Position numbers and translations under genes: made by a program. This document shows, in pieces, positions 1 to 64,000 of a stretch of DNA of 64,000 bases; the stretch's first letter is position 1; the number at the start of each line of letters is the position of its first letter. The DNA comes from Kushneria aurantia DSM 21353 (lineage in GTDB: Bacteria > Pseudomonadota > Gammaproteobacteria > Pseudomonadales > Halomonadaceae), in the NCBI RefSeq assembly GCF_000382245.1, contig NZ_KB907866.1, positions 1 to 64,000 of the forward strand, given 5' to 3'. Below the pieces are notes generated by a model. The model searched no databases. It had not been told where the DNA came from and saw only the letters and a program-made list of their open reading frames with translations.

Positions 1-142
1 TGACAAAAGGGGGCTCAATACGAAAATACATGTGGCCGTGGATGCGCATGGTATGCCGATCCGACTCCTTGCTACAACAGCTACCCGAGCGGATTATTCA
101 GAGGCTTTGCCCTTGATCAAGGGCCTGAACGCGGAGCATCTG

Positions 143-1132
143 TTAGCTGTAGGGTCCCGGGTGATTGACTACCCGCTTGGTAAATAGCGCTGGCCGTTTG
201 ACCTGCCATTCCTTCATTGCTGCCACTGGCGATTGATGGTGTAGCGCCTTCTGCGGAATATGGTGATTGTACAGCCAACAGTACCGCTTCAGCGTCTGCT
301 CCAGGTCTTCGCGTGAGGTATAGCGATGCGTCGCCAGCACGTCGCTGATACGACCATTGAAGCGCTCCACCATGCCATTTGTCTGCGGCCGCCCAGGCTT
401 GATTAGGCGGTGCTCGATGCCATGGCCCTGGCACTCCTGATCAAAAGGATGTCGGCCGCTGGGCTTGCGCTCACCGGCCCGTGTGAAGCGATCGGTGAAG
501 GATTTGCCATTATCGGTCAGCACCGTCTGGATCTTGAAAGGTGCCTTCTCTTCCACCTGCTTCATGAACGCGCGTGCATCCTTCGCGGACTGGCTGCTTC
601 TGATTTCCAGATAGACCCAGCGCGTTGCCCTATCGATGGCCACGTACAGGTAGCGCTTCTGCTGCTCATCGGGCATCTGGGGCAGGTGTTTGATATCGAT
701 GTGCACATATCCCGGTTCGTAGTCCTTGAAAGGCTTGTGCCGAGGCTTATCGTCACCACTGGCATCTTGCCGAGCCAGTTCCGCGAGCGTTGGTACCTCG
801 CGCCGCTTGAGCATGCGATGCAAGCCGGAACGTGACAGCCGAGGGTTCAGAAACTCACGGGCCACGATCAGCAGATCATCCAGGCCGAGCCGAAGAAACT
901 CGCGAGTGGCGATCAGCACTTCCTCCTGCTCGGTCGTCAGCGTGGCCAGCAGGTTGTGGCGTGTGTGCGAACGGTCATGGACATCATCACGATACCGCCA
1001 ACGGCGGATGGTGGAGTCGCCAACACCATACTGTCGGGCCAACTCGCTATCGCTGATACCGGAGGGCGCCGCCTGGATCTCGGCACGAATTTTCGGTGTC
1101 GTCGTTGCTTGCTTATGCAGTTTGATGTCCAT
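143..1132 (-). CDS. IS481-family transposase
   Basis: This 329-aa protein has an N-terminal helix-turn-helix region (SELARQYGVGDSTIRRW, about residues 29-45). An rve-type DDE integrase core follows, with Asp in VHIDIKHL, Asp in TVLTDNGKSF and Glu in NGMVERFNG. Length and motif order fit IS481 transposases. The frame runs through the terminal inverted repeat and takes its TAA stop (143-145) from the flanking target sequence, so the C-terminal residue depends on the insertion site. The gene looks intact and may be active. Confidence 0.9.
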   Translation of the reverse strand: MDIKLHKQATTTPKIRAEIQAAPSGISDSELARQYGVGDSTIRRWRYRDDVHDRSHTRHNLLATLTTEQEEVLIATREFLRLGLDDLLIVAREFLNPRLSRSGLHRMLKRREVPTLAELARQDASGDDKPRHKPFKDYEPGYVHIDIKHLPQMPDEQQKRYLYVAIDRATRWVYLEIRSSQSAKDARAFMKQVEEKAPFKIQTVLTDNGKSFTDRFTRAGERKPSGRHPFDQECQGHGIEHRLIKPGRPQTNGMVERFNGRISDVLATHRYTSREDLEQTLKRYCWLYNHHIPQKALHHQSPVAAMKEWQVKRPALFTKRVVNHPGPYS

Positions 1133-1223
1133 GAACTTGCTCCCCGATGAATTGCTGTAGAAGTTCTCTGGCTGCCAGCAGAGGATAACTTCTATAGCTC
1201 ATCTGATCATCAGGGACCCTACA
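148..1223 (-). mobile_element. complete IS481-type insertion sequence with 6-bp target duplication
   Basis: The element is 1076 bp long. Its ends are inverted repeats beginning TGTAGGGTCCC (148-158 and the complement of 1213-1223). GTTAGC occurs on both sides (142-147 and 1224-1229) and is the target-site duplication. It sits inside an IS5-type transposase gene, so it is the younger insertion. Terminal TGT and the single transposase gene fit the IS481 family. The precise ends and clean duplication suggest a recent event. Confidence 0.9.
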
Positions 1224-1641
1224 GTTAGCCGACAAGGGCTACGACAGTGACGCCATCGTCGAGCAGGCTCAGCAGCAAGGCATGCAGCCGCAAATACCGC
1301 CACGCAAGAATCGTAAGGCTCAGCGCGCGTATGACAAACACCTCTATCGTCAGCGCCACCTTGTCGAAAATGCGTTCTTGCACATCAAACAGTGGCGGGG
1401 TATTGCGACACGCTATGCGAAAAATCTGGTGTCATTTCTCGCCGCCGCCCAGATTCGTTGCCTTGTTTTGTGGCTTAGAATTTCGTGACGACACCATCTA
1501 GAGCCGGGCACTTCCAACGGGTATCATCAGCACCATATAAATTTCCACCGGCCAGGCCTCGTCGCCTGGTCGTGCTGTCTTTTAATCGCCTGAATTGGCG
1601 GGACCTTCTCGCCAGTTACACAAGCTGATGAGAACCAATCA

Positions 1642-4600
1642 ATGGCTGTAGCAACCGCGGACGACCGCAAGCAACGTTTCATCGACCTGCTTCACGAGCT
1701 CTTCCAGCTCGACAAACCGGAGCTGGATTTCGGGCTCTACCGCATCATGCACGCCAAGAGCGACCAGCTCTCTCGATTCATCCGCGAAGATCTGGCCCAG
1801 TCTATCGAGGAGGCGTTTGCCGAGCAGGGCGAGCAGCAGCTTACCGCCATGCGTCAGGACATCGAGGAGAAGCGTCGTCAGGCCGAAGAGCTTGGCGCCC
1901 CGGATCCGGATAGCGCCCCGGCGGTGAAGCAGGCGCTGGCCGCTTACGATGTTGCGAAGCAGGAGCAGAACGCCTCGGCCGACATCTACGACCACCTCTA
2001 CCGCTTCTTCTCGCGCTACTATGACAAGGGCGACTTCATGAGTCGCCGGCACCACGTCGCCGAGAACGACAGCCGTGCCGCCCCCTATGCGGTGCCCTAT
2101 GATGGTCGTGAGGTCTATCTTCACTGGGCCAACAAGGACCAGTACTACGTCAAGTCCTCCGAGACGCTGGCCAACTTCACCTTCAATCTCAACGAGGCCC
2201 TGAAGCAGCTGCACGGTTCCGCCGCACAGGGTGGCCTGAGCTTCAATTCGGTAGATGCGGCGCTCAAGGTCCACTGCCGCGTGGTCGACGCCGATGAGGG
2301 CGAGCACAACGATGTGAAGGAGAGCACCGAGCGCTACTTCATTATCCACCACGACGAGCCGGTGCGCCTGGAAGGGGCTGACCTGGTGTTGCAGTTCGAG
2401 TACCGGCCCGACCCGGAAAAGACAGGCCAGAGTGGCACCTGGCAGAAGAAGCGGCTCGAGGAAGCCGAAGAAGTCATCATGGCGGGGCTGCGCATCACCG
2501 ATGGTGTCGCTGCCTACCGGGATGGGTTCGCCACCCCGGCACCTACCGACAAGCAGAAAAGCCGCACCCTGCTGGGAAAGTATCTGCAGCAGTACACTGC
2601 CCGCAACACGATGGACTATTTTATCCACAAAGATCTGAGTGGATTCCTCTCACGCGAGCTGGATTTCTATATCAAGAATGAGATCCTACGCCTAGACGAT
2701 ATCGATAATGCCAATGTACATGTCGTAGAGCAGCAGCTTAAGAAGATCCAAACTCTGCGCAAGGTCGCCAAGAAAATCATCATCTTTCTAGCGCAGCTGG
2801 AGAGCTTTCAGAAAAAGTTGTGGCTAAAGAAGAGGTTTGTTGTAGAGTCCGATTATTGCATTACGCTTGATCACTTTTTTGGTCAGGGTAAGTTGTTGGA
2901 AAAGATATTCTCGAATAATGAGCAGCAGAAGTTGTGGGAGAAGGTTTTTTGTTTGGATTTGTCTGAGCTGAACAGAGACCTTCTTGACATGAAATTGTCT
3001 GAGTTGATGAGCTTGGATAAGTATCGCTATTTGATGCTTGATACAAAGGTTTTGTCTGAAGAGCTTAAGCATGAGGTGATTTCTTGTTTAGAAAGATTGG
3101 ATGGCCGATGTGGCAGCGTAGCTTTCAATGCTGATAATAATGATGCTCTTCGGTTTTTTAAAAACAAAATCAAAGATGTTGACTGTGTATATATTGATCC
3201 ACCATACAACACTGGTGGTGATGAGTTTTTGTTTAAAGATAGTTATAAGCACTCAAGCTGGCTGTCAATGTTGTCTCAAAAGTTTGGCGATCTAAAGGAA
3301 GTTGTTTTTAATGGGGCGACTTTTTTTGTTAGCATTGATGATAATGAGTCAGCAAGAGCCAAGGTTTATTTGGACAGTGTTTTCTCAGAAAATAACTTTA
3401 TTTCTCAGATAGTTGTTCAGTCTAACAAGAGGGGGCAGACGTACCAGAAGATTGCTAAAACTCATGAGTATATTCTTTCCTATGGGTTTTCTGAGTTTTC
3501 AAGTATAAGAGAAGTGGAGAAAGAGGAAGATCAAAGCTCTCTTTTAGATGAGATTGGCGCTTACGAGCTTTGGGAGTTGAGGAATAGGAATCCAAAATTT
3601 GGGAGGCACAACCGACCAAATCTCTACTATCCGATCTATGTAAAGAAGGGTGAAATAGATAAGCATGGTTATGCTGAAGTGACATTAGCCGATGAGGGGG
3701 CGGGGTGTGTTGCTGTGTACCCTAAAAACAGTAAGGGGGAAGACTCTTGCTGGAGATGGGGGAAAGATAAAGCCAAATCGGCAATCAATGCAGGTGGCAA
3801 GGTTGTTTTGCTGGCCAAAGAGAAAAGGTCAGGTGGCTGGAATATCTATGAAAAAGCTAGAAAGGGAACGAAAAAGGCCAAATCTATTTGGCTGGATAAA
3901 AGCTTCATTAATGAGTCAGGCACCGTCGAGAATGGCCATCTTGGATTTGCCGAGTTTGGCTATCCGAAGCCGATATCTCTTGTGAAGAATGTTTTAAAAG
4001 TGGGTGCTCCTAGGGATGGTCATGTTCTGGATTATTTCGCCGGAACTGGGACTACTGCACACGCGGCGATATCTCTAAATCGAGAAGATTCTGGTGAAAG
4101 AAAATATACGCTTGTGGAAGCGGGCAGGTATTTCGACACTGTTCTAAAGCCAAAGTTGATGAAGGCTGTTTATTCAGGAGAGTGGCAGAATGGTGTGCCT
4201 AAAATCTCCGAAGGTGGCTCTGTAAGTGGCGTTTCCCATGCTTTTAAATACCTTCGTCTTGAAGCCTATGATGATACGCTCAATAACCTCGAACTGGACG
4301 ATAACCCCAGGCGCGATGCGCTGATGGCGCAAAATCCTGAGCTACGGCGCGACTACACCCTCAAATACCTACTCGACGTGGAAACCCGCGGCTCGGCCAG
4401 CCTGCTCAACACTGAAGGGTTCCGAGACCCCGAAGGTTACACCCTGAAGGTCAAGCAGCCCGGCAGCGACGAGACTCGCGAGACGGCCGTCGACCTGGTT
4501 GAGACATTCAATTGGCTGATTGGCTTGCATGTCACTCACTTGGACAAGCCTCGCACCTACGTTGCCCGCTTCGAGCGTGAGGAAGACCCCGAGCTGCCCG

Positions 4601-4950
4601 AGGACCAGAATACCCGGCTCAAGGCCGCTAGCCTGCGCGAGAACGAAGATGGCGCCTACTGGATTCGCCAGGTGGAAGGGCATGTCCGCCGCATCCCGGG
4701 CAGCGACGAGGACCTGGCCAAGGTGCTGGTAGTGTGGCGCAAGTTGACCGACGATCCGGAGAAGGACGCTGCGGTGCTGGAGGCACTGCTGGCCAGGGTC
4801 AAGATTGGCACCACCGACAGCGAGTTCGACGCCATCTACATCAACGGCCCCCATGGCCTGAACTTGACCGGCAGCGCACGCAGTCGCGTGCATAGCCTGG
4901 AAGAGACCTTTCATGCGCGCATGTGGGAGGACTGCGACGATGACCTCTGA
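1642..4950 (+). CDS. mod: type III-like DNA methyltransferase (Mod), 1102 aa
   Basis: Site-specific adenine methyltransferase and modification subunit of a type III-like restriction-modification system. Catalytic motif IV is DPPYNTG (from residue 519) and the AdoMet-binding motif I is DYFAGTGTT (from residue 797). The order IV-then-I is that of beta-class enzymes such as EcoP15I Mod. The roughly 500-residue N-terminal region and 300-residue C-terminal tail make it much longer than classical Mod proteins (600-700 aa). The ends are G+C-rich, but about 2770-4230, which covers the catalytic and probable target-recognition region, is markedly A+T-rich and uses different codons; this suggests domain replacement. 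The stop overlaps the next gene by 11 bp, and res follows in the same operon. Confidence 0.9.
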
Positions 4951-5333
4951 AGCCAGCGCCCCCACCTGCTGGATCGTTGCCGGTCCCAATGGCGCCGGCA
5001 AGACGACGTTCGCCCTTCACTACCTGCCTCAGGTGGCCAACTGCGCGCACTTTATCAATGCCGATCTGATCGCCGCTGGGTTGTCACCGCTGCCTGCGGG
5101 TCGCAGAGCGTGTTTCCCACGGTGGCCACAATATCCCGTTTAAGGACATCCAGCGTCGATTCCCGCGCAGCCTGCACAACCTGCTGACACTCTATGCTCC
5201 CAGTGTTACTCGGGCGCGCTGTTTCATGAACGCAGGGGGAACCCCTGAGCCGGTGTTCAAGCAGACAGGTTCACAGCGCTATATTCTCGATGACTTCCAC
5301 TTCAACGCCCTAGTCAAGGAGGCACGGCCATGA
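4940..5333 (+). pseudogene. zeta-toxin-like P-loop ATPase with internal deletion
   Basis: The N-terminal part reads [16 protein letters not shown] and then [14 protein letters not shown], a zeta-toxin/UDP-GlcNAc-kinase-like P-loop and substrate segment. The frame then runs into a stop at 5141-5143. From about 5099 another frame encodes [13 protein letters not shown], then [16 protein letters not shown] and the C-terminus ILDDFHFNALVKEARP, which is the family's usual tail. About 60 N-terminal and 75 C-terminal residues remain of a protein normally near 190-200 aa, so a central segment has been lost with a frame change at about 5093-5100. The start overlaps the mod stop and the end overlaps the next gene by ATGA. 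It was probably an accessory gene of the operon and is now non-functional. Confidence 0.8.
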
Positions 5334-5524
5334 CTCAGCCGACACCGGATACCCAAACCATGCTCGACAGCCTCCGTGAAGCAGTCTCCGAGACCCTGGA
5401 GCGCAAGCGGCGCCTGGGCCAGTATGCAGTGATATGGCAGGACGGCAAGCCCGCGCTGGTGGGGGATGATGCGCCGAAACCGCAGATGGATGACCAGGAT
5501 GATCAAGGCCGGGAGTCGCATTGA
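5330..5524 (+). CDS. small hypothetical protein between zeta-like remnant and res
   Basis: This 64-aa hydrophilic protein begins MTQPTPDTQTMLDSLREAV and ends with an acidic stretch (DDQDDQGRESH). A predicted helix with LRE/LER repeats covers about residues 12-28. Its start codon overlaps the stop of the zeta-like remnant (ATGA) and its stop overlaps the res start (TGATG). It is therefore translationally coupled within the restriction operon. I do not recognise the family. The middle (YAVIWQDGKPALVGDDAP) looks like a small folded unit. It may be an antitoxin-like or regulatory partner of the ATPase, but that is only inference. Confidence 0.7.
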   Translation: MTQPTPDTQTMLDSLREAVSETLERKRRLGQYAVIWQDGKPALVGDDAPKPQMDDQDDQGRESH

Positions 5525-8500
5525 TGGCACGCAAGCCACGCCAAGCCAAGATCAATCAGCTCAGTGCCAAGAGCGACTTTCTCAAGAAGCTGGTACTCAA
5601 CCAGTGGGTGCTGACGCGCTTTGGCATCGACCCGTTGGAGCAGTATCGCGACGGCGGCAGTCGAGTCCGTCCGATTACGCTACTCAGCAAGACGTTGAAG
5701 GAGAGTGACCCGGGGCTGACCGGTGACCGCCAACATCATTACCTCCATGCCTTGCTGGGTAGCTACCAGCCCACCTGGAAGTACGGCGAGGAGGATCTGA
5801 AGCGCTTTGACGCCAATATCGTCAGGCATACTGATGCCCTCAATCAGCAACGTGAGACCGAGGTCGACTGGAAGTACTTCCAGTGGCTGACTCTGCTGTT
5901 CGTTGAGATATATCTTCACGAGTACTTCCGCGACCGCGAGGCGCTCAAGGCCAGCCTCAACCGCCAGGTCGAGCGATTCAACAGCTTCTGGCAGGGGCAA
6001 GGCTACCAGACCGGTATCGGCCCCTATGAGGAAGATGACCTCAACAAACTGTGTCTGCAGAATGCCACGGGCTCTGGCAAGACCTTGCTGATGCACACCA
6101 ACGTGCGTCAGTTCCGTCACTACGCCCGTGAGCACCACCGTATCGCCGACTATGGCCAGATCATCCTGATCACGCCCAATGAGCGGCTCAGCGAGCAGCA
6201 CCTGCTGGAGTGTCGCGATTCCAGCCTGGAGGCGGAGCGGCTGAGCCAGGATGGTGGTGACCTTTTCAGCGGTGAGCGAAAGTCCCTCAGCCGCGTTGCC
6301 GTGACCGAGATTACCAAGCTCGGCGTCGAGCAAGGCAAGAAAACCATGGCGGTCGACAGTTTTGGCGATGGTAACCTGCTGCTGGTCGATGAGGGCCACC
6401 GTGGGTTGGGCTCAGCCAGCGAGGAGAAGGGCTGGTTGTCACATCGTAACAAGCTGGCCGGGCGTGGTTTCACCTTCGAGTACTCGGCCACCTTCAAGGA
6501 AGCCGTGGTAGCCGCCAAGGATACTGGGGTGGAGGAGACCTACGCCAAGAGCATCCTCTTCGATTACGGCTACCGCTACTTCTACGAGGATGGTTACGGC
6601 AAGGATTACCGCATCTTCAACCTGCCGGAGAAGGAGACCCAGCAGCGCTACACCTACCTCACGGCGGCACTGCTGGCTTTCTATCAGCAGCAGCGTTACT
6701 ACCAAGAAGAGCATGGCCAACTGCCCCAGTGGAACCTGGCCGCTCCGCTGTGGGTGTTCGTCGGGGCCAGCGTGGTCAGAGACGACGGCAGCAAGGAGAC
6801 AGCCAAGAACTACAAGGAGCGTGCGTCCGATATCGCGCAGGTCTTGGGCTTTTTGGCTTGGTTCTTGGGGGAGAAGGATGAGGCTCGTCGAGCGCTGAGC
6901 GCGGTTTTTGAGGGTGACGCGGCAACGACCGGTTTGATCGACAAGCAAGGCAACGAGATATTCTCGGGCAGCTTCCCCTGGCTCAAGGCTAAAGGACCGT
7001 TGGTTGATGAGCTCTACCGCGACATCCTCACCCATACCTTCCATGCCCCGGGTGGCGGCACGCTGAACGTCGATCGCATCACCGGTGATTCTGGCGAGCT
7101 ACTGCTGAAAGTGGGAGAGGCGGAGAATCCCTTTGGCCTGATCAACGTGGGCGACGCTCTGGGACTGGCCGAGCACATCGAGGGCCGCAAGATACCCCAC
7201 CTGCAGGTCCGCAAGTCGGAGCTGGCCAATCCTATCTTCGCCGAGGTCACCCGCGAGAGCTCACCGGTCAACCTGCTGATCGGTTCCAAAAAGTTCATCG
7301 AAGGCTGGAACTGCTGGCGTGTCTCCAGCATGGGGCTGATGAACACCGGCAAGAAGGAAGGCTCGCAGATCATCCAGCTGTTCGGTCGCGGCGTACGCTT
7401 GAAAGGCCGCGACATGAGCCTAATGCGCTCCAGCCGGCTCGATCCAGTGTTGGCGCCCAGGCACCTCTATCTGCTGGAGACCCTCAATGTGCTTGGCGTT
7501 GGCGCCGACTTCATGGCGACCTTCCGAGATTTCCTGGAGGACGAAGGTCTGCCGGGCAATGACCAGCCTGAGATCCATACGCTCAAGCTGAACGTGATGG
7601 AGGACGTCGGCAAGTCGCTGAAGATGTTGCGTCCAAAGGTTAGGCAGGACACCAAACAGGCCTACAGCTTCCACCGCGATGGCCCTCTAGTACGCTTTGG
7701 GCATTCTGTGACTGCCGTCAACAGCGATTTCCACCATGAGCTGGGCCTGACGCCGGATATCGTGCTGAAGGAGCGCAGGGTCGAGCTTGACCGCTACCCT
7801 CGGGTCGAGAGTCTTCAGGCTTCGGGCGTGAAGGACGTGATGGCCAAGCCTGGCCAGGCCAAGCAGCACGAGCGCCACTTCGATGACGATCATCTGCTGT
7901 TCATGGACATGGCCGCCCTGGAACGCGATCTAGAGCGCTACCGCCGCTCCCGTGGCTATGCCAACTTGTTGATCGATGCAGGCCGATTCCCGGCACTGCT
8001 GAAGAGCCAGGTGTGGTACACGCTGCTGGTCCCCGATGATCAGTGGAAACTGCATGCTGACAACTTCCACCGCTATCAGAGCATGGCGCTGGAGCTCTTG
8101 TCGCTGCTGATGGGCCGGGTCTTCAACTACCATCGACGCGCCTACCTGGAACCGCGCCTGGAATTGGTGGCGCTAGAGGACGCACGTGGCAACCTGCCCG
8201 ATACCAAGGAGTATCAGCTGATCGTCGACGGTAGCGAATCGGCGCTGATCGACGATATCAAGCAGATGAAGGAAGCCATCGAGCAGCAGCGCCAAGCCAT
8301 CTACCGCTCATCCAAGGCCAGCGGTGTCAGCGCAATTCAAATTGATACCCACCTCTACAGTCCGCTGCTGCACCTGGGCAAGGACAGCCGCATCCGTGTC
8401 GAGCCGGTGGCCCTAAACGACAGTGAGTTCCGTTTTGTTGAAGAGTTGAAAGGGTGGTTGGAGAGAAACCAGCAGGGGCTCTCTGAACGAGGCGAACAGC

Positions 8501-8880
8501 TCTACCTGCTGCGAAACCTGGTGAAGCAGGGTATCGGCTTCTTCGAGGCGGGTGGCTTCTACCCCGACTTTATCCTTTGGCATGTCCAGGACGACCGCCA
8601 GCGCATCGTCTTTGTCGACCCCCATGGGCTCCGCCATACCGGGCCTAAGGACGAGAAGATTGAGTTCGGAGAGCGCATCAAGGATGTGGAGCGGCGCCTG
8701 AAGAGTGAGCACGTTGAACTGGAAAGCGTCATCCTGGCACCTTCCAGCACCACGCGGGAGTGGATCAACAACCACTGGGGCATGACCGCGGAGGAGCTGC
8801 GTGCCAAACACGTGCTGTTCATGTCTGACTCCGACTACCTAGACCAATTAATGCGCCTAACAGCATCTGAGCCCGCTTGA
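5524..8880 (+). CDS. res: type III-like restriction subunit (Res), DEAD/DEAH helicase-nuclease
   Basis: Superfamily 2 helicase with C-terminal nuclease, about 1118 aa, the cleavage subunit partnering the upstream Mod. Walker A is NATGSGKTLL (from about residue 180). Motif II is LLVDEGHRG (D289), with Gly in place of Ala. Motif III-like EYSATF follows, and motif VI is QLFGRGVRLKG (about 615-630). The C-terminus has a PD-(D/E)xK-like core, YPDFILW (D1015) and VFVDPHGL (D1032), where His stands where Lys is usual. ATG 5524 is preferred over the in-frame TTG at 5521 because it overlaps the upstream stop (TGATG). The gene is intact and a hairpin terminator follows. Confidence 0.88.
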   Translation: MARKPRQAKINQLSAKSDFLKKLVLNQWVLTRFGIDPLEQYRDGGSRVRPITLLSKTLKESDPGLTGDRQHHYLHALLGSYQPTWKYGEEDLKRFDANIVRHTDALNQQRETEVDWKYFQWLTLLFVEIYLHEYFRDREALKASLNRQVERFNSFWQGQGYQTGIGPYEEDDLNKLCLQNATGSGKTLLMHTNVRQFRHYAREHHRIADYGQIILITPNERLSEQHLLECRDSSLEAERLSQDGGDLFSGERKSLSRVAVTEITKLGVEQGKKTMAVDSFGDGNLLLVDEGHRGLGSASEEKGWLSHRNKLAGRGFTFEYSATFKEAVVAAKDTGVEETYAKSILFDYGYRYFYEDGYGKDYRIFNLPEKETQQRYTYLTAALLAFYQQQRYYQEEHGQLPQWNLAAPLWVFVGASVVRDDGSKETAKNYKERASDIAQVLGFLAWFLGEKDEARRALSAVFEGDAATTGLIDKQGNEIFSGSFPWLKAKGPLVDELYRDILTHTFHAPGGGTLNVDRITGDSGELLLKVGEAENPFGLINVGDALGLAEHIEGRKIPHLQVRKSELANPIFAEVTRESSPVNLLIGSKKFIEGWNCWRVSSMGLMNTGKKEGSQIIQLFGRGVRLKGRDMSLMRSSRLDPVLAPRHLYLLETLNVLGVGADFMATFRDFLEDEGLPGNDQPEIHTLKLNVMEDVGKSLKMLRPKVRQDTKQAYSFHRDGPLVRFGHSVTAVNSDFHHELGLTPDIVLKERRVELDRYPRVESLQASGVKDVMAKPGQAKQHERHFDDDHLLFMDMAALERDLERYRRSRGYANLLIDAGRFPALLKSQVWYTLLVPDDQWKLHADNFHRYQSMALELLSLLMGRVFNYHRRAYLEPRLELVALEDARGNLPDTKEYQLIVDGSESALIDDIKQMKEAIEQQRQAIYRSSKASGVSAIQIDTHLYSPLLHLGKDSRIRVEPVALNDSEFRFVEELKGWLERNQQGLSERGEQLYLLRNLVKQGIGFFEAGGFYPDFILWHVQDDRQRIVFVDPHGLRHTGPKDEKIEFGERIKDVERRLKSEHVELESVILAPSSTTREWINNHWGMTAEELRAKHVLFMSDSDYLDQLMRLTASEPA

Positions 8881-8902
8881 ACGCTGTCACGTTAGGACAT
8901 AG

Positions 8903-8928
8903 CAGCCCCTCCACAGAGGGAGGGGCTG
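8903..8928 (+). terminator. hairpin terminator after res
   Basis: CAGCCCCTCC and its perfect complement GGAGGGGCTG are separated by six bases, 22 bp after the res stop, and followed by TTATAC. The strong 10-bp G+C stem fits an intrinsic terminator, though the T-tract is short. Confidence 0.7.
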
Positions 8929-8949
8929 TTATACAGCGGGATTGCAGCA

Positions 8950-9217
8950 AGGGCGACCCGGCACGACCTCCAGTGCAGCATGGGTACCAAACACAACTAC
9001 TACGACAATGCTTGGCTTCTTCCATAGCCTCAAGGTCGAGGCGCTCCTGTTGAGCGATTCGATACTTGGGGCGCCATGCGGCGGCAAGTGTTCGAGTACA
9101 TCGAGATGGACTACAACCGGCAAGACCGACCCAGTGCGATTGGGGGCTCGGCCTGATGACCTTCGAAGCCCGAATGATCGTTGAGATTGGTGTCCACAAT
9201 TGCTGGGTAAGATCAGT
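8950..9217 (+). pseudogene. 3' remnant of an IS3-family orfB transposase
   Basis: Pieces of the conserved IS3 orfB C-terminus can be read across frames: SMGTKHNYYDNA, FFHSLKVEAL, RFDTWGAMRRQVFEYIEMDY and SAIGGL near the end. They are broken by several small insertions and deletions. The segment ends at GTGTCCACAATTGCTGGGTAAGATCA (9191-9216), which matches a typical IS3-group right terminal repeat. Only the last third of the element survives and no 5' part is seen. It is debris in the defence island. Confidence 0.75.
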
Positions 9218-9450
9218 GGTTGCCCCGGTACTCGGAAGCGGTACTGAACATGCCGCTGACCCTGAATGAAGAAAGTCTGGGCGCCCCCCTTGCTGGATCT
9301 TGGACTGACGGATCGCGAGATGTTGAGTCAGCTTGCCCATCGACTCACCATTCTATCACTATGGCCTCAACATGCCTCGCCATAGGCGCTTTCAGAGACA
9401 GGATACCCTGACAAGCTCGGCTATAAATTCACCGTGGAGTTTACAATTCT
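9218..9450 (+). other. probable degraded transposase fragment, no intact gene
   Basis: Between the IS3 end and the AbiE promoter, one frame reads PRYSEAVLNMPLTLNEESLG and then drifts. This weakly resembles the N-terminal SDAAIQTCLTLKVLFGLPLR segment of IS5/IS903-type transposases. No complete ORF or ribosome-binding site is present. I regard it as further IS decay. The assignment is tentative. Confidence 0.35.
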
Positions 9451-9454
9451 ATTC

Positions 9455-9545
9455 TAAAAGCGGCCTTTAATGGCGATTTAGTGCTTGAAGATAAACCGGT
9501 GTGGTTTATTCTTCACTTTGAAGACGGAATTTAAGGCCGCTTTTT
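9455..9545. promoter_or_regulatory. nested inverted repeats upstream of abiEi (probable autoregulatory operator)
   Basis: The outer arms AAAAGCGGCCTTTAA (9456-9470) and TTAAGGCCGCTTTT (9531-9544) are inverted with one base difference. Inside lies a second palindrome, GAAGATAAACC / GGTTTATTCTTC, around 9487-9513. The right outer arm ends only a few bases before the GTG start. AbiEi antitoxins are known to repress their own promoter by binding inverted repeats, so this is the natural operator candidate. The binding itself is inference. Confidence 0.65.
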
Positions 9546-9548
9546 AAC

Positions 9549-10325
9549 GTGAAAATAAACCAGCTGCTGCACAAGATCCCGTATGGCGCCGTGGTGACGA
9601 CCGCCTGGCTGGCGTCACACGGCGTCACCTCGGATCAGGCGCGTAAGCTGGCCAGCAGTGGCTGGCTGCAACGCGTGGGGCATGGCGCCTACTGCCAAGC
9701 GGGGGAGCCTCTTACCTGGGAGAGCGCCGTGTTCGCCTTGCAGACGAGCGACGACACGGGCTTACCACTGCTTTGGCCGGGTGGCCAGACGGCTCTGGCA
9801 CTGCATGGTTTTGCCCACTATCTGCCCATGGGGGAGAGCACAACGCACCTGTATGGCAAGGAGGCCGCTCGGCTGCCCCGATGGTTGAGTGATGCCGAGT
9901 GGGCAGGGCGGATGGTGCTCCACTCCGAAAAGGGCCTGCCGGTGCAGCTCCCCGGCAGCTTCACGGACTACGCGCCGGATGGCAGGGCCTTTAGCTTGCA
10001 GGTATCGACCCCCGAGCGAGCGGTCCTGGAGTGGATCGCCGTGACGCCGAATGCGCTGCTGTTCAGCAGTGAGCTGGTCGACACCTTCGGCGGCCTCAAT
10101 ACGCTGCGTCCGCGCCGGCTGCAGGCATTGCTGGAGGGGTGCCGTTCGGTGAGAACCAAGCGGGCCTTCCTGGTGCTGGCTCGCCACGCCGGGCATGCCT
10201 GGTACGGTCGTCTGGAACCTCGTCGACTGGACCTCGGCAAAGGCAAGCGGCAGCTCTGCCGAGGCGGCAAGCTGGACACGGAATATCACGTGACGGTGCC
10301 GGAGGCGTTCCTGCATGCCGATTGA
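9549..10325 (+). CDS. abiEi: AbiEi-family antitoxin (type IV toxin-antitoxin / abortive infection)
   Basis: This 258-aa protein opens with the winged-helix region typical of AbiEi antitoxins (GAVVTTAWLASHGVTSDQAR, then SGWLQRVGHGAYC, residues about 13-50). The longer C-terminal domain that mediates neutralisation follows. The start is GTG, directly behind the inverted-repeat operator. The stop overlaps the toxin gene by 11 bp, implying coupled translation. In characterised AbiE systems AbiEi represses the operon and counters the AbiEii nucleotidyltransferase without forming a complex. The gene is intact. Confidence 0.88.
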   Translation: MKINQLLHKIPYGAVVTTAWLASHGVTSDQARKLASSGWLQRVGHGAYCQAGEPLTWESAVFALQTSDDTGLPLLWPGGQTALALHGFAHYLPMGESTTHLYGKEAARLPRWLSDAEWAGRMVLHSEKGLPVQLPGSFTDYAPDGRAFSLQVSTPERAVLEWIAVTPNALLFSSELVDTFGGLNTLRPRRLQALLEGCRSVRTKRAFLVLARHAGHAWYGRLEPRRLDLGKGKRQLCRGGKLDTEYHVTVPEAFLHAD

Positions 10326-11235
10326 CGCTCGCTACCACGAACAGGTCAGGCTGTTGGTCTCGCTGCTGCCATTCCTTAATGACGAGACGTGCTTCGCCCT
10401 GAAGGGCGGAACGGCCATCAACCTCTTCGTGCAGCCATTACCCCGCCTATCGGTCGACATCGACCTGGCCTACCTGCCGCTGGCGACCCGTGACGAGGCC
10501 CTTCGACGTTGTCGCGAGGCGCTGCAGCGACTGGCAGAGACTTTCAGCGACCGACTGCCAGGCGCGCGGGCCGAGCTTCAGGATAATCGCCGAGACGAGC
10601 TGAGAATCCTGGTGCGCCGAGGGCGTAGCCAAGTAAAGGTGGAAGTATCGCCAGTGCTACGTGGCACTCTGCACCCGCCGCAAGAGCGCGATGTCGTGGA
10701 AGCCGTGGAGGACGATTACGGCTTTGCTGCGGTGCAGGTGGTGTCACTGCCGGACCTGTATGGCGGCAAGATCTGCGCCGCGCTGGATCGCCAGCATCCC
10801 CGGGACCTTTTCGATGTGAAGCTGCTGTTGAACCAGGGCGGCCTGGATCGAAGCGTATTCGAAGGCTTCCTGGTCTATCTGCTGGGGCACCCGAGGCCCT
10901 TGAACGAAGTGATCAATCCTCGGCTGAAACCGTTGGGTGACGTCTACCGACAGGAGTTTGTCGGGATGGCCAGGGTTGACCTTCCCTTGCAGGAGCTGGA
11001 GAGCCTCCGTGATGAGTTGCTGTCAAGTCTGGGGCAGCTAATGACCGATGAGGATGTTCGCTTCCTGCCGTCCTTCAAGCAGGGGGCGCCTGACTGGGCG
11101 CTACTTCCGCTGCAGGGCGTTGATCGGCTGCCTGCCGTGCGCTGGAAGCTCGCCAATATCCAGAAAATGAGGGCTGACAAGCATCGTCAGTCACTAGCAC
11201 TCCTGGAGCAGGCGCTGGGTAGCCTTCGGAGATGA
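10315..11235 (+). CDS. abiEii: AbiEii-family nucleotidyltransferase toxin
   Basis: This 306-aa member of the AbiEii/AbiGii (DUF1814) nucleotidyltransferase family carries the hallmark KGGTAINLF (GGT at residues 31-33) and RLSVDIDL (residues 45-51), whose Asp residues would bind metal and nucleotide. The later family motif is GGKICAALDRQHPRDLFDV (about residues 147-165). Known AbiEii/MenT toxins transfer nucleotides to RNA targets and halt growth, aborting phage infection. It overlaps abiEi in one operon. All core motifs are present, so it is probably functional. Confidence 0.88.
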   Translation: MPIDARYHEQVRLLVSLLPFLNDETCFALKGGTAINLFVQPLPRLSVDIDLAYLPLATRDEALRRCREALQRLAETFSDRLPGARAELQDNRRDELRILVRRGRSQVKVEVSPVLRGTLHPPQERDVVEAVEDDYGFAAVQVVSLPDLYGGKICAALDRQHPRDLFDVKLLLNQGGLDRSVFEGFLVYLLGHPRPLNEVINPRLKPLGDVYRQEFVGMARVDLPLQELESLRDELLSSLGQLMTDEDVRFLPSFKQGAPDWALLPLQGVDRLPAVRWKLANIQKMRADKHRQSLALLEQALGSLRR

Positions 11236-11254
11236 CGCCTAATACCCCGGCTAT

Positions 11255-12340
11255 GTAAGTGGTTATTCAAAATTGATCGCGTAATCAACTCCGTAGCCAC
11301 TGAGTAGGTGATAGACCTCGTTGCAGAGGCGATCAAACGAGAGGTAGGCGCTCAAAGGCAGCCAGGTGTACTTCATCCGCTACCACAGAATCTCAATCAG
11401 GTTCAGCTCCGGCGAGTAAGCCGATAGATAGACCAGGTGCACACGATGCGACATCCACTTCACGATCTTTCGTTTGAAGGCCCTGGAGCGATGCATGCTG
11501 GCATTGTCGAGCACCACGACGGCGAAGGTATCGGGGTCTTTCAGGGCCACAAATTGATCAAATGCTTCGATGACCGTCGCGGTCGTCACCGGTTCCGTGG
11601 TGGTGTGGTAGACCAGCTTTCCGGCTCGGCTGAGGAAGTCCGGTACGTTTAGTCTTCGGCTATGAGAGTAGGCAGTCACTTCGAAGGGCTGACCGATGGG
11701 GCTCCACGCGTACGGCACCGACGACGATTGTGAAAAGCCTGACTCATCAAAGTAGTAGAGCTCGTGTTCGCCCTGGTCTTCCCACTGCTGAAGCACCTTG
11801 AGGAGACCCTGAGTGTTGCGGAAATCCGTTTCGTCACGCCGTGCCTTCAGTGAATGACGAATGCGCTTGAAGCTGAGGTTATTTTTTTCAACGCCCGGCG
11901 AAGGGTCACCGTGCTGACCGTTTTGCCGGTCTCTTCTTGAAAGCGAGCCTGCAAGGATCGAATCTGGTTAGGCTGCTCGGCGACCATTTCCTGCAATCGC
12001 TGGTGGTCGTGCTCATTCAGGATTGGCGTGCGGCCGCTGCGCGGTTTGTCGATGAGCCCGTCGAGCCTGTCGTCTCACACTGTTTGAGCCATCGAGATAC
12101 GGCATCGCGGCGGACTTGCAGTATTTCACTGATCTGGTTGATGGTATGGCCTTGATCACCCAGCAGGATGGCATGCGCACGTCGTCGTAGAGTGTGCTTC
12201 TCACCATGGTGATAGGCAGAGTTCAGCGTCTGCTGTTCAGGTTCAGCGAGAGGAGTAACAACGCGCCTTGCCATGGTTCCATCCATGTCAGAGTTTCTGA
12301 CATGGATGTTACGCGAAAACTTCAGGTTAGGCACTTACCA
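11255..12340 (-). mobile_element. decayed IS630-family element
   Basis: The transposase remnant is bracketed by GTAAGTGGTTA (from 11255) and the inverse GTAAGTGCCTAA (complement of 12327-12338), probable degenerate terminal repeats. An exact TA duplication is not obvious. The element separates the AbiE operon from the three-gene helicase cassette. Confidence 0.7.
11277..12334 (-). pseudogene. IS630-family transposase, two frameshifts and a nonsense codon
   Basis: The N-terminal part (from 12334) has the helix-turn-helix INQISEILQVRRDAVSRWL. A frame change near 12075 leads to LDGLIDKPRSGRTPILNEHD. A second change falls in a run of seven A's near 11882-11888 (minus strand), where eight would restore the frame to NNLSFKRIRHSLK. 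The DDE part contains YYFDESGF, VVVLDNASMH and SPELNLIEILW. Here a TAG interrupts the frame before KYTWLPLSAYLSFDRL, and the natural end is near 11277. The gene is dead. Confidence 0.85.
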
Positions 12341-12406
12341 CCCTAAGTAGACTTCTCCTTATATCTCTGAAGCGCTAGGCTGTTACACATAATTACGCTA
12401 GGCGCA

Positions 12407-13018
12407 GTGGATAACATGGCGGGCAGCAGGGAAGCACAGTTCAAGCGGGACACCATTGAGGCTATAACGGCCCATGGCCGGGGGGCCAGCATGGCCGGCG
12501 GCTACGACCTTAAGGGGAAGTACGTCAGCTGGATGGAATTGTCCCACTTTCGCCTCATCAAGCGTGAGGCGGAACGGCAGCACTTGGAAATGGCCGGCGA
12601 GGACTGTGGCCGTACCTCGGCTAGCTATGTCCACTCAGGCGAGCTCCACGATCCCGATAAGCAGCGCTTGGCCGAGATCATCGAACGCGACGAAGCCTTG
12701 ATGGCTCAGGCCCACACACCCGGCCAGGACCAGATGAGGCACGGTCTCTTCCTGAATAAGGTCACCGATGCAGTGTTCGATGCCCTCAGCGACCACGAGA
12801 AGCTCAGCATGCCCTTGCTGGAGGATAAGGAGACGGGCAGGCAGTTCGCGTTGTTGATCCTGAAACTACTCTGGCAGGAAAGAGTGCATGTAATGTGCAG
12901 CCAGGGAAGTAACCTATCGATCTTGCAGGTGATAAGGGCTGCTATCTGTAGTGGTCCAAAAGATGAGAGTGCTTCCGGTACGAAGATAATCCATGAGGCA
13001 TGTGATGGGGTTGCGTGA
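12407..13018 (+). CDS. hypothetical protein, first gene of the three-gene helicase cassette
   Basis: A protein of about 203 aa; GTG 12407 or ATG 12416 could start it. I do not recognise the family. Residues about 10-55 form a Gly-containing unit (GRGASMAGGYDLKGKYVSW), and the middle is helical and charged. The C-terminal half (LSDHEKLSMPLLEDKETGRQ then FALLILKLLWQ) is a hydrophobic helical region. No signal peptide, membrane span or nuclease motif was seen. Its end overlaps the next gene, which in turn overlaps the helicase gene. The three therefore form one operon, and this protein is probably a subunit or regulator. Confidence 0.75.
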   Translation: MDNMAGSREAQFKRDTIEAITAHGRGASMAGGYDLKGKYVSWMELSHFRLIKREAERQHLEMAGEDCGRTSASYVHSGELHDPDKQRLAEIIERDEALMAQAHTPGQDQMRHGLFLNKVTDAVFDALSDHEKLSMPLLEDKETGRQFALLILKLLWQERVHVMCSQGSNLSILQVIRAAICSGPKDESASGTKIIHEACDGVA

Positions 13019-15392
13019 TCTATTCAAGAGAGTTCTGAGAAGCGGTAAAGAAGAAGATCTACGGTCAGAGCCGGTGGAGGCTATGGAAGACTATGAGTCC
13101 GGCAGAAGTAGAAACTCGGAACTTACTCCCGAAGGTCATGAGTCCGAGGAGAAATTTCATGAAGAGGAGTTGCAGTCCATGGAAACTCTCTTAGACGACA
13201 CATGGATCTACAAGAAGGGCGTCGCTGAGCCTCATCATTCGGAGGTACCAAGAACAGCTTTGCCCGAGCAGAAACCTGACATGGGGGAGGCCGTGTCAGA
13301 TATTGATGAAACATTCGGGCTGCCTGCAGCAGTGGGCGAGATACTGGCTCCGGGGGAGCGTGCCGAGCGATTGGTTCCTCCCCATGATCATGAAGTGGAG
13401 AAGGACTTCTACGAAGAAGAACAGCGCTGGTTCGAGACTCTCCATGACGAAGCTTGGATATATGAAGAGATAGATACCCCCACGGGCCGTTCGATCCCTG
13501 ATCCGAGGAAGCCGCCTCCATCCTCCGGTAAAGTATCAGGGCTTGCGCTCGGTGAACCTCCATCACGGTCCGATAGAGGAGGCCTCGGACGCAGGAGACA
13601 ACGCCTGTCGCTCAAAACGAGCCGCGCAAGATCCTCTCCTCATAGATCAGCGCGCATAGGTCATAAGGTATTCCTCTCCAACAAGGATGCTGAGACGGGC
13701 CACTGCCTGCCCCCTCGGACAACGCAAGATCCCTCTGGCGACACAGGTGATGCAACGTTGCCTGTTGAAGAAGTGGATGCACAGATTAAGCAAGATACTT
13801 CCAGCTCAGTAGGTGAGGCTGGCTTTATCACAACCGAGAGCGCGCTGATAACACTCCGCACCGATTCTGACAGCCAGCCGGCCCACCAGGATGCATCTAC
13901 ATCGGTCATGCGCGACGAGAATGCCGCGGAGGCTTCCTGTTCAGATGAAGCCTCTGCTGCTGCTTGGGGGCAGGCCCATTTACCGGTACCTTCTGACGAA
14001 AATCCGGAGCCCTCAATGACAAGTGACCTAGAGGAGGGCGAAGGTGGTCTAGTAGTCTCGGAGAACAAACGCAATGCTTCACTTGGGCCTGTGACAGCTG
14101 AGCAGTTCTCCGTAGCCACTCAATTCTTATCTGAGACCGGTCGGATCCAAAAGTCTAACCTTCAGCAGGAAGACGCTGAGGAGGAGTACGGTCAGGAGCC
14201 GCCGGATTACCTCTATGACAATCAGGACGATTACGGTTTAACTGCTTTATTTGATGATGAGGTCTATGGCCATGAGCTCTTGGGAGACTTTGCTCTGGGT
14301 GCAGAGTCGTTAGAGGAGTTAGAAGGCTTCACTGAGGATGAAGGTCATGAATTCGATGATGACCTGACCGACCAAGAGTTGCTGGATGAGATACTACCGA
14401 ATGAGGGGGAGGATCAGGGTAAGACAGAACGTATCAGCCAGTACCTCAGGGCATGCCAGCGAGCGGCTGAGTTTATCAGGAAGAACCATTGGGACGATGG
14501 CTATCTGCACGCGCTCGCCGAGGTGCTCAACACACGAGGCTATGGTGCGATCCTCACCTACCTACAGCGCCATGCGGATGACGGTATGGTGCCTGAGGAG
14601 TTCCAGTTGGCTATCCAACTGAAGGCCTTCTGGTCACAGAATCGGATGCTCTGGATTGCGTTTTACCGCAACGGTGATTCCGACTCTACTTATAGAGTGC
14701 TCAGCTGGGCGCAATGTCTGCGTATCATTGGAATGCTTGGTACCTCAATGGGTGGAATCCCCCAAATAGAAGAAGTCGAGAAGTTCATTGAGGACCTCTT
14801 CGATGAATGGTATGGGGATGATGGATTGAGGAAGTATTTTAAGTCCTTCAGCAAATACCTAAACTATGTGACCTATCGGGCCGATTCTGAAATCCCGGTG
14901 TACATGCAGCTCAAATGGGAGCCAGATGGTTTAGAGCATGAGGATATGCCTAGCTGGGCTCCAATGGATCCGATGCATGAGAACCTTCGCAGACAGCTGA
15001 TGTGCTTCGGTATAGCGTCTATAATGGATTACCCCCAAGAAGCAAAAACGTGGTTTGATCTGCGCTACCGAGACCCTAACTTCAATCCCGAAATAAAGTC
15101 AAAGAGTGCCGATGAGAAGCGCAAGAATCGGAAGGCAAGCAACAAGAAAAGTAGCAAGGAAAAAGCGAAAAGCCCTAGCAGATCGTCAGAGAGGCTGAAT
15201 AGAGAAAAGAGTGATGCCGAGGAATCTTTGTGTTTGGAACCCAGCAATGCAGGAGCATTGTCACGCTCGGCTGAAGAAGTAGTATCTTCACTACAGGAGT
15301 TATTTCTAAAGGGTTACAGCAAGGAAGAGGCCGCTCAAATACTGGGCCTCAACCAAATTGAAATTAGCAACTACCTTCTGGTAATGAAATGA
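13005..15392 (+). CDS. large acidic repeat-containing protein of unknown function, helicase partner
   Basis: A protein of about 795 aa. ATG 13005 is preferred over 12993 because GAGG lies six bases upstream; both overlap the preceding gene. The N-terminal half is acidic, low in complexity and probably disordered. It carries two 25-residue repeats of the form E-x-E-x2-F-x-E-E-E-x5-ETL-x-D-x2-WIY (13140-13214 and 13392-13466). Residues about 470-690 look folded (RISQYLRACQRAAEFIRK to FDLRYRDPN). A Lys/Ser-rich linker follows, and then a C-terminal helix-turn-helix-like segment (GYSKEEAAQILGLNQIEIS). The stop overlaps the helicase start (ATGA). I recognise no family. It is probably an adaptor or sensor working with the helicase. 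Confidence 0.8.
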   Translation: MGLRDLFKRVLRSGKEEDLRSEPVEAMEDYESGRSRNSELTPEGHESEEKFHEEELQSMETLLDDTWIYKKGVAEPHHSEVPRTALPEQKPDMGEAVSDIDETFGLPAAVGEILAPGERAERLVPPHDHEVEKDFYEEEQRWFETLHDEAWIYEEIDTPTGRSIPDPRKPPPSSGKVSGLALGEPPSRSDRGGLGRRRQRLSLKTSRARSSPHRSARIGHKVFLSNKDAETGHCLPPRTTQDPSGDTGDATLPVEEVDAQIKQDTSSSVGEAGFITTESALITLRTDSDSQPAHQDASTSVMRDENAAEASCSDEASAAAWGQAHLPVPSDENPEPSMTSDLEEGEGGLVVSENKRNASLGPVTAEQFSVATQFLSETGRIQKSNLQQEDAEEEYGQEPPDYLYDNQDDYGLTALFDDEVYGHELLGDFALGAESLEELEGFTEDEGHEFDDDLTDQELLDEILPNEGEDQGKTERISQYLRACQRAAEFIRKNHWDDGYLHALAEVLNTRGYGAILTYLQRHADDGMVPEEFQLAIQLKAFWSQNRMLWIAFYRNGDSDSTYRVLSWAQCLRIIGMLGTSMGGIPQIEEVEKFIEDLFDEWYGDDGLRKYFKSFSKYLNYVTYRADSEIPVYMQLKWEPDGLEHEDMPSWAPMDPMHENLRRQLMCFGIASIMDYPQEAKTWFDLRYRDPNFNPEIKSKSADEKRKNRKASNKKSSKEKAKSPSRSSERLNREKSDAEESLCLEPSNAGALSRSAEEVVSSLQELFLKGYSKEEAAQILGLNQIEISNYLLVMK

Positions 15393-18280
15393 CTATTACT
15401 GAACGCCACCTGCCGGTCGCTGGCTGTAGGGTGCTATGTCCGTTGCCTTCCGGGGAGGAGAGCGCCGCACGAGTTATTCTTAGTGACACAATTCAGAATG
15501 AGGCCAAAGCCCAGTTGGCTTGGTCGGGGAGGAAGGAGACTACTTGGATATCTGTCAGCCGGCTTCGATCCGGGTTTAAGGCAGGAATGCATGTAAGTGC
15601 CGCAGGATCACGGGAAGCTAGGCGATTCGGCGAGGGGATGATTGTACAGTCCAATCATGTGGCAGGAATGGACCTCCATCTAGTTGAGTTTCCGGAACAG
15701 CAGGTCAGGCGATGGTTGCCATGGTATGTCCTCTCTTTGGTTCCAAGCGTCAAGCAGAGATTTCTGACTGGCCAGCTTGACGCCAGCTGCACTTCCGAGC
15801 GTGCGCGTCTGCGCATATTGGCCCACCTCTTCCAGCACTGGCAGCAGAATACCGGTGCACTTTCCAATCTGGATATTGACCCGCTCCCCCACCAGATACA
15901 CTTGGTCCACCACATCCTTAATTCCGGCAACTATAACTGGCTAGTGGCCGACGATGTAGGCCTCGGAAAGACTATCGAAGCTGGTATGTTGATCTATGCT
16001 TTACGACAGCGGAAGGAAGCAAGGCGAGTCCTGATCATCACGCCCTCTGGCCTTACCACGCAGTGGCAGGAAGAGCTGTCGAGTCGCTTCGACCTTCATG
16101 ATTTCAAGATCTATGGGCGGGATTTTACGATAAGGAAGGCGAGTCACTGGCACGATCACTCCCATGACTATGTTATAGGTTCGATGGACCAATTGAAGCA
16201 AGCGCATCATCTTGAGATGTTGCTACATGCTGAACCATGGGATCTAGTTTTGGTCGACGAGGCACACCGGCTGTCACGTAGACAGTACGGATTAAAGTTA
16301 GATGCTTCCGAACGTTTCGACCTTGTCAAGGAGCTACGCCGTCGTGAGAAGATAGAGAGCCTGGTTCTTCTGACAGCTACTCCACATCAAGGCATGCAAG
16401 ACAAGTTCACAGCACTGCTCGAATTACTGCGGCCAGAATTGCGAGATGAGCTTCAACTTATTGACCTCAATCCTGACCTGCTGGGCGAGATGGTGATCCG
16501 AAACTACAAGTCGGACGTTACCGACAAGGAAGGCAATTTTATCTTCCAGGGCAAGACCACTCATGCTGTCGAGGTCCCAACTAGTGAGGAATCGCGTGAG
16601 TTCGATAAATCTCTACAGAGCTACCTGAAGAAAGGCTATCGTGCCGGTGCCAGCTTGGGGCGCACCGGAAATGCGATCGGTTTCGTCATGACCGTATATA
16701 GGAAGCTGGCGGCTTCAAGCGTTGCTGCGATTCACCAATCATTGATAAACCGGCTGGAACGTCTTGAGCTCGAGCTCGAAGAACAGGAAGATTATGATAC
16801 CGACCCTTATGAGGATCACAGGTACCAAGGTGAGTCTGAGGAGACAACAGCAAGGCTAATTTCAGAAGGGGAGGAAGAGTTCTTTTCCGGAGAAAAGGAG
16901 CACTTAGAGGACCTCATTAGACGGGCTCAGGCTCTGAACGAGAATGACCTGAAACTACAGAGCTTTATGCAGACTATCATCCAGTCAACCTTGGTGAAAT
17001 CCGCAGAAGAAAGGGTACTCATTTTCACTGAGTACAGAACTACTCAGAGTTATTTAGCCAAAGCACTTGCGGAGCGTTTCGGAGCAGCTACGGTACACTT
17101 GATCAATGGGAGCATGTCACTTGATGAACGAATGGCAGCTATCGAGGAATTCGAGTCGGCCGGTCAGTTCCTAGTCTCGACTGAGGCGGGTGGAGAAGGC
17201 CTTAATTTACACCGACAATGCCACATAATGATCAACTACGACCTTCCTTGGAACCCCATGCGTTTAGTGCAACGCATAGGGCGCCTTTACCGTTACGGAC
17301 AGAGAAAGCGTGTCGTAGTCCTGAATGTTAATTCCAAGGGAACGCTAGATGAGGACATCATCGCCATGATGTACGACCGGCTCAACCAGGTCGTGACGGA
17401 CATGGCTCACGTCCAAGGCGATGAGTTCAATGAGAACCTGAAAGATGACATCCTAGGTGAAATGGCCGATATGGCTAGTCTCGAGGAGATCATTGAGAAG
17501 TCACAACAGCAGGATATTCGCCGTACCCAGCAGAGGATCGACGACGCACTTGAGCGCGCAAGGGAGGCAGCCAGCCTACAGCGTGACCTGTTCGAGCATG
17601 CTGCCAGCTTCAATGCCGCGATATTCAACGAGCAAATCGTGGTGACTGAAGAGCACCTTAAGTCGTTCATCTCTGGCATGTGCCGGATCCTCGAGATCGA
17701 GCTGGATACTGCCTACTTGAAGGGATCTGCTTGGAGGCTGCGATTCCCAATCCATCTTAAAGAAAAATTCAACCTCACACGCGCTATTCACTCCATCACT
17801 TTTGATCGGGAGCTTTCTCGACAGCGAGAGGATATCGAACTAATTAACTATAATAGCGAGTTCTTTAGAGCCTTGATTGATATTGCGACGAGCATCGATT
17901 TTGGCGGCAAGCTCGCCTCTACTGGCTTGAAAATAAGGCCAAGGCAAAGCATCATCTTTGCAGCTCTTCTACGTTGGCAGAACGAGGCAGGACGACGTAT
18001 GAGCGAAGAGTTCTCTCTATTTCTTGATGCCGCGGGTGAGATCCGACTTAATCCGGTGGAAGTGCAGGAATGGCTTTTACATGATTCCGAAGATGTGCCA
18101 CCTCCCGCCTATGATAAGGAGGTTGCGCGGCAGAGTTTTCTTGGGCTTCATAACCACTGTGCCCAGCGGGTGGGAAGGAACATGGGGTCGGGACTGATAC
18201 CCGAGCGCATTGACCCCATTTCAATTTTGTGGGCTAGTACGGATGAGGAAGCGCCGGTTGATTCGTATGTTGATCAATAG
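15389..18280 (+). CDS. SNF2/HepA-like superfamily 2 helicase
   Basis: A 963-aa SNF2-type ATPase. The N-terminal ~165 residues are unassigned (possibly beta-rich). Walker A is DDVGLGKTIEAG (K194), the DEAH box is VDEAHRLSRR (D290), motif III is LLTATPHQG (about 325), and the helicase C domain runs about 545-655 with FTEYRTT, STEAGGEGLNL and QRIGRLYRYGQ. About 300 further residues are specific to this protein. The layout resembles RapA/HepA and the DrmD helicase of DISARM, but no DISARM methylase, drmA, drmB or drmC genes are beside it. ATGA coupling to the upstream acidic protein implies a shared complex. A role in DNA or RNA translocation during phage defence is inferred from position. Confidence 0.88.
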   Translation: MTITERHLPVAGCRVLCPLPSGEESAARVILSDTIQNEAKAQLAWSGRKETTWISVSRLRSGFKAGMHVSAAGSREARRFGEGMIVQSNHVAGMDLHLVEFPEQQVRRWLPWYVLSLVPSVKQRFLTGQLDASCTSERARLRILAHLFQHWQQNTGALSNLDIDPLPHQIHLVHHILNSGNYNWLVADDVGLGKTIEAGMLIYALRQRKEARRVLIITPSGLTTQWQEELSSRFDLHDFKIYGRDFTIRKASHWHDHSHDYVIGSMDQLKQAHHLEMLLHAEPWDLVLVDEAHRLSRRQYGLKLDASERFDLVKELRRREKIESLVLLTATPHQGMQDKFTALLELLRPELRDELQLIDLNPDLLGEMVIRNYKSDVTDKEGNFIFQGKTTHAVEVPTSEESREFDKSLQSYLKKGYRAGASLGRTGNAIGFVMTVYRKLAASSVAAIHQSLINRLERLELELEEQEDYDTDPYEDHRYQGESEETTARLISEGEEEFFSGEKEHLEDLIRRAQALNENDLKLQSFMQTIIQSTLVKSAEERVLIFTEYRTTQSYLAKALAERFGAATVHLINGSMSLDERMAAIEEFESAGQFLVSTEAGGEGLNLHRQCHIMINYDLPWNPMRLVQRIGRLYRYGQRKRVVVLNVNSKGTLDEDIIAMMYDRLNQVVTDMAHVQGDEFNENLKDDILGEMADMASLEEIIEKSQQQDIRRTQQRIDDALERAREAASLQRDLFEHAASFNAAIFNEQIVVTEEHLKSFISGMCRILEIELDTAYLKGSAWRLRFPIHLKEKFNLTRAIHSITFDRELSRQREDIELINYNSEFFRALIDIATSIDFGGKLASTGLKIRPRQSIIFAALLRWQNEAGRRMSEEFSLFLDAAGEIRLNPVEVQEWLLHDSEDVPPPAYDKEVARQSFLGLHNHCAQRVGRNMGSGLIPERIDPISILWASTDEEAPVDSYVDQ

Positions 18281-18491
18281 TGCAAGCAGTGGAATCGGGA
18301 GCGTGCTCCAATTTCCGAAAGACAGCGCCCGGCCGAAATTATCGATCGGCTTAACGTGTCAGCGCCAATGAAGGTTGTTCGGATTCTATCAGTTCAGATT
18401 GTCCGGTTTTTGTCAGTGCTCTTTTATCGGAACAGATTCCGCTGGTGGGCGGTGATTCCTTCCGACAGGGATTTAGCTCCCGGCGGCTTCT

Positions 18492-18527
18492 GTCGGGTCC
18501 CGGGGAAATCAATAACCGGGACCCGAC
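18492..18527. terminator. possible terminator or element-end hairpin
   Basis: GTCGGGTCCCGG and CCGGGACCCGAC form a perfect 12-bp stem with a 12-base A+T-rich loop, about 210 bp after the helicase stop. No T-tract follows, so termination is uncertain. Confidence 0.4.
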
Positions 18528-18529
18528 GG

Positions 18530-18600
18530 GTAAGCGCGCCATAAAACCCATCTACCCAAGCTAAGCTGTGCTGATTACACTGACAATCTCCAAAACCAAA
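18530..18600 (+). repeat. solo duplicated IS66 left end
   Basis: The sequence starting GTAAGCGCGCCATAAAACCC parallels the true IS66 left end at 18601 (GTAAGCGATCCACAAAACCC). The similarity continues over about 60 bases (ACCCATCTACC..., CTGATTACACTG against ACCCATTTACC..., CTGATCACACTG). Two related but diverged left ends therefore stand in tandem 71 bp apart. Confidence 0.7.
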
Positions 18601-18680
18601 GTAAGCGATCCACAAAACCCATTTACCTAATCCAGTGAGGACTGATCACACTGGTGATCTCTTTGGTTTTGGAGATTGTC
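18581..18680. repeat. 20-bp perfect inverted repeat across the IS66 left end
   Basis: GACAATCTCCAAAACCAAAG (18582-18601) and its exact complement CTTTGGTTTTGGAGATTGTC (18661-18680) face each other. One arm lies just outside and the other just inside the element, and the second arm ends immediately at the tnpA start codon. Confidence 0.75.
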
Positions 18681-18893
18681 ATGACCTGCGAACTCAACCC
18701 CACTCGCGCCTTTTGGCTGGGCCATCTTTACTGTGCCTCGACACTCAACATGCCGCTAAGTGACTACGCCGACTCACAGGCGTTAACTCTCACCGACCTG
18801 CTGACATGGGAGAAGCGCTTGAACGTGCAGGGCTTGCCGGTACCACCACGCTGCCGCCCCGCGCGTTTTTTGTCGGTGGAGGTGGTGACATGA
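18681..18893 (+). CDS. IS66 accessory protein TnpA-like
   Basis: A 70-aa product in the tnpA position of IS66, beginning MTCELNPTRAFWLGHLYCAS. It is shorter than the ~100-aa TnpA of classical IS66 and I see no clear helix-turn-helix, so it may be a variant or a trimmed form. The stop overlaps the tnpB start (ATGA), as usual in this family. It has an accessory role in transposition. Confidence 0.65.
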   Translation: MTCELNPTRAFWLGHLYCASTLNMPLSDYADSQALTLTDLLTWEKRLNVQGLPVPPRCRPARFLSVEVVT

Positions 18894-19246
18894 TCCGCCC
18901 CGGTACCGATCTGACGGTATACCTGTGCCGCGAGCCCGTGGATATGCGGAAACAAAACGATGGGTTGGCCCTGTTGGTCCAGGAGGCCATGGACTTGAAC
19001 CCGTTCGATCAGGCGCTGTTTGTGTTCGGCAACCGCCAACGCGATAAGGTGAAGCTGCTGTTCCGGGAGCGTAACGGTTTTGTGGTGTGGTACAAGCGCC
19101 TGGAGCGCGAGCGGTTTAAGTGGCCAGCGCACCTGGAAGGCGACACCGTCACGTTAACCGGCCAGGAACTGAACTGGCTGCTGGACGGGGTTGATCTGAA
19201 GGCCATGCAACCCCACAAAGCGCCGTATTTTCAGCAGGTTGGTTAG
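18890..19246 (+). CDS. tnpB: IS66 accessory protein TnpB
   Basis: A 118-aa TnpB (Orf2) protein. The conserved signatures VDMRKQNDGLALLVQ, LFVFGNRQRDKVKLL and WYKRLERERFKWP are all present at normal spacing and length. ATG 18890 overlaps the preceding stop. It is required for IS66 transposition, with unknown biochemical activity. Intact. Confidence 0.9.
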   Translation: MIRPGTDLTVYLCREPVDMRKQNDGLALLVQEAMDLNPFDQALFVFGNRQRDKVKLLFRERNGFVVWYKRLERERFKWPAHLEGDTVTLTGQELNWLLDGVDLKAMQPHKAPYFQQVG

Positions 19247-19291
19247 CTTTTTTACTCCTGTTTCAGTGGCGTTTTTGGTACACCAAGCGGT

Positions 19292-20840
19292 ATGAAAAAC
19301 GCCGATCCCTCCTCGCCAACGATCTCCCGGCTTGAGCGCAAGCTGGCCGCTGCCGACGCTGAAAATGCGCGGTTGTTGGCGTTGATGGAGAAAAAGGAAG
19401 CCCAGTGGGAAGCCACCAGACAATCGCTGTTTGAACAGTTCCGGTTGGCCCTGGAGCGTCAGTTCGGTCCTTCCACCGAGAAGTATCAGGTGGACCAGAA
19501 GGATTTGCTGATCAACGAAGCCGAAGTGGCGGTTGACGAGGAAGACGGCGGCACCGACGAAAAAGCGCCGCTCTCGGGGTGGCCGGGTGGCGCTGCCCCC
19601 CGAGCTTCCCCGGGTTGAGGTGGTGCATGAACTCCCTGAAGAGGCGCGCCACTGCCAGGACGATGGCACCGCGCTCACGGTCATTGGCGAAGAAGTGAGC
19701 GAGGAACTGCATGTGGTGCCCGCCCGGGTCGAGGTGATCCGTCATGTGCGACACAAATACGCGTGCCGCACCTGCGAAGAGGGCGTCAAAACTGCCCCTG
19801 CGCCCGCCAGATTACTGCCCAAAAGCAATGCCAGCGCCACGCTGCTGGCCTATGTCGCGACGGCTAAATACCAGGACGCCCTGCCGCTGTACCGGCAAAG
19901 CCAGCTCTTTGCCCGCCATGGTGCCGAGATCCCCCGTAACACCCTGGCCCGCTGGATGGTGCAGGCCGGTGAACGCATCGCCCCGTTGGTCGAGACGCTA
20001 CGCCAACACCTGCTCCGTGCCCCGCTGATCCACATGGATGAAACGACGCTCCAGGTGAACCAGGAAGCGGATCGTAACGCGAGTGTCACGTCCTGGATGT
20101 GGGTACAGCGCGGAGGGCCGCCGGGCCAACAGGTGGTCTTGTTCGACTATACCGCCAGCCGCGCCGGACAGGTGCCCGTTGACCTGTTGGGCGACTATGC
20201 GGGGCGCTTAATCACCGATGGCTACGAAGGCTACACCGAGATCGTGCGTCGCAATGGGATCACCCATGCGGGCTGCTGGGCACATGCCCGGCGCAAGTTC
20301 GTCGAGGCGCAAAAAGTGCAGCCCAAAGGCAAGACCGGCAAGGCCGACTGGGCGCTCAACCAGATCCGTAAGCTCTACGCCGTGGAGACGCAGGCCAGGG
20401 CCCCGGGACCGGAGGCGCGCCAGGCGCTGCGTGACCGGAAGAGCCGCCCGTTAATCGATCAACTGCGTCAATGGCTCGACAAGTCACTGGCCCGGGTACT
20501 GCCCAAAAGCGCACTGGGGAAAGCGCTGCACTACCTGGATAATCAGTGGCTACGCCTGACCCGGTTCCTGGACGATGGTCTGATCCCGCTGGATAACAAC
20601 CCGGCCGAGAACGCTATCCGCCCGTTCGTGGTGGGGCGCAAAAACTGGTTGTTCAGCCACACCCCGAGCGGTGCACAGGCCAGCGCGGCGATCTACAGCC
20701 TGATCGAAACCGCCAAAGCGAATGGCCTCTCGCCCTACGAGTACCTGCAGTTCGTGTTCGAAACGCTGCCGACCCTCGGCGAGGATGACGAACTCAATAC
20801 GCTGCTCCCCTGGTGCTGGAAAGACACTCTACCGGTTTAA
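19292..20840 (+). pseudogene. tnpC: IS66 transposase TnpC with a one-base frameshift
   Basis: The N-terminal coiled-coil part (19292 to about 19560, LERKLAAADAENARLLALME) and the long catalytic part (to 20840) lie in different frames. They would join if the run of five A's at 19560-19564 were four, giving DEKRRSRGGRVALPPELPRVE. The remainder contains the zinc-ribbon-like CRTCEEG, HMDETTLQVN, ITDGYEGYTE, HAGCWAHARRKF and DNNPAENAIRPFVVGRKNW, the conserved TnpC core. The length near 515 aa is normal for the family. This is either a true mutation, a sequencing error in a homopolymer, or slippage-dependent expression. Confidence 0.85.
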
Positions 20841-20877
20841 CTCAGGCCGCAAAAGGTGGGGTTCGTGGACCGCTTAC

Positions 20878-21050
20878 GAATGTCCCAACAAGTCCCTGAT
20901 ACTCGTCAGAGCTTCTCCCTTACTAGCGAACGAGGAGGCGTAACAGCGTCGCAAATCGTGGAAGCGAATCTCGGGGCGCCCCATCTTTTCTCTGGCTTCC
21001 TCGAAGTGGTCGATCTGGCCAGGACCAACTGGCCGTGGCGGCGCAAGAAA
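20878..21050 (-). pseudogene. tyrosine recombinase (phage-type integrase) remnant
   Basis: On the minus strand, in one frame, the sequence reads DHFEEAREKMGRPEIRFHDL, then RRCYASSFASKGEALTSIR and DLLGHS, where IS66 begins. This is the catalytic HxLR...LLGH region of tyrosine recombinases. The N-terminal half and the terminal Tyr are missing, so only about 55 residues remain. It suggests an integrative element once ended here, at the right edge of the island. Confidence 0.75.
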
Positions 21051-21053
21051 TAG

Positions 21054-21662
21054 TTAGTACTCTGTGGTGGATGAATCGCGCGTCAGCAGCCCCGAGGCCA
21101 GCTGACGGAACGCATCGGTTGCTCTCTCCAGCACGTCGGCATCATCGCTGGCGGCGACCCAGAGCGCGGCGTTGAGCGCCGCGCCATTGACCAGCCGGGC
21201 GGCGGCTTCCACGTCCACCGGCTTGACGACTCCTTCCCTGCTCAACGTTTCCAGCGTCGTCATCGTCGCCAGCAGGCAGCGGTTCTGGCTCGGCCACTGG
21301 GAGGGATCTCCCAGTACCGCCGGGCCATCCAGCAGCACGATGCGCTGGATCTCGGGATCGCGCGCCAGCTCGATGTAGGCGCCGCCCTCAGCCAGCAGTC
21401 CCTCCCAGGCGTTCGTATGGCGCTGCCCGATCTCGTGGGCACGGGCGGCCATCTCGCTGTCGAGCCGGTCGACCACGGCAGCGAGCAGACCCCGCTTGTC
21501 GCCGAAGTGATGATAGAGCGCGCCACGGGTCAGGCCCGCGCGGGCGGTGAGTTCATCCATCGAGGCGCCGGCGTAGCCCTTCTCGGCGAAGGCTGCTCGC
21601 GCGGCATCGATCAACCTGGCGCGGGTCTCTTCCAGCATCTCGGCGCGACGGCGTCGGGCCAT
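21054..21662 (-). CDS. TetR/AcrR-family transcriptional regulator
   Basis: A 202-aa repressor. The N-terminal helix-turn-helix is typical (ARAAFAEKGYAGASMDELTA then RAGLTRGALYHHFGDKRGLL, residues about 20-60), with a variable ligand-binding C-terminus. ATG 21662 is chosen for its GGAGACACC ribosome-binding site; a longer frame upstream reads through the operator side. It is divergent from the RidA-like gene across three regularly spaced palindromes, which it probably binds to control both genes. Confidence 0.9.
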   Translation of the reverse strand: MARRRRAEMLEETRARLIDAARAAFAEKGYAGASMDELTARAGLTRGALYHHFGDKRGLLAAVVDRLDSEMAARAHEIGQRHTNAWEGLLAEGGAYIELARDPEIQRIVLLDGPAVLGDPSQWPSQNRCLLATMTTLETLSREGVVKPVDVEAAARLVNGAALNAALWVAASDDADVLERATDAFRQLASGLLTRDSSTTEY

Positions 21663-21723
21663 GGTGTCTCCTGTCTTCAAAGCGGAATTCACGCTGCAGA
21701 GAGTATCGCAGGGTAGAAAAAAA

Positions 21724-21793
21724 TGGCATACGCGGCGTATCTCTATTTGACATACACCCCGTATGTGTCATTAATATACCCCTCGTATGTCAA
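21724..21793. promoter_or_regulatory. three TetR operator-like palindromes at 24-bp spacing
   Basis: CATAC-GCGGC-GTATC (21727-21741), CATAC-ACCCC-GTATG (21751-21765) and TATAC-CCCTC-GTATG (21775-21789) each have a 5-base spacer. They repeat exactly every 24 bp between the divergent TetR and RidA-like genes. Such arms fit dimeric TetR binding. Confidence 0.75.
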
Positions 21794-21830
21794 TGAACTC
21801 GCGCGTAGCGCTTCCCCAAGGAGTCAAATC

Positions 21831-22247
21831 ATGTTGCAAGCTCAGCCTGACCAGTCGCCGCAGCCGGTCTTTCCGGCCAACCGTAGCGCACTCTACGAGA
21901 AGCACGGCTACTCGGCCGCGATTCGCTCCGGCGACCTGCTGTTCGTCTCCGGTCAGGTCGGTGGCCGGGAGGACGGCTCGCCGGAGCCCGATTTCGAACG
22001 CCAGGTCGCGCTCGCCTTCGACAATCTAAAAGCGGTGCTTGCCGCCGCCGGCTGCGGGCTGGAGGATCTCGTCGACGTCACGACATTCCATACCGATCCG
22101 GAGCATCAGTTGGATGCGGTGTTGGCGGCCAAGTCGCGCCACTTCCCGGCGCCGCCCTATCCCAACTGGACCGCCGTGGGCGTGACCTGGCTGGCCGGGT
22201 TCGATTTCGAGATCAAGGTGGTGGCGCGAATCCCCTGCGATGGCTGA
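21831..22247 (+). CDS. RidA/YjgF-family protein
   Basis: A 138-aa protein of the RidA superfamily, trimeric enzymes that hydrolyse reactive enamine/imine intermediates or related small molecules. Recognisable elements are GDLLFVSGQVGG, QVALAFDNLKAVLAAAGCGL, VDVTTFHTD and YPNWTAVGVTWLAG. The canonical C-terminal Arg-containing motif (RxxV..LP) is replaced by ...VTWLAGFDFEIKVVARIP, so the exact subfamily activity is uncertain. ATG 21831 follows AAGGAG. It is divergent from and probably repressed by the TetR protein. Confidence 0.88.
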   Translation: MLQAQPDQSPQPVFPANRSALYEKHGYSAAIRSGDLLFVSGQVGGREDGSPEPDFERQVALAFDNLKAVLAAAGCGLEDLVDVTTFHTDPEHQLDAVLAAKSRHFPAPPYPNWTAVGVTWLAGFDFEIKVVARIPCDG

Positions 22248-22271
22248 TGCCGGCGGCCTCGCAATCAAAAA

Positions 22272-22291
22272 CGCCCCGCGATGGCGGGGCG
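22272..22291. terminator. hairpin after RidA-like gene
   Basis: CGCCCCGC-GATG-GCGGGGCG forms an 8-bp stem preceded by AAAAA, but no T-tract follows on the plus strand. It may end transcription of the RidA-like gene weakly, or act better in the opposite direction. Confidence 0.5.
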
Positions 22292-22356
22292 GGATAGAAG
22301 ACCATCATATCCTTTAAACGCTAGCTGCCATGCATAGGCGTACTCGTCGTTCTTTT

Positions 22357-22374
22357 GATAGCATTGATAGCATT
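22357..22374 (+). repeat. tandem 9-bp repeat before fitA
   Basis: GATAGCATT occurs twice in direct succession, 23 bp upstream of the antitoxin start. Position suggests an operator for the ribbon-helix-helix antitoxin; this is inference. Confidence 0.45.
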
Positions 22375-22396
22375 GTAATCACAAGGAGGGTCTGGC

Positions 22397-22639
22397 ATGG
22401 CTTCGATCACGATCCGCAACCTGGATGAGCAGTTAAAAGCTCAGCTTCGTATGGAGGCGGCCAGGCATGGTCGTTCCATGGAAGAGGAGGTTCGCATCAT
22501 TTTGCGTAGTGCCTTGAACCAGACTCAGGCAAAGGGGTTGGGGAGTCGCATACGTGAGCGATTTGCAGACGCGGGGGGCATCGAACTGGAAGTACCGCCC
22601 AGGTCTGATAAGCCTCGTGATCCGGGCTGCGGCACATGA
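22397..22639 (+). CDS. fitA: FitA-like ribbon-helix-helix antitoxin
   Basis: An 80-aa protein with an N-terminal Arc/MetJ-type ribbon-helix-helix (MASITIRNLDEQLKAQLRME then HGRSMEEEVRIILRSAL) and a C-terminal tail (SRIRERFADAGGIELEVPPR) that resembles the toxin-blocking tail of FitA. An AAGGAGG ribosome-binding site lies just upstream. The stop overlaps the toxin start by four bases. It is expected to bind its own promoter with the toxin. Confidence 0.88.
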   Translation: MASITIRNLDEQLKAQLRMEAARHGRSMEEEVRIILRSALNQTQAKGLGSRIRERFADAGGIELEVPPRSDKPRDPGCGT

Positions 22640-23058
22640 TTATTCTCGATACCAACGTGCTATCCGAGCTGATGCGGCCTGTGCCAGATGCTCGGGTTGC
22701 CGACTGGCTGGATAGGCAGGATGCTATTTCCGTGACAATTTCCTCTATTACAGTCGCTGAAATTCTTTATGGCATCGAACGCCTGCCCAACGGCAGGCGT
22801 AAGCGTGGTTTTGCAGCCATGGCGGCGGCTATGTTCGAGGAAGACTTCTCTGGACGCATCCTGTCATTGGATAGCGGGTCTGCGATTCACTACGCAGAGC
22901 AGGTTGCTGCCAGCGAGAGTGCAGGAAGGCAGGTTCACATGGCTGATGCCCAGATTGCGGCTATCTGCATCCAGTATGAAGCGGTATTGGCGACACGCAA
23001 CGTAAAGGATTTCGAGACGTTGAGTGTGAAGACGATCAATCCCTGGGAAATGGGATGA
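22636..23058 (+). CDS. fitB: FitB/VapC-like PIN-domain toxin
   Basis: A 140-aa PIN-domain ribonuclease toxin. Acidic active-site residues are visible in MIILDTNVLSELMRP (D5), TVAEILYGIERLP (Glu) and HMADAQIAAIC (Asp), plus VLATRNVKDFE near the end. Size and motif order match FitB. It is coupled to the antitoxin by ATGA overlap. Probably a stabilisation or stress module; both genes look intact. Confidence 0.9.
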   Translation: MIILDTNVLSELMRPVPDARVADWLDRQDAISVTISSITVAEILYGIERLPNGRRKRGFAAMAAAMFEEDFSGRILSLDSGSAIHYAEQVAASESAGRQVHMADAQIAAICIQYEAVLATRNVKDFETLSVKTINPWEMG

Positions 23059-23077
23059 TATCGGTACACTATCTCCA

Positions 23078-23965
23078 TCACCCCCGCAGCGCCTCCAGCA
23101 CCACGCGAAAGGCCGCGGTATGCTGGCGTCGGCTGGGGTAATACAGATGATGGCCGGTGAAGGGCTCGGACCACTCGGCCAATACCTCGCACAGCTCGCC
23201 GCGCTGAATCGGCGCTGCCACCAGGCCGTCGGGCAGCTGCGCCAGGCCCACGCCGGCGAGACAGGCGTCCAGTATCTGCACCACGCTGTTCATGATCAGC
23301 GGACCGCTGACGCGGACGCGAAACTCGTCCTCGCCGCTGCCGAATTCCCAGGCAAACAGCCCGCCATGAGTGGGCAGGCGCAGGTTGATGCAGCGGTGAG
23401 TGGTCAGTTCTTGCGGCGTTTGCGGTGCGCCGTGGCGGGCGAGATAGGCCGGCGCGGCAACGGTGACAAGGCGCATTGCCGGGCCGATGGGCACGGCGAT
23501 CATGTCGGCGTCGATGGTGCCGCCCAGCCTTACGCCGGCGTCGTAGCGCGTGGCGACGATATCGGTCAGACCGTAGTCGGTACTCAGTTCGATCGTAATG
23601 TCGGGATGGGTGTCCCACAGCGTTTTCAGCCTGGGCCACAGCACGTAACGGGCGGCGAATTCGTCGGCGTTGATGCGAACTGTGCCGGTGGGGCGTTCGC
23701 GGAAGTCGACGACCTCGCTGACGTGGGTCTCGATGGCATCGAGCAGCGGCGCGATTTCGCGCAGCAGCTTTTCGCCGGCTTCGGTATGGGTGACGCTGCG
23801 CGTGGTGCGTGTCAGCAGGCGCACACCGAGGCGCTCTTCCAGTGCACGGATGGTCTGGCTGACCGCCGAGGGCGAGACACCGAGCTGCGCCGCCGCACGG
23901 GTGAAGTTACCCTCGCGGCCGACAGTGACGAAAACCGCCAGGTCGTTGAGATGCTGCGCTGCCAT
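23078..23965 (-). CDS. LysR-family transcriptional regulator
   Basis: A 295-aa LysR protein. The N-terminal winged helix-turn-helix reads NFTRAAAQLGVSPSAVSQTI followed by RALEERLGVRLLTRTTRSVT. The periplasmic-binding-protein-like effector domain follows, and the overall form is that of the group with an ALE..LGVRLL start. It is divergent from the alpha/beta hydrolase gene (130-bp shared intergenic region), which it probably controls together with the downstream reductase. Confidence 0.92.
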   Translation of the reverse strand: MAAQHLNDLAVFVTVGREGNFTRAAAQLGVSPSAVSQTIRALEERLGVRLLTRTTRSVTHTEAGEKLLREIAPLLDAIETHVSEVVDFRERPTGTVRINADEFAARYVLWPRLKTLWDTHPDITIELSTDYGLTDIVATRYDAGVRLGGTIDADMIAVPIGPAMRLVTVAAPAYLARHGAPQTPQELTTHRCINLRLPTHGGLFAWEFGSGEDEFRVRVSGPLIMNSVVQILDACLAGVGLAQLPDGLVAAPIQRGELCEVLAEWSEPFTGHHLYYPSRRQHTAAFRVVLEALRG

Positions 23966-24094
23966 TGTGAAGCTCTGCTTAAAACTGTAATTAGCATTAT
24001 ACCCATAAAACCGTTAATCCATCCTTGCTATCTTGTCGATATCGAGGCGCTTTGGCCTCTTGAGACAGGCAATCCAATCCCGAGGAGGATGGCA

Positions 24095-25039
24095 ATGGAC
24101 GACTATATCTTTACCCTCAGTGACAGGGTGGTGCGTCAGCCGGTCACTTATGAAAACCGCTTCGGCATCGCGCTGTCCGGTGATCTTTACGTTTCGAAGG
24201 ATTTCGATGAAAGCGGTTCACTGCCGGCGCTGGTGGTCGGTGCTCCCTACGGCGGTGTAAAGGAGCAGGGTCCGGGTATCTACGCCAACGAGCTGGCGCA
24301 GCGCGGCTATGTGGTGCTGACCTTTGACCCCTCCTATAACGGCTATTCGGAAGGCGTCCCCCGTCGCATCTCCTCGCCGGAGCTCTTCGTCGAGGATTTT
24401 CACGCCGGCGTCGACTTTCTGGGCAATCTCGAGGGGGTCGATCGCGAACGTATCGGCGTTATCGGTATCTGCGGCTCGGGCGGCTTCGGGCTGAGTGCGG
24501 CGCAGGTCGATCCGCGTATCAGGGCGGTGGCCACGGTCAGCATGTACGATATTTCGCGCATGCACGCCGAGGGGTTCGCCGGCAGTCTGGATGAAAAAAC
24601 GCGCAGGGCGAATCTCGACATGATGGCGCGCCAGCGCTGGGAGGACGCCGCCAGCGGCCGGCCGAAGCTCTCGCCGCGCGGCTCACCGCTGCAGATCGAC
24701 GAAGAGACGCCGGCCATTGGCTGCGAGTTCGGTGAGTTCTATTCGCGTCCGCGCGGCTATCATCCCAACTCCACCACCCAGTTCACCCTGAGTTCGTCGA
24801 TGGCGTTCATGAACTTCCCGATGCTGGACAAGCTGTCGTGGATTGCGCCGCGGCCGATTCTGCTGGTGATGGGGGAGGAGGCGCATTCGCGCTACTTCAG
24901 CGAAGACATTTACGCCGCGGCTGCCGAGCCTAAAGAACTTTATGTGGTCCCCGCAGCCAACCACGTCGACCTGTACGACAGAACCGACCTGATTCCCTTC
25001 GACAAGCTGGTCGATTTTTTCAATGACGCGCTGAGATAA
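24095..25039 (+). CDS. alpha/beta hydrolase with Cys-type nucleophile elbow
   Basis: A 314-aa dienelactone-hydrolase-like alpha/beta hydrolase. ATG 24095 lies six bases after GAGGAGG and is favoured over 24089. The strand-order signature YVVLTFDPSYNGYSEG and the nucleophile elbow GICGSGGFG (C126) are clear. ILLVMGEEAHSRYFSE holds the probable acid and ANHVDLYD the catalytic His. Cys in the elbow is known in the dienelactone hydrolase/YcjY-like branch. The substrate is unknown. It pairs with the downstream NADP-binding protein under a LysR regulator. Confidence 0.85.
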   Translation: MDDYIFTLSDRVVRQPVTYENRFGIALSGDLYVSKDFDESGSLPALVVGAPYGGVKEQGPGIYANELAQRGYVVLTFDPSYNGYSEGVPRRISSPELFVEDFHAGVDFLGNLEGVDRERIGVIGICGSGGFGLSAAQVDPRIRAVATVSMYDISRMHAEGFAGSLDEKTRRANLDMMARQRWEDAASGRPKLSPRGSPLQIDEETPAIGCEFGEFYSRPRGYHPNSTTQFTLSSSMAFMNFPMLDKLSWIAPRPILLVMGEEAHSRYFSEDIYAAAAEPKELYVVPAANHVDLYDRTDLIPFDKLVDFFNDALR

Positions 25040-25116
25040 TCGTTTTGATCGCAGGTGGGCGATTATCCTGATGGCGGCACGCAATCCAAAGGTGTTTCAC
25101 CCACAGGGAGGTGGTC

Positions 25117-25770
25117 ATGAAAATCGGTATTCTGGGGTGTGGCCTGATGGGCGGCAAGCTGGGCGTACTGTTCGCCCGCGCTGGCCATGAGGTGATGTTC
25201 AGCTACTCAAGGCGTCAGGCAAAGCTCGATGATCTGGTGCGCCGGGGCGGCGCAACGGCGCGCAGCGGCACCCCCGCTCAGGCGGTGGCCGAGGCGGCGG
25301 TGATTCTGCTGGCGGTGCACTGGTCGCGGCTCGACGACGTACTCGCGCAGGCCGGCAACCTCGACGGCAAAACGGTGGTGACCTGCTGCGTACCGCTCAG
25401 CGATGACGACTCGGCGCTGGTGGTTGGCCACAGCGACTCCGGTGCCGAGCAGATCGCCCGTAAACTGCCCGGCGCGCGAGTGGCGGCGGCGTTTCAGACC
25501 ACGCCCAGCGAGGTATTCGCGGAAGTCTTCGCCGCCCGTGAACGCGCGGTGAAGGCAAGCTGTGTCTACTGCAGCGATGACCCTGAAGCCGGACGTGCAG
25601 CGGCGCAGCTGCTCGAGATCATCGGCTTCGAGCCGGTGGATGCCGGGGCGCTGCGCAACGCGCGCTACACCGAGCCCTTTGCACTGCTGACCGCGCAGCT
25701 CGCTTACGGCACCGGCAACGGCCCCGAATGGGCCTACCGCTTTGGCCGCTTCGACACGCTGGTGGGTTGA
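25117..25770 (+). CDS. NAD(P)-binding oxidoreductase, F420-dependent NADP reductase-like
   Basis: A 217-aa Rossmann protein. The dinucleotide-binding loop is GILGCGLMGGKLG (residues 4-16), with SYSRR after the second strand suggesting NADP preference. KTVVTCCVPL and the C-terminal AYGTGNGPEWAYRF region follow, giving overall similarity to NADPH-dependent F420 reductase (FNO)-like and ProC-like folds. ATG 25117 with GGGAGG upstream is preferred over GTG 25111. Its physiological substrate is not evident. It lies 77 bp after the hydrolase and is probably co-transcribed. Confidence 0.82.
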   Translation: MKIGILGCGLMGGKLGVLFARAGHEVMFSYSRRQAKLDDLVRRGGATARSGTPAQAVAEAAVILLAVHWSRLDDVLAQAGNLDGKTVVTCCVPLSDDDSALVVGHSDSGAEQIARKLPGARVAAAFQTTPSEVFAEVFAARERAVKASCVYCSDDPEAGRAAAQLLEIIGFEPVDAGALRNARYTEPFALLTAQLAYGTGNGPEWAYRFGRFDTLVG

Positions 25771-25879
25771 GCACGCTCAAGCGGGCCAGGAACGCTGCAG
25801 GCGGCGCGAGGATGGCTGACGCCTCCCGCCTGCGCGCGGTAGCCAACAGGACACTTATACCCGGTATCACGAATGCCGA

Positions 25880-25907
25880 TTGGACGCTCGCCGGGACCCT
25901 TTATAGA
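25880..25907 (+). promoter_or_regulatory. oadA: sigma-70-like promoter for oadA
   Basis: TTGGAC (25880-25885) and TATAGA (25902-25907) are separated by 16 bases, about 40 bp before the gene. Confidence 0.5.
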
Positions 25908-25948
25908 GTGGTGTTATCGAACACCCAACAATGACAAGGGCCGCCGCC

Positions 25949-27763
25949 ATGACCACCCGCCAACCGCTGGGCATCACTGATGTGGTGCTGCGCGATGCGC
26001 ACCAGTCGCTGCTTGCCACCCGAATGCGCCTCGAGGATATGCTGCCGATCGCCGAAAAGCTGGATCGGGTCGGCTTCTGGTCGCTGGAAACCTGGGGCGG
26101 CGCTACCTTCGATGCCTGTATTCGTTACCTGGGGGAGGATCCCTGGGCGCGGGTCCGCGCCCTCAGGGAGATGATGCCCAACACGCCGCAGCAGATGCTG
26201 CTGCGCGGTCAGAATCTGCTCGGCTACCGCCACTACGCCGATGACGTGGTCGACCGCTTCGTCGAGCGGGCAAGGGTCAACGGGATCGATGTGTTTCGCG
26301 TCTTCGATGCCCTCAACGACCCGCGCAACCTCGAACGGGCGCTGGCGGCGGTCATCAAACAGGGCGGTCACGCCCAGGGTACGCTCTCCTACACGGTCAG
26401 CCCGGTGCACAGCATGGACGGCTGGGTCGAGCTGGCGCAGCGTCTCGAGTCGATGGGCGTGCACTCGGTGGCGATCAAGGATATGGCCGGGCTGCTGACG
26501 CCCTACACCGCTTTCGAGCTGGTCACCAGGCTCAAAAAGACGCTATCGGTGCCGGTTCACCTGCACTGCCACGCCACTACCGGGCTCTCGACCGCCACCA
26601 TCGTCAAGGCGGTGGAGGCGGGGGTCGATAACGTCGACAGCGCCATTTCGTCGATGTCGATGACCTACGGCCACACCCCCACCGAGTCGATAGTGGCGAT
26701 CCTGCAGGAGAGCGAGCGCGATACCGGGCTGGACCTGGTGCTGCTGGAGGAGATTGCCGACTGGTTTCGCCGCGTGCGCAAAAAATACGCCGCCTTCGAG
26801 GGCTCGCTGCGCGGTATCGACGGCCGCATTCTGCTCGCCCAGGTGCCGGGCGGCATGCTCACCAACATGGAAAATCAGCTTCGCGAGCAGAACGCTGCGG
26901 ACCGCATGGACGAGGTGCTCGAGGAGATCCCGAAGGTGCGCGAGGAGCTGGGCCATGTGCCGCTGGTGACCCCCACATCGCAGATTGTCGGCACCCAGTC
27001 GGTCATCAACGTGCTGACCGGCGAGCGCTACAAGTCCATCTCGAAGGAGGTGCAGGCGCTGCTCAAAGGGGAGTATGGCGCTACGCCGGCGCCGGTCGAT
27101 GAGCAGCTGCAGCAGCGTGTGCTGGAGGGCGGCAGGCCGATCACCGAACGTCCCGCCGATGCCCTCGAACCGGAGATGGACGAACTGGCAGCGCAGCTCA
27201 GAGAGAAGGCCGGCGACAAGAGTATTCGCCTCGAGGAGGGCGAGCGCGAGATCGACGACGTGCTGACCTACGCGCTCTTTCCGCAGATCGGGCTGAAGTT
27301 TCTCACCCAGCGCGATAATCCGGACGCCTTCGAACCGGCACCGGGGCGCGAACCGGCGCAGCAGGGCGAAGACGACCCCCGGGCACACCAGCAGGGTGAG
27401 CAGGGCGCTTCAGAAGGTGCAGACAGCGTAGCGGTAAGCGTCACCGTCAACGGGCGTCGCTACAGTTTCGAGGTGGGCGGCGGCGATGCACCGCCGGTTG
27501 ATCGCGAGACGTCGTCGGGCACGGCCGGTGAGGAGGGCGATACCGCGCCGGGCCGGGCGCTGACCGCGCCGCTGAGCGGCAATATCTTCAAGATCGAGGT
27601 GCAGGAGGGGGACGAGGTCGCCGAGGGCGAGGTGGTGATGATCCTCGAGGCGATGAAGATGGAGACCGAGGTGCGCGCCGACGCCAGCGGTCGGGTGGCA
27701 TCGCTGGCGGTGGCGGAAGGTGACAGCGTCAGCGTCGGTGACAGGCTGTTGACGCTCGAATAG
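25949..27763 (+). CDS. oadA: oxaloacetate decarboxylase alpha subunit / pyruvate carboxylase subunit B-like
   Basis: A biotin-dependent carboxyltransferase of about 604 aa. The N-terminal HMGL/DRE-TIM-like barrel opens with [13 protein letters not shown] (metal-binding Asp) and carries the catalytic Lys in SVAIKDMAG and the metal-binding [10 protein letters not shown] middle conserved carboxylase domain ([20 protein letters not shown]) and an acidic linker follow. The C-terminal biotinyl domain has EAMKMETEV (K570, 34 residues from the end). ATG 25949 is favoured over 25931 by family comparison. No beta or gamma Na+-pump subunit or biotin carboxylase gene is adjacent, so its partner must lie elsewhere. 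Confidence 0.9.
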
Positions 27764-27790
27764 TCGCGCCCCGGCTGCCCGGAATCAAAA

Positions 27791-27823
27791 GGCCCCGCAG
27801 GTCACGAGCTGATCTGCGGGGCC
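27791..27823. terminator. bidirectional terminator between oadA and TRAP genes
   Basis: GGCCCCGCAG and CTGCGGGGCC form a perfect 10-bp stem between convergent genes, with AAAA on the left and a mixed tail on the right. Confidence 0.8.
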
Positions 27824-27845
27824 TTGCGGTTGGTAGCGCCGAGCG

Positions 27846-29150
27846 TCAGCCGCTCATTGCCTGCGGCAGATAGAGCGCGATGCCCGGAAACATCGTCAGC
27901 AGCACGATCGACAGCACCATCAGCAGGAAAAACGGCAGGGTAGCGCTGGCGATAGTGAGGATATCGCGGTGGGTCAGGCCCTGGATCACGAACAGATTGA
28001 AGCCTACCGGCGGCGTGATCTGCGACATCTCGACCACGATGATCAGATAGATACCGAACCAGATCAGGTCGAAACCGGCACTCTGGATCAGCGGCATCAT
28101 GATCGAGGTGACCAGCAGGATCAGCGAGATGCCGTCGAGAAAACAGCCCAGTACCAGCAGAAACAGGGTCAGCACGACCAATAGGGCGATCGGCGAGAGC
28201 CCCATGTCGGTAATGGCGTTGGCCAGCCCGCGGGGCAGACCGGTGAAGCTCATCGCCGAGGAGAGAAAGGAGGCGCCGGCGATGATGAAGGCGATCATGC
28301 AGGAGGTGCGCAGCGCGGCCATCAGCGAGTCGCGAAAGATGTGGCGGTCGAAGTGGCCGTTGGCGCGCGCCACCAGCATCGACAGCACCACGCCGGAGGC
28401 GGCGGCCTCGGTGGGCGAGGCGAAGCCCCCGTAGATGCTGCCCAGAATACCGCCGATCAGCGCCAGCAGCGGAATCAGTTGCAGGCTGTCGCGCAGCTTC
28501 TGCGCCAGCGTGGTGGCGCCCTCATCGCGTCCGGCGCTGCCGCGGCGGTTGCCGACCAGCAGCGCCCACACCACCAGGTAGAGCATGAATAGCGCCAGCA
28601 ACAGCAGGCCGGGGCCGATACCGGCGATAAAAAGCCGCGAAATCGACTGCTCGGTGACCACCCCGTAGACGATCATGACGATCGAGGGCGGAATCAGCAG
28701 GCCCAGCGTCGAGGCGCTGGCCAGCGTACCGATCGCCTGACGGCTGTCATAGCCGCGCCGTTCCAGCTCCGGCAGCGACATCTTGCCCACCGTAGCGCAG
28801 GTGGCCGAGGAGGAGCCGCACACCGCGGCGAACAGACCGCTGCCGATAATATTGGAGTGCAGCAGTCGCCCCGGCAGGCGGTTGAGCCAGGGGGCCAGGG
28901 CACGAAACATATTGTCCGCCAGGCCGGAGCGAAACAGCACCTCGCCCATCCATACGAACATCGGCAGTGCGGTCAGCTCCCAGCCGTAGCTGGCGCCCCA
29001 GAAGTCGGAAGCGAGGATGGGGCCGGGGGCAAAACCGGTAAAGGTCGACAGCGCGATCCAGCCGGTGCCCAGCAGGGCAAGGGCGATCCAGAGGCCGCTG
29101 CCCAGCAGTACGGCCAGTGACGCAATGGTGACGAGACTGAGGGTCAGCAC
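27846..29150 (-). CDS. TRAP transporter large permease (DctM-type)
   Basis: A 434-aa integral membrane protein with about 12 hydrophobic segments. The family hallmarks are GSGLFAAVCGSSSATCATVG, LIPPSIVMIVYG, SPTEAAASGVV and VVEMSQITPPVGFNLFVIQG. It is the transport subunit of a tripartite ATP-independent periplasmic transporter, taking up a C4-dicarboxylate-like or other organic acid with sodium. It is last in a minus-strand operon after the P and Q subunits. Confidence 0.93.
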   Translation of the reverse strand: MLTLSLVTIASLAVLLGSGLWIALALLGTGWIALSTFTGFAPGPILASDFWGASYGWELTALPMFVWMGEVLFRSGLADNMFRALAPWLNRLPGRLLHSNIIGSGLFAAVCGSSSATCATVGKMSLPELERRGYDSRQAIGTLASASTLGLLIPPSIVMIVYGVVTEQSISRLFIAGIGPGLLLLALFMLYLVVWALLVGNRRGSAGRDEGATTLAQKLRDSLQLIPLLALIGGILGSIYGGFASPTEAAASGVVLSMLVARANGHFDRHIFRDSLMAALRTSCMIAFIIAGASFLSSAMSFTGLPRGLANAITDMGLSPIALLVVLTLFLLVLGCFLDGISLILLVTSIMMPLIQSAGFDLIWFGIYLIIVVEMSQITPPVGFNLFVIQGLTHRDILTIASATLPFFLLMVLSIVLLTMFPGIALYLPQAMSG

Positions 29151-29203
29151 GGGAAGAGTCTCCGAAAATCACAATGGTGAGGTCTGCTCAAGGCAACAGG
29201 CGC

Positions 29204-29764
29204 CTATTCGCTGATCGCGTCGCTCTGCTCCGGCGGCACGTAGCGCCCGGGTTCGCGAAACGCCGTGCGCAGCGTCATGATCAGCGCCTCGGCGATGGCG
29301 ATCGCCAGCAGCGCGACGCCGACGATCAGCACCGTCTGGGGAATCCACAGCGGTATCGCCAGTAGTCCCGAGGAGACATCGTTGAATTCGATGCTCTCCC
29401 GCACCAGCACGATCAGCTCCCATGTCAGCACCAGGCTCAGCAGCAGGGCGATTGCCAGGCAGATCGATTCGCTCCAGACCCGCACCCTGGGGGGCAGGCG
29501 CGAGACGACCAGGGTGACGCGAATATGGGCGTAATGCACGAAGGTGTAGGCCAGCGCCAGGCCGCTGGCGCCGACCAGCAGATAGGCGGCGATCTCCGAA
29601 AGGCCGGAGATTTCCAGGCCCAGCCGGCTCTGGCCCAGGGTTACCAGCACGCCATCCAGCACTCGCGCCAGTACCTGCAGAGTAACCAGCGTGCAGATCG
29701 CCAGCATGCACAACGCTGCGCCCCAGGCGCCAAGGTCATAGAGCTTGCGCAGTCGAAAGGTCAT
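29204..29764 (-). CDS. TRAP transporter small permease (DctQ-type)
   Basis: A 186-aa protein with four predicted membrane helices (WGAALCMLAICTLVTLQVLA; EIAAYLLVGASGLALAYTFV; a third with CLAIALLLSLVLTW; WIPQTVLIVGVALLAIAIAE) and a short cytoplasmic tail. These match DctQ small subunits. ATG 29764 is preferred to the upstream in-frame ATG because a Shine-Dalgarno-like GGAGAGAC precedes it. It lies between the P and M genes of the same transporter. Confidence 0.9.
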   Translation of the reverse strand: MTFRLRKLYDLGAWGAALCMLAICTLVTLQVLARVLDGVLVTLGQSRLGLEISGLSEIAAYLLVGASGLALAYTFVHYAHIRVTLVVSRLPPRVRVWSESICLAIALLLSLVLTWELIVLVRESIEFNDVSSGLLAIPLWIPQTVLIVGVALLAIAIAEALIMTLRTAFREPGRYVPPEQSDAISE

Positions 29765-29838
29765 GGTTGTCTCTCCGGACAGAGGGGAGAGGCGCACCGC
29801 CTGAGAGCTGTCGAGGCGGTGCGCCCGTGGTGGCCGCC

Positions 29839-30834
29839 TTACTGGGCGCTCTCCTGCTGGCGATACTCGGAGAGAATCTCGAGCGCCGGTTCATCGGCGC
29901 GCTGACGCCAGCCTTCTACCAGCTCATCGCCGGCGGCCTTGAGAGCCGCGGCCAGCTCGCCCTCGGGTTCGCTGATGGTCATGCCATGCTCCCGCAACGC
30001 CTCGGCGCTGGACGCCTGATCCTCGCGGCTCATCTGCCAGCCGCGCTCCTCGGCGCGCGCCGCGGCTTCCATCAGCGCCTGCTGGGTGCTGTCGTCGAGA
30101 CGGTCAAAGGCGCGCTGATTGACGAACACGATGTTCTTGGGGAACCAGAGATTGGCATCGGTGTAGTCGGAGACGTAGTCCCAGGCGGACATGGCGTTGC
30201 CGGTAGAGACCGAGGTGATCATGCCGTCGACGCGGCCGGTACTGAAGGCGGTGGGAATATCCGACTCCTCGGTTTCGGTAGGAATGCCGCCGAGGTTCTC
30301 GATATAGCGCTGGGTGTTGATGTTGGGGGCGCGCATGCGCAGCCCTTCCAACTGAGCCGGGTCGGTCAGCTCGAAATCGGTGTAGATGCCCTGGGAGGGC
30401 CAGGGGACCGAAAACAGCGGCTTGAGCCCCTGTTCAGCGAACATCCCGGTGATCACCGGCTTCGATACTTCCCACAGGGTGTGGGCCTGTTCGTAGCTGT
30501 TGGCCAGCCCCGGCAGGGTGTCGATCTCGTAGACCGGCGATTCGTTGGAGAGCGTCGACATGAAGACTTCGCCGGCCTGCACCGTGCCGCGGCGCACCGA
30601 GGGCTTGATCTCGGAGTGACCGATCAGCGAGCCGCCGCTGTGCACGGTGATCTGCAGCTCCCCGTTGGTGGCTTCGCTGACGTCCTCGGCGAACTGCTTG
30701 ATGTTTTTGGTATGAAAGCTGACATCGCCGTAGGGCGTGGCCATGTTCCACTGCTGAGCCGCCTGGGCCGGCAGCGTCACAGCGAGAGCGCCGGCCGCGA
30801 CGGCCGCTGCGAGAGTAGTCAAACGTACGGACAT
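29839..30834 (-). CDS. TRAP transporter substrate-binding protein (DctP-type)
   Basis: A periplasmic solute-binding protein of about 331 aa. The signal peptide is MSVRLTTLAAAVAAGALAVT followed by LPAQA-AQQW, with cleavage probably after AQA. The mature DctP fold shows WNMATPYGDVSFHTKN and the ligand-binding Arg region (LRMRAPNINTQRYIENLGG). PTAFSTGRVDGMITS and FVNQRAFDRLDDSTQQAL follow. Start choices are 30834 (MSVRL) or 30849 (MRFTI). The binding-site details do not let me name the ligand. Confidence 0.9.
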   Translation of the reverse strand: MSVRLTTLAAAVAAGALAVTLPAQAAQQWNMATPYGDVSFHTKNIKQFAEDVSEATNGELQITVHSGGSLIGHSEIKPSVRRGTVQAGEVFMSTLSNESPVYEIDTLPGLANSYEQAHTLWEVSKPVITGMFAEQGLKPLFSVPWPSQGIYTDFELTDPAQLEGLRMRAPNINTQRYIENLGGIPTETEESDIPTAFSTGRVDGMITSVSTGNAMSAWDYVSDYTDANLWFPKNIVFVNQRAFDRLDDSTQQALMEAAARAEERGWQMSREDQASSAEALREHGMTISEPEGELAAALKAAGDELVEGWRQRADEPALEILSEYRQQESAQ

Positions 30835-30911
30835 GATGGTGAACCTCATGTTGTTATTGAAGTCAGGGGGTTGCCGTATTTTTCGGCGATGTGTCATGAG
30901 CCGTCAAATGG

Positions 30912-31859
30912 TTAATTCTTATGCACGATATCGGCGTCGGTTTTAGCTCTGGGCAGCAGGGCGTCGTCGGCGTGCTGCTCGCTGTAGGCGTTGGCGCACG
31001 CCTGCGCCAGTGCACAGACGTCGTGGCTGAAGCCGGAGTAGCTGGTGGCGCGCCAGATCACCTTGTAAACCATGGGCGGCAGCGGCGCGGGCAGTTCGAG
31101 CTGTAAAAGCTCGCCCTGTCTGACCTGTTCAGCGATCGTGGCGACCGGCAGCACACCGATGCCCAGCCCCTCGGCGCTCATCCGGGCGATGGTCATCAGG
31201 GTGCTGGCGCTGTGAATGCGGGGCGCTTCGAAGCCCTGCTCGCCGAGCCAGCCGACCAGCTCGCCCCAGGGCCGCGCCTGACGGCTGAAGGAGATGAAGG
31301 GCAGGGCGTTGAGCCCGTCGCGACGCAGAATTTCAAGGTGTCGCGGGGCGACGAACATGCCCATCTCGTAGCTGTCCAGCGGCGCCTGCTCGATGTTGAT
31401 CCCGGGCGGTATGCCATCCATGGCGAACAGCATGTCGAGGTCGTTGTCGATCAGGCGCTGATGCAGCAGCGGCGACATATCCACCGTCAGCTCTATTGTC
31501 AGCCGTGGGTGACGCTCGGCGAGGCGGCCCATGAAATCGGCAAACCAGCTGTTGGCAATGGTCTCGACAATGCCCAGCCGCAGCGTGCCGGTGAACTCAT
31601 CGGCATTGTGAAACAGCTGCAGCGCCTCCTCGCGGCCCGCCAGCAAACGCTCGGCGTGGATATGGAACTCGCGCCCGCGCAGGGTGGGTTGAATGGGCCG
31701 CTCGCTGCGCTCCAGCAGCGGCTCACCTACCGCTGCCTCGAGCCGATTGATGCGGTCGGAAATGGAGGGCTGCGTCAGATGCAGCCGCTCGGCTACCTTG
31801 CTGAAGGATCCCAGCCGCACGACCCACACAAAGGCTTCAAGCTCCTTGAAATCAAACAC
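30912..31859 (-). CDS. LysR-family transcriptional regulator beside the TRAP operon
   Basis: A LysR protein of about 315 aa, with its helix-turn-helix in SFSKVAERLHLTQPSISDRI and then NRLEAAVGEPLLERSERP. A GTG start at 31859 with GGAG seven bases upstream is favoured over the GTG at 31886, because the family N-terminus (FDFKELEAFVWVV) begins there. It lies just upstream of dctP in the same orientation, so it probably regulates the transporter in response to its substrate. Confidence 0.88.
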   Translation of the reverse strand: MFDFKELEAFVWVVRLGSFSKVAERLHLTQPSISDRINRLEAAVGEPLLERSERPIQPTLRGREFHIHAERLLAGREEALQLFHNADEFTGTLRLGIVETIANSWFADFMGRLAERHPRLTIELTVDMSPLLHQRLIDNDLDMLFAMDGIPPGINIEQAPLDSYEMGMFVAPRHLEILRRDGLNALPFISFSRQARPWGELVGWLGEQGFEAPRIHSASTLMTIARMSAEGLGIGVLPVATIAEQVRQGELLQLELPAPLPPMVYKVIWRATSYSGFSHDVCALAQACANAYSEQHADDALLPRAKTDADIVHKN

Positions 31860-31886
31860 GTTCGTGCTCCCGGGTTGGGGAACCAC

Positions 31887-32126
31887 GGCATAAATGCCTG
31901 CACGAGCGAATGGCTACGTTGCGCGGTACTGGTGCGCCAGCCCGGTCGAAGACTCGCCTAACCCCATGTTATGTCTCGCGTGACGCGTTGCCTTCGGCAA
32001 CTTGCCCTGACGGGCCGCCCTGCGGGCGTTCTCTACGCGTTGCTTCGAGTCTGCGTTCCGTGCGCCTTGCCCTTCATCTCGTTCGGCGATTTATTCAGCG
32101 CTTCCCTGGCGACGGTCAGGGCGCTT
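31887..32126. other. gene-free gap with G+C hairpins
   Basis: No gene is recognised. Short hairpins occur (GCCTTCGGC at about 31990; GGGCCGCCCTGCGGGCG at about 32012). The sequence has the look of an intergenic repeat or a scrap of lost coding DNA. Confidence 0.4.
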
Positions 32127-32561
32127 TTATTTACGGAAAAGCTGGCCTTCGCGATCCTGAAACGCCTTGAATTCCAGCGCATTGCCGGAAGGGTCGTAAA
32201 AGAACATGGTGGCCTGCTCGCCGGGTTCGCCCTTGAAGCGAATGTAGGGTTCGATCTCGAATTCAATGCCGTTATCGCGCAGTTTGTCGGCCAGCTGCTG
32301 CCAGGCGCCCATCTCCAGCACGATACCGAAATGGGGAACCGGTACGCCGTGGCCATCCACCGGGTTCTTGTGGCTGGAGACCGGGTTGTCCTTCAGTGCC
32401 GGGTTGAGGTGGCAGACAAACTGGTGACCATAGAGGTTGAAGTCGACCCAGCTCTCCGATGAGCGGCCTTCGGGGCAGCCCATGAATTCGCCATAAAAAC
32501 GCCGTGCTTCTTCGATATCGCGGACCTGGACGGCAAGATGAAAAGGATCGCTGACGGCCAT
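32127..32561 (-). CDS. VOC-family (glyoxalase/dioxygenase) protein
   Basis: A 144-aa single-chain vicinal-oxygen-chelate protein. The start [20 protein letters not shown] contains the first metal-ligand His. HFGIVLEMG supplies another His and [18 protein letters not shown] the Glu, so a divalent-metal site seems preserved. ATG 32561 is chosen; an upstream in-frame ATG would add five residues. The reaction is unknown; relatives include glyoxalase I, fosfomycin-resistance proteins and extradiol dioxygenases. Confidence 0.85.
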
Positions 32562-32842
32562 GACAGGAGACTCCATTGAGCGGGTTGAAAAGGACTGAAG
32601 GCAGTGATTCTTCTCCCGGCGCGGCCTGGACGTCAACCTGTCTGATGCAAAAAAATGCCGAAAAAAGATTCCCTTATATGCAGTATCGCCAAAAACGATT
32701 GGCGCCACCCTGAAGACTCTTTTAAATTGTTTTAAAAGCGATGAAACAATCAATAATTATGCCGGCGTCAAGGTAAAAGAAAATTGCCTCGGCAGTTCAT
32801 TGCGCCACCAGACTATTCATGACAGTAGAGAGGATGAGAGCC

Positions 32843-33595
32843 ATGCCGGTTCCACTACTCAACTGCGATATGGGCGAGAGCTTCGGCAACTGGAAGATGG
32901 GCCTTGACGAAGAGGTCATGGCCTGGATCGACTGCGCCAATATCGCCTGCGGTTTTCACGCCTCCGACCCCGGCATTATGCGCCATACGGCGGCACTGGC
33001 ACTGCGCCATGGTGTCGAGATCGGCGCGCACCCCGCCTATCCTGATCTACAGGGCTTTGGCCGCCGTTCGATGACGTGCACGCCGGCAGAAGTCGAGGCT
33101 ATGCTGCTTTATCAGGTAGGTGCGCTGGAGGCGATCTGCCGCGCCGAGGGCGGCCGGGTCAGCTACGTCAAGCCGCACGGCGCCCTCTATCAGGACATGA
33201 CTCGCGACCCCGAGCTGCTGCGCGCCATCATGCGCGCCATTCACGCCCTCGATGCGCGCCTGCCACTGCTGGTGATGGCCACCGCCGATACCGGCGCGGT
33301 GCGCGCCATGGCCGAAGAGGAGGGCATCAGCCTGCGCTTTGAGTCCTTCGCCGATCGCGCCTATGACGCCGAGGGGCTGCTGGTATCGCGACGCCTGCCG
33401 GGAGCGGTGCATCATGACCGCGAGGTAATCGTCGACCAGGCGCTCAGGCTGGCGCGCGGCGAGGCGCTGGAGACTATCGACGGGCACTCGCTGGTGCTGG
33501 CCTCCGATACGCTCTGCGTCCACGGCGACAACGCCGAGTCGGTGGCTGCGGTGCGCGCCATCCGCGAAGCCTTCAACGCAATGGCGACATCATGA
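32843..33595 (+). CDS. pxpA: 5-oxoprolinase subunit A (LamB/YcsF family)
   Basis: A 250-aa subunit of the prokaryotic ATP-dependent 5-oxoprolinase PxpABC, which opens pyroglutamate to glutamate. The family signatures are [11 protein letters not shown] at the N-terminus, [25 protein letters not shown] and [14 protein letters not shown] 32843 follows AGAGAGGA at good spacing and is preferred over 32819. It is translationally coupled to pxpB (ATGA) and heads the operon. Confidence 0.92.
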
Positions 33596-34299
33596 CCCCG
33601 CGTATCGAAACGGTCAGCATGGACAGCCTGATTGTGCGCCTTTTCGATCATATCGACGAACGCCATATGCCCTGGCTGATGGCGGCCGAGCGCGCCCTGC
33701 GCCAGGCGCTGCAGGAGGTGCTGATCGATCTGGTGCCCTCCTATACCACTTTGCTGGTGCACATCGATGCCACCAGGCTGTCGCTGGCCGAGGCGCGCCG
33801 GCGCGTTGCCGCCGCCCTCGAAGGGCTGGCGCCGCTGGAGCAGGCCGAGGGGCGTCACCACATCATTCCCGTCTGGTACGACCACAGCGTCGGCCCCGAG
33901 CTTGGCCGTATCGCCGAGCGCGCCGGTATCGACTGCGACGAACTGATCCGCCGTCACAGCGGCCGCGACTACTGCGTCTTTGCGCTGGGGTTCGCGCCGG
34001 GCTACGGCTTCATGGGGCTGGTCGAGGAGGCGCTGGCCACGCCACGTCTGCAGACCCCGCGCCAGCGCGTGCCGAAGGGCAGCGTGGCGATTGCCGAGCG
34101 CCAGACGGCGGTTTACCCCATGCGCTCGCCGGGCGGCTGGAATCTCATCGGGCGCACTGCGGTCGAGCTTTTTGATCGCGACAGCGACGGTTACAGCCTG
34201 CTGCGGCCCGGTGACCGAGTACGCTTCGAAGCGGTGGATCGCGACACTTTCGTGACCGCGGGGGGCGATCCCACGCCGCTTGAGGAGCGCGCCTCATGA
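33592..34299 (+). CDS. pxpB: 5-oxoprolinase subunit B (KipI family)
   Basis: A 235-aa KipI-family subunit. The diagnostic motifs are [31 protein letters not shown] and [11 protein letters not shown]. Residues DHSVGPEL and the preceding strand fit the N-terminal domain. PxpB and PxpC form the part of the complex that handles phosphorylated 5-oxoproline. Four-base overlap with pxpA, and pxpC begins 16 bp downstream. Confidence 0.92.
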
Positions 34300-34315
34300 G
34301 GGAGCTGATGAACCG

Positions 34316-35230
34316 ATGAAGGAACTGACCGTAGAGCGTGCCGGACCGCTGGCGCTGGTGCAGGATGGCGGCCGCTTCGGCGTGCGCCACCTGGGCGTGA
34401 CCCAGGGGGGCGCCATGGACCCGGTGTCGATGGGCTGGGCCAACTGGCTGCTGGGCAATGATCCCGGCGCCGCAGCGCTGGAGATAAGCCTTGGCGGTCT
34501 GACGCTGCGCGCCGGCGCCGATGGCTGGCTGGCGCTGTCAGGCGCCGACCTTGACGCCCGCCTTGATGACGAACCGCTGTCCCGCAACGCCGCCTTTGCC
34601 ATCCGCGCCGGGCAACGCCTCAGCTTCGGGCATCCGGTGAAGGGCGTGCGTGCCTATCTGGCGGTCGCGGGGGGGATTGCCGGTTCACCCACCCTGGGTA
34701 GCCTGGCCTGCGTGGTGCGCGAGGGCCTGGGCGGTGCTGACGGCGAGGGCCGGGCGCTGGCGCAGGGCGATGTCATTCGCTGGCAGGGCGATACCGACAG
34801 CCCCCGACAGCTGCCCAATGAGATTCGCATGCCGCTCGACATGCCGCCCGAACTGGCGCTGATCCAGGGGGCGCAGAGCGATTACTTCGCGGCGGCCAGC
34901 CTGTTCGATGCCTTCAACAGCGACTGGCAGGTTGATAGCCGCGCCGACCGCATGGGCATTCGCCTGCGCGGTCCGCAGCTCGACTGTCGGCTGAGCGGCA
35001 TGGTGTCGGAGGGGATTCCGCTGGGCGCCGTTCAGGTACCCGCCGACGGCCAGCCGATCGTGCTGATGAACGACCGCCAGACGGTGGGCGGCTACCCGCG
35101 GCTGGGGGCACTGTCGCCGCTGGCCTGCGCCAGGCTGGCGCAGTGTGCACCCGGTGAGAGGGTGCGTATGCTGCCGACCACGCCGGAGCGGGCGAGGGAG
35201 GCCTGGCGGCGTCAGTTGAAGTGCTGGTAG
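34316..35230 (+). CDS. pxpC: 5-oxoprolinase subunit C (KipA/biotin-dependent carboxyltransferase-like)
   Basis: A 304-aa KipA-type subunit (AHS2 domain). The N-terminus VERAGPLALVQDGGRFGVRH and GVTQGGAMDP are typical. So are RAYLAVAGGI, SDRMGIRLRG-like (ADRMGIRLRG), EGIPLGAVQVPADGQPIVLM and DRQTVGGYPR. ATG 34316 is preceded by GAGGGAG. It completes the pxpABC operon. Confidence 0.92.
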   Translation: MKELTVERAGPLALVQDGGRFGVRHLGVTQGGAMDPVSMGWANWLLGNDPGAAALEISLGGLTLRAGADGWLALSGADLDARLDDEPLSRNAAFAIRAGQRLSFGHPVKGVRAYLAVAGGIAGSPTLGSLACVVREGLGGADGEGRALAQGDVIRWQGDTDSPRQLPNEIRMPLDMPPELALIQGAQSDYFAAASLFDAFNSDWQVDSRADRMGIRLRGPQLDCRLSGMVSEGIPLGAVQVPADGQPIVLMNDRQTVGGYPRLGALSPLACARLAQCAPGERVRMLPTTPERAREAWRRQLKCW

Positions 35231-35275
35231 CTGCGCCGCCGATATCCTCACTCGGTTGCAGAATCAGTTGCAACG

Positions 35276-35671
35276 TCAGTTGCTGAATCGGTCGTGGCAG
35301 ACACAGCACAGCTTGTTGCCGTCCGGATCGCGCAGGTAGGCCCCGTAGAAGTAGTCGTGATACTGCGGACGCAGCTCTGGTGCCCCCTCGTCGCTGCCAC
35401 CCGACAAAAGGCCGGCCTGATAGAAGCGATCGACGGTTTCATGGTCATGGGCATTGAAGGCCACCATGGTGCCGTTTCCCTGACTGGCTGAATCGCCGTC
35501 GAAGGGCGCGCAGACGATGAACAGAAGCTTTACCTGAGGGGCGCTATAGCTGAGCCAGGGGTGATCGCAGGGGGACCTGTCGCGATACAGGCCCAGCTCG
35601 GCCAGTACCGGATCGTAAAATTCCTGTGCCCGATCAAGATCGTTGCTGCCCACCATGATGTGACTGAGCAT
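35276..35671 (-). CDS. VOC-family protein (glyoxalase-like)
   Basis: A 131-aa VOC-fold protein: MLSHIMVGSNDLDRAQEFYD opens the first beta-alpha-beta-beta-beta unit, and the second ends DYFYGAYLRDPDGNKLCCVC. His 4 and the usual Glu position (here Leu-Cys) suggest an incomplete metal site. It is convergent with pxpC. Substrate unknown. Confidence 0.85.
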   Translation of the reverse strand: MLSHIMVGSNDLDRAQEFYDPVLAELGLYRDRSPCDHPWLSYSAPQVKLLFIVCAPFDGDSASQGNGTMVAFNAHDHETVDRFYQAGLLSGGSDEGAPELRPQYHDYFYGAYLRDPDGNKLCCVCHDRFSN

Positions 35672-35965
35672 TTCCTTTTGCTTCCTCTTTAACGGCTCTT
35701 GCCGTCATTGCTTTGTTATAACTTATGTTATTTTTAGCAGAGAGCGCCGGGTTTTGCATGCTGCTATTACGAAGTAGCACACTGTTCGGCTATCGGTATG
35801 GGGTGGCACTGCCGTCCGAGCTGGTCGAAACGGCCCTTTTTGCCTAGGCTTGGTCAAAACCCGGGCCGATCAAAGCGCTCGGCGGTCGGTCGCGTCGCTG
35901 CTTGGCCCTTGCTATGCAGTGGCGTTTTGATCGCGCCCCTTCCACCTGACGAGGAAGTTGCTGCC

Positions 35966-36202
35966 ATGGATGACCTTTCCGAAGAGATGAGAATGCCGAC
36001 GCCCTGTCCCGAATGCGGCAACCATCGCGTTCGCCTGTCGGAGGTGCGCAACCCGGACGACAAGGTGTTCTGCTCCTCCTGCAACACCTTTCGGGGGCTA
36101 TACAGCGAACTGCAGCAGGAGCTGCAGGAAAAGCCCAAAAGCAACGCCGAAGCGCTGATCGAAAAGGCGGTCAATCAGAAAGGCAAGCGCAGCGACCCCT
36201 GA
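35966..36202 (+). CDS. small zinc-ribbon protein (ECs_2282-type)
   Basis: A 78-aa protein with CPECGNHRVRLSEVR and CSSCNTF, two CxxC knuckles typical of a zinc ribbon, and a helical Gln/Glu/Lys-rich tail (SELQQELQEKPKSNAEAL). GAGGAAG precedes ATG 35966 at suitable distance. Function is unknown; such proteins are often annotated as hypothetical zinc-binding proteins. An intrinsic terminator follows. Confidence 0.8.
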   Translation: MDDLSEEMRMPTPCPECGNHRVRLSEVRNPDDKVFCSSCNTFRGLYSELQQELQEKPKSNAEALIEKAVNQKGKRSDP

Positions 36203-36231
36203 AAGGCTGGATAAAACGAAAGACGCTCCGC

Positions 36232-36264
36232 AAAAGCGCCCGCATCAGTGATGCGGGCGCTTTG
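36232..36264. terminator. bidirectional intrinsic terminator
   Basis: AAAGCGCCCGCATCA and TGATGCGGGCGCTTT form a long stem flanked by A's on the left and T's on the right, between convergent genes. Confidence 0.85.
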
Positions 36265-36275
36265 CTGTGCGATGC

Positions 36276-36455
36276 TCAACTCATGATGCCGCCCCAGTGG
36301 CGTCGGTGACAGTCGCAGTCGCTCTGTTGGCAGGGCTGGTTGTCCGGGTGGGCAGTGGCGCACGCCTCGCAGCAGTAGAACTTGCCGTTGATCTCCGGCG
36401 CGGTCTCGGGCACCGCGCACTCGCAATAGGGACAGGCGCAGACTCTTTTCTCCAT
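36276..36455 (-). CDS. bacterial metallothionein-like protein
   Basis: A 59-aa Cys-rich protein (MEKRVCACPYCECAVPE, YCCEACATAHP, CQQSDCDCHRRH): nine Cys plus His, in the order of prokaryotic metallothioneins (BmtA/SmtA), which bind Zn, Cd or Cu. ATG 36455 with GGAGAGCGTC upstream is chosen; a longer frame upstream is not needed. It is convergent with the zinc-ribbon gene. The role is inferred from the Cys pattern. Confidence 0.85.
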   Translation of the reverse strand: MEKRVCACPYCECAVPETAPEINGKFYCCEACATAHPDNQPCQQSDCDCHRRHWGGIMS

Positions 36456-36549
36456 GACGCTCTCCTCATCGCGCGGCGAAGGCCGCCTGTCCTTCAAGCA
36501 TAGGCCATCGTCGCCCAGGCAGCCTTGGTTTACATCACAGCGTTGGCAA

Positions 36550-36615
36550 TTATATCTTCGAAGCGCCGGAGTCGACCATTTTGGTGGTGAACTCGGCGGG
36601 AATCAGATAGGACAT
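36550..36615 (-). pseudogene. nirC: truncated start of a formate/nitrite transporter (nirC/focA family)
   Basis: Only 21 codons remain: MSYLIPAEFTTKMVDSGASK followed by Ile and TAA. This is the conserved N-terminus of NirC/FocA-type channels (usually continuing with FMSTRDTLIRAF). A good ribosome-binding site (CAGGAGATACTGCC) is still present. It stands directly downstream of nirD, where nirC belongs. The sequence diverges abruptly after residue 21, so the rest was deleted. Confidence 0.75.
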
Positions 36616-36683
36616 GGCAGTATCTCCTGTGATGGCAGGTTTTTTAATGTTGTGGTGCAATCGGTGTGCAACGGCACCGGCGT

Positions 36684-37043
36684 TCAGCGCTCCAGCACCA
36701 CCTGATCGCCCTCCAGCCGCAGCAGCCAGACCTTCAGCCGTACGCTGTCATCCTCGAGACAGATACCGTCGCGCAGGCGAAAGTGCTGCTTGTAGATCGG
36801 CGAGGCGACCACCGGCTCGCCTCCCTTGTCGCCGATAATGCCGCGGCCGATGACGTTGGCATTGGAGAAGGGGTCGTGGTGGTCGATGCCGAACACCGCC
36901 GGCTCGCCCCGCCGGTCGATGCCGCGAGGCAGATAGAAAATCGCGATCTGGTGACCGTCGTGCAGGGCGACCACGCCGGAGTCGTCGACCAGGTCGCTGC
37001 GCCGACACAGCACCTTGTGAGGGGTAGCGGCAGTACGGTTCAT
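36684..37043 (-). CDS. nirD: nitrite reductase (NADH) small subunit
   Basis: A 119-aa Rieske-like NirD subunit. LCRRSDLVDDSGVVALHDGH and IAIFYLPR open it, and GDKGGEPVVASPIYKQHFRL is the conserved core. As usual for many NirD proteins, the iron-sulfur ligands of true Rieske proteins are absent. It stabilises or assists NirB in reducing nitrite to ammonium. ATG 37043 overlaps the nirB stop (TGATG). Confidence 0.92.
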   Translation of the reverse strand: MNRTAATPHKVLCRRSDLVDDSGVVALHDGHQIAIFYLPRGIDRRGEPAVFGIDHHDPFSNANVIGRGIIGDKGGEPVVASPIYKQHFRLRDGICLEDDSVRLKVWLLRLEGDQVVLER

Positions 37044-39637
37044 CAGCGGATCTCCACGGCAAGAGACTGAATTTCGTCGGCGCGCGCCGGGCGGGGCTGG
37101 CCGCGCTCGCTGACGTTGACGATGTCCGGGTCGCCGCACTTGTCGTTGACGAAGGTGCGAAAGCGCTTGAGCTTCTCCGGGTCACCGAGGGCGTTGGCCC
37201 ATTCGCACTCATAGGTGTCGACCACGTGCTGCATCTGACGCTCCAGCTCTTCGCCGAGCCCCAGGCTGTCATCGATAATCACCGCCTTGAGGAAGTCGAG
37301 ACCGCCCTCGAGGCTTTCGCGCCACACCGAGGTGCGCTGTAGCTTGTCGGCGGTGCGCACGTAGAACATCAGAAAGCGGTCGATGTAGCGCACCAGGCGG
37401 TCGCTGTCGATATCGGTGGCGAACAGCTCGGCGTGACGCGGACGCATGCCGCCGTTGCCGCACACATACAGGTTCCATCCCGCCTCGGTGGCGATCACGC
37501 CGATATCCTTGCTCTGCGCCTCGGCGCACTCGCGGGTGCAGCCCGATACGCCCATCTTGATCTTGTGCGGCGTGCGCAGCCCCTTGTAGCGATGCTCCAG
37601 TTCGAGCGCCATGGCGACGCTGTCCTGCACGCCGTAGCGACACCAGCTGTTGCCGACGCAGGATTTCACCGTGCGCACGGACTTGCCGTAGGCGTGACCG
37701 GTTTCGAAACCGGCGTTGATCAGCGCCTCCCAGATATCCGGCAGCTCGTGCAGCTCGGCGCCGAACAGGTCGATGCGCTGGCCGCCGGTGATCTTGGTGT
37801 AGAGATCGTACTTTTTCGCCACTTCACCCAGCGCCACCAGTTTGTCCGGGGTGATTTCGCCGCCGGCCACACGCGGCATCACCGAGTAGGTGCCGTTTTT
37901 CTGCATGTTGGCCATGAAGGTGTCGTTGGTGTCCTGCAGGGCGACGTTCTGCGCGTCCATGATCGGCTGATTCCAGCAGGTGGCCAGAATCGAGCCGATG
38001 GTGGGCTTGCAGATATCGCAGCCCAGGCCCTGGCCGTGCTTCTCCAGCAGTTCGCCGAACGATTGGATGCCTTCGACGCGCACCATGGCGTAGAGCTCCT
38101 GGCGGGTATAGGCGAAGTGCTCGCAGAGGCTGCGATCGACCGCCACACCGCGCGCTTCCAGCTCGTGTTCGAACACCTGTTTCAGGAGCGCCGAGCAGCC
38201 GCCACAGCCGGTACTCGCTTTCGTGTCGATCGTGAGTGCGGCGAGATCGGCGCAGCCGGCGTCGACGGCGCTGCACACCGCGCCCTTGGTGACGTTGTGA
38301 CAGGAACAGATGGTGGCGCTGTCGGGCAGCGCGTCGGCGCCCAGTGCCGGGGCGCCGCCCTCGTTTTGCGGCAGGATCAGGCTGGCCGGGTCATCGGGCA
38401 GGGCGATACCGTTCTGGGCGTACTGCAGCAGGGTGTCGTAGTAGCTGTTGTCGCCCACCAGCACCGCGCCCAGCACCTTTTTGCCGTCGGCGGAGACCAC
38501 CAGCCGGCGGTAGCCGCTGCCGGCCTCATCAATATAGCGGTAGCTTTTGGCCCCTTCGGTAGCGCCATGGGCATCGCCGATCGAGCCAACGTCGACCCCC
38601 AGCAGCTTGAGTTTGGTCGACATGTCGGCGCCGTTGAAGTGCGCCTCTTCGCCGGTCAAACAGCCCGCCACGGTGCGCGCCATGGTGTAGCCCGGCGCTA
38701 CCAGACCAAAGATGCGGTTCTGCCACAGGGCGCACTCGCCGATGGCGAAAATCTCCGGGTCCGAGGTGCGGCAGCTATCGTCAATGACGATACCGCCGCG
38801 CTCGCCGGTCTCCAGACCGCAGTCGCGCCCCGGTTTGTCCTGCGGACGGATGCCGGCGGAGAAGACGATCAGGTCGGTATCCAGCGGCTCGCCGCCCTTG
38901 ACGTTCATGCGATAAGCGTATGCGTCGTTCGGGGTAGCAACGATCTCCTCGGTGGCGCAGCCGGTATGCACGCCCACGCCGAGCGCCTCGATGCGCTCGC
39001 GCAGCGCCGCGCCGCCCTGCTCGTCGAGCTGCACCGGCATCAGGCGCGGGGCGAACTCCACCACGTGCGCTTCCAGACCCAGCGACTGCAGGGCGTTGGC
39101 CGCTTCCAGCCCTAAAAGGCCGCCGCCGATGACAACCCCGCGGCGCGCACCTGCGGCCTGTTGGCGGATGGCATCAAGGTCGTCGAGGGTGCGATAGACC
39201 AGCCGCGCCTGCGGGTGTGTGGCGGTATCGGGGCCGGGAATCGGCGGCACGAAGGGGTATGACCCGGTGGCGATGACCAGGCTGTCGTAGGCCAGCCGCC
39301 CCTCGGCGGTGACCACTTCCTTGCTGTCGCGGTCGATGGCGGTGACCGCCACGCCCAGATGCAGCGCCACGCCGTGGGTGCGGTGCAGATCGGGCTCGCC
39401 GAGAGCGAGGGCGTCGGCATCCTTGCCGGAGAAGTACTCCGACAGGTGGACACGGTCGTAGGCGCGGTGGCGTTCGTCGCCGAAGACGTGGATCTGCCAC
39501 TGCGCCGTGGCGCCGCGCTCGATCAGTTGTTCGATGCAGTAATGGCCCACCATGCCGTTGCCGATGATGACCAGCTGTTTTCTGTTGGTATCGATACTCG
39601 GCTGGTCGTGGTTGAAAGTCGCGTCCTGATTACTCAT
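37043..39637 (-). CDS. nirB: nitrite reductase (NADH) large subunit
   Basis: An 864-aa NirB that reduces nitrite to ammonium with NADH in the cytoplasm. It has an N-terminal FAD domain (VIIGNGMVGHYC), an NAD-binding loop (VVIGGGLLGLEAAN), and a central BFD-type [2Fe-2S] module (CSCHNV then GCGGC). The siroheme/4Fe-4S sulfite-reductase-like repeats hold CVGNSWCRYG and GVSGCTREC. The length is normal. A GAGGAGG ribosome-binding site precedes ATG 39637, which overlaps the upstream stop by ATGA. Confidence 0.95.
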   Translation of the reverse strand: MSNQDATFNHDQPSIDTNRKQLVIIGNGMVGHYCIEQLIERGATAQWQIHVFGDERHRAYDRVHLSEYFSGKDADALALGEPDLHRTHGVALHLGVAVTAIDRDSKEVVTAEGRLAYDSLVIATGSYPFVPPIPGPDTATHPQARLVYRTLDDLDAIRQQAAGARRGVVIGGGLLGLEAANALQSLGLEAHVVEFAPRLMPVQLDEQGGAALRERIEALGVGVHTGCATEEIVATPNDAYAYRMNVKGGEPLDTDLIVFSAGIRPQDKPGRDCGLETGERGGIVIDDSCRTSDPEIFAIGECALWQNRIFGLVAPGYTMARTVAGCLTGEEAHFNGADMSTKLKLLGVDVGSIGDAHGATEGAKSYRYIDEAGSGYRRLVVSADGKKVLGAVLVGDNSYYDTLLQYAQNGIALPDDPASLILPQNEGGAPALGADALPDSATICSCHNVTKGAVCSAVDAGCADLAALTIDTKASTGCGGCSALLKQVFEHELEARGVAVDRSLCEHFAYTRQELYAMVRVEGIQSFGELLEKHGQGLGCDICKPTIGSILATCWNQPIMDAQNVALQDTNDTFMANMQKNGTYSVMPRVAGGEITPDKLVALGEVAKKYDLYTKITGGQRIDLFGAELHELPDIWEALINAGFETGHAYGKSVRTVKSCVGNSWCRYGVQDSVAMALELEHRYKGLRTPHKIKMGVSGCTRECAEAQSKDIGVIATEAGWNLYVCGNGGMRPRHAELFATDIDSDRLVRYIDRFLMFYVRTADKLQRTSVWRESLEGGLDFLKAVIIDDSLGLGEELERQMQHVVDTYECEWANALGDPEKLKRFRTFVNDKCGDPDIVNVSERGQPRPARADEIQSLAVEIR

Positions 39638-40887
39638 GCAGCCTCCTCGAGCTGTTGGCTGGCGTCATGGGCGCCGAAAAGAAGGGTGTCGCGGCAGGCG
39701 CGCAGGTCGCGCCGCCGCTGCGCCTGGTGGAAGTACCAGGGGCCGTCGCGGGTGTCGCCGTAGAGTACGCCGCCGACGAGAACGCCGTGGCGCAGGATCA
39801 GGCGGCGGTAGTCTCCTGCCTCGATATCCACGTAGCGCAGCACCTCGTCGCCGGCTTCGGGGTCGAGCACGCCGAAGGCGTAGAGGTCGATGCCGCTGAT
39901 CTTGAGTTGGGTGGCGCAGTCGCCGAGGGCGTAGCGGGCGTCACCGCCGCACAGGCGCTCGGCCAGTACCTCCACCTGGGCGTGAATCGGTTCCACCAGG
40001 CCGAAGGTGGTGCCCTCGAATTCACAGCACTCGCCCAGCGCATGGATGTGCGTATCGCTGGTGGTCAGGGTGTCGTCGACGGCGATCGCCCGCTCGCCGG
40101 CCAGACCTGCGGCCAACCCCGGTTCGGCGTTGGGCAGGATGCCGGCGGCGGTCACCACCAGCGCCGCAGGCAGCCGCTCGCCGCTGTCCAGCAGCACACC
40201 GTCGACGCGCTCGCCGTCGCCCTCAAAGGCGGTCGGCTGACAGCCCAGTCGCAGCTCGAGGCCGCGCCGGGCCAGCTCGGCGCTCAACAGCTCGGCGGCC
40301 TGCGCATCGAGCTGGCGGTTCATCAGATGGCGCGCGCGGTGCACCAGGGTAACCGTCATGCCACGTTTTCTGAGCCCTTCGGCGGCCTCCAGCCCCAGCA
40401 GGCCGCCGCCGATGACCACCGCACGGCGTCCACAGCCGCTGGCCGCCAGCAGGGTGTCGACATCGGCGGTGGTGCGAAAGCCGTGAATGCCGGCAAGTGC
40501 TGCGCCGGGCAGATCGAAAAAGCGCGCCCGCGAGCCCGTGGCGATGACCAGCCGGTCGTAGTGCCAATGCTCGCCGCAGTTGTCGGTCACGCAGCGGGTC
40601 TGGCGGTCGATCCTTTCGATGCGCCGGCCGCTGTGTAGTCGGATGTCGTGCTGTGCGAACCACTCTGCATCGCGCAGGGCAATGCCGTTTTCGTCGATCT
40701 CGCCGGCCAGCAGCGGTGAGAGCAGAATGCGGTTGTAGGCTGGTCGCGCCTCGTCACCGAAGACGTGAATGTGGCGCGGACGTTCGTCACGCTCGGCGAG
40801 GCGCTCCAGCAGGCGCTGACTGGCCATGCCGTGGCCGATAATCACCAGTTTGTCGATAGCCCTGCTGCCCTGTCGCAGCATTGTCAT
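39634..40887 (-). CDS. nasC: NasC-like FAD/NADH electron-transfer subunit of assimilatory nitrate reductase
   Basis: A 417-aa pyridine-nucleotide-disulfide-type oxidoreductase. The FAD-binding loop is LVIIGHGMASQRL, with VIATGSRAR, the NAD loop VVIGGGLLGLEAAEGL, and ALGECCEFEG as the second FAD contact. It resembles the N-terminal half of NirB but lacks siroheme domains. In Klebsiella such a protein (NasC, ~411 aa) passes electrons from NADH to NasA, which fits the divergent nasA here. ATG 40887 with GGAGGCGAT is preferred over an upstream start that would run through the terminator. First gene of the nasC-nirBD operon. Confidence 0.85.
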   Translation of the reverse strand: MTMLRQGSRAIDKLVIIGHGMASQRLLERLAERDERPRHIHVFGDEARPAYNRILLSPLLAGEIDENGIALRDAEWFAQHDIRLHSGRRIERIDRQTRCVTDNCGEHWHYDRLVIATGSRARFFDLPGAALAGIHGFRTTADVDTLLAASGCGRRAVVIGGGLLGLEAAEGLRKRGMTVTLVHRARHLMNRQLDAQAAELLSAELARRGLELRLGCQPTAFEGDGERVDGVLLDSGERLPAALVVTAAGILPNAEPGLAAGLAGERAIAVDDTLTTSDTHIHALGECCEFEGTTFGLVEPIHAQVEVLAERLCGGDARYALGDCATQLKISGIDLYAFGVLDPEAGDEVLRYVDIEAGDYRRLILRHGVLVGGVLYGDTRDGPWYFHQAQRRRDLRACRDTLLFGAHDASQQLEEAA

Positions 40888-40927
40888 ATCGCCTCCCCGA
40901 ACGTTGACGACGGTCTGAAACGCAAAA

Positions 40928-40972
40928 CGGCGCCTGCGGTCGCGGGGGATAACCCCGGTTCCGCAGGCGCCG
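40928..40972 (-). terminator. leader terminator (attenuator) before nasC-nirBD
   Basis: Read on the minus strand, CGGCGCCTGCGG and CCGCAGGCGCCG form a perfect 12-bp stem with an inner G/C hairpin. The tail is TTTTGCGTTT, about 40 bases before the nasC start. Its 5' arm contains the 3' arm of the upstream P2 hairpin, so the two structures exclude each other. Confidence 0.8.
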
Positions 40973-41045
40973 TTGCCTGAAATGCCTGTTGCTGTGCTGA
41001 CGATCTTGCCGCCAGGCGGCGAGGCGGCTCTGCCTCGCCGCTGGC
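40964..41045 (-). ncRNA. ANTAR-type dual-hexaloop antiterminator leader (nasC-nirBD arm)
   Basis: Minus-strand P1 is a 14-bp stem with one bulge (41011-41045) closed by loop AGAGCC. P2 is CAGGC-AACGGC-GCCTG (40964-40979). Both loops are six bases with A at position 1 and G at position 4, the known signature of RNA bound by ANTAR-domain antiterminators such as NasR/NasT. The linker is 31 nt (40980-41010). P2 overlaps the terminator stem, so protein binding would allow read-through into nasC. Confidence 0.8.
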
Positions 41046-41077
41046 GCACGACGGTGTGCGCCATCTCGTTCATTTGG

Positions 41078-41094
41078 GGCAGAATGCGTGCCAG
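41078..41094 (-). promoter_or_regulatory. sigma-54-like promoter for nasC-nirBD
   Basis: On the minus strand TGGCACGCATTCTGCC matches the -24/-12 consensus TGGCACG-N4-TTGC with GG-N10-GC spacing. Transcription would begin some 12 bases on, about 20 bases before hairpin P1. This agrees with NtrC-type nitrogen control. Confidence 0.7.
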
Positions 41095-41099
41095 GTATG

Positions 41100-41310
41100 C
41101 CAGTGGCCTTTTTTATCAGCGCTTTATGTTATTTAAAATGGCGCTTTTTATTTTTATACCGTTATCTTGACGGGTGGCGACACCATCAGGGTGCACGGGC
41201 AATAGCGCTTTGTGCGTTATTGGTGCGCGGCGCTGTGCCGGCGCTGCCAAAAAGCGCCTTGCTGCTGTCCAGTGGACTACTTATCTGCCTGAGCAGGCTG
41301 TAAAAGGCGC
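41100..41310. other. intergenic core between divergent nitrate-assimilation promoters
   Basis: No gene is seen. The stretch would hold activator (NtrC-type) sites for both sigma-54 promoters; partial GGTGC/GCACC half-sites occur near 41190-41225, but no clear full palindrome was recognised. Confidence 0.4.
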
Positions 41311-41313
41311 CGG

Positions 41314-41354
41314 GCGGTGCGGTTTTTGCAAAACGGGCGGTGCGTTTTTTGCAA
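41314..41354 (+). promoter_or_regulatory. nasA: two tandem sigma-54-like promoters for nasA
   Basis: GGTGCGGTTTTTGC (41316-41329) and GGTGCGTTTTTTGC (41339-41352) each have GG-N10-GC spacing and lie in near-identical 23-bp repeats (GGGCGGTGCG...TTTTTGCAAAA). The downstream copy would start RNA at about 41364, shortly before leader hairpin P1. Confidence 0.65.
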
Positions 41355-41387
41355 AAGTTAATGTACAAGAGTCTGCCGCGGCGGCGG

Positions 41388-41460
41388 CACGCATCAATGG
41401 CGATGTCGTGTCACAACGCTGCCCGGCGACACCACCGGTTATCGGGGCATCGGGGCCCGA
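41388..41460 (+). ncRNA. ANTAR-type dual-hexaloop antiterminator leader (nasA arm)
   Basis: P1 is CACGCATC-AATGGC-GATGtCGTG (41388-41410, one bulged T). P2 is TCGGgGC-ATCGGG-GCCCGA (41442-41460, one bulged G). Both hexaloops have A1 and G4. The linker is 31 nt, identical in length to that of the opposite leader. The 3' arm of P2 (41455-41460) is part of the 5' arm of the following terminator, the known layout for NasR/NasT-type antitermination. Confidence 0.8.
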
Positions 41461-41495
41461 ATCCGCCACTGGCGGGTTCGGGCCTCGTGCGTTTA
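41454..41495 (+). terminator. leader terminator (attenuator) before nasA
   Basis: GGCCCGAATCCGCC (41454-41467) pairs with GGCGGGTTCGGGCC (41471-41484) over 14 bp, with one G-U pair and a 3-base loop. The tail is TCGTGCGTTTAT. It lies about 100 bases before the nasA start and is mutually exclusive with P2. Confidence 0.75.
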
Positions 41496-41593
41496 TAGCC
41501 GGTCACCACACCCGAGAAGGCAACGTCTGCACGCCGGCGTCGACCGTCAGGGCCTGCAGGGGGCCACCGCACGCAGACGTGAAGGAGTCGAAC

Positions 41594-44296
41594 ATGCATG
41601 AAACCACCACCTGCCCCTACTGCGGCGTGGGCTGTGGCGTGGTCGCCAGCGTCGAGGAAGGTCGGTTGAACGGCGTCGAGGGCGATCGCGATCATCCCGC
41701 CAACTACGGTCGGCTATGCGTCAAGGGTTCGGCGCTGCACGAGACGCTGGGCCACCAGGGGCGGCTGACCCGGCCCCGTATCGAGGGTCGCGAGGTGGAC
41801 TGGAATGAGGCGCTCGATACCATTGCCGATCGCCTTGGCGAGGTGCGTATGCGCCACGGCGGCGCGGCGATCGCCGGCTATCTTTCCGGTCAGCTGCTGA
41901 CCGAGGACTATTACATCGCCAACAAGTTCTTCAAGGGCTTCATCGGCACGCCGCACCTGGACACCAACTCGCGGCTCTGCATGGCCTCGGCGGTGGCAGG
42001 CTACAAGCGCGCCTTGGGGGCCGACGCCGTACCCTGCTGCTACGAGGATCTGGAGAAGGCAGAGCTGGTAGTGCTCAGCGGCAGCAATCTCGCCTGGAAC
42101 CATCCGGTGTTGTTTCAGCGCCTGCGCACCGCCAAAAGCCGCAACCCGCTGATGCGGGTGGTGGTGATCGACCCGCGTGTGACCGACACCTGCGAGCTGG
42201 CCGATCTCTATCTGCCCATCGCTCCGGGCAGCGACATCGCGCTGTTCAACGGTTTGCTGGCCTACATGGCGGCAAGGGGGCGGCTGGATCGTGACTTTAT
42301 CGCCCATCACACCGAAGGATTCGAAGCGGCGCTGGCGGCGGCGCGCGACGAGGCGGCGGATATCGCTACCGCCGCGCGGCGCTGCGAGGTCGATGCCGAG
42401 CGGCTGGAGACCTTCTATTACTGGTTCGCCAGCCAGCTGCACGTGGTGACGCTCTACTCCCAGGGGGTCAATCAATCGAGCAGCGGCACCGACCGGGTCA
42501 ACGCCATCATCAACTGCCACCTTGCCGGGGGCAGCATCGGTCTGCCCGGCGCCGGGCCCTTTTCGATCACCGGGCAGCCCAACGCCATGGGCGGCCGCGA
42601 AGTGGGCGGGCTGGCCAATCAGCTCGCCGCCCATATGGACTATCACACCCCTGGCGCCATCGATCGGGTAGCGCGCTTCTGGAGCGTGCCCGGGCTGACG
42701 CCGACGCTGCCCGAGGCGCCGGGGCACAAGGCGCTGGCGCTGGTGGAGGCGATCGAGCGCGGCGAGATTCGCGCGCTGTGGATCATGGCTACCAACCCGC
42801 TGGTGAGCCTGCCGGACGCCAACCGGGTGCGCCGTGCGCTGCACAAGTGCCCGCTGGTGATCGTCTCCGACTGTATGGCCGACAGCGATACGCTGGGCTG
42901 TGCCGATATCGTGTTGCCGGCCAGCGGCTGGTCGGAAAAGGACGGCACGGTGACCAACTCCGAGCGGCGTATCTCGCGTCAGCGCGGCCTGCTGCCAGCG
43001 CCGGGAGAGGCGCGCCACGACTGGTGGATCATCTGCGAGGTGGCGCGCCGCATGGGCTTCGCGGCAGCGTTCGATTATGACGGCGCCCATCGGATCTTCG
43101 ACGAGCATGCCCGTCTCTCCGGCTTCGAGAACGGCGACGGTCCGGGCGAGACCTTTCGGCTTTTCGATATCTCCGCGCTGGCCGGCATGGACCGCGCCGC
43201 CTATGACGCTCTGGCGCCGGTGCAGTGGCCGGTCAACGCTGCGTCGCCGCGGGGTACGGCGCGGCTTTTTGAAAGCGGTCGCTTCATGACCGACAGCGGC
43301 CGGGCAAGGCTCGTCGCCGTGCGCTCGCGCGCCGCGATCCAGCAGCCCGAGGGGGAGGCGCGACTGTTGCTCAACAGCGGCCGCATTCGCGATCAGTGGC
43401 ACACCATGAACCGCACCGCCCGTGCTGCCCGCCTGATGCACCATCGCAGCGAGCCCTTTATCGAGGTTCACCCGGCGGATGCGGCGCGGTATGGCGTGCA
43501 CGACGGCGGCCTGGCGCGACTCGTCAACGCCCGCGGTGACTATCTGGGTCGGGTGCGGGTGACCACTTCACAGCGTCGCGGGGAGCTGTTCGTGCCGATC
43601 CACTGGAACGATCAGTTCAGCACCCGGGCGCGTGCCTCGGCGCTGGTAGCGGCGGTGTGCGACCCGCTTTCCGGGCAGCCGGAGTCCAAGCAGGCGCGGG
43701 TGGCACTGGCGCCGCTGCCGCTGCCGCAAGAGGCTTGTCTGCTGCTCGGTTCGGACGACAAGGCGCCGCTGGCAGAGAGCGGCTGGTGGTGCCGCATTCC
43801 CATGTCCCACTGTCAGCGCTGGCAGCTGGCGTTGGCAAACGCAGAGCCCTGGTGGGAATGGTGTCGCGAGCAGCTGGGCAGCGCGCCGACGCTGTGGAGC
43901 GAAGATCCGGGCAGCGGTCACTTTCGTGCTGCGCGGATCGAAGCCGGACGGCTGGTGTGGTGGCTGGCGGTGGCGCCGACCGGTCGGCTCAATCCGCTGC
44001 TGGGTGAGATCGGCTGGCTCGATGACTGCTTTGCTCTCGAGAAAATCGAGCGCGAACAGCGCCGCCGACTGCTGGCCGGTCGAGCGGCCAGCGGTGAGGA
44101 TGCCGGCGTCACGGTGTGCAGCTGCCACCAGGTGGGGCAGAAGACCATCGAAAGGGCGATTGCCGAAGGCTGCTTGAGCGTCGCGGCGCTGGGCGACAGG
44201 TTGGCCTGTGGCACCCGCTGCGGCTCCTGCATTCCCGAGCTCAAGAAGCTGGTGGCGGCACAGGCCGAGCGGCATGCCGAAGCCGAATCGGCCTGA
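41594..44296 (+). CDS. nasA: assimilatory nitrate reductase catalytic subunit
   Basis: A 900-aa molybdopterin enzyme that reduces nitrate to nitrite in the cytoplasm. The N-terminal [4Fe-4S] site is CPYCGVGC (C7, C10, C14) with the fourth Cys in GRLCVKGS. The molybdopterin domain shows DTNSRLCMASAVAGYKRALG, LSGSNLAWNHPVLFQR, VVVIDPRVTDTCE and VTLYSQGVNQSSSGTD. A C-terminal BFD-type [2Fe-2S] module (CSCHQVGQKTIERAIAEGC, then CGTRCGSC) is present, as in Klebsiella NasA. ATG 41594 follows GAAGGAG; a much longer frame upstream runs through the leader and is not coding. Confidence 0.95.
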   Translation: MHETTTCPYCGVGCGVVASVEEGRLNGVEGDRDHPANYGRLCVKGSALHETLGHQGRLTRPRIEGREVDWNEALDTIADRLGEVRMRHGGAAIAGYLSGQLLTEDYYIANKFFKGFIGTPHLDTNSRLCMASAVAGYKRALGADAVPCCYEDLEKAELVVLSGSNLAWNHPVLFQRLRTAKSRNPLMRVVVIDPRVTDTCELADLYLPIAPGSDIALFNGLLAYMAARGRLDRDFIAHHTEGFEAALAAARDEAADIATAARRCEVDAERLETFYYWFASQLHVVTLYSQGVNQSSSGTDRVNAIINCHLAGGSIGLPGAGPFSITGQPNAMGGREVGGLANQLAAHMDYHTPGAIDRVARFWSVPGLTPTLPEAPGHKALALVEAIERGEIRALWIMATNPLVSLPDANRVRRALHKCPLVIVSDCMADSDTLGCADIVLPASGWSEKDGTVTNSERRISRQRGLLPAPGEARHDWWIICEVARRMGFAAAFDYDGAHRIFDEHARLSGFENGDGPGETFRLFDISALAGMDRAAYDALAPVQWPVNAASPRGTARLFESGRFMTDSGRARLVAVRSRAAIQQPEGEARLLLNSGRIRDQWHTMNRTARAARLMHHRSEPFIEVHPADAARYGVHDGGLARLVNARGDYLGRVRVTTSQRRGELFVPIHWNDQFSTRARASALVAAVCDPLSGQPESKQARVALAPLPLPQEACLLLGSDDKAPLAESGWWCRIPMSHCQRWQLALANAEPWWEWCREQLGSAPTLWSEDPGSGHFRAARIEAGRLVWWLAVAPTGRLNPLLGEIGWLDDCFALEKIEREQRRRLLAGRAASGEDAGVTVCSCHQVGQKTIERAIAEGCLSVAALGDRLACGTRCGSCIPELKKLVAAQAERHAEAESA

Positions 44297-44344
44297 ACAA
44301 TGAGAGTATGGGAAGGGTGTCGGCTGAAGGTCGAGCGGCGCGGC

Positions 44345-44436
44345 GCTAGCGATAGCCCGCCGCCTGTAGTTCGAAAAGCCTTGAATAGCGGCCGCCGGCG
44401 GCCAGCAGGCTGGCGTGGCTGCCGCGCTCGATGATG
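44345..44436. repeat. 92-bp direct repeat, left copy (duplicate of ABC transporter 3' end)
   Basis: Identical but for one base (A at the TTGaATAG position, C in the other copy) to 45503-45594, which is the last ~30 codons of the ABC transporter gene. The two copies flank the VapBC/IS1182 insertion. Confidence 0.9.
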
Positions 44437-44531
44437 TGGCTTTGCAAGAGGTTTGGGTTGCTCAGAAGTTGGCCGCACGACTATCGTTCCCGTCAAACGA
44501 TCATTGGATTCGGCCCAACAAAAGGGGCCGG

Positions 44532-44936
44532 CTATCTTTCCAGCCAGTTCTCTACGTTGAGGTCACGAATGCGGCTGAATTCGCGCGTGTTGTCCGTCAC
44601 TAGCGTGAGGCCGAGCGCATGGGCGTGTGCGCCGATCAGCAGATCGTTCATGCCGATAGGCTGGCCAGACGCTTCCAGCTCGGCGCGGAGGCCGCCGTAT
44701 GCAGCGTCAGCCGGAATATCCAGCGGCAGCACCGGGATCGTTTCAAGGATACCATCCACCCTGGCAAGCAGCCTGGGCGAACCCTTCTTTGCACAGCCAT
44801 AGCGCAGCTCGGCTGCGACGATGATGCTGGTGAAAATCTCTTTTGGCCCGACCTGCTCAATGCGGCGTGCGGCAGGCCCATCCGGGCTGCGGATCACATC
44901 GCTGATGATGTTCGTATCCAGCAGATATCCGCTCAA
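44532..44936 (-). CDS. vapC: VapC-type PIN-domain toxin
   Basis: A 134-aa PIN ribonuclease: SGYLLDTNIISDVIRSP (D7), IIVAAELRYGCAKKGS (Glu), PIGMNDLLIGAHAHALG (Asp) and TLVTDNTREFSRI (Asp) give the full acidic cluster. It is translationally coupled (ATGA) behind vapB. It sits on a ~1.07-kb insert between nasA and the ABC transporter gene. Intact. Confidence 0.92.
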   Translation of the reverse strand: MSGYLLDTNIISDVIRSPDGPAARRIEQVGPKEIFTSIIVAAELRYGCAKKGSPRLLARVDGILETIPVLPLDIPADAAYGGLRAELEASGQPIGMNDLLIGAHAHALGLTLVTDNTREFSRIRDLNVENWLER

Positions 44937-45205
44937 AATATGTCCTCCGGCTGGGCGGGCATGTCCTCAATGGCCGGGAGCTGATCTTCTGGCCCAAGCG
45001 GCGCTTCTTTCCTCCACTCGGCCAGCAGTTCGACGATGTTCGTTGGCCGAGTCACTGGCTCGATGATGAGTTTGCTGCCTTCGCGGTGGATTAGCACACG
45101 ATCTCCTGGCAACTCGAACTCCACAGGAATACGCACCGCCTGGCTGCGGTTGTTGCGAAACAGCTTGACTTCCTTGGGTCTGGATGGCGTCGATAGGGTA
45201 GGCAT
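44933..45205 (-). CDS. vapB: VapB/VagC-type antitoxin
   Basis: A 90-aa AbrB/SpoVT-fold antitoxin. The DNA-binding half is KEVKLFRNNRSQAVRIPVEF and LPGDRVLIHREGSKLIIEP. The acidic C-terminal tail (LGPEDQLPAIEDMPAQPEDI) probably occupies the toxin. ATG 45205 follows TTGGAGCACAATGCC. Directly upstream are two TGGCATATACA repeats that probably serve as operator. Confidence 0.9.
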   Translation of the reverse strand: MPTLSTPSRPKEVKLFRNNRSQAVRIPVEFELPGDRVLIHREGSKLIIEPVTRPTNIVELLAEWRKEAPLGPEDQLPAIEDMPAQPEDIF

Positions 45206-45220
45206 GGCATTGTGCTCCAA

Positions 45221-45245
45221 TGTATATGCCAAATTGTATATGCCA
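45221..45245 (-). promoter_or_regulatory. tandem operator-like repeats before vapB
   Basis: TGTATATGCCA occurs at 45221-45231 and 45235-45245, a 14-bp period, just upstream of vapB. AbrB-type antitoxins bind such paired half-sites. Confidence 0.6.
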
Positions 45246-45259
45246 GCCTGCGCCGCGTC

Positions 45260-45502
45260 AATCGGCCGGGCACCGTTACGTATGACGCCCTGGCAGCCTG
45301 GGCGTTGGCCCTGATTTGGGTGCCGTCCAGGCTGATGGTCCTTACCTTGAGCAGTTGCATCTCGCGGGCCACTTCCAGCACCTGAACGAACAACTCGGCC
45401 AGTTCGTCGAGAAAGCGCCGGCGGAAGGTGGCTCATGGCGGATCCGGGATCAGGTGGATGTCGGTATTTATCTCATGCCCGGCGTGGAAAGTCCGACAGG
45501 CT
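45260..45502 (-). pseudogene. IS1182-family transposase fragment
   Basis: On the minus strand ATFRRRFLDELAELFVQVLE and then VAREMQLLKVRTISLDGTQI with RANAQAARAS can be read, the conserved N-terminal segment of IS1182-type transposases. It stops near 45290, with an in-frame stop upstream (near 45435) as well. The outer edge CAGCCTGTCGGACTTTCC (complement of 45485-45502) looks like a terminal repeat and abuts the 92-bp repeat exactly. Confidence 0.7.
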
Positions 45503-45594
45503 GCTAGCGATAGCCCGCCGCCTGTAGTTCGAAAAGCCTTGCATAGCGGCCGCCGGCGGCCAGCAGGCTGGCGTGGCTGCCGCGCTCGATGATG
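45503..45594. repeat. 92-bp direct repeat, right copy (native ABC gene end)
   Basis: The genuine 3' end of the ABC transporter gene. Its duplicate at 44345-44436 stands on the far side of the inserted module. Confidence 0.9.
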
Positions 45595-47336
45595 CGGCCC
45601 TGTGCCATCACCACGATTACATCGGCGCTGCGCACGGTAGAGAAGCGGTGCGAGATCAGAATGGCGGTTTTATCACGGCTGTAGTGGCGAAAACGCTCGA
45701 ACACTGCCGCCTCGGCGGCGGCGTCCATGGCCGCTGTGGGCTCGTCGAGCACCAGAATATCGGCGCTTTCGCGCATCCAGGCACGCGACAGGGCGATGCG
45801 TTGCCACTGGCCGCCGGAAAGTTCCTGGCCATTTTTGAACCAGCGCCCCAACTGAGTATGGTAGCCCTCGGGCAGGGCGTCGATGAAGTCGTCTGCCAGT
45901 CCGCGGTGAGCGGCTTCGCGCCAGCGCTGCTCGTCGCTGAAGGCGTCGATATCGCCCACGCCGAGATTCTCACCGACCGGGAACTGATAGCGCACGAAGT
46001 CCTGAAAGATCACGCCGATGCGGCGGCGCAGGGTGCCGAGCTGCCAGTCGCGCAGGTCGCTGCCGTCGAGCAGAATGCGGCCGCTGTCCGGCTGATAAAG
46101 GCGGGTGAGCAGCTTGATCAGGGTCGTCTTGCCGGAGCCGTTTTCGCCGACCAGGGCGAGGCTCTCGCCGGGGCGCAGGTGGAGTGAAATATCATGCAGT
46201 GCCGACCGGCCGCCGGGGTAGGCGAAACCGACGTTTTCGAAGCGCAGGCCGTCGCCCGGCACTTCGCCCTCGGTCAGGCTGCCCTGGCCCGGCTCGGTGG
46301 GGAGCTCAAGGAACTCATAGAGGTTGGAGAGGTAGAGGTTGTCCTCGTACATGCCGCTGATAGCGGTCAGTCCGGCCGAAAGGGCGCTCTGGCTTTGGCG
46401 AAACACCATCAGGTACATGGTCATCTGGCCCAGTGTCAGCGTCCCTGCCACGGTTTCAAGCACCACCCAGCCATAGGCGGCATAGAACGTCAGGGTGCCC
46501 AGCAGACCGAGAATGAACCCCCACAGGGTGCGACGCAGGGTAAGGCGGCGCTCCTCGTCGTAGAGGCGTGCAAATATGGCTCGATAGCGCTGGCGCAGCA
46601 GCGGTTCCAGACCGAAAAGCCGCACCTCGCTGATACTGTCTTCACGGGCCAGCAGGGTTTCGAGATAGCGCTGCTCACGCATCTGCGGTGAGCGCCAGCG
46701 GAACAGGCGAAAGGCCTCGCCGGAGAAGCGTGCCTCGGAAAAAAACACTGGCAGCGCTCCCAGCACGATAATCGCCAGCGCCCAGGGCGAAAACTGCACC
46801 AGCAGCACGCCAAAGCTTGCCAGCGAAATCAGGTTCTGCGAGAGCGTGAAGGTACGGTTGACCAGTGACAGCGGGCGGGTCGAGGCTTCACGACGGGCGC
46901 GGGTAAGACGGTCGTAGATCTCGGAGTTTTCGAACTGCGCCAGTGACAGCTCGCCGGCCTTGTCGAGAATCATGACGTTGACCCGCTGCCCCAGCCTGGC
47001 CCGCAGCAGCGACTGTTGCGCCTCCAGGGCGCGCTGCGACAGCGCGATCAGGGCAATGATGGCGCCTTCCAGGGCTACCCGCCAGAGCACCGGGGTGAGC
47101 ACGGCCAGTGGCTCGGTAGCCTCGGCGTAACGTTCGGCGGCGTCGACCACGCCGTCGACGATCAGCTGCCCCACCCAGGCAGCAACCGCCGGCAGTACGC
47201 CGGCGATCAGCGTCGCCCCTGCCAGTCCCGCCATCATCAGCGGCGAGGTCTTCCATACCAGCGAAAGGGCGCGGCGGCTGTAGCTCAGTATGCTGAAAAA
47301 GGGGGCAAGGTTAGCGGGGCGAAGAGAGCGCAACAT
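45504..47336 (-). CDS. ABC transporter ATP-binding/permease protein (exporter half-transporter)
   Basis: A 610-aa protein with an N-terminal membrane domain of about six helices (residues 30-330) and a C-terminal ATPase. Walker A is GENGSGKTTLI, the Q-loop FQDFVRYQF, the signature LSGGQWQRIALSRA, Walker B ILVLDEPTAAMD, and the H-loop ILISHRF. It would act as a homodimer. The type resembles lipid, peptide or drug exporters; the substrate is unknown. Its last 30 codons are duplicated 1.16 kb downstream. Confidence 0.92.
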   Translation of the reverse strand: MLRSLRPANLAPFFSILSYSRRALSLVWKTSPLMMAGLAGATLIAGVLPAVAAWVGQLIVDGVVDAAERYAEATEPLAVLTPVLWRVALEGAIIALIALSQRALEAQQSLLRARLGQRVNVMILDKAGELSLAQFENSEIYDRLTRARREASTRPLSLVNRTFTLSQNLISLASFGVLLVQFSPWALAIIVLGALPVFFSEARFSGEAFRLFRWRSPQMREQRYLETLLAREDSISEVRLFGLEPLLRQRYRAIFARLYDEERRLTLRRTLWGFILGLLGTLTFYAAYGWVVLETVAGTLTLGQMTMYLMVFRQSQSALSAGLTAISGMYEDNLYLSNLYEFLELPTEPGQGSLTEGEVPGDGLRFENVGFAYPGGRSALHDISLHLRPGESLALVGENGSGKTTLIKLLTRLYQPDSGRILLDGSDLRDWQLGTLRRRIGVIFQDFVRYQFPVGENLGVGDIDAFSDEQRWREAAHRGLADDFIDALPEGYHTQLGRWFKNGQELSGGQWQRIALSRAWMRESADILVLDEPTAAMDAAAEAAVFERFRHYSRDKTAILISHRFSTVRSADVIVVMAQGRIIERGSHASLLAAGGRYARLFELQAAGYR

Positions 47337-47366
47337 CAGGGCAACGACCGGGGAGATGGCACCTCT

Positions 47367-47735
47367 TCAACGACTGCGATGTGCTCGACGACGCGGTGTC
47401 GCGCCATGACGAGGAGCGCGACGCGCGCGAATTCTGCCCTGCCATGGAGTATGAAGGGTGGAGGAGAGGGGGTGCGCGCGCGAATGGGTCGCGCGGCCTC
47501 GCGCCGGCGATCGAATTTCACGGCGCCCTTCGATGAGGCACAGTCCGAAGGTGGCGGCAATGACGACGCTTGCCACGCTCAGGCTGGCCGTGGTGTTGAT
47601 GATAATCAGTGCGGCACTGATGATGCCGGCAGCGACCAATATCAGCGATAGGCTGATATCCCGCGAGAATCCCCGTTTCAGGCCGTATCCTCCCAGAAGA
47701 GCGATCAGCGATGCTATCCAGATCAGTGTGGCCAT
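47367..47735 (-). CDS. small membrane protein with basic C-terminal tail
   Basis: A 122-aa product starting at ATG 47735 behind GGAGCAGG. Three hydrophobic segments fill residues 1-75 (ATLIWIASLIALLGGYGLKR; SLSLILVAAGIISAALIIIN; SVASVVIAATFGLCLIEG). The remainder is Arg/His-rich and may not be conserved, so the true end could differ. It lies 31 bp before the ABC transporter gene. Family unknown. Confidence 0.5.
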   Translation of the reverse strand: MATLIWIASLIALLGGYGLKRGFSRDISLSLILVAAGIISAALIIINTTASLSVASVVIAATFGLCLIEGRREIRSPARGRATHSRAHPLSSTLHTPWQGRIRARRAPRHGATPRRRAHRSR

Positions 47736-47980
47736 GTATTGACCTGCTCCTGTCCCTGTCGGCAATGCCCGCCATCCATGTCGGGCCGTCTGGTCATGTC
47801 ACAAAGTGTAGTGTTAATAGCGTCAAAACGCCCGCATCTCTTGAGCTCGAAGTACTTCCTTACCCTTCAGACGTTTAAACGGGGCGGTTGATGTGGAGCA
47901 GATGGCGTTAACAATGGAGTGATGTCGAAAATATGCCAGGCTGTTCGATACAAGTTGCAACACGACACAGGGAGCGTGTC

Positions 47981-49870
47981 ATGACCTCAAAAGCGCGCCG
48001 GGGTTCCATCATTGCCGTCGCTGCAATGGCTGTGCTGGTACTGGTTCTATATGTTGCCGGCCCCTGGGCGCTGCGCAAATGGGCGGTCAACCATTTCAGT
48101 AACAGCCTGAATACGCCGGTAGCACTCGAGCACCTGGGCTTCAATCCCTTCACCGCGACCGCTCACTTCGACGGGCTGCGTATTGGCGACGCCGACTCGC
48201 CCATGCTGACCGTGAACGGTGGCGAGGCGATATTTCAGTGGTCGACGCTGTGGCAATCGGGGGTGCATCTCGACGAGATACGACTCGAGTCGCCCCATCT
48301 GCGGCTGGTGTCGCCGCCGTCAGGCCCGCTCAACGTGATGCGACTCGGTGGACAGTCACAAAACGATTCGTCGCCGCTGACTGTCGCCCATATTCGTGCC
48401 GATAGCGGCCGGATCGACTGGATTGATCAGCGCCAGGGCGGCAGCGACAAGCTGTCGGTCACCAATGTCGATATCGCGCTGAATGGCTACAGCAGGCTCT
48501 CCGACAACCCCATGCAGGGCAGCGCCAGCGGGGCGCTGGGCGATGGTACCCTGCAGCTGGAAGGCAGTTTCGGCCTCGCTCCCTTCACCGCCGAGCTGTC
48601 GATCTCGGCGCAGCAGGTACCACTGACACTCTTCCCGTCGCTGATGACCCGCGCGCTACCGGTAGAAGTAGACGACGGCAGTCTGGCGGGGGAGGGCACT
48701 CTGACGCTGGGTACTGCCGCCGAAAACGGGCTCGGCTATCAGGGGGCTCTACAGTTGTCATCGCTGTCGCTGGTGAGCCGTGGCGGCCAACCGCTTTTGA
48801 ATGTTGACCAGGCGAGCCTGTCGGCAATCGAACTGGTGCCGGGTGAGCACCTGCGCATCGCTCGCGCGACACTGGAGGCGCCGGAGCTGACGGCGTTGAT
48901 TACTGATAACGGTAGTTTCAACCTTGCCACAGTGCTGGGTGGCGGTGGCGATTCTTCGGATCGTGCTGCCTCCGGCACGACAGACAGTGCGACTGTCTCC
49001 GACAGCGCGAGTGATAATAGGGGTAGTCAATCCGACACTGATGGTGGTGCCACGGCGCTGGTGCTGCAAAGGCTGGAGGTCAGGGGCGGGCGCTTTCGCT
49101 TCGAGGATCGTCATATGTCGCCGACGGTCAGTCTCGACGTTGGCTCGCTCAATGGTCAGTTGACCGGTCTCGATACAAGCAGTGACGCAGCCGCCGACTA
49201 TCACTTTGAAGGCCTTGAGAGTGACAACACGCCGGTCACGATCGAAGGCAGCCTCAACCCCGGCGCCCCGCTTTCGGCGCACATGCATCTCGCCACCCAG
49301 CGGTTGATGCTGGAGCAGTTTGCACCCTATATACAGCGGTTTGCCGGCTATCGGATCGAGCAGGGCGTAGCCGATCTCGATCTTGACTACCGTCTACGTG
49401 ACGGAATCCTGACCGCCAGTAATCACATCATTGTGCGCCGCCTCGCTCTGGGCCAGCAGGTGGATCAGGATGCCAGCGGCCTGCCGCTCAAGAATCTGAT
49501 CGCGCTGCTGCAGGCCGAAGATGGCACCATCAATCTCGACATTCCCATCGAAACCGATGTCGATGGCAGCAGTGTGGATATCAGCGCCGTGGTGTGGCAG
49601 GCGATTCGTGAGTCACTGGAAAACCTTGTGACATCGCCTGTCGATACCCTGCAGGCCCTGATCGGCGGTAGTGCAGAGGGAGAGGGCGGCGAAGGAAACG
49701 GTAGTCGCAGCCAGCGCGACGAGAATCAGGGCAGTGGCGAGAATCAGGGCAGCAGTGAGGGCCAGCGCGGCAACCGGGGGCAGGATGGCGATACCGAACG
49801 GGTGGAGCCGGCTGCCGATGGCTACCAGGGAGGACCACTATCTGGCGTAAGCGCCAATCCGCCGGACTGA
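47981..49870 (+). CDS. DUF748/AsmA-like envelope protein
   Basis: A protein of about 629 aa with one N-terminal membrane anchor (IIAVAAMAVLVLVLYVAGPW) and a periplasmic beta-rich body with the DUF748 signature (ALEHLGFNPFTATAHFDGLR; WQSGVHLDEIRLESPHLRLV; NLDIPIETDVDGSSVDISAV). A Gly/Ser/Gln/Glu-rich low-complexity C-terminus contains ENQGSGENQGSSEGQ-type repeats. AsmA-like proteins are associated with lipid transport or outer-membrane assembly; the exact role is unknown. ATG 47981 follows AGGGAGCGTGTC. Confidence 0.82.
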   Translation: MTSKARRGSIIAVAAMAVLVLVLYVAGPWALRKWAVNHFSNSLNTPVALEHLGFNPFTATAHFDGLRIGDADSPMLTVNGGEAIFQWSTLWQSGVHLDEIRLESPHLRLVSPPSGPLNVMRLGGQSQNDSSPLTVAHIRADSGRIDWIDQRQGGSDKLSVTNVDIALNGYSRLSDNPMQGSASGALGDGTLQLEGSFGLAPFTAELSISAQQVPLTLFPSLMTRALPVEVDDGSLAGEGTLTLGTAAENGLGYQGALQLSSLSLVSRGGQPLLNVDQASLSAIELVPGEHLRIARATLEAPELTALITDNGSFNLATVLGGGGDSSDRAASGTTDSATVSDSASDNRGSQSDTDGGATALVLQRLEVRGGRFRFEDRHMSPTVSLDVGSLNGQLTGLDTSSDAAADYHFEGLESDNTPVTIEGSLNPGAPLSAHMHLATQRLMLEQFAPYIQRFAGYRIEQGVADLDLDYRLRDGILTASNHIIVRRLALGQQVDQDASGLPLKNLIALLQAEDGTINLDIPIETDVDGSSVDISAVVWQAIRESLENLVTSPVDTLQALIGGSAEGEGGEGNGSRSQRDENQGSGENQGSSEGQRGNRGQDGDTERVEPAADGYQGGPLSGVSANPPD

Positions 49871-49892
49871 GACTCGCTGTTTTCAATCGATA

Positions 49893-49925
49893 AAAAACGC
49901 CCCGCAGTTTCCTGCGAGGCGTTTG
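49893..49925. terminator. bidirectional terminator
   Basis: AACGCCCCGCAG-TTTC-CTGCGAGGCGTT, with AAAAA on the left and TTTG on the right, sits between convergent genes. Confidence 0.8.
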
Positions 49926-49945
49926 TTATCGACATCACCGGAGGG

Positions 49946-51607
49946 TCAATCGTCGTGGCTGACCTGTGCCACTGCGCGATTGTTGTCGGCATCATCGAGC
50001 TTTGCCAACAGCTCCTTCGAATCGGATTTGAAGCTTGCCAGCTCCTGACCGGTGAGCGTCTGACCCTCGGGCAGCTTGACGCGCATGGCGTTGACCTGGC
50101 TGCCGTTGGTGATGATTTCGTAATGCAGGTGAGGGCCGGTACTACGGCCGGTATTACCGGATTTGGCGATCTCCTGCCCCATGCTGACACGCTCGCCGGG
50201 TCTGACTTCCTGTTTGGAAAGGTGCAGGTAGCGAGTCTGATAGCCGTTGTCGTGCGTGATCACGATATACTTGCCGGCCAGCGGATGAGTGACCACTTTG
50301 GTGACTCGACCATCGGCCGGTGCCAGTACCGGCGTACCACTCGGCATGGCAAAATCGGTGCCCTTGTGAGGGCTGATGCGGCCGGTTATCGGGTGGCGAC
50401 GCTTGAGGTTGAACGGCGAGCTGATGCGATAGCTGCCCTTGAAGGGGTAGCGATTGAAGGCGGCATCCAGTCCCTGGCCGTCCGGCGTATAAAAACTGCC
50501 GTCGTGACGTACCACGGTCAGATCCTTGCTGCCTTCATACCTGGCGGCAAGGATGCGCGAATCGTAGGCCTGTCCGTCGATCATGTCGGATTCGAGCAGC
50601 ACCTGGAAGTGATCACCTTCGCGGGTCTCGCGGTTGAAATTGAGCTTCTTGCTCAGTACCGCGATCAATTCCGCGGTCTCGACGCCGGAAAGGCCGGTAG
50701 CACGCGCCGATGAACCAAAGCTGCCGCTGACGGTGCCGGCGAACAGACGCTGTGTCGATTCACCGGTGCGCTCGATGTCGTTGACGGCAAAGGTCTGATC
50801 GTCGCTGTCGCGCTCGAACAGATAGCCGCTGCGCGAATTCTTCATGACGCGCAGTGCCAGCAGATGGCCCTTCTCGTCGACCTTGTAGTCCAGTTCGTCG
50901 CCGACCTTCAGGTTAGTGAGCGCGCGCTTGTCGGGGGCGTTGTCGAGCAGTGCCAGAACTTCGCTGTAGCCCAGGCCAAAGCTGTGCTCGGCCATCTCGG
51001 CAAAGGTGTCGCCGGTTTGCACCGTATAGGTCTGCCACTCCGGCTGCCAGCTTTCGCGAGCGGCAACCTGGTTGCCCAATGACAGGCTGGATTCGCTGTC
51101 GATACCGTAATCACCCACTTCGATATCGTCGTCGCTGAAGTTGTCCACGTAGGAGGTGTGGCCCTCTACGTCGGCATTGATATTCTGGACGACAGCAAGT
51201 GCGAAGCTGCTTTGAGGCAGTTTGTCGCTGCTACCTGTATTCATCCGGTCGAAAGCGGCAACGGCCTGCATGGCGGCGATATTCGAGGCCACGGCGAGGG
51301 CGCTGTTGATATTGAGTGTGTATTGAACGTCGGCCGGCGCGTCATTCTGTTGAGCGGCTGCCAGGGCACCGGCGATCTCGAGATGGGTGGGGGCCGTGAA
51401 GGAGCGGGCGGAGCTGTCGTGGGAAGCCGCCAGTGCCGAGCTGATGGGCTGCGCCGCCTGACGGATGTCTGTCATCGCTTCAACGGTGTCAGACGACGTG
51501 TTCATGCTCTGATAAGCCTGATGAACTCCCAGCACGCCGATCATGGTGGTAACCGGTAATAGTAGAAGGCGATGGGTGCGTGGGAGCGAACCGATAATTC
51601 GCAACAT
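49946..51607 (-). CDS. M23-family murein endopeptidase (MepM-like)
   Basis: A protein of about 553 aa. An N-terminal membrane anchor (LLLLPVTTMIGVLGVHQAYQ) is followed by an OapA/LysM-like region (YTVQTGDTFAEMAEHSFGLG) and a C-terminal LytM zinc peptidase domain. HKGTDFAMPSGTP and GPHLHYEI supply the zinc ligands. It would cleave peptidoglycan cross-links during growth. ATG 51607 is chosen because family members begin directly before the anchor. Confidence 0.9.
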   Translation of the reverse strand: MLRIIGSLPRTHRLLLLPVTTMIGVLGVHQAYQSMNTSSDTVEAMTDIRQAAQPISSALAASHDSSARSFTAPTHLEIAGALAAAQQNDAPADVQYTLNINSALAVASNIAAMQAVAAFDRMNTGSSDKLPQSSFALAVVQNINADVEGHTSYVDNFSDDDIEVGDYGIDSESSLSLGNQVAARESWQPEWQTYTVQTGDTFAEMAEHSFGLGYSEVLALLDNAPDKRALTNLKVGDELDYKVDEKGHLLALRVMKNSRSGYLFERDSDDQTFAVNDIERTGESTQRLFAGTVSGSFGSSARATGLSGVETAELIAVLSKKLNFNRETREGDHFQVLLESDMIDGQAYDSRILAARYEGSKDLTVVRHDGSFYTPDGQGLDAAFNRYPFKGSYRISSPFNLKRRHPITGRISPHKGTDFAMPSGTPVLAPADGRVTKVVTHPLAGKYIVITHDNGYQTRYLHLSKQEVRPGERVSMGQEIAKSGNTGRSTGPHLHYEIITNGSQVNAMRVKLPEGQTLTGQELASFKSDSKELLAKLDDADNNRAVAQVSHDD

Positions 51608-52531
51608 ATTATTAGCGCCGTATACAAGTAGGTAAAATGATAAAGGCACGCTTACCTTACCTGATGGTTACTGAACTGCATAGACCATGAGAGCGTCAAA
51701 TTGACGCCTCATTTCATGTTTTTTGTAGCCTGAATGTCTGTACAAGGATAAGACGGGTGTTCTGTGTAATTGTTGTACAACAAGAGCGACAATTGTTTGA
51801 CGAAAATGAGTAAGCAGAGAGCGGCGATTCAGAATGAGGTCAGCCCGCTCGCCTGAGAGCGCCGCTCGGCCGGAAATTTCTCCCGAGAGAAAGAGGGCCT
51901 TTGGCACATTTTAAAAAGAGTCGAGGGCGCTATATTTTTCGATATTGAAACCGTTTTTTCCTTCTTCAAGAGAGAAAGAAAGGTTGTTGCGATAGGTTTT
52001 TCGTGAGAATAAAAAAGGATTGTCCACTCTTAATTCTACTTTTAGCGTTATTTTCAGGTGCCAGGGGAGTTGAAAGATGGAAATGATTTCCTGCTTTTTT
52101 GGAATGTTCCGATTGAAAAAGGCGGCGTTCCTGGCGTCTATGCCGGGTTGAAAATGGTTCGAATGCGTCATGATGGCAATGTTGCTTCATGTAACGAGTT
52201 TTCATTTTTGTGTGTAGCATTATGAAATATTTGAATTTTTCCTATGAAAGAGAAGGTCGGTGTGTCGTTCATGGCATCGAATGAGGTGCACCGGCGCCGC
52301 GTTTTTGCTGGTGGATAACCGTTTTTTTCGTCGGCCTCTCGGCCAGCTCGTGCTGCGCCAGTTTACAGCGACAGAGTTTTCGAACAGTCAGTATCAAATG
52401 TTTTCCGCAAGGATGGCGGCGGGCGCGTGCAGATTACGGGGCTTTCCTTGCGATGCGGTCACTTCTCTATGATGCCTCCGGGAGGCGTTACACTCGACAA
52501 TCAGCTGTAAAATTCGAGGGGGCATAGCGGT
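51608..52531. other. long gene-free, partly A+T-rich region
   Basis: About 920 bp without a convincing gene; only short frames with unlikely composition occur. The segment 51900-52260 is conspicuously A+T-rich compared with its surroundings. The left part would carry the mepM-like promoter. I see no RNA gene. Confidence 0.5.
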
Positions 52532-52657
52532 ATGGGGCAGTTGATCGACGGCAAGTGGGTAGAGCCTGGTTACGACCCTGACAGGCAGGGTGGAGAGTTC
52601 GTGCGCGAGTCGGCGCAGTTACGCGACTCGCGTGTCCGCACGATTGCGAGCGCCTGA
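52532..52657 (+). pseudogene. truncated glutathionyl-hydroquinone reductase start (YqjG/PcpF family)
   Basis: The 41 codons MGQLIDGKWVEPGYDPDRQG, then GEFVRESAQLRDSRVRTIAS and Ala, match the conserved N-terminus of glutathionyl-hydroquinone reductases up to about QLRD. Unrelated sequence and TGA follow. The rest of the ~320-aa enzyme is missing. A GAGGGGG ribosome-binding site is still present, so a deletion has removed the body of the gene. Confidence 0.7.
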
Positions 52658-53054
52658 GTGGCAGCGGCGTGCATCAGCGTCAGCCTCCTTGCTCTCTCGT
52701 TTATACGACTTTCGGCGTGCATTGAAATGCGAGACGTGATAGATTGTGTATACCTCGCTTGTGAAGACCCTACCATCTCTGCTGAGTCGCCCCCCGATTG
52801 TGAGTGCTGCCGCCCAGGGGACGATTCCCATGGGGCCCTGAAGCCCACGCATCGATGGAGCAGTTAAAGGTATAGCGGTATACCCGCCTGCAAACCTCGC
52901 TGCATCAACGGTCGCCACATGCCACGGAAGTCGCCGCGCATCGCGCTCGGCGACAAGTGCGACCGGTCCGAAAGCTGCCGCCGTCAGACACGGGCAGATT
53001 CCTTTCGACCCGACATTTTCCCTGCCGGCACCATGCTGGCTGTATAGGTGTGAT
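52658..53054. other. gene-free region upstream of the DEAD-box helicase
   Basis: About 400 bp with no credible gene. As in other cold-shock helicase genes, it may encode a long 5' leader. No specific structure was identified. Confidence 0.4.
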
Positions 53055-54749
53055 ATGACATCCGATTCCGCTGCCTCGCTCAAATTCGGCGACATGGCAC
53101 TGCTGCCCGCCGTTCTCGAATCTCTCGAAACCCTGGGTTACGAACAACCTTCGCCGATCCAGGCGCAAACCATTCCTACCCTGCTGGAAGGCGCCGATCT
53201 GCTGGGTCAGGCGCAGACCGGTACCGGCAAGACGGCCGCTTTCGCGCTGCCGCTGCTGTCGAAGCTGGAGCTGGAGCGTCGCGAACCGCAGGTACTGGTG
53301 CTGGCACCTACGCGTGAACTGGCGCAGCAGGTGGCCGTCGCCTTTGGCCGTTACGGTCAGAACCTCAAGGGGCTGGAAGTGGTGACCCTGTGTGGCGGCC
53401 AGGACTACCGCGAACAGATGCGCGGCCTCAAAAGCGGCGGCCAGGTCGTCGTGGGCACGCCCGGGCGTGTGATCGACCACCTCGATCGCGGCTCGCTGAG
53501 CCTCGGCGGCCTGAATGCGCTGGTCCTCGACGAAGCCGACGAGATGCTGCGCATGGGCTTTATCGATGACGTCAAGCGCGTGCTCAAGGATACGCCCAGC
53601 GACGCGCAGCGGGTCTTTTTCTCGGCCACCCTGCCGCCGGAGATCACGCGCATCGTCAGCCGCTATCTGGTCGATCCGGTGACCGTGCAGATCGAGGCCC
53701 GCGCCGCGACCACGACCATCGAGCAGCGTCTGTGCCGCGTCGACGGTCCGGCCAAGGTCGAGGCGCTGGCGCGCATCCTCGAGGTGGAGCCGGTAGATGC
53801 CGCGATCGTCTTCGTGCGTACCCGCGCTTCCTGCACCACCCTGGTCGATCAGCTGGTCGCGCGTGGCGTTGCCGCGGCGCCGCTCTCCGGCGATCTCGAT
53901 CAGAGCCTGCGCGAGCGTACCGTGCAGCGCCTGCAAAAGGGCAAAATCGACGTACTGGTTGCTACCGATGTGGCGGCGCGCGGGCTCGACGTGCCGCGCA
54001 TTACGCATGTCATCAACTACGACATGCCGCACGACACCGAAGCCTACATCCACCGCATCGGTCGTACCGGCCGTGCCGGCCGCGAGGGTACCGCGATTAC
54101 CTTTGCCGGCGGTCGCGAGCTGCGCAAGGTACGCTGGCTGGAGCAGGCAACCGGTCAGAAGATCGACAACATGGAGCTGCCCGACGAGCAGGCCATGCGC
54201 AACCACCGCGATGCGAAGTTCAAGGCGCGCGCCGAGGCGATGCTGGAGCGTGGCCATGACCACCAGCGCGCGCTGGTCGAGTCGCTGTTGGAAGAGGGTA
54301 TCGATCCGGTCGATCTGGCCTGCGTTTTCGCCAGCCTTGCCCGCGCCGGCGAGCCGCCGATCCGGGCGCTGCCCAAGTCCTCGCCGCGCAATGAGCGTAG
54401 CAATAACGACAGCCGCGAGCGTCGTCCGCAGCGCCGTCGCGACAGCGCGCCCAATGAGGGCATGACCCGTTATCGTCTGGCCGTCGGTCATCGCGACAAC
54501 GTCAAACCCGGCCAGCTGGTCGGGGCGCTGGCCAACGAAGGCGGGATCGAGGGCGGTCGCATCGGACGCATCGATATCCGCCAGACCCACAGCCTGGTGG
54601 ACCTGCCTTCCAGCCTGCCCGGCACCGTGCTGGCCAAGATGTCCCGCGCGCGTGTTGGTGGCCGCCAGCTCGAGATCAGCCAGGACAACGGTCGCCCCGA
54701 AGGGAGTGATCGCCCGCGCCGCGACGACCGTCGTCGACAGGCGTCGTAG
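53055..54749 (+). CDS. deaD: DEAD-box RNA helicase (DeaD/CsdA-like)
   Basis: A 564-aa ATP-dependent RNA helicase. The Q motif is YEQPSPIQAQTIP. Motif I is AQTGTGKTAA, Ia PTRELAQQ, II VLDEADEML (D159), III SATLP, V ATDVAARGLDVP and VI HRIGRTGRAG. A C-terminal DbpA-type RNA-binding domain (YRLAVGHRDNVKPGQLVGAL to VGGRQLEIS) and basic flanks follow. The domain set is that of DeaD/CsdA, involved in ribosome assembly and mRNA decay in the cold. A strong terminator follows. Confidence 0.93.
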   Translation: MTSDSAASLKFGDMALLPAVLESLETLGYEQPSPIQAQTIPTLLEGADLLGQAQTGTGKTAAFALPLLSKLELERREPQVLVLAPTRELAQQVAVAFGRYGQNLKGLEVVTLCGGQDYREQMRGLKSGGQVVVGTPGRVIDHLDRGSLSLGGLNALVLDEADEMLRMGFIDDVKRVLKDTPSDAQRVFFSATLPPEITRIVSRYLVDPVTVQIEARAATTTIEQRLCRVDGPAKVEALARILEVEPVDAAIVFVRTRASCTTLVDQLVARGVAAAPLSGDLDQSLRERTVQRLQKGKIDVLVATDVAARGLDVPRITHVINYDMPHDTEAYIHRIGRTGRAGREGTAITFAGGRELRKVRWLEQATGQKIDNMELPDEQAMRNHRDAKFKARAEAMLERGHDHQRALVESLLEEGIDPVDLACVFASLARAGEPPIRALPKSSPRNERSNNDSRERRPQRRRDSAPNEGMTRYRLAVGHRDNVKPGQLVGALANEGGIEGGRIGRIDIRQTHSLVDLPSSLPGTVLAKMSRARVGGRQLEISQDNGRPEGSDRPRRDDRRRQAS

Positions 54750-54784
54750 GCCTTTCGCTCGATCGCCGACCGGCACTGGCCCCG

Positions 54785-54816
54785 AAGGGCGTCCCGCGAA
54801 AGCGGGGCGCCCTTTT
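54785..54816 (+). terminator. intrinsic terminator after deaD
   Basis: AAGGGCGTCCCGC-GAAA-GCGGGGCGCCCTT followed by TTATATT; a long stem with a GAAA tetraloop between convergent genes. Confidence 0.85.
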
Positions 54817-54838
54817 ATATTGTCTCTACCCTGCCGCC

Positions 54839-56092
54839 TTAGCCGCCGTCTGCATCGGGTCCGGGTGAGCGGCTCGTCGGCGCTGCGTCGCCGGCTGTCT
54901 TGCCGGCCGGGGTGCCGGTGCCGAGCGGCCTGCGGCGGGGCGGGGCGTCCTCCTCGGCATGGCGCTCCTCGCGCAGGGTCAGCGCCGACTCCTGAAGGCG
55001 CAGGCGCGAAATCGGCAGCGCCAGGGTGGCGCCGTGCTCTTCGACGATTTCGCCGGCGCGAATCAGAATATCCTCCTTGAGTTCCTGAAACGTCTGCCAG
55101 TCGGTGGGCACGGTGAAGGCGTAGACCATCAGCTCCAGCGCATGATCGCCGTAGGTGACGAAGTTCACCGTGATCAACTCCTGCTGGTCGATCTGATGGT
55201 GCTCGCGCAGATACTGGCGTATCGCCGAGGTGATGGGGCGTACCCGCTTGCGGTCGCCATAGTCGATACTGATCCGCTCCCAAAGCCGCCGGCTGTACAT
55301 GCGGGTGGGGTTCTCCACCACGATCTGATTGAAGATCATGTTGGGCACATAGATCGGCGGACCGGCGAAAGTGCGGATGGTGGTCAGACGCCAGCCGATA
55401 TCCTCGACCACGCCCTCGATATCGCGCTCCGGCGACTTGATCCAGTCGCCCACCACGAAGGGCTTGTCGATATAGATCACCATGCCGCTGAAGAAGTTGG
55501 CGATCAGATCGCGCACCGCAAAGCCGATCACCAGCCCGCCGAAGCCGCCCAGCGCCAGCAGACTGGAGATCGAAAAGCCCATCAACTGCAGCGCCATCAG
55601 TACCAGTACGGTAAGAATCAGCGCGCCCACGCTCTTGGTGATCGCCGAGGCGCTGGTAGGGTCCACCGAACGCGCGCGACTGGAGGCGGGTGGGAATACC
55701 AGCCGCTTTTCCAGACGCACGATCAGGCGCAGCCCGGCCCAGCCCATGCAGAACAGCGTCGCCAGCGACTGCGCCAGGGCAACGTGCTGATTGATCGGGT
55801 CGATGGTGAAGGCTTCACCGATCAGGCTGGCCAGCACGCTGATCACGGTCAGCCATACCCAGAGCCGGAAGGGGCGGCGCACGCCGAAGATCAGGGCGTC
55901 GTCCCAGCGGTGGCTGCTGCGATTGAAACGCTTTTCCAGGCGACCGAAAATGAAGTGCAGCGACGCATCCAGCAAGAGCGCAAGCAGTAGCGTGGTCAGC
56001 GCAATCCACAGCCAGCCGGGCAGCGTCAGCAGGCCGTCGTAGCGCTGTTGCAGTTCTTCGATCGGTGGCAATCCGGTATCGGTACTATTCAT
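54839..56092 (-). CDS. MscS-family mechanosensitive channel
   Basis: A 417-aa membrane protein with about five helices. The last (SSLLALGGFGGLVIGFAVRD) is the pore-lining TM3 with its Gly/Ala pattern. The beta domain with FVVGDWIKSPERDIEGVVED and TIRTFAGPPIYVPNMIF follows, then a cytoplasmic alpha/beta region and a Pro/Gly/Arg-rich tail. Family role: release of solutes under osmotic downshock, apt for a halophile. Closer to the YbdG/YnaI-type than to minimal MscS, by its extra helices. Confidence 0.88.
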   Translation of the reverse strand: MNSTDTGLPPIEELQQRYDGLLTLPGWLWIALTTLLLALLLDASLHFIFGRLEKRFNRSSHRWDDALIFGVRRPFRLWVWLTVISVLASLIGEAFTIDPINQHVALAQSLATLFCMGWAGLRLIVRLEKRLVFPPASSRARSVDPTSASAITKSVGALILTVLVLMALQLMGFSISSLLALGGFGGLVIGFAVRDLIANFFSGMVIYIDKPFVVGDWIKSPERDIEGVVEDIGWRLTTIRTFAGPPIYVPNMIFNQIVVENPTRMYSRRLWERISIDYGDRKRVRPITSAIRQYLREHHQIDQQELITVNFVTYGDHALELMVYAFTVPTDWQTFQELKEDILIRAGEIVEEHGATLALPISRLRLQESALTLREERHAEEDAPPRRRPLGTGTPAGKTAGDAAPTSRSPGPDADGG

Positions 56093-56250
56093 GACGAGAC
56101 GTTCTTCATGACGAGGGTTTCTCCTGCCGCGATGTGCGCACCTTACCGATAGTGGACGCCAAAGACGATGGTGTCCGACCCTGCAGATGGGCGTTGATGA
56201 TCCCTGTTCATGCGCCTTGACCCACTCTCCGCCGTTGACAAGGGGCGCTC

Positions 56251-56946
56251 ATGGACCTGCCACCCGATCTGCACGACTGGACGCTCGATCCGGCAACGGC
56301 CGTCGCGCTGCAAACCTCGCTGGCGCCGCGGGTGATTCGCGAGGATCGTTTCGACAGGGTACGCCATATCGCCGGCGTGGATATCGGCTTCGAGGACAAG
56401 GGGGCCACGACGCGCGCGGCGGTCGTCGTCATGCACTGGCCGTCGCTGACCGTCGTCGAACAGGTGCTCGAACGTAGTGCCACGCGCATGCCCTACATGC
56501 CGGGGCTGCTGAGTTTTCGTGAGCTGCCGGCGGCGCTGGCGGCGTTCGAGCGCCTCGAAACCCGTCCTGATCTGCTGATGGTCGATGGTATGGGGATCGC
56601 CCATCCGCGCCGGCTGGGTATCGCCGCTCACCTGGGGCTGTGGCTCGACATGCCTGCCATTGGCGTTGGCAAGAGCCGTCTGTGCGGTCATCACGGCGAG
56701 GTGCCCGCAGCGCTCGGTGGCTGGACGCCGTTGACTCATGGCAGCGAGACCATTGGCGCCGTGCTGCGTACCCGCGAGCGGGTCAAGCCGCTATATATCT
56801 CGGTCGGCCATCGCATTGCGCTCGAAAGTGCCCTCGACTGGGTGTTGCGCTGCCTGACCCGCTACAAGCTGCCCGAGCCGACACGGCAGGCCGACCGTCT
56901 CGCGTCGCGACGTGGCGCTATCGCGACGAGAAGTTGTTTGCCATGA
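56251..56946 (+). CDS. nfi: endonuclease V (deoxyinosine 3' endonuclease)
   Basis: A 231-aa repair nuclease that nicks DNA near deaminated bases. HIAGVDIGFED carries the catalytic Asp, MPYMPGLLSFRELPA the wedge region, and LMVDGMGIAHPRRLGIAAHL the second Asp plus the His motif. PAIGVGKSRLCG follows. Length is normal. No gene overlaps on either side. Confidence 0.92.
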   Translation: MDLPPDLHDWTLDPATAVALQTSLAPRVIREDRFDRVRHIAGVDIGFEDKGATTRAAVVVMHWPSLTVVEQVLERSATRMPYMPGLLSFRELPAALAAFERLETRPDLLMVDGMGIAHPRRLGIAAHLGLWLDMPAIGVGKSRLCGHHGEVPAALGGWTPLTHGSETIGAVLRTRERVKPLYISVGHRIALESALDWVLRCLTRYKLPEPTRQADRLASRRGAIATRSCLP

Positions 56947-56993
56947 TAAGAGCGCTCATGGACTCGAATCTCTCTTGAAAGGAAGCAAGGCTC

Positions 56994-57539
56994 ATGGAAA
57001 AGAAGGGTATCGGCGATTTCTTTTTTACGATCGTCCTGTGGCTGGTGATCGGTGCCATCGCACAGTGGTTGATGCAGTCCAATACCGGCGCCGGGGCGGC
57101 GATGGGGGCCGAGGGCGGCGGTATCTCCTCCTACTGGAGCGCGCTTGGGCTGGTCGCTCTCTTTTTTGCCGTGATTGCTTTCATGTTGCGCGATCTGATG
57201 CATAACAATCCGTTTACCCGTTCGCTGCGGGTGATCGGTACGCGCCTTTTGAGCACCACTTTCGATATCGGTTTGTTTGCCCTGGGCGGCGTTCTCTATG
57301 CCGTGCTGTGGCCTTCGTCCAGCGGTCAGATACCCCAGTGGCAGGCGCTGTTCATCGGCATCGGGATGACGCTGTTCATCGTTATTCTGGTCGTGCTCGG
57401 GCTGGTGTGGATGTTGCTGAAGTTCTCGTCGCTGTCGCTGGTCAATATCCCGGCGCTCGAGTTCCGTCCGCTGGCGCGTACCGGCATTTATCTCGGCCTG
57501 CTGGTGCTGCTGGCGCTCGCCGCCTGGCTGACGCTATAG
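56994..57539 (+). CDS. integral membrane protein of unknown function
   Basis: A 181-aa protein with about five hydrophobic segments (FFFTIVLWLVIGAIAQWLM; ALGLVALFFAVIAFML; FDIGLFALGGVLYAVLW; LFIGIGMTLFIVILVVLGLV; GIYLGLLVLLALAAWLTL) and short loops. AAAGGAAG precedes ATG 56994. I do not recognise the family. It resembles small uncharacterised membrane proteins seen in Halomonas-type genomes. Confidence 0.75.
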   Translation: MEKKGIGDFFFTIVLWLVIGAIAQWLMQSNTGAGAAMGAEGGGISSYWSALGLVALFFAVIAFMLRDLMHNNPFTRSLRVIGTRLLSTTFDIGLFALGGVLYAVLWPSSSGQIPQWQALFIGIGMTLFIVILVVLGLVWMLLKFSSLSLVNIPALEFRPLARTGIYLGLLVLLALAAWLTL

Positions 57540-57580
57540 CCTATCCCACATAGCCTTCCCAACATGCGACAAAGCGAGAG

Positions 57581-57604
57581 GGGCGGCTGCCGAGGCAGTC
57601 GCCC
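57581..57604. terminator. hairpin between convergent genes
   Basis: GGGCGGCTGCC and GGCAGTCGCCC pair with one G-U, between the membrane-protein gene and sbcC; the T-tract is weak. Confidence 0.55.
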
Positions 57605-57638
57605 TTCGCGATTTTCATACACGCGGCCCGGCCGTCTG

Positions 57639-60600
57639 CTAACCCCGCAATACCCGGATTTCGCTCTGGCCGTTGCCGCAGGGTGAGATGTCGATACGGG
57701 TTGCGATACGCTCCTGCATCTCCTGAACGTGCGAGATGACGCCGACTCGCCGGCCCTGCGACTGTAGCGCATCGAGGGCGTCCATGGCCTGCGCCAGCGA
57801 GTGAGGGTCGAGGGAGCCGAACCCTTCGTCAATGAAAAGCGTTTCGATATTGAGCTGGTGGGAGGTCATCGACGACAGCGCCAGTGCCAGTGCCAGCGAC
57901 ACCAGAAAGGTTTCGCCACCGGAGAGTGAGTGTACCGAGCGCCGCTCGTCGGCCATGTCGGTATCGACCACCAGCAGCCCGAGCTCGCTGCCGCCGCGCT
58001 CCAGTCGGTAACGTCGTGCCAGTCTCTCGAGATGCAGGTTGGCGAATTCGATCAGCCGGTCGAGATTCCAGGCCTGCGCGATGCGGCGGAAGACGCGGCC
58101 GTCGGCGGAGCCGATCAGTCCCGAGATGCGCCCCCAGCGCGTCAGTTCTTCACGGCTGCGCTCGAGCGTTTGTTGAAGTTCGCTGGCGCGCTCCCGGCGG
58201 CGTTCGTCTTCACGCAGCGCATGGTTGGCCTCGTCGCGCGCCTGGCGGGCGGTTTCGAGTTGCTCGTGAAGCGTCCGTTGTCGTTCATCCAGGGCCTCGC
58301 ACAGGGTGTCGCGCTGGTCAATCAGTTGTTGCGCGTCGTCCGGCAGCAGCTCGGTCCGGGCCGGCCGGTTACGACGGTGCTCGGCCAGCAGTTCGGCGCG
58401 CTCCCGGGCCAGCAGCCGGTTCTGGTCGCGTTGCCTGTCGAGTTCGGCAAGCGCCGCGGCAAGCTGGTGGTGGCGGACTTCGTCGACCGCCAGCAGCTCG
58501 CCGAGAACGTCATCGTCGATATCGTCATGCTCGGCGCGCCAGCGTCGGATATCGGCGAGCAGGGCGTCGCGATCGTGGCGCACGTCCTGCTGACGCTGGC
58601 TGAGGTCGGTCAACTGACGCTCGATCAGCGCCAGCGCCTGCTGGCGATCCTGTAACAGCTGGCGCGCCCTGTCGAGCTGACTGGCGCAGGTGTCGACCGC
58701 CGCTTCCAGCCGCTGACGCCAGGCGCTGCTGTCGGCATACTCGTCCAGCTGTGCGTCGAGCCATTCGTCGAGCTCGGCAATTTCGCGCTCACGGGGCGCC
58801 AGCGCTGTCTCCAGCGTCTCGCGCTGTGACTCCCCGTGATGCCGGTCGCGCTCCAGTCCGGCTTCCTTCAGCGCCAGTTGGTTGAGCCGCTCGCGCAGCG
58901 GCTGTTCGCGGCGAAGATCGGCATCAAACTGTGCAAGTTTTTTGTTCAGCGCGTCTTCTTCGCTGGCGAGGGTTTCAATGCGCTTGTGCAGCACCCGGTC
59001 GGGCTCACTTTCGGGGAGCGCATCGAAGGCGTCGCAGGCCCGCAGTGTCTGCTCGGCCGCGTGGGTATCGCTGGTCAGCCGTTCAAGCTGCTGACGGCGC
59101 TGCTCGATGCGGCTTCGCGTCTCTTCATCGCGCCCGCGCAGCCTGCGCCACTGTGCCTCATCGGCATCGCGCGCCCGGCGCAGCGTCTCGAGCTGGCGCT
59201 GCTCTTCCGCTTCGGTGGCCTTGAGCATGGCCTGTTCGGGTGTGGCGGGCGGCGCATCGTGCCAGGGGTGATCAAGGCTGCCGCATACCGGGCAGGGAGA
59301 GTCGGCCTCGAGTCCGGCGCGCAGTGCCGTCACGCTATCGCTGCGCGCGGCGCGCAGACGTTCCACCCGCTGCTGCAGGTCGCCGAGGGCGCGCTCCTGA
59401 TGCGCGGCCCTGTCACCGGCACTGGCTGTTTCGACAGCGCCGGCATCCAGTGCGGCGCGGTCGCTGTGCTGCGCCTGCTCGAGCGGCGTCAACTGCGACA
59501 TCAGCCGCTGGTACTGCTGATGCGCCTGACGCAGCGTTTCCAGCCGATGGCGCTGGTGACGTTTTGCCTCTTCTTTTTGGCGGGTCTGCTCGCGCCAGGC
59601 GTCGGGCGTATCGGCATCCTGTTGTGAATCCGCCCGACGCTGGCGCAGCGCCGTCAGCTCCTGCTGCGCTTCGGCCTGCATTTGGCGACAGTGTGCCAGG
59701 GCGCTCTGGCACGTTTCATTGTGGCTTTCAAGCCGCGCCAGCTGTTGGCGCTCGCTATCGATCCGGTCGGCAAGGTGCTGGCGGCGCTGCTCGGCTTCGG
59801 CACATGCTTCGATTCTCGGCAACTGCTGCTGGCGGCCGGCGCGTGTCGCACTCAGCGTCTGCTCGCAGCTGCTCGCGGCCTCGCTCGCGGTATTCCGGTC
59901 TGAAAGTGCCTGCTGATGCGCTATCTGTTGTTCGCGCTGCTGGTCATCGAGCCGTGCGAGCTGCCGGTCGCACTCCGCGCGCCGTTCAAACAGATGACGC
60001 TGCGGCGCCAGGGCATCGAGGCGCTGGCACAGGCGGCGCTCTTCGGCGCGCTCGGCAAGATCCGCTTCGGCGCTGCGCTGCGCCTCATCGGCGCTGCGCC
60101 AGTGGCGCTCAAGGCGGCGATCGCTGTCCAGCCACTGTTTTTCGGTTTGCAGGGCGCGGTCGCGCTGCTCGAACACGGCCAGCTGCTGCGCGCTTTGGCG
60201 GGCGTTCTCCTCCAGCGCGCGGCGCGCCTCGGTATCGGCCGGGGGCTGGTCGTCAAGGCGACTTTCGAGTTCGCGCACTTTCTCCTGACAGTCGCGCGAG
60301 CGCTGATAGGCGGCGATCGACAGACGCGAGTAGATGGTGGTGTCGGTGAGCTTTTCCAGCAGCTCGCCGCGTTGATTGTCATCGGCGCGCAGGAAACTGC
60401 CGAACTCGCTCTGCGCCAGCAGCACCGCACGGGTGAACTGATCGAATGTCAGCCCCAGTCGCTGCGGCAGCAGCTGGTCGAATTCGCGCTTGCGATCGGT
60501 GATCAGGGTTCCGTCGGGCAGGCTGATGAGCCGCTGCTCGGCGCCCTGAAGGCGTCCTGCGGCGCGCTGGCGAGCGCGTCGCACCTGCCAGACGGCGCGG

Positions 60601-60926
60601 TAGTCGTGACCATCGCAGCCGCGAAAGTCGACGCTGGCGTAGCCGCTGGTTTCGCCACGTCGCAGCAGGGTGCGCGGGTCGGCGGTGGTCAGTGTCTCGC
60701 CCGCCACATCGGGAGCGCTGGAGTCGCGCTGTGGCGCGCGACGCAGGCGCGGCGTATTGCCATACAACGCCAGACAGAGGGCGTCCAGCAGGGTGCTCTT
60801 GCCGGCGCCGGTAGGGCCGGTAATGGCAAACAGGCCGGCGTCGGCCAGCGGTTCGGTGGTGAAGTCGAGCGTCCAGGGACCGCCCAGCGAGGCGAGGTTG
60901 TGAAGTTGAATGGCCAGGATGCGCAT
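57639..60926 (-). CDS. sbcC: exonuclease SbcC (Rad50-like ATPase)
   Basis: A 1095-aa SMC-like ATPase of the SbcCD nuclease, which opens DNA hairpins and trims ends. The N-terminal Walker A is ITGPTGAGKSTLLDALCLAL (from about residue 35). Long coiled coils flank a zinc hook CPVCG at about residue 545. C-terminal VHSLSGGETFLVSLALALAL (signature) and LFIDEGFGSLD (Walker B) complete it. Full length. ATG 60926 overlaps the sbcD stop. Confidence 0.95.
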   Translation of the reverse strand: MRILAIQLHNLASLGGPWTLDFTTEPLADAGLFAITGPTGAGKSTLLDALCLALYGNTPRLRRAPQRDSSAPDVAGETLTTADPRTLLRRGETSGYASVDFRGCDGHDYRAVWQVRRARQRAAGRLQGAEQRLISLPDGTLITDRKREFDQLLPQRLGLTFDQFTRAVLLAQSEFGSFLRADDNQRGELLEKLTDTTIYSRLSIAAYQRSRDCQEKVRELESRLDDQPPADTEARRALEENARQSAQQLAVFEQRDRALQTEKQWLDSDRRLERHWRSADEAQRSAEADLAERAEERRLCQRLDALAPQRHLFERRAECDRQLARLDDQQREQQIAHQQALSDRNTASEAASSCEQTLSATRAGRQQQLPRIEACAEAEQRRQHLADRIDSERQQLARLESHNETCQSALAHCRQMQAEAQQELTALRQRRADSQQDADTPDAWREQTRQKEEAKRHQRHRLETLRQAHQQYQRLMSQLTPLEQAQHSDRAALDAGAVETASAGDRAAHQERALGDLQQRVERLRAARSDSVTALRAGLEADSPCPVCGSLDHPWHDAPPATPEQAMLKATEAEEQRQLETLRRARDADEAQWRRLRGRDEETRSRIEQRRQQLERLTSDTHAAEQTLRACDAFDALPESEPDRVLHKRIETLASEEDALNKKLAQFDADLRREQPLRERLNQLALKEAGLERDRHHGESQRETLETALAPREREIAELDEWLDAQLDEYADSSAWRQRLEAAVDTCASQLDRARQLLQDRQQALALIERQLTDLSQRQQDVRHDRDALLADIRRWRAEHDDIDDDVLGELLAVDEVRHHQLAAALAELDRQRDQNRLLARERAELLAEHRRNRPARTELLPDDAQQLIDQRDTLCEALDERQRTLHEQLETARQARDEANHALREDERRRERASELQQTLERSREELTRWGRISGLIGSADGRVFRRIAQAWNLDRLIEFANLHLERLARRYRLERGGSELGLLVVDTDMADERRSVHSLSGGETFLVSLALALALSSMTSHQLNIETLFIDEGFGSLDPHSLAQAMDALDALQSQGRRVGVISHVQEMQERIATRIDISPCGNGQSEIRVLRG

Positions 60927-62158
60927 CAGTCGTGTTCGCTGTCCTCGATTTCCTGCAGCAGGGTGTTGAGATCGTCCATGGCGCTCTGCGGCGGCGCCTC
61001 GTCGAACCGCTGCCGCCAGCTGTGGGCAAAAAGCTCGCCGGGCGCTGGTGTCTCGCGCGTGGTGGCGGCGGTGGGCCCCTCTTCGCTGCGCTGTAGCCGG
61101 GCCGACAGCGACACCAGCCTGACTGCGCGGTCGGCAAGGGCACGCTCGATGCGGGCGCGCAGGTCAACGCAGGGGCTGTCGAGGCGGACACGCACCTCGA
61201 GCCAGGGCCACGCCTCGCGCGGGGGGCTATCGCCATCGGCGGCGGGCAGGTAGGCCAGCGCCTTCAGCGTCTCTTCCAGCGGCGCCGGCCCGAGGCGCTC
61301 GAGCGCCAGCGGTGCCGGCACCGGCAGGCTGTCGACGCCGACCAGATGCTCGCCATCGAGAGTCACTTCCAGCACCTGGTGATGGTAGCCGGCTTCGGAG
61401 AAATCCAGTGCCAGCGGCGAGCCGCTGTAGCGCAGGCGCTCTTCGCCGACGCGCTGCGGCCGGTGCAGGTGGCCCAGCGCCACATAGGCAAACGACGCCG
61501 GAAACAGCGAGGCGGGCAGCGACTCCTCGCCGCCGATCACGATGGGGCGCTCGCTGTTGGCGGAGACGCTGGCGCCGCGCAGATGGACATGGCTCATGGC
61601 GATCAACGCCTGCCCCGGTGAACGTCGGCGCAGGCCGGCATCGAGCAGTGCTTCGTGCAGCCGGCTGGCGCCGGTCAGGTAGGGGTTGGCACTATCCTCG
61701 TCGCGCGCGCCGAGTTCGGAAGGGCGCACGAAGGGCAGCGCGAGACACCAGGCCTGCACCTCGCCGGCGGCATCGGTCAGCGGTATCGCCAGCCGGTCGC
61801 AGTCCGGCTGGCGGTCATGACGATAGTGCAGCCGTCCCAGGGCGTGAACGTTGAGCCGCGCCAGCAGCGGCGCAGGCAGCTCGATGCGGGCGCCGCTGTC
61901 GTGGTTGCCGGCGATCATCACGATGTCGAGCTGCGGCAGCCGCTCATGAGCGCTGACAAGGAAGTCATAGAGCAGCTGCTGAGCGGCCAGCGACGGATTG
62001 ACCACATCGAAGATATCACCGGCGATCAGCAGGGCGTCAGGGCGGCGTGCGCTCAGGGTGTCGAGCAGCCAGTCGAGGAAACGACGCTGCTCGAAGTGGC
62101 GTTCGCGACCGTGAAAGCTCTGGCCGAGATGCCAGTCGGCGGTGTGGATCAGTTTCAT
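60926..62158 (-). CDS. sbcD: exonuclease SbcD (Mre11-like nuclease)
   Basis: A 410-aa metallophosphoesterase nuclease partner of SbcC. The metal-binding motifs are HTADWHLGQ (residues 5-13), LIAGDIFD, VMIAGNHDSG and ALGHLHRPQ. ATG 62158 gives the canonical MKLIHTADWHLG start; the frame extends upstream but without similarity. Its stop overlaps the sbcC start (TGATG). Confidence 0.95.
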   Translation of the reverse strand: MKLIHTADWHLGQSFHGRERHFEQRRFLDWLLDTLSARRPDALLIAGDIFDVVNPSLAAQQLLYDFLVSAHERLPQLDIVMIAGNHDSGARIELPAPLLARLNVHALGRLHYRHDRQPDCDRLAIPLTDAAGEVQAWCLALPFVRPSELGARDEDSANPYLTGASRLHEALLDAGLRRRSPGQALIAMSHVHLRGASVSANSERPIVIGGEESLPASLFPASFAYVALGHLHRPQRVGEERLRYSGSPLALDFSEAGYHHQVLEVTLDGEHLVGVDSLPVPAPLALERLGPAPLEETLKALAYLPAADGDSPPREAWPWLEVRVRLDSPCVDLRARIERALADRAVRLVSLSARLQRSEEGPTAATTRETPAPGELFAHSWRQRFDEAPPQSAMDDLNTLLQEIEDSEHD

Positions 62159-62374
62159 ACGACTCCGGCTGTCATGAGGCATTACAGGTGGCGTCTGCGG
62201 TATTGCGTTGCGCCATCCGGCAGGCGTTTGTAAGCCTGGGTGAACGATACTCCTCATCGTGCTCACGGATCTTCACTCGGCGTTACCCGTGTGGCCGTTC
62301 CTCGAGGTGCCGAGCTTCATCAAAGCGGTTAGGATGATGGCCTTCCAGGGGTTGCACAGAGGAATCATCCTGAC

Positions 62375-64000
62375 ATGGATCGAAGAACGCTACTCAAGGC
62401 ATCTGCGGCGCTTTCAGCGCTGGGTCTTTCCGTACGCTCCGCATTTGCCGGTGCGGGCCAGCAAAGCGGTGAAGGTGACGGCGTCGCCGTGGCGCTGGAC
62501 GAGCAGAGCACATCGTTTGACTACGACTGGCTCAAGTCGCACGCTCGCGAACTGGCCGGCAGCGCATGGCAGGATACCACTCAGCAGCTGCCCGATACCC
62601 TGACGCTCAACAATCTCGACCCTCGCGAATACTCCGCCATCAGCTACGCGCAGAATCATGCCCTGTGGTCGGATCTGGCCCGCGGTGATCTGCAGGTGCA
62701 GTTTTTCCATGTCGGCATGCAGTTCAATCAGCCAGTGCGCATGTATAGCCTGGTCGAGGGCCAGGCCCGTCAGATCCATTTTCTCCCGGAGCTTTTCACC
62801 TACGGCGATAGCGGCGTCGATGTCAGTCAACTGGAAGGGCACGATCTGGGCTTCGCCGGCTGGCGGGTATCGAAACGCCCTGATTTTTCGGCCTATGCCA
62901 ACATCGTTGCCTTTCTGGGTGCGACCTACTTCCGGGCCATCGACAGCGGCGACCAGTTCGGTCTGTCGGCGCGCGGCCTGTCTATCAATACAGCCGTGTC
63001 GCCGCAACACGGGCCGGAGGAGTTCCCTTACTTCAGGGCATTCTGGTTCGAGCAGCCCGCTGCGCACAGTACACGCATGACGGTCTATGCACTGCTCGAT
63101 TCGCAGTCGGCGACCGGCGCTTATCGTTTCGATATCGATATGCAGCAGGGCCGTGTGGTGATGGGTATCGATGTCAATGTCTATCCCCGTGAGCCGATCG
63201 AGCGGTTGGGTATCGCGCCGATGACCAGCATGTTCCTGACCGGTACCAGTCAGCGCATGCGTCGCGATACCATCGTGCCGCTGATTCACGACTCCGATCG
63301 GCTGTCGATCTGGACGGCGGAGGGGGAGTGGATCTGCCGCCCGCTCTACAACCCCGAGACCCTGCAGTACAACATCTTCAGAGACCACAATCCGCGCGGC
63401 TTCGGGCTGGTGCAGGATGACCACGAGTTCGCCAACTACCGCGATCCGGTCAACTACTACAGCGCTCGGCCCAGTCTCTGGTGCGAGCCCACCAACGACT
63501 GGGGCGAGGGCGGTATCGTACTGCTCGAACTGCCGACGCTGGGGGAAACGGTCGATAATATCGGCGCCTTCTGGCAGCCCTCTCAGCCTGTCGAGGCGGG
63601 CCAGGCGCTGCACTACAGTTACAACCTCTACTGGAGCCCGCGCCCTCCCGTCAAACCCTCTCTGGGCCAGGTCGACAAGACCTGGAGCGGCATGGGCGCG
63701 GTGCGCGACGGCTGGATTCCCGGTGAGCACAACCCGGAGACCTGGGCGAAGCGCTTTGCAATCGATTTCCGCGGCGAGCCGATCGCCAGCATGCCTGACG
63801 ACGCCGACATCGGGGCGGTCATCAGCGCCTCCCGTGGCGAAACCCAACTGGTGTCGGTGACCCGACTGCGGGCGCCGCTCAATATGTGGCGTGCCCAGTT
63901 CGATTGGTATCCGCAGAGCGATTCAGTCGAGCCGGTAACGCTGCGGCTTTATCTCCAGCAGGGCGATCAGACCCTGAGCGAAACCTGGCTTTATCAGTTC
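62375..64000 (+). CDS. opgD: glucan biosynthesis protein D (periplasmic, Tat-exported), partial
   Basis: Open for 542 codons to the window edge without a stop, about the full length of OpgD. A twin-arginine signal (MDRRTLLKASAALSALGLSV, ending RSAFAGA) marks it as OpgD/MdoD rather than the Sec-exported OpgG. The body has QVQFFHVGMQFNQPVRMY, FAYANIVAFLGATYFRA-like (FSAYANIVAFLGATYFRAI) and EYPYFRAFWFEQP-like segments (EEFPYFRAFWFEQP). It is involved in backbone structure of osmoregulated periplasmic glucans. GAGGAATC lies upstream of ATG 62375. The stop is expected just beyond the window. Confidence 0.92.
   Translation, partial: MDRRTLLKASAALSALGLSVRSAFAGAGQQSGEGDGVAVALDEQSTSFDYDWLKSHARELAGSAWQDTTQQLPDTLTLNNLDPREYSAISYAQNHALWSDLARGDLQVQFFHVGMQFNQPVRMYSLVEGQARQIHFLPELFTYGDSGVDVSQLEGHDLGFAGWRVSKRPDFSAYANIVAFLGATYFRAIDSGDQFGLSARGLSINTAVSPQHGPEEFPYFRAFWFEQPAAHSTRMTVYALLDSQSATGAYRFDIDMQQGRVVMGIDVNVYPREPIERLGIAPMTSMFLTGTSQRMRRDTIVPLIHDSDRLSIWTAEGEWICRPLYNPETLQYNIFRDHNPRGFGLVQDDHEFANYRDPVNYYSARPSLWCEPTNDWGEGGIVLLELPTLGETVDNIGAFWQPSQPVEAGQALHYSYNLYWSPRPPVKPSLGQVDKTWSGMGAVRDGWIPGEHNPETWAKRFAIDFRGEPIASMPDDADIGAVISASRGETQLVSVTRLRAPLNMWRAQFDWYPQSDSVEPVTLRLYLQQGDQTLSETWLYQF

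Follow-up and report, generated by a model that had tools for sequence, protein, structure and literature searches.

Predicted paired ANTAR-type attenuator leaders on the two arms of the divergent nasA and nasB-nirBD locus of Kushneria aurantia and its relatives

How might the nitrate reductase gene nasA and the nasB-nirBD genes of Kushneria aurantia, which face in opposite directions from one intergenic region, be switched together? The question was addressed with a 64-kb stretch of DNA (here called the window) from contig 5 of the 61-contig genome. In the window, nasA (positions 41594 to 44296, plus strand) encodes a molybdopterin nitrate reductase catalytic subunit with a C-terminal Fer2_BFD domain, as assigned with Pfam and with NCBIfam scores under the curated cut-offs, and GAAGGAG stands ahead of its ATG. 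The minus strand carries nasB (39634 to 40887), assigned with Pfam and NCBIfam as an FAD/NAD(P)H oxidoreductase subunit gene and taken to start at ATG 40887 after GGAGG; nirB (37043 to 39637), encoding the nitrite reductase large subunit (NCBIfam TIGR02374, 1060 bits); and nirD (36684 to 37043), encoding the small subunit (TIGR02378, 86.5 bits, above the cut-off). The gene that the initial annotation of this DNA called nasC, ahead of nirBD, proved to be of the nasB type, encoding an FAD subunit. A 479-amino-acid minus-strand open reading frame starting at 41073 was rejected as nasB; its start was considered mechanical because the domain begins only at residue 75 and because GGAGG precedes ATG 40887. 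Downstream of nasA lies a minus-strand gene (44933 to 45436) for a protein with a VapB/MazE-like antitoxin domain.

The nasB arm on the minus strand contains, from 5' to 3', a sigma54-type site, the three hexaloop hairpins HP0, HP1, and HP2, and an intrinsic terminator. HP0 (41042 to 41063), an extra hairpin and candidate P1 that was absent from the initial annotation, reads TGGCGCAC-ACCGTC-GTGCGCCA from 41063 to 41042 and has 8 bp; HP1 (P1; 41016 to 41041) carries the loop AGAGCC on a 10-bp stem; HP2 (P2, the predicted antiterminator; 40964 to 40979) is CAGGC-AACGGC-GCCTG, with 5 bp; and the terminator (40926 to 40974) begins within the HP2 loop and has a U-rich tail after its stem. On the plus strand, the nasA leader contains HP1 (P1; 41391 to 41406; GCATC-AATGGC-GATGT, 5 bp), HP2 (P2; 41445 to 41458; GGGC-ATCGGG-GCCC), and an intrinsic terminator (41451 to 41487) with the weak U tract TCGTGCGTTTA after its stem. 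The sequence ATCGGG occurs twice on this strand; the copy within 41445 to 41458 folds cleanly, with C:G closing its loop, and the copy at 41441 closes with U.G. All four hexaloops listed in the initial annotation (AGAGCC and AACGGC on the minus strand, AATGGC and ATCGGG on the plus strand) were recovered with A at position 1 and G at position 4 (A1 and G4), as was the placement, on both strands, of the 3' arm of HP2 within the 5' arm of the terminator. Its linkers of 31 nt on both arms were not reproduced, since maximal stems leave 36 nt on the minus arm and 38 nt on the plus arm. The closing pair of all five loops is C:G, in agreement with SELEX on NasR (PMC7496416). P2 and the terminator are mutually exclusive on both arms by sequence and by computed folding, in which full leaders formed the terminators and leaders cut at the end of HP2 formed the hexaloop hairpins.

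A scan of both strands of the 64 kb for pairs of ANNGNN hexaloop hairpins in which the second overlaps an intrinsic terminator returned exactly two composite sites, one upstream of nasA (plus) and one upstream of nasB-nirBD (minus), confirming the mirrored pair that had been described initially. No full composite arose in 20 shuffles of the whole window or in 2,000 shuffles of the intergenic region; among the latter, one strand had HP2 and a terminator alone. In a test that was blind to loop sequence and covered the window and its relatives, 82 of 87 terminator-overlapping hexaloops had A1 and G4, so that the hexaloops, whose conservation in related genomes had been set as a test by the initial annotation, are indeed conserved. 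The same test found a terminator without a hexaloop stem of at least 4 on 41 nasA and 6 nasB arms, and no terminator by its rule on 20 nasA and 8 nasB arms.

Covariance searches, also proposed at the outset, gave two kinds of result. Rfam had no match at gathering thresholds, and its 15 matches under permissive settings were all sub-gathering and all to unrelated families; no relevant match appeared at either threshold, and this silence was read as the lack of a usable family rather than as counter-evidence. A model built from 22 leaders of other genera gave the two sites the highest scores in the window, 31.4 bits (E value 1.3e-4) on the minus arm and 21.9 bits (E value 0.007) on the plus arm; the third match scored 16.6 bits. 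For alignment A1, 25 candidate leaders were named, 24 were extracted (the nasA leader of L007 was not), and 22 were used, the omissions being the nasB leaders of L050 (a near-duplicate) and L053 (atypical). Over both hairpins, A1 had 18 cells changed on both sides, compared with a shuffled mean of 5.2, in counts that are biased toward structure because the rows were picked for pairing. Alignment A2 held 28 of 32 NasR-type nasB leaders (L010, L045, L065, and L066 were omitted), which came from 32 of the 44 NasR-typed genomes and were chosen for carrying hairpins; on it, RNAalifold predicted both P1 and P2, and three P1 pairs showed double changes. A genome-wide search with the model gave 13 matches, the best of which was the minus site; it scored 150 of 6231 candidates and is incomplete, as the plus site was not among its matches. 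Seven of the 12 other matches (L169 to L175, at most 24.0 bits) were rejected as leaders for want of an overlapping terminator, and no further leader in this genome is claimed.

The initial annotation had stated that no ANTAR gene lies in the window and had called for a genome search for NasR or NasT. The statement was correct, and the search gave exactly one ANTAR protein (66.3 bits, above the cut-off), which is encoded on contig 24. This protein is a NasT-like receiver-ANTAR protein (PF00072 and PF03861; L001:1471-2199) with no match to the NIT domain, and hence is not of the NasR (NIT-ANTAR) type; its gene adjoins a NasS-like gene (L001:281-1474; PF13379, NMT1_2, 232 bits). The nasTS genes on contig 24 are divergent from a gene for a NarK-family transporter (304 bits, just under the cut-off of 311.7), and the scan found no hexaloop-terminator leader in this nasTS/NarK region (L002:7697-11204).

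A scan of named genomes confirmed 528 relatives, of which the best 80 were used, all Halomonadaceae by name except L066, which is labelled Gammaproteobacteria. In all 80, nasA lies on one strand and both nasB and nirB on the other. An attenuator was called when a hexaloop with A or G at position 1, G at position 4, and a stem of at least 3 overlapped a terminator, with P1 not required; P1 was not detected in every arm. By this rule, which called 4/810 and 2/810 shuffled arms, none of the 77 ANTAR-bearing genomes (window included) was without an attenuator; 68 had one on both arms and nine on a single arm, and of the arms that failed, the nasA arms of L007 and L010 looked like near misses by eye. 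The four ANTAR-less genomes had no attenuator on either arm. Loop-blind terminator scores in these four were 5.0 to 8.4 (nasA) and 6.0 to 7.6 (nasB), compared with medians of 13.9 and 15.7 in the 76 ANTAR-bearing relatives, in which every nasB arm scored 8.9 to 23.1 and four nasA arms (L015, L026, L058, and L070) scored under 9 despite the presence of ANTAR. Among 40 nas loci from outside the family (fetched from 57 nasA matches), nasB or nirB lay upstream on the same strand as nasA in 28, on the opposite strand in 8, and in neither arrangement in 4. Only L203 had attenuators on both divergent arms, so that the paired layout approximates a family trait in this sample.

Within Kushneria, ten genomes, all at least 99% complete, were scanned. 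Five had an ANTAR protein (two receiver-ANTAR and three NIT-ANTAR), and all five had attenuators on both arms, with the nasA-arm P1 not found in L152 and L155; the four that had the locus without ANTAR, among them K. indalinina and K. pakistanensis, had attenuators on neither arm; and G081 had neither ANTAR nor a close nasA (best identity 29%). Because five of these genomes repeat L003, L004, L005, L020, and L037 by sequence, the main additions from the genus scan are the three NasR-type Kushneria and G081. In a NasA tree of 83 rows (L051 missing; quickly built and midpoint-rooted for drawing), the four ANTAR-less rows formed one clade (99*) whose sister is the window, and a single joint loss was therefore counted. 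Judged from sequence, one natural loss event links the reader and the RNA leaders.

Regulators in the relatives were typed as NasR (44 genomes), receiver-ANTAR (27), both (4), or NasR beside a NasS-like gene (1), and four genomes had none; the typing compared 80 of 95 ANTAR matches with a single NasT and a single NasR reference and took the better BLAST score, so that second regulators may be missed. On the NasA tree, the NasR label required at least three changes and the NasT-plus-NasS label at least six. The available text of PMC8014003 describes NasR and NasST as near-mutually exclusive in Halomonas, and the same pattern was found here; RNA leaders go unmentioned in that text, whereas here both sensor types stand over one paired-leader layout. 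The nasA genes of the three NasR-type Kushneria (L153, L154, and L155) group with Larsenimonas and Salinicola, apart from other Kushneria, and their nas locus may have moved together with the regulator type. In the nasB leaders of L008, L015, L019, L026, L033, L048, and L049, in which nasT is inside the cluster, G replaces A at position 1 of the HP2 loop (GAAGAC, GAAGGC, or GACGAC).

A further hexaloop-terminator leader was seen downstream of nasA in L066 (11194-11275, minus strand) and in L052, L053, L068, L071, and L078 (near 11.2 to 12.2 kb, minus strand), with P1 not found in L071. In L066, the one examined, this leader stands where a gene for a NarK-family transporter begins (308.6 bits against a cut-off of 311.7), which suggests a three-leader regulon.

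An alternative in which the hexaloops are coincidental, and the stems serve as ordinary terminators or as sites for another regulator on the DNA, would accord with terminators that are strong on their own and with the lack of a matching Rfam family. Terminators between promoter and start codon on both arms would, however, merely block the genes; A1 and G4 were found in the 82 of 87 loops independently of loop sequence, and genomes without an ANTAR gene are also without the terminators. This alternative is accordingly considered very improbable. Somewhat less remote, but still unlikely, is that the nasB arm is the sole working ANTAR switch of the locus and that the leader on the nasA arm is in decay and for the most part bypassed, with nasA set by its promoter. 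The plus terminator tail TCGTGCGTTTA is U-poor; the HP2 loop ATCGGG differs from the AANGNN usual in relatives and, of all loops called across 81 loci, has a single occurrence, that in the window; the plus site scored 21.9 bits against 31.4 bits for the minus site in the covariance model; and the plus stretch cut at the end of HP2 placed P1 inside a larger fold of no unusual stability (z-score, -1.1). Against decay, the window contains just two composites, of which the plus site is one, the nasA-arm element of Kushneria sinocarnis carries a similar tail, and a nasA-arm terminator-like stem scoring at least 9 is present in 72 of 76 ANTAR-bearing relatives.

A third uncertainty is a detail within the preferred reading of two NasT-read leaders and concerns which hairpin serves as P1 on the nasB arm. 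HP0 might be the true P1, with HP1 an extra or decoy, or both might load NasT in turn, a proposal to which somewhat less than an even chance is given. HP0 adjoins HP1 with zero gap, and its loop lies 81 nt from that of HP2, inside the 72 to 104 nt of most nasB leaders in relatives with a window-like NasT; loops of the ACCGNN type stand at 85 to 86 nt in L071, L153, and L154; and in loop type and distance the P1 of several relatives is matched by HP0 at least as well as by HP1. On the other hand, the stem of HP1 is longer and its linker shorter, both hairpins lack the AA-type loop that is usual among relatives, and the P1 of the covariance-model alignment fits neither hairpin cleanly. K. sinocarnis (L037) likewise has two candidate P1 hairpins ahead of HP2.

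The ANTAR antiterminator reading of the initial annotation is thus supported by the RNA signature, the model, the conserved loops, and the ANTAR gene; what the predicted leaders do not follow is the spacing rule of EutV, which that annotation left unmentioned. Native EutV linkers are 5 to 12 nt, induction falls sharply at 14 nt, and an added 20 nt abolishes antitermination, as given in the available parts of PMC3369931 and PMC8934654. Both arms exceed the short linker of dual-hexaloop antiterminators (5 to 12 nt in eut), a rule that comes from measurements on EutV; in the published covariance search the linker was allowed to vary (PMC3369931, section 10). Linkers span 6 to 88 nt in the leaders of relatives that were measured, so that natural sequences offer a direct test of the short-spacing rule. 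Structure within the linker could bring P1 and P2 closer, and a spacer hairpin that leaves about 5 unpaired bases was seen in many NasR-type nasB leaders. Because 75.7% of its pairs were formed, with few double changes, and RNAalifold did not predict it on A2 (28 NasR-type nasB leaders), a conserved spacer hairpin stays a suggestion. In NasT-plus-NasS-typed genomes, linkers of at least 34 nt left 8 to 27 unpaired nucleotides in 25 of 27. The idea that linker length tracks sensor type was not supported, as the ranges overlap.

Upstream of the nasB leader, the sigma54-type promoter candidate TGGCACGCATTCTGC (41079 to 41093, minus strand) scored 14 of 15 weighted matches and was the only site scoring at least 14 on either strand of the 64 kb. 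The nasA arm has two tandem sigma54-like sites (41315-41329 and 41338-41352, plus strand), which are weak at 12/15, a score that was reached by shuffled nasA arms in 78 of 405 cases. These lie in a tandem near-repeat with a 23-base period (41300-41360, plus strand), each copy of which has a GG-N10-GC sigma54-like motif. Over the 81 loci, sites scoring at least 13 were present on 45 nasA and 49 nasB arms, compared with 12 and 14 of 405 shuffles; the four ANTAR-less genomes keep sites scoring 14/15 on both arms; and rpoN is present in the K. aurantia genome.

Taken as a whole, the sequence evidence makes paired NasT-read attenuator leaders on both divergent arms the best explanation and a highly probable one. 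Going by sequence and computed folding, each divergent transcript would start near its own promoter and enter a leader that folds by default into the intrinsic terminator; the alternative fold would present two small A1/G4 hexaloop hairpins, the second sharing bases with the terminator. By analogy with Paracoccus, nitrate or nitrite would cause NasS to release NasT; free NasT, its ANTAR domain bound to the loops of P1 and P2, would hold P2 open and so prevent the terminator from forming; and RNA polymerase would then continue into nasA or nasB-nirBD, depending on the arm. Since NasT would permit read-through on both leaders, one NasTS sensor would set both arms together. Nitrogen limitation would enter as an additional input through the sigma54-type promoter, which is clear upstream of nasB and weak upstream of nasA, and with the attenuators the locus would act as "nitrogen short AND nitrate present". 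The published ANTAR model that underlies this proposal is set out in the available parts of PMC3369931, PMC3369936, PMC8934654, PMC7496416, PMC3795266, PMC5424462, and PMC6759348.

The predicted leaders share with those read by EutV (eut of Enterococcus), NasR (nasF of Klebsiella), and AmiR (amiE of Pseudomonas) two A1/G4 hexaloop hairpins with P2 overlapping an intrinsic terminator, an ANTAR protein in the genome, and a target in nitrogen metabolism. Unlike in those systems, two leaders face apart from one intergenic region and a third hexaloop hairpin is possible on the minus leader; the linkers, at 36 and 38 nt, differ from the 5 to 12 nt of eut. In the sensor, the likeness is to NasS-NasT of Paracoccus denitrificans, in which a receiver-ANTAR protein stands beside an NMT1/NrtA-like partner and the nas leader has hairpins. 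NasS-NasT control of nas genes also occurs in Azotobacter and Pseudomonas. Binding of Paracoccus NasT to the nasA leader and nitrate-dependent dissociation of NasS from NasT were demonstrated in the available text of PMC3795266. The Paracoccus leader sits between nasTS and a single nasABGHC unit (PMC5424462, as available), whereas in K. aurantia nasTS is on another contig and the leaders serve two divergent units. Neither paired divergent ANTAR leaders nor ANTAR leaders in Halomonadaceae were met among the papers listed by the literature searches, and single members may be among the genomic hits in the supplementary tables of PMC3369931.

The mechanism is known and ordinary; the paired arrangement is new, and the linkers exceed the lengths over which EutV was tested. 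Nitrate genes with ANTAR attenuators are already known, and here two such attenuators stand back to back and are kept family-wide while the sensing protein changes. A tentative and rather doubtful extension is that the paired leaders form a conserved, sensor-independent RNA module, in which the same divergent two-switch layout would be read across Halomonadaceae by NasR, linked NasTS, or unlinked NasTS, and both arms would be discarded together when the reader is lost; the long linkers' own hairpins may keep P1 and P2 close, so that spacings ruled out under the EutV model might be acceptable to ANTAR proteins, and two P1 hairpins in tandem might serve the minus leader. The ANTAR-less Kushneria clade, with no leaders and with sigma54-type sites on both arms, amounts to a natural knock-out that ties the reader to the RNA. 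As a conserved mirrored pair that is absent together with its reader, and with their long linkers, the leaders are a variant worth testing.
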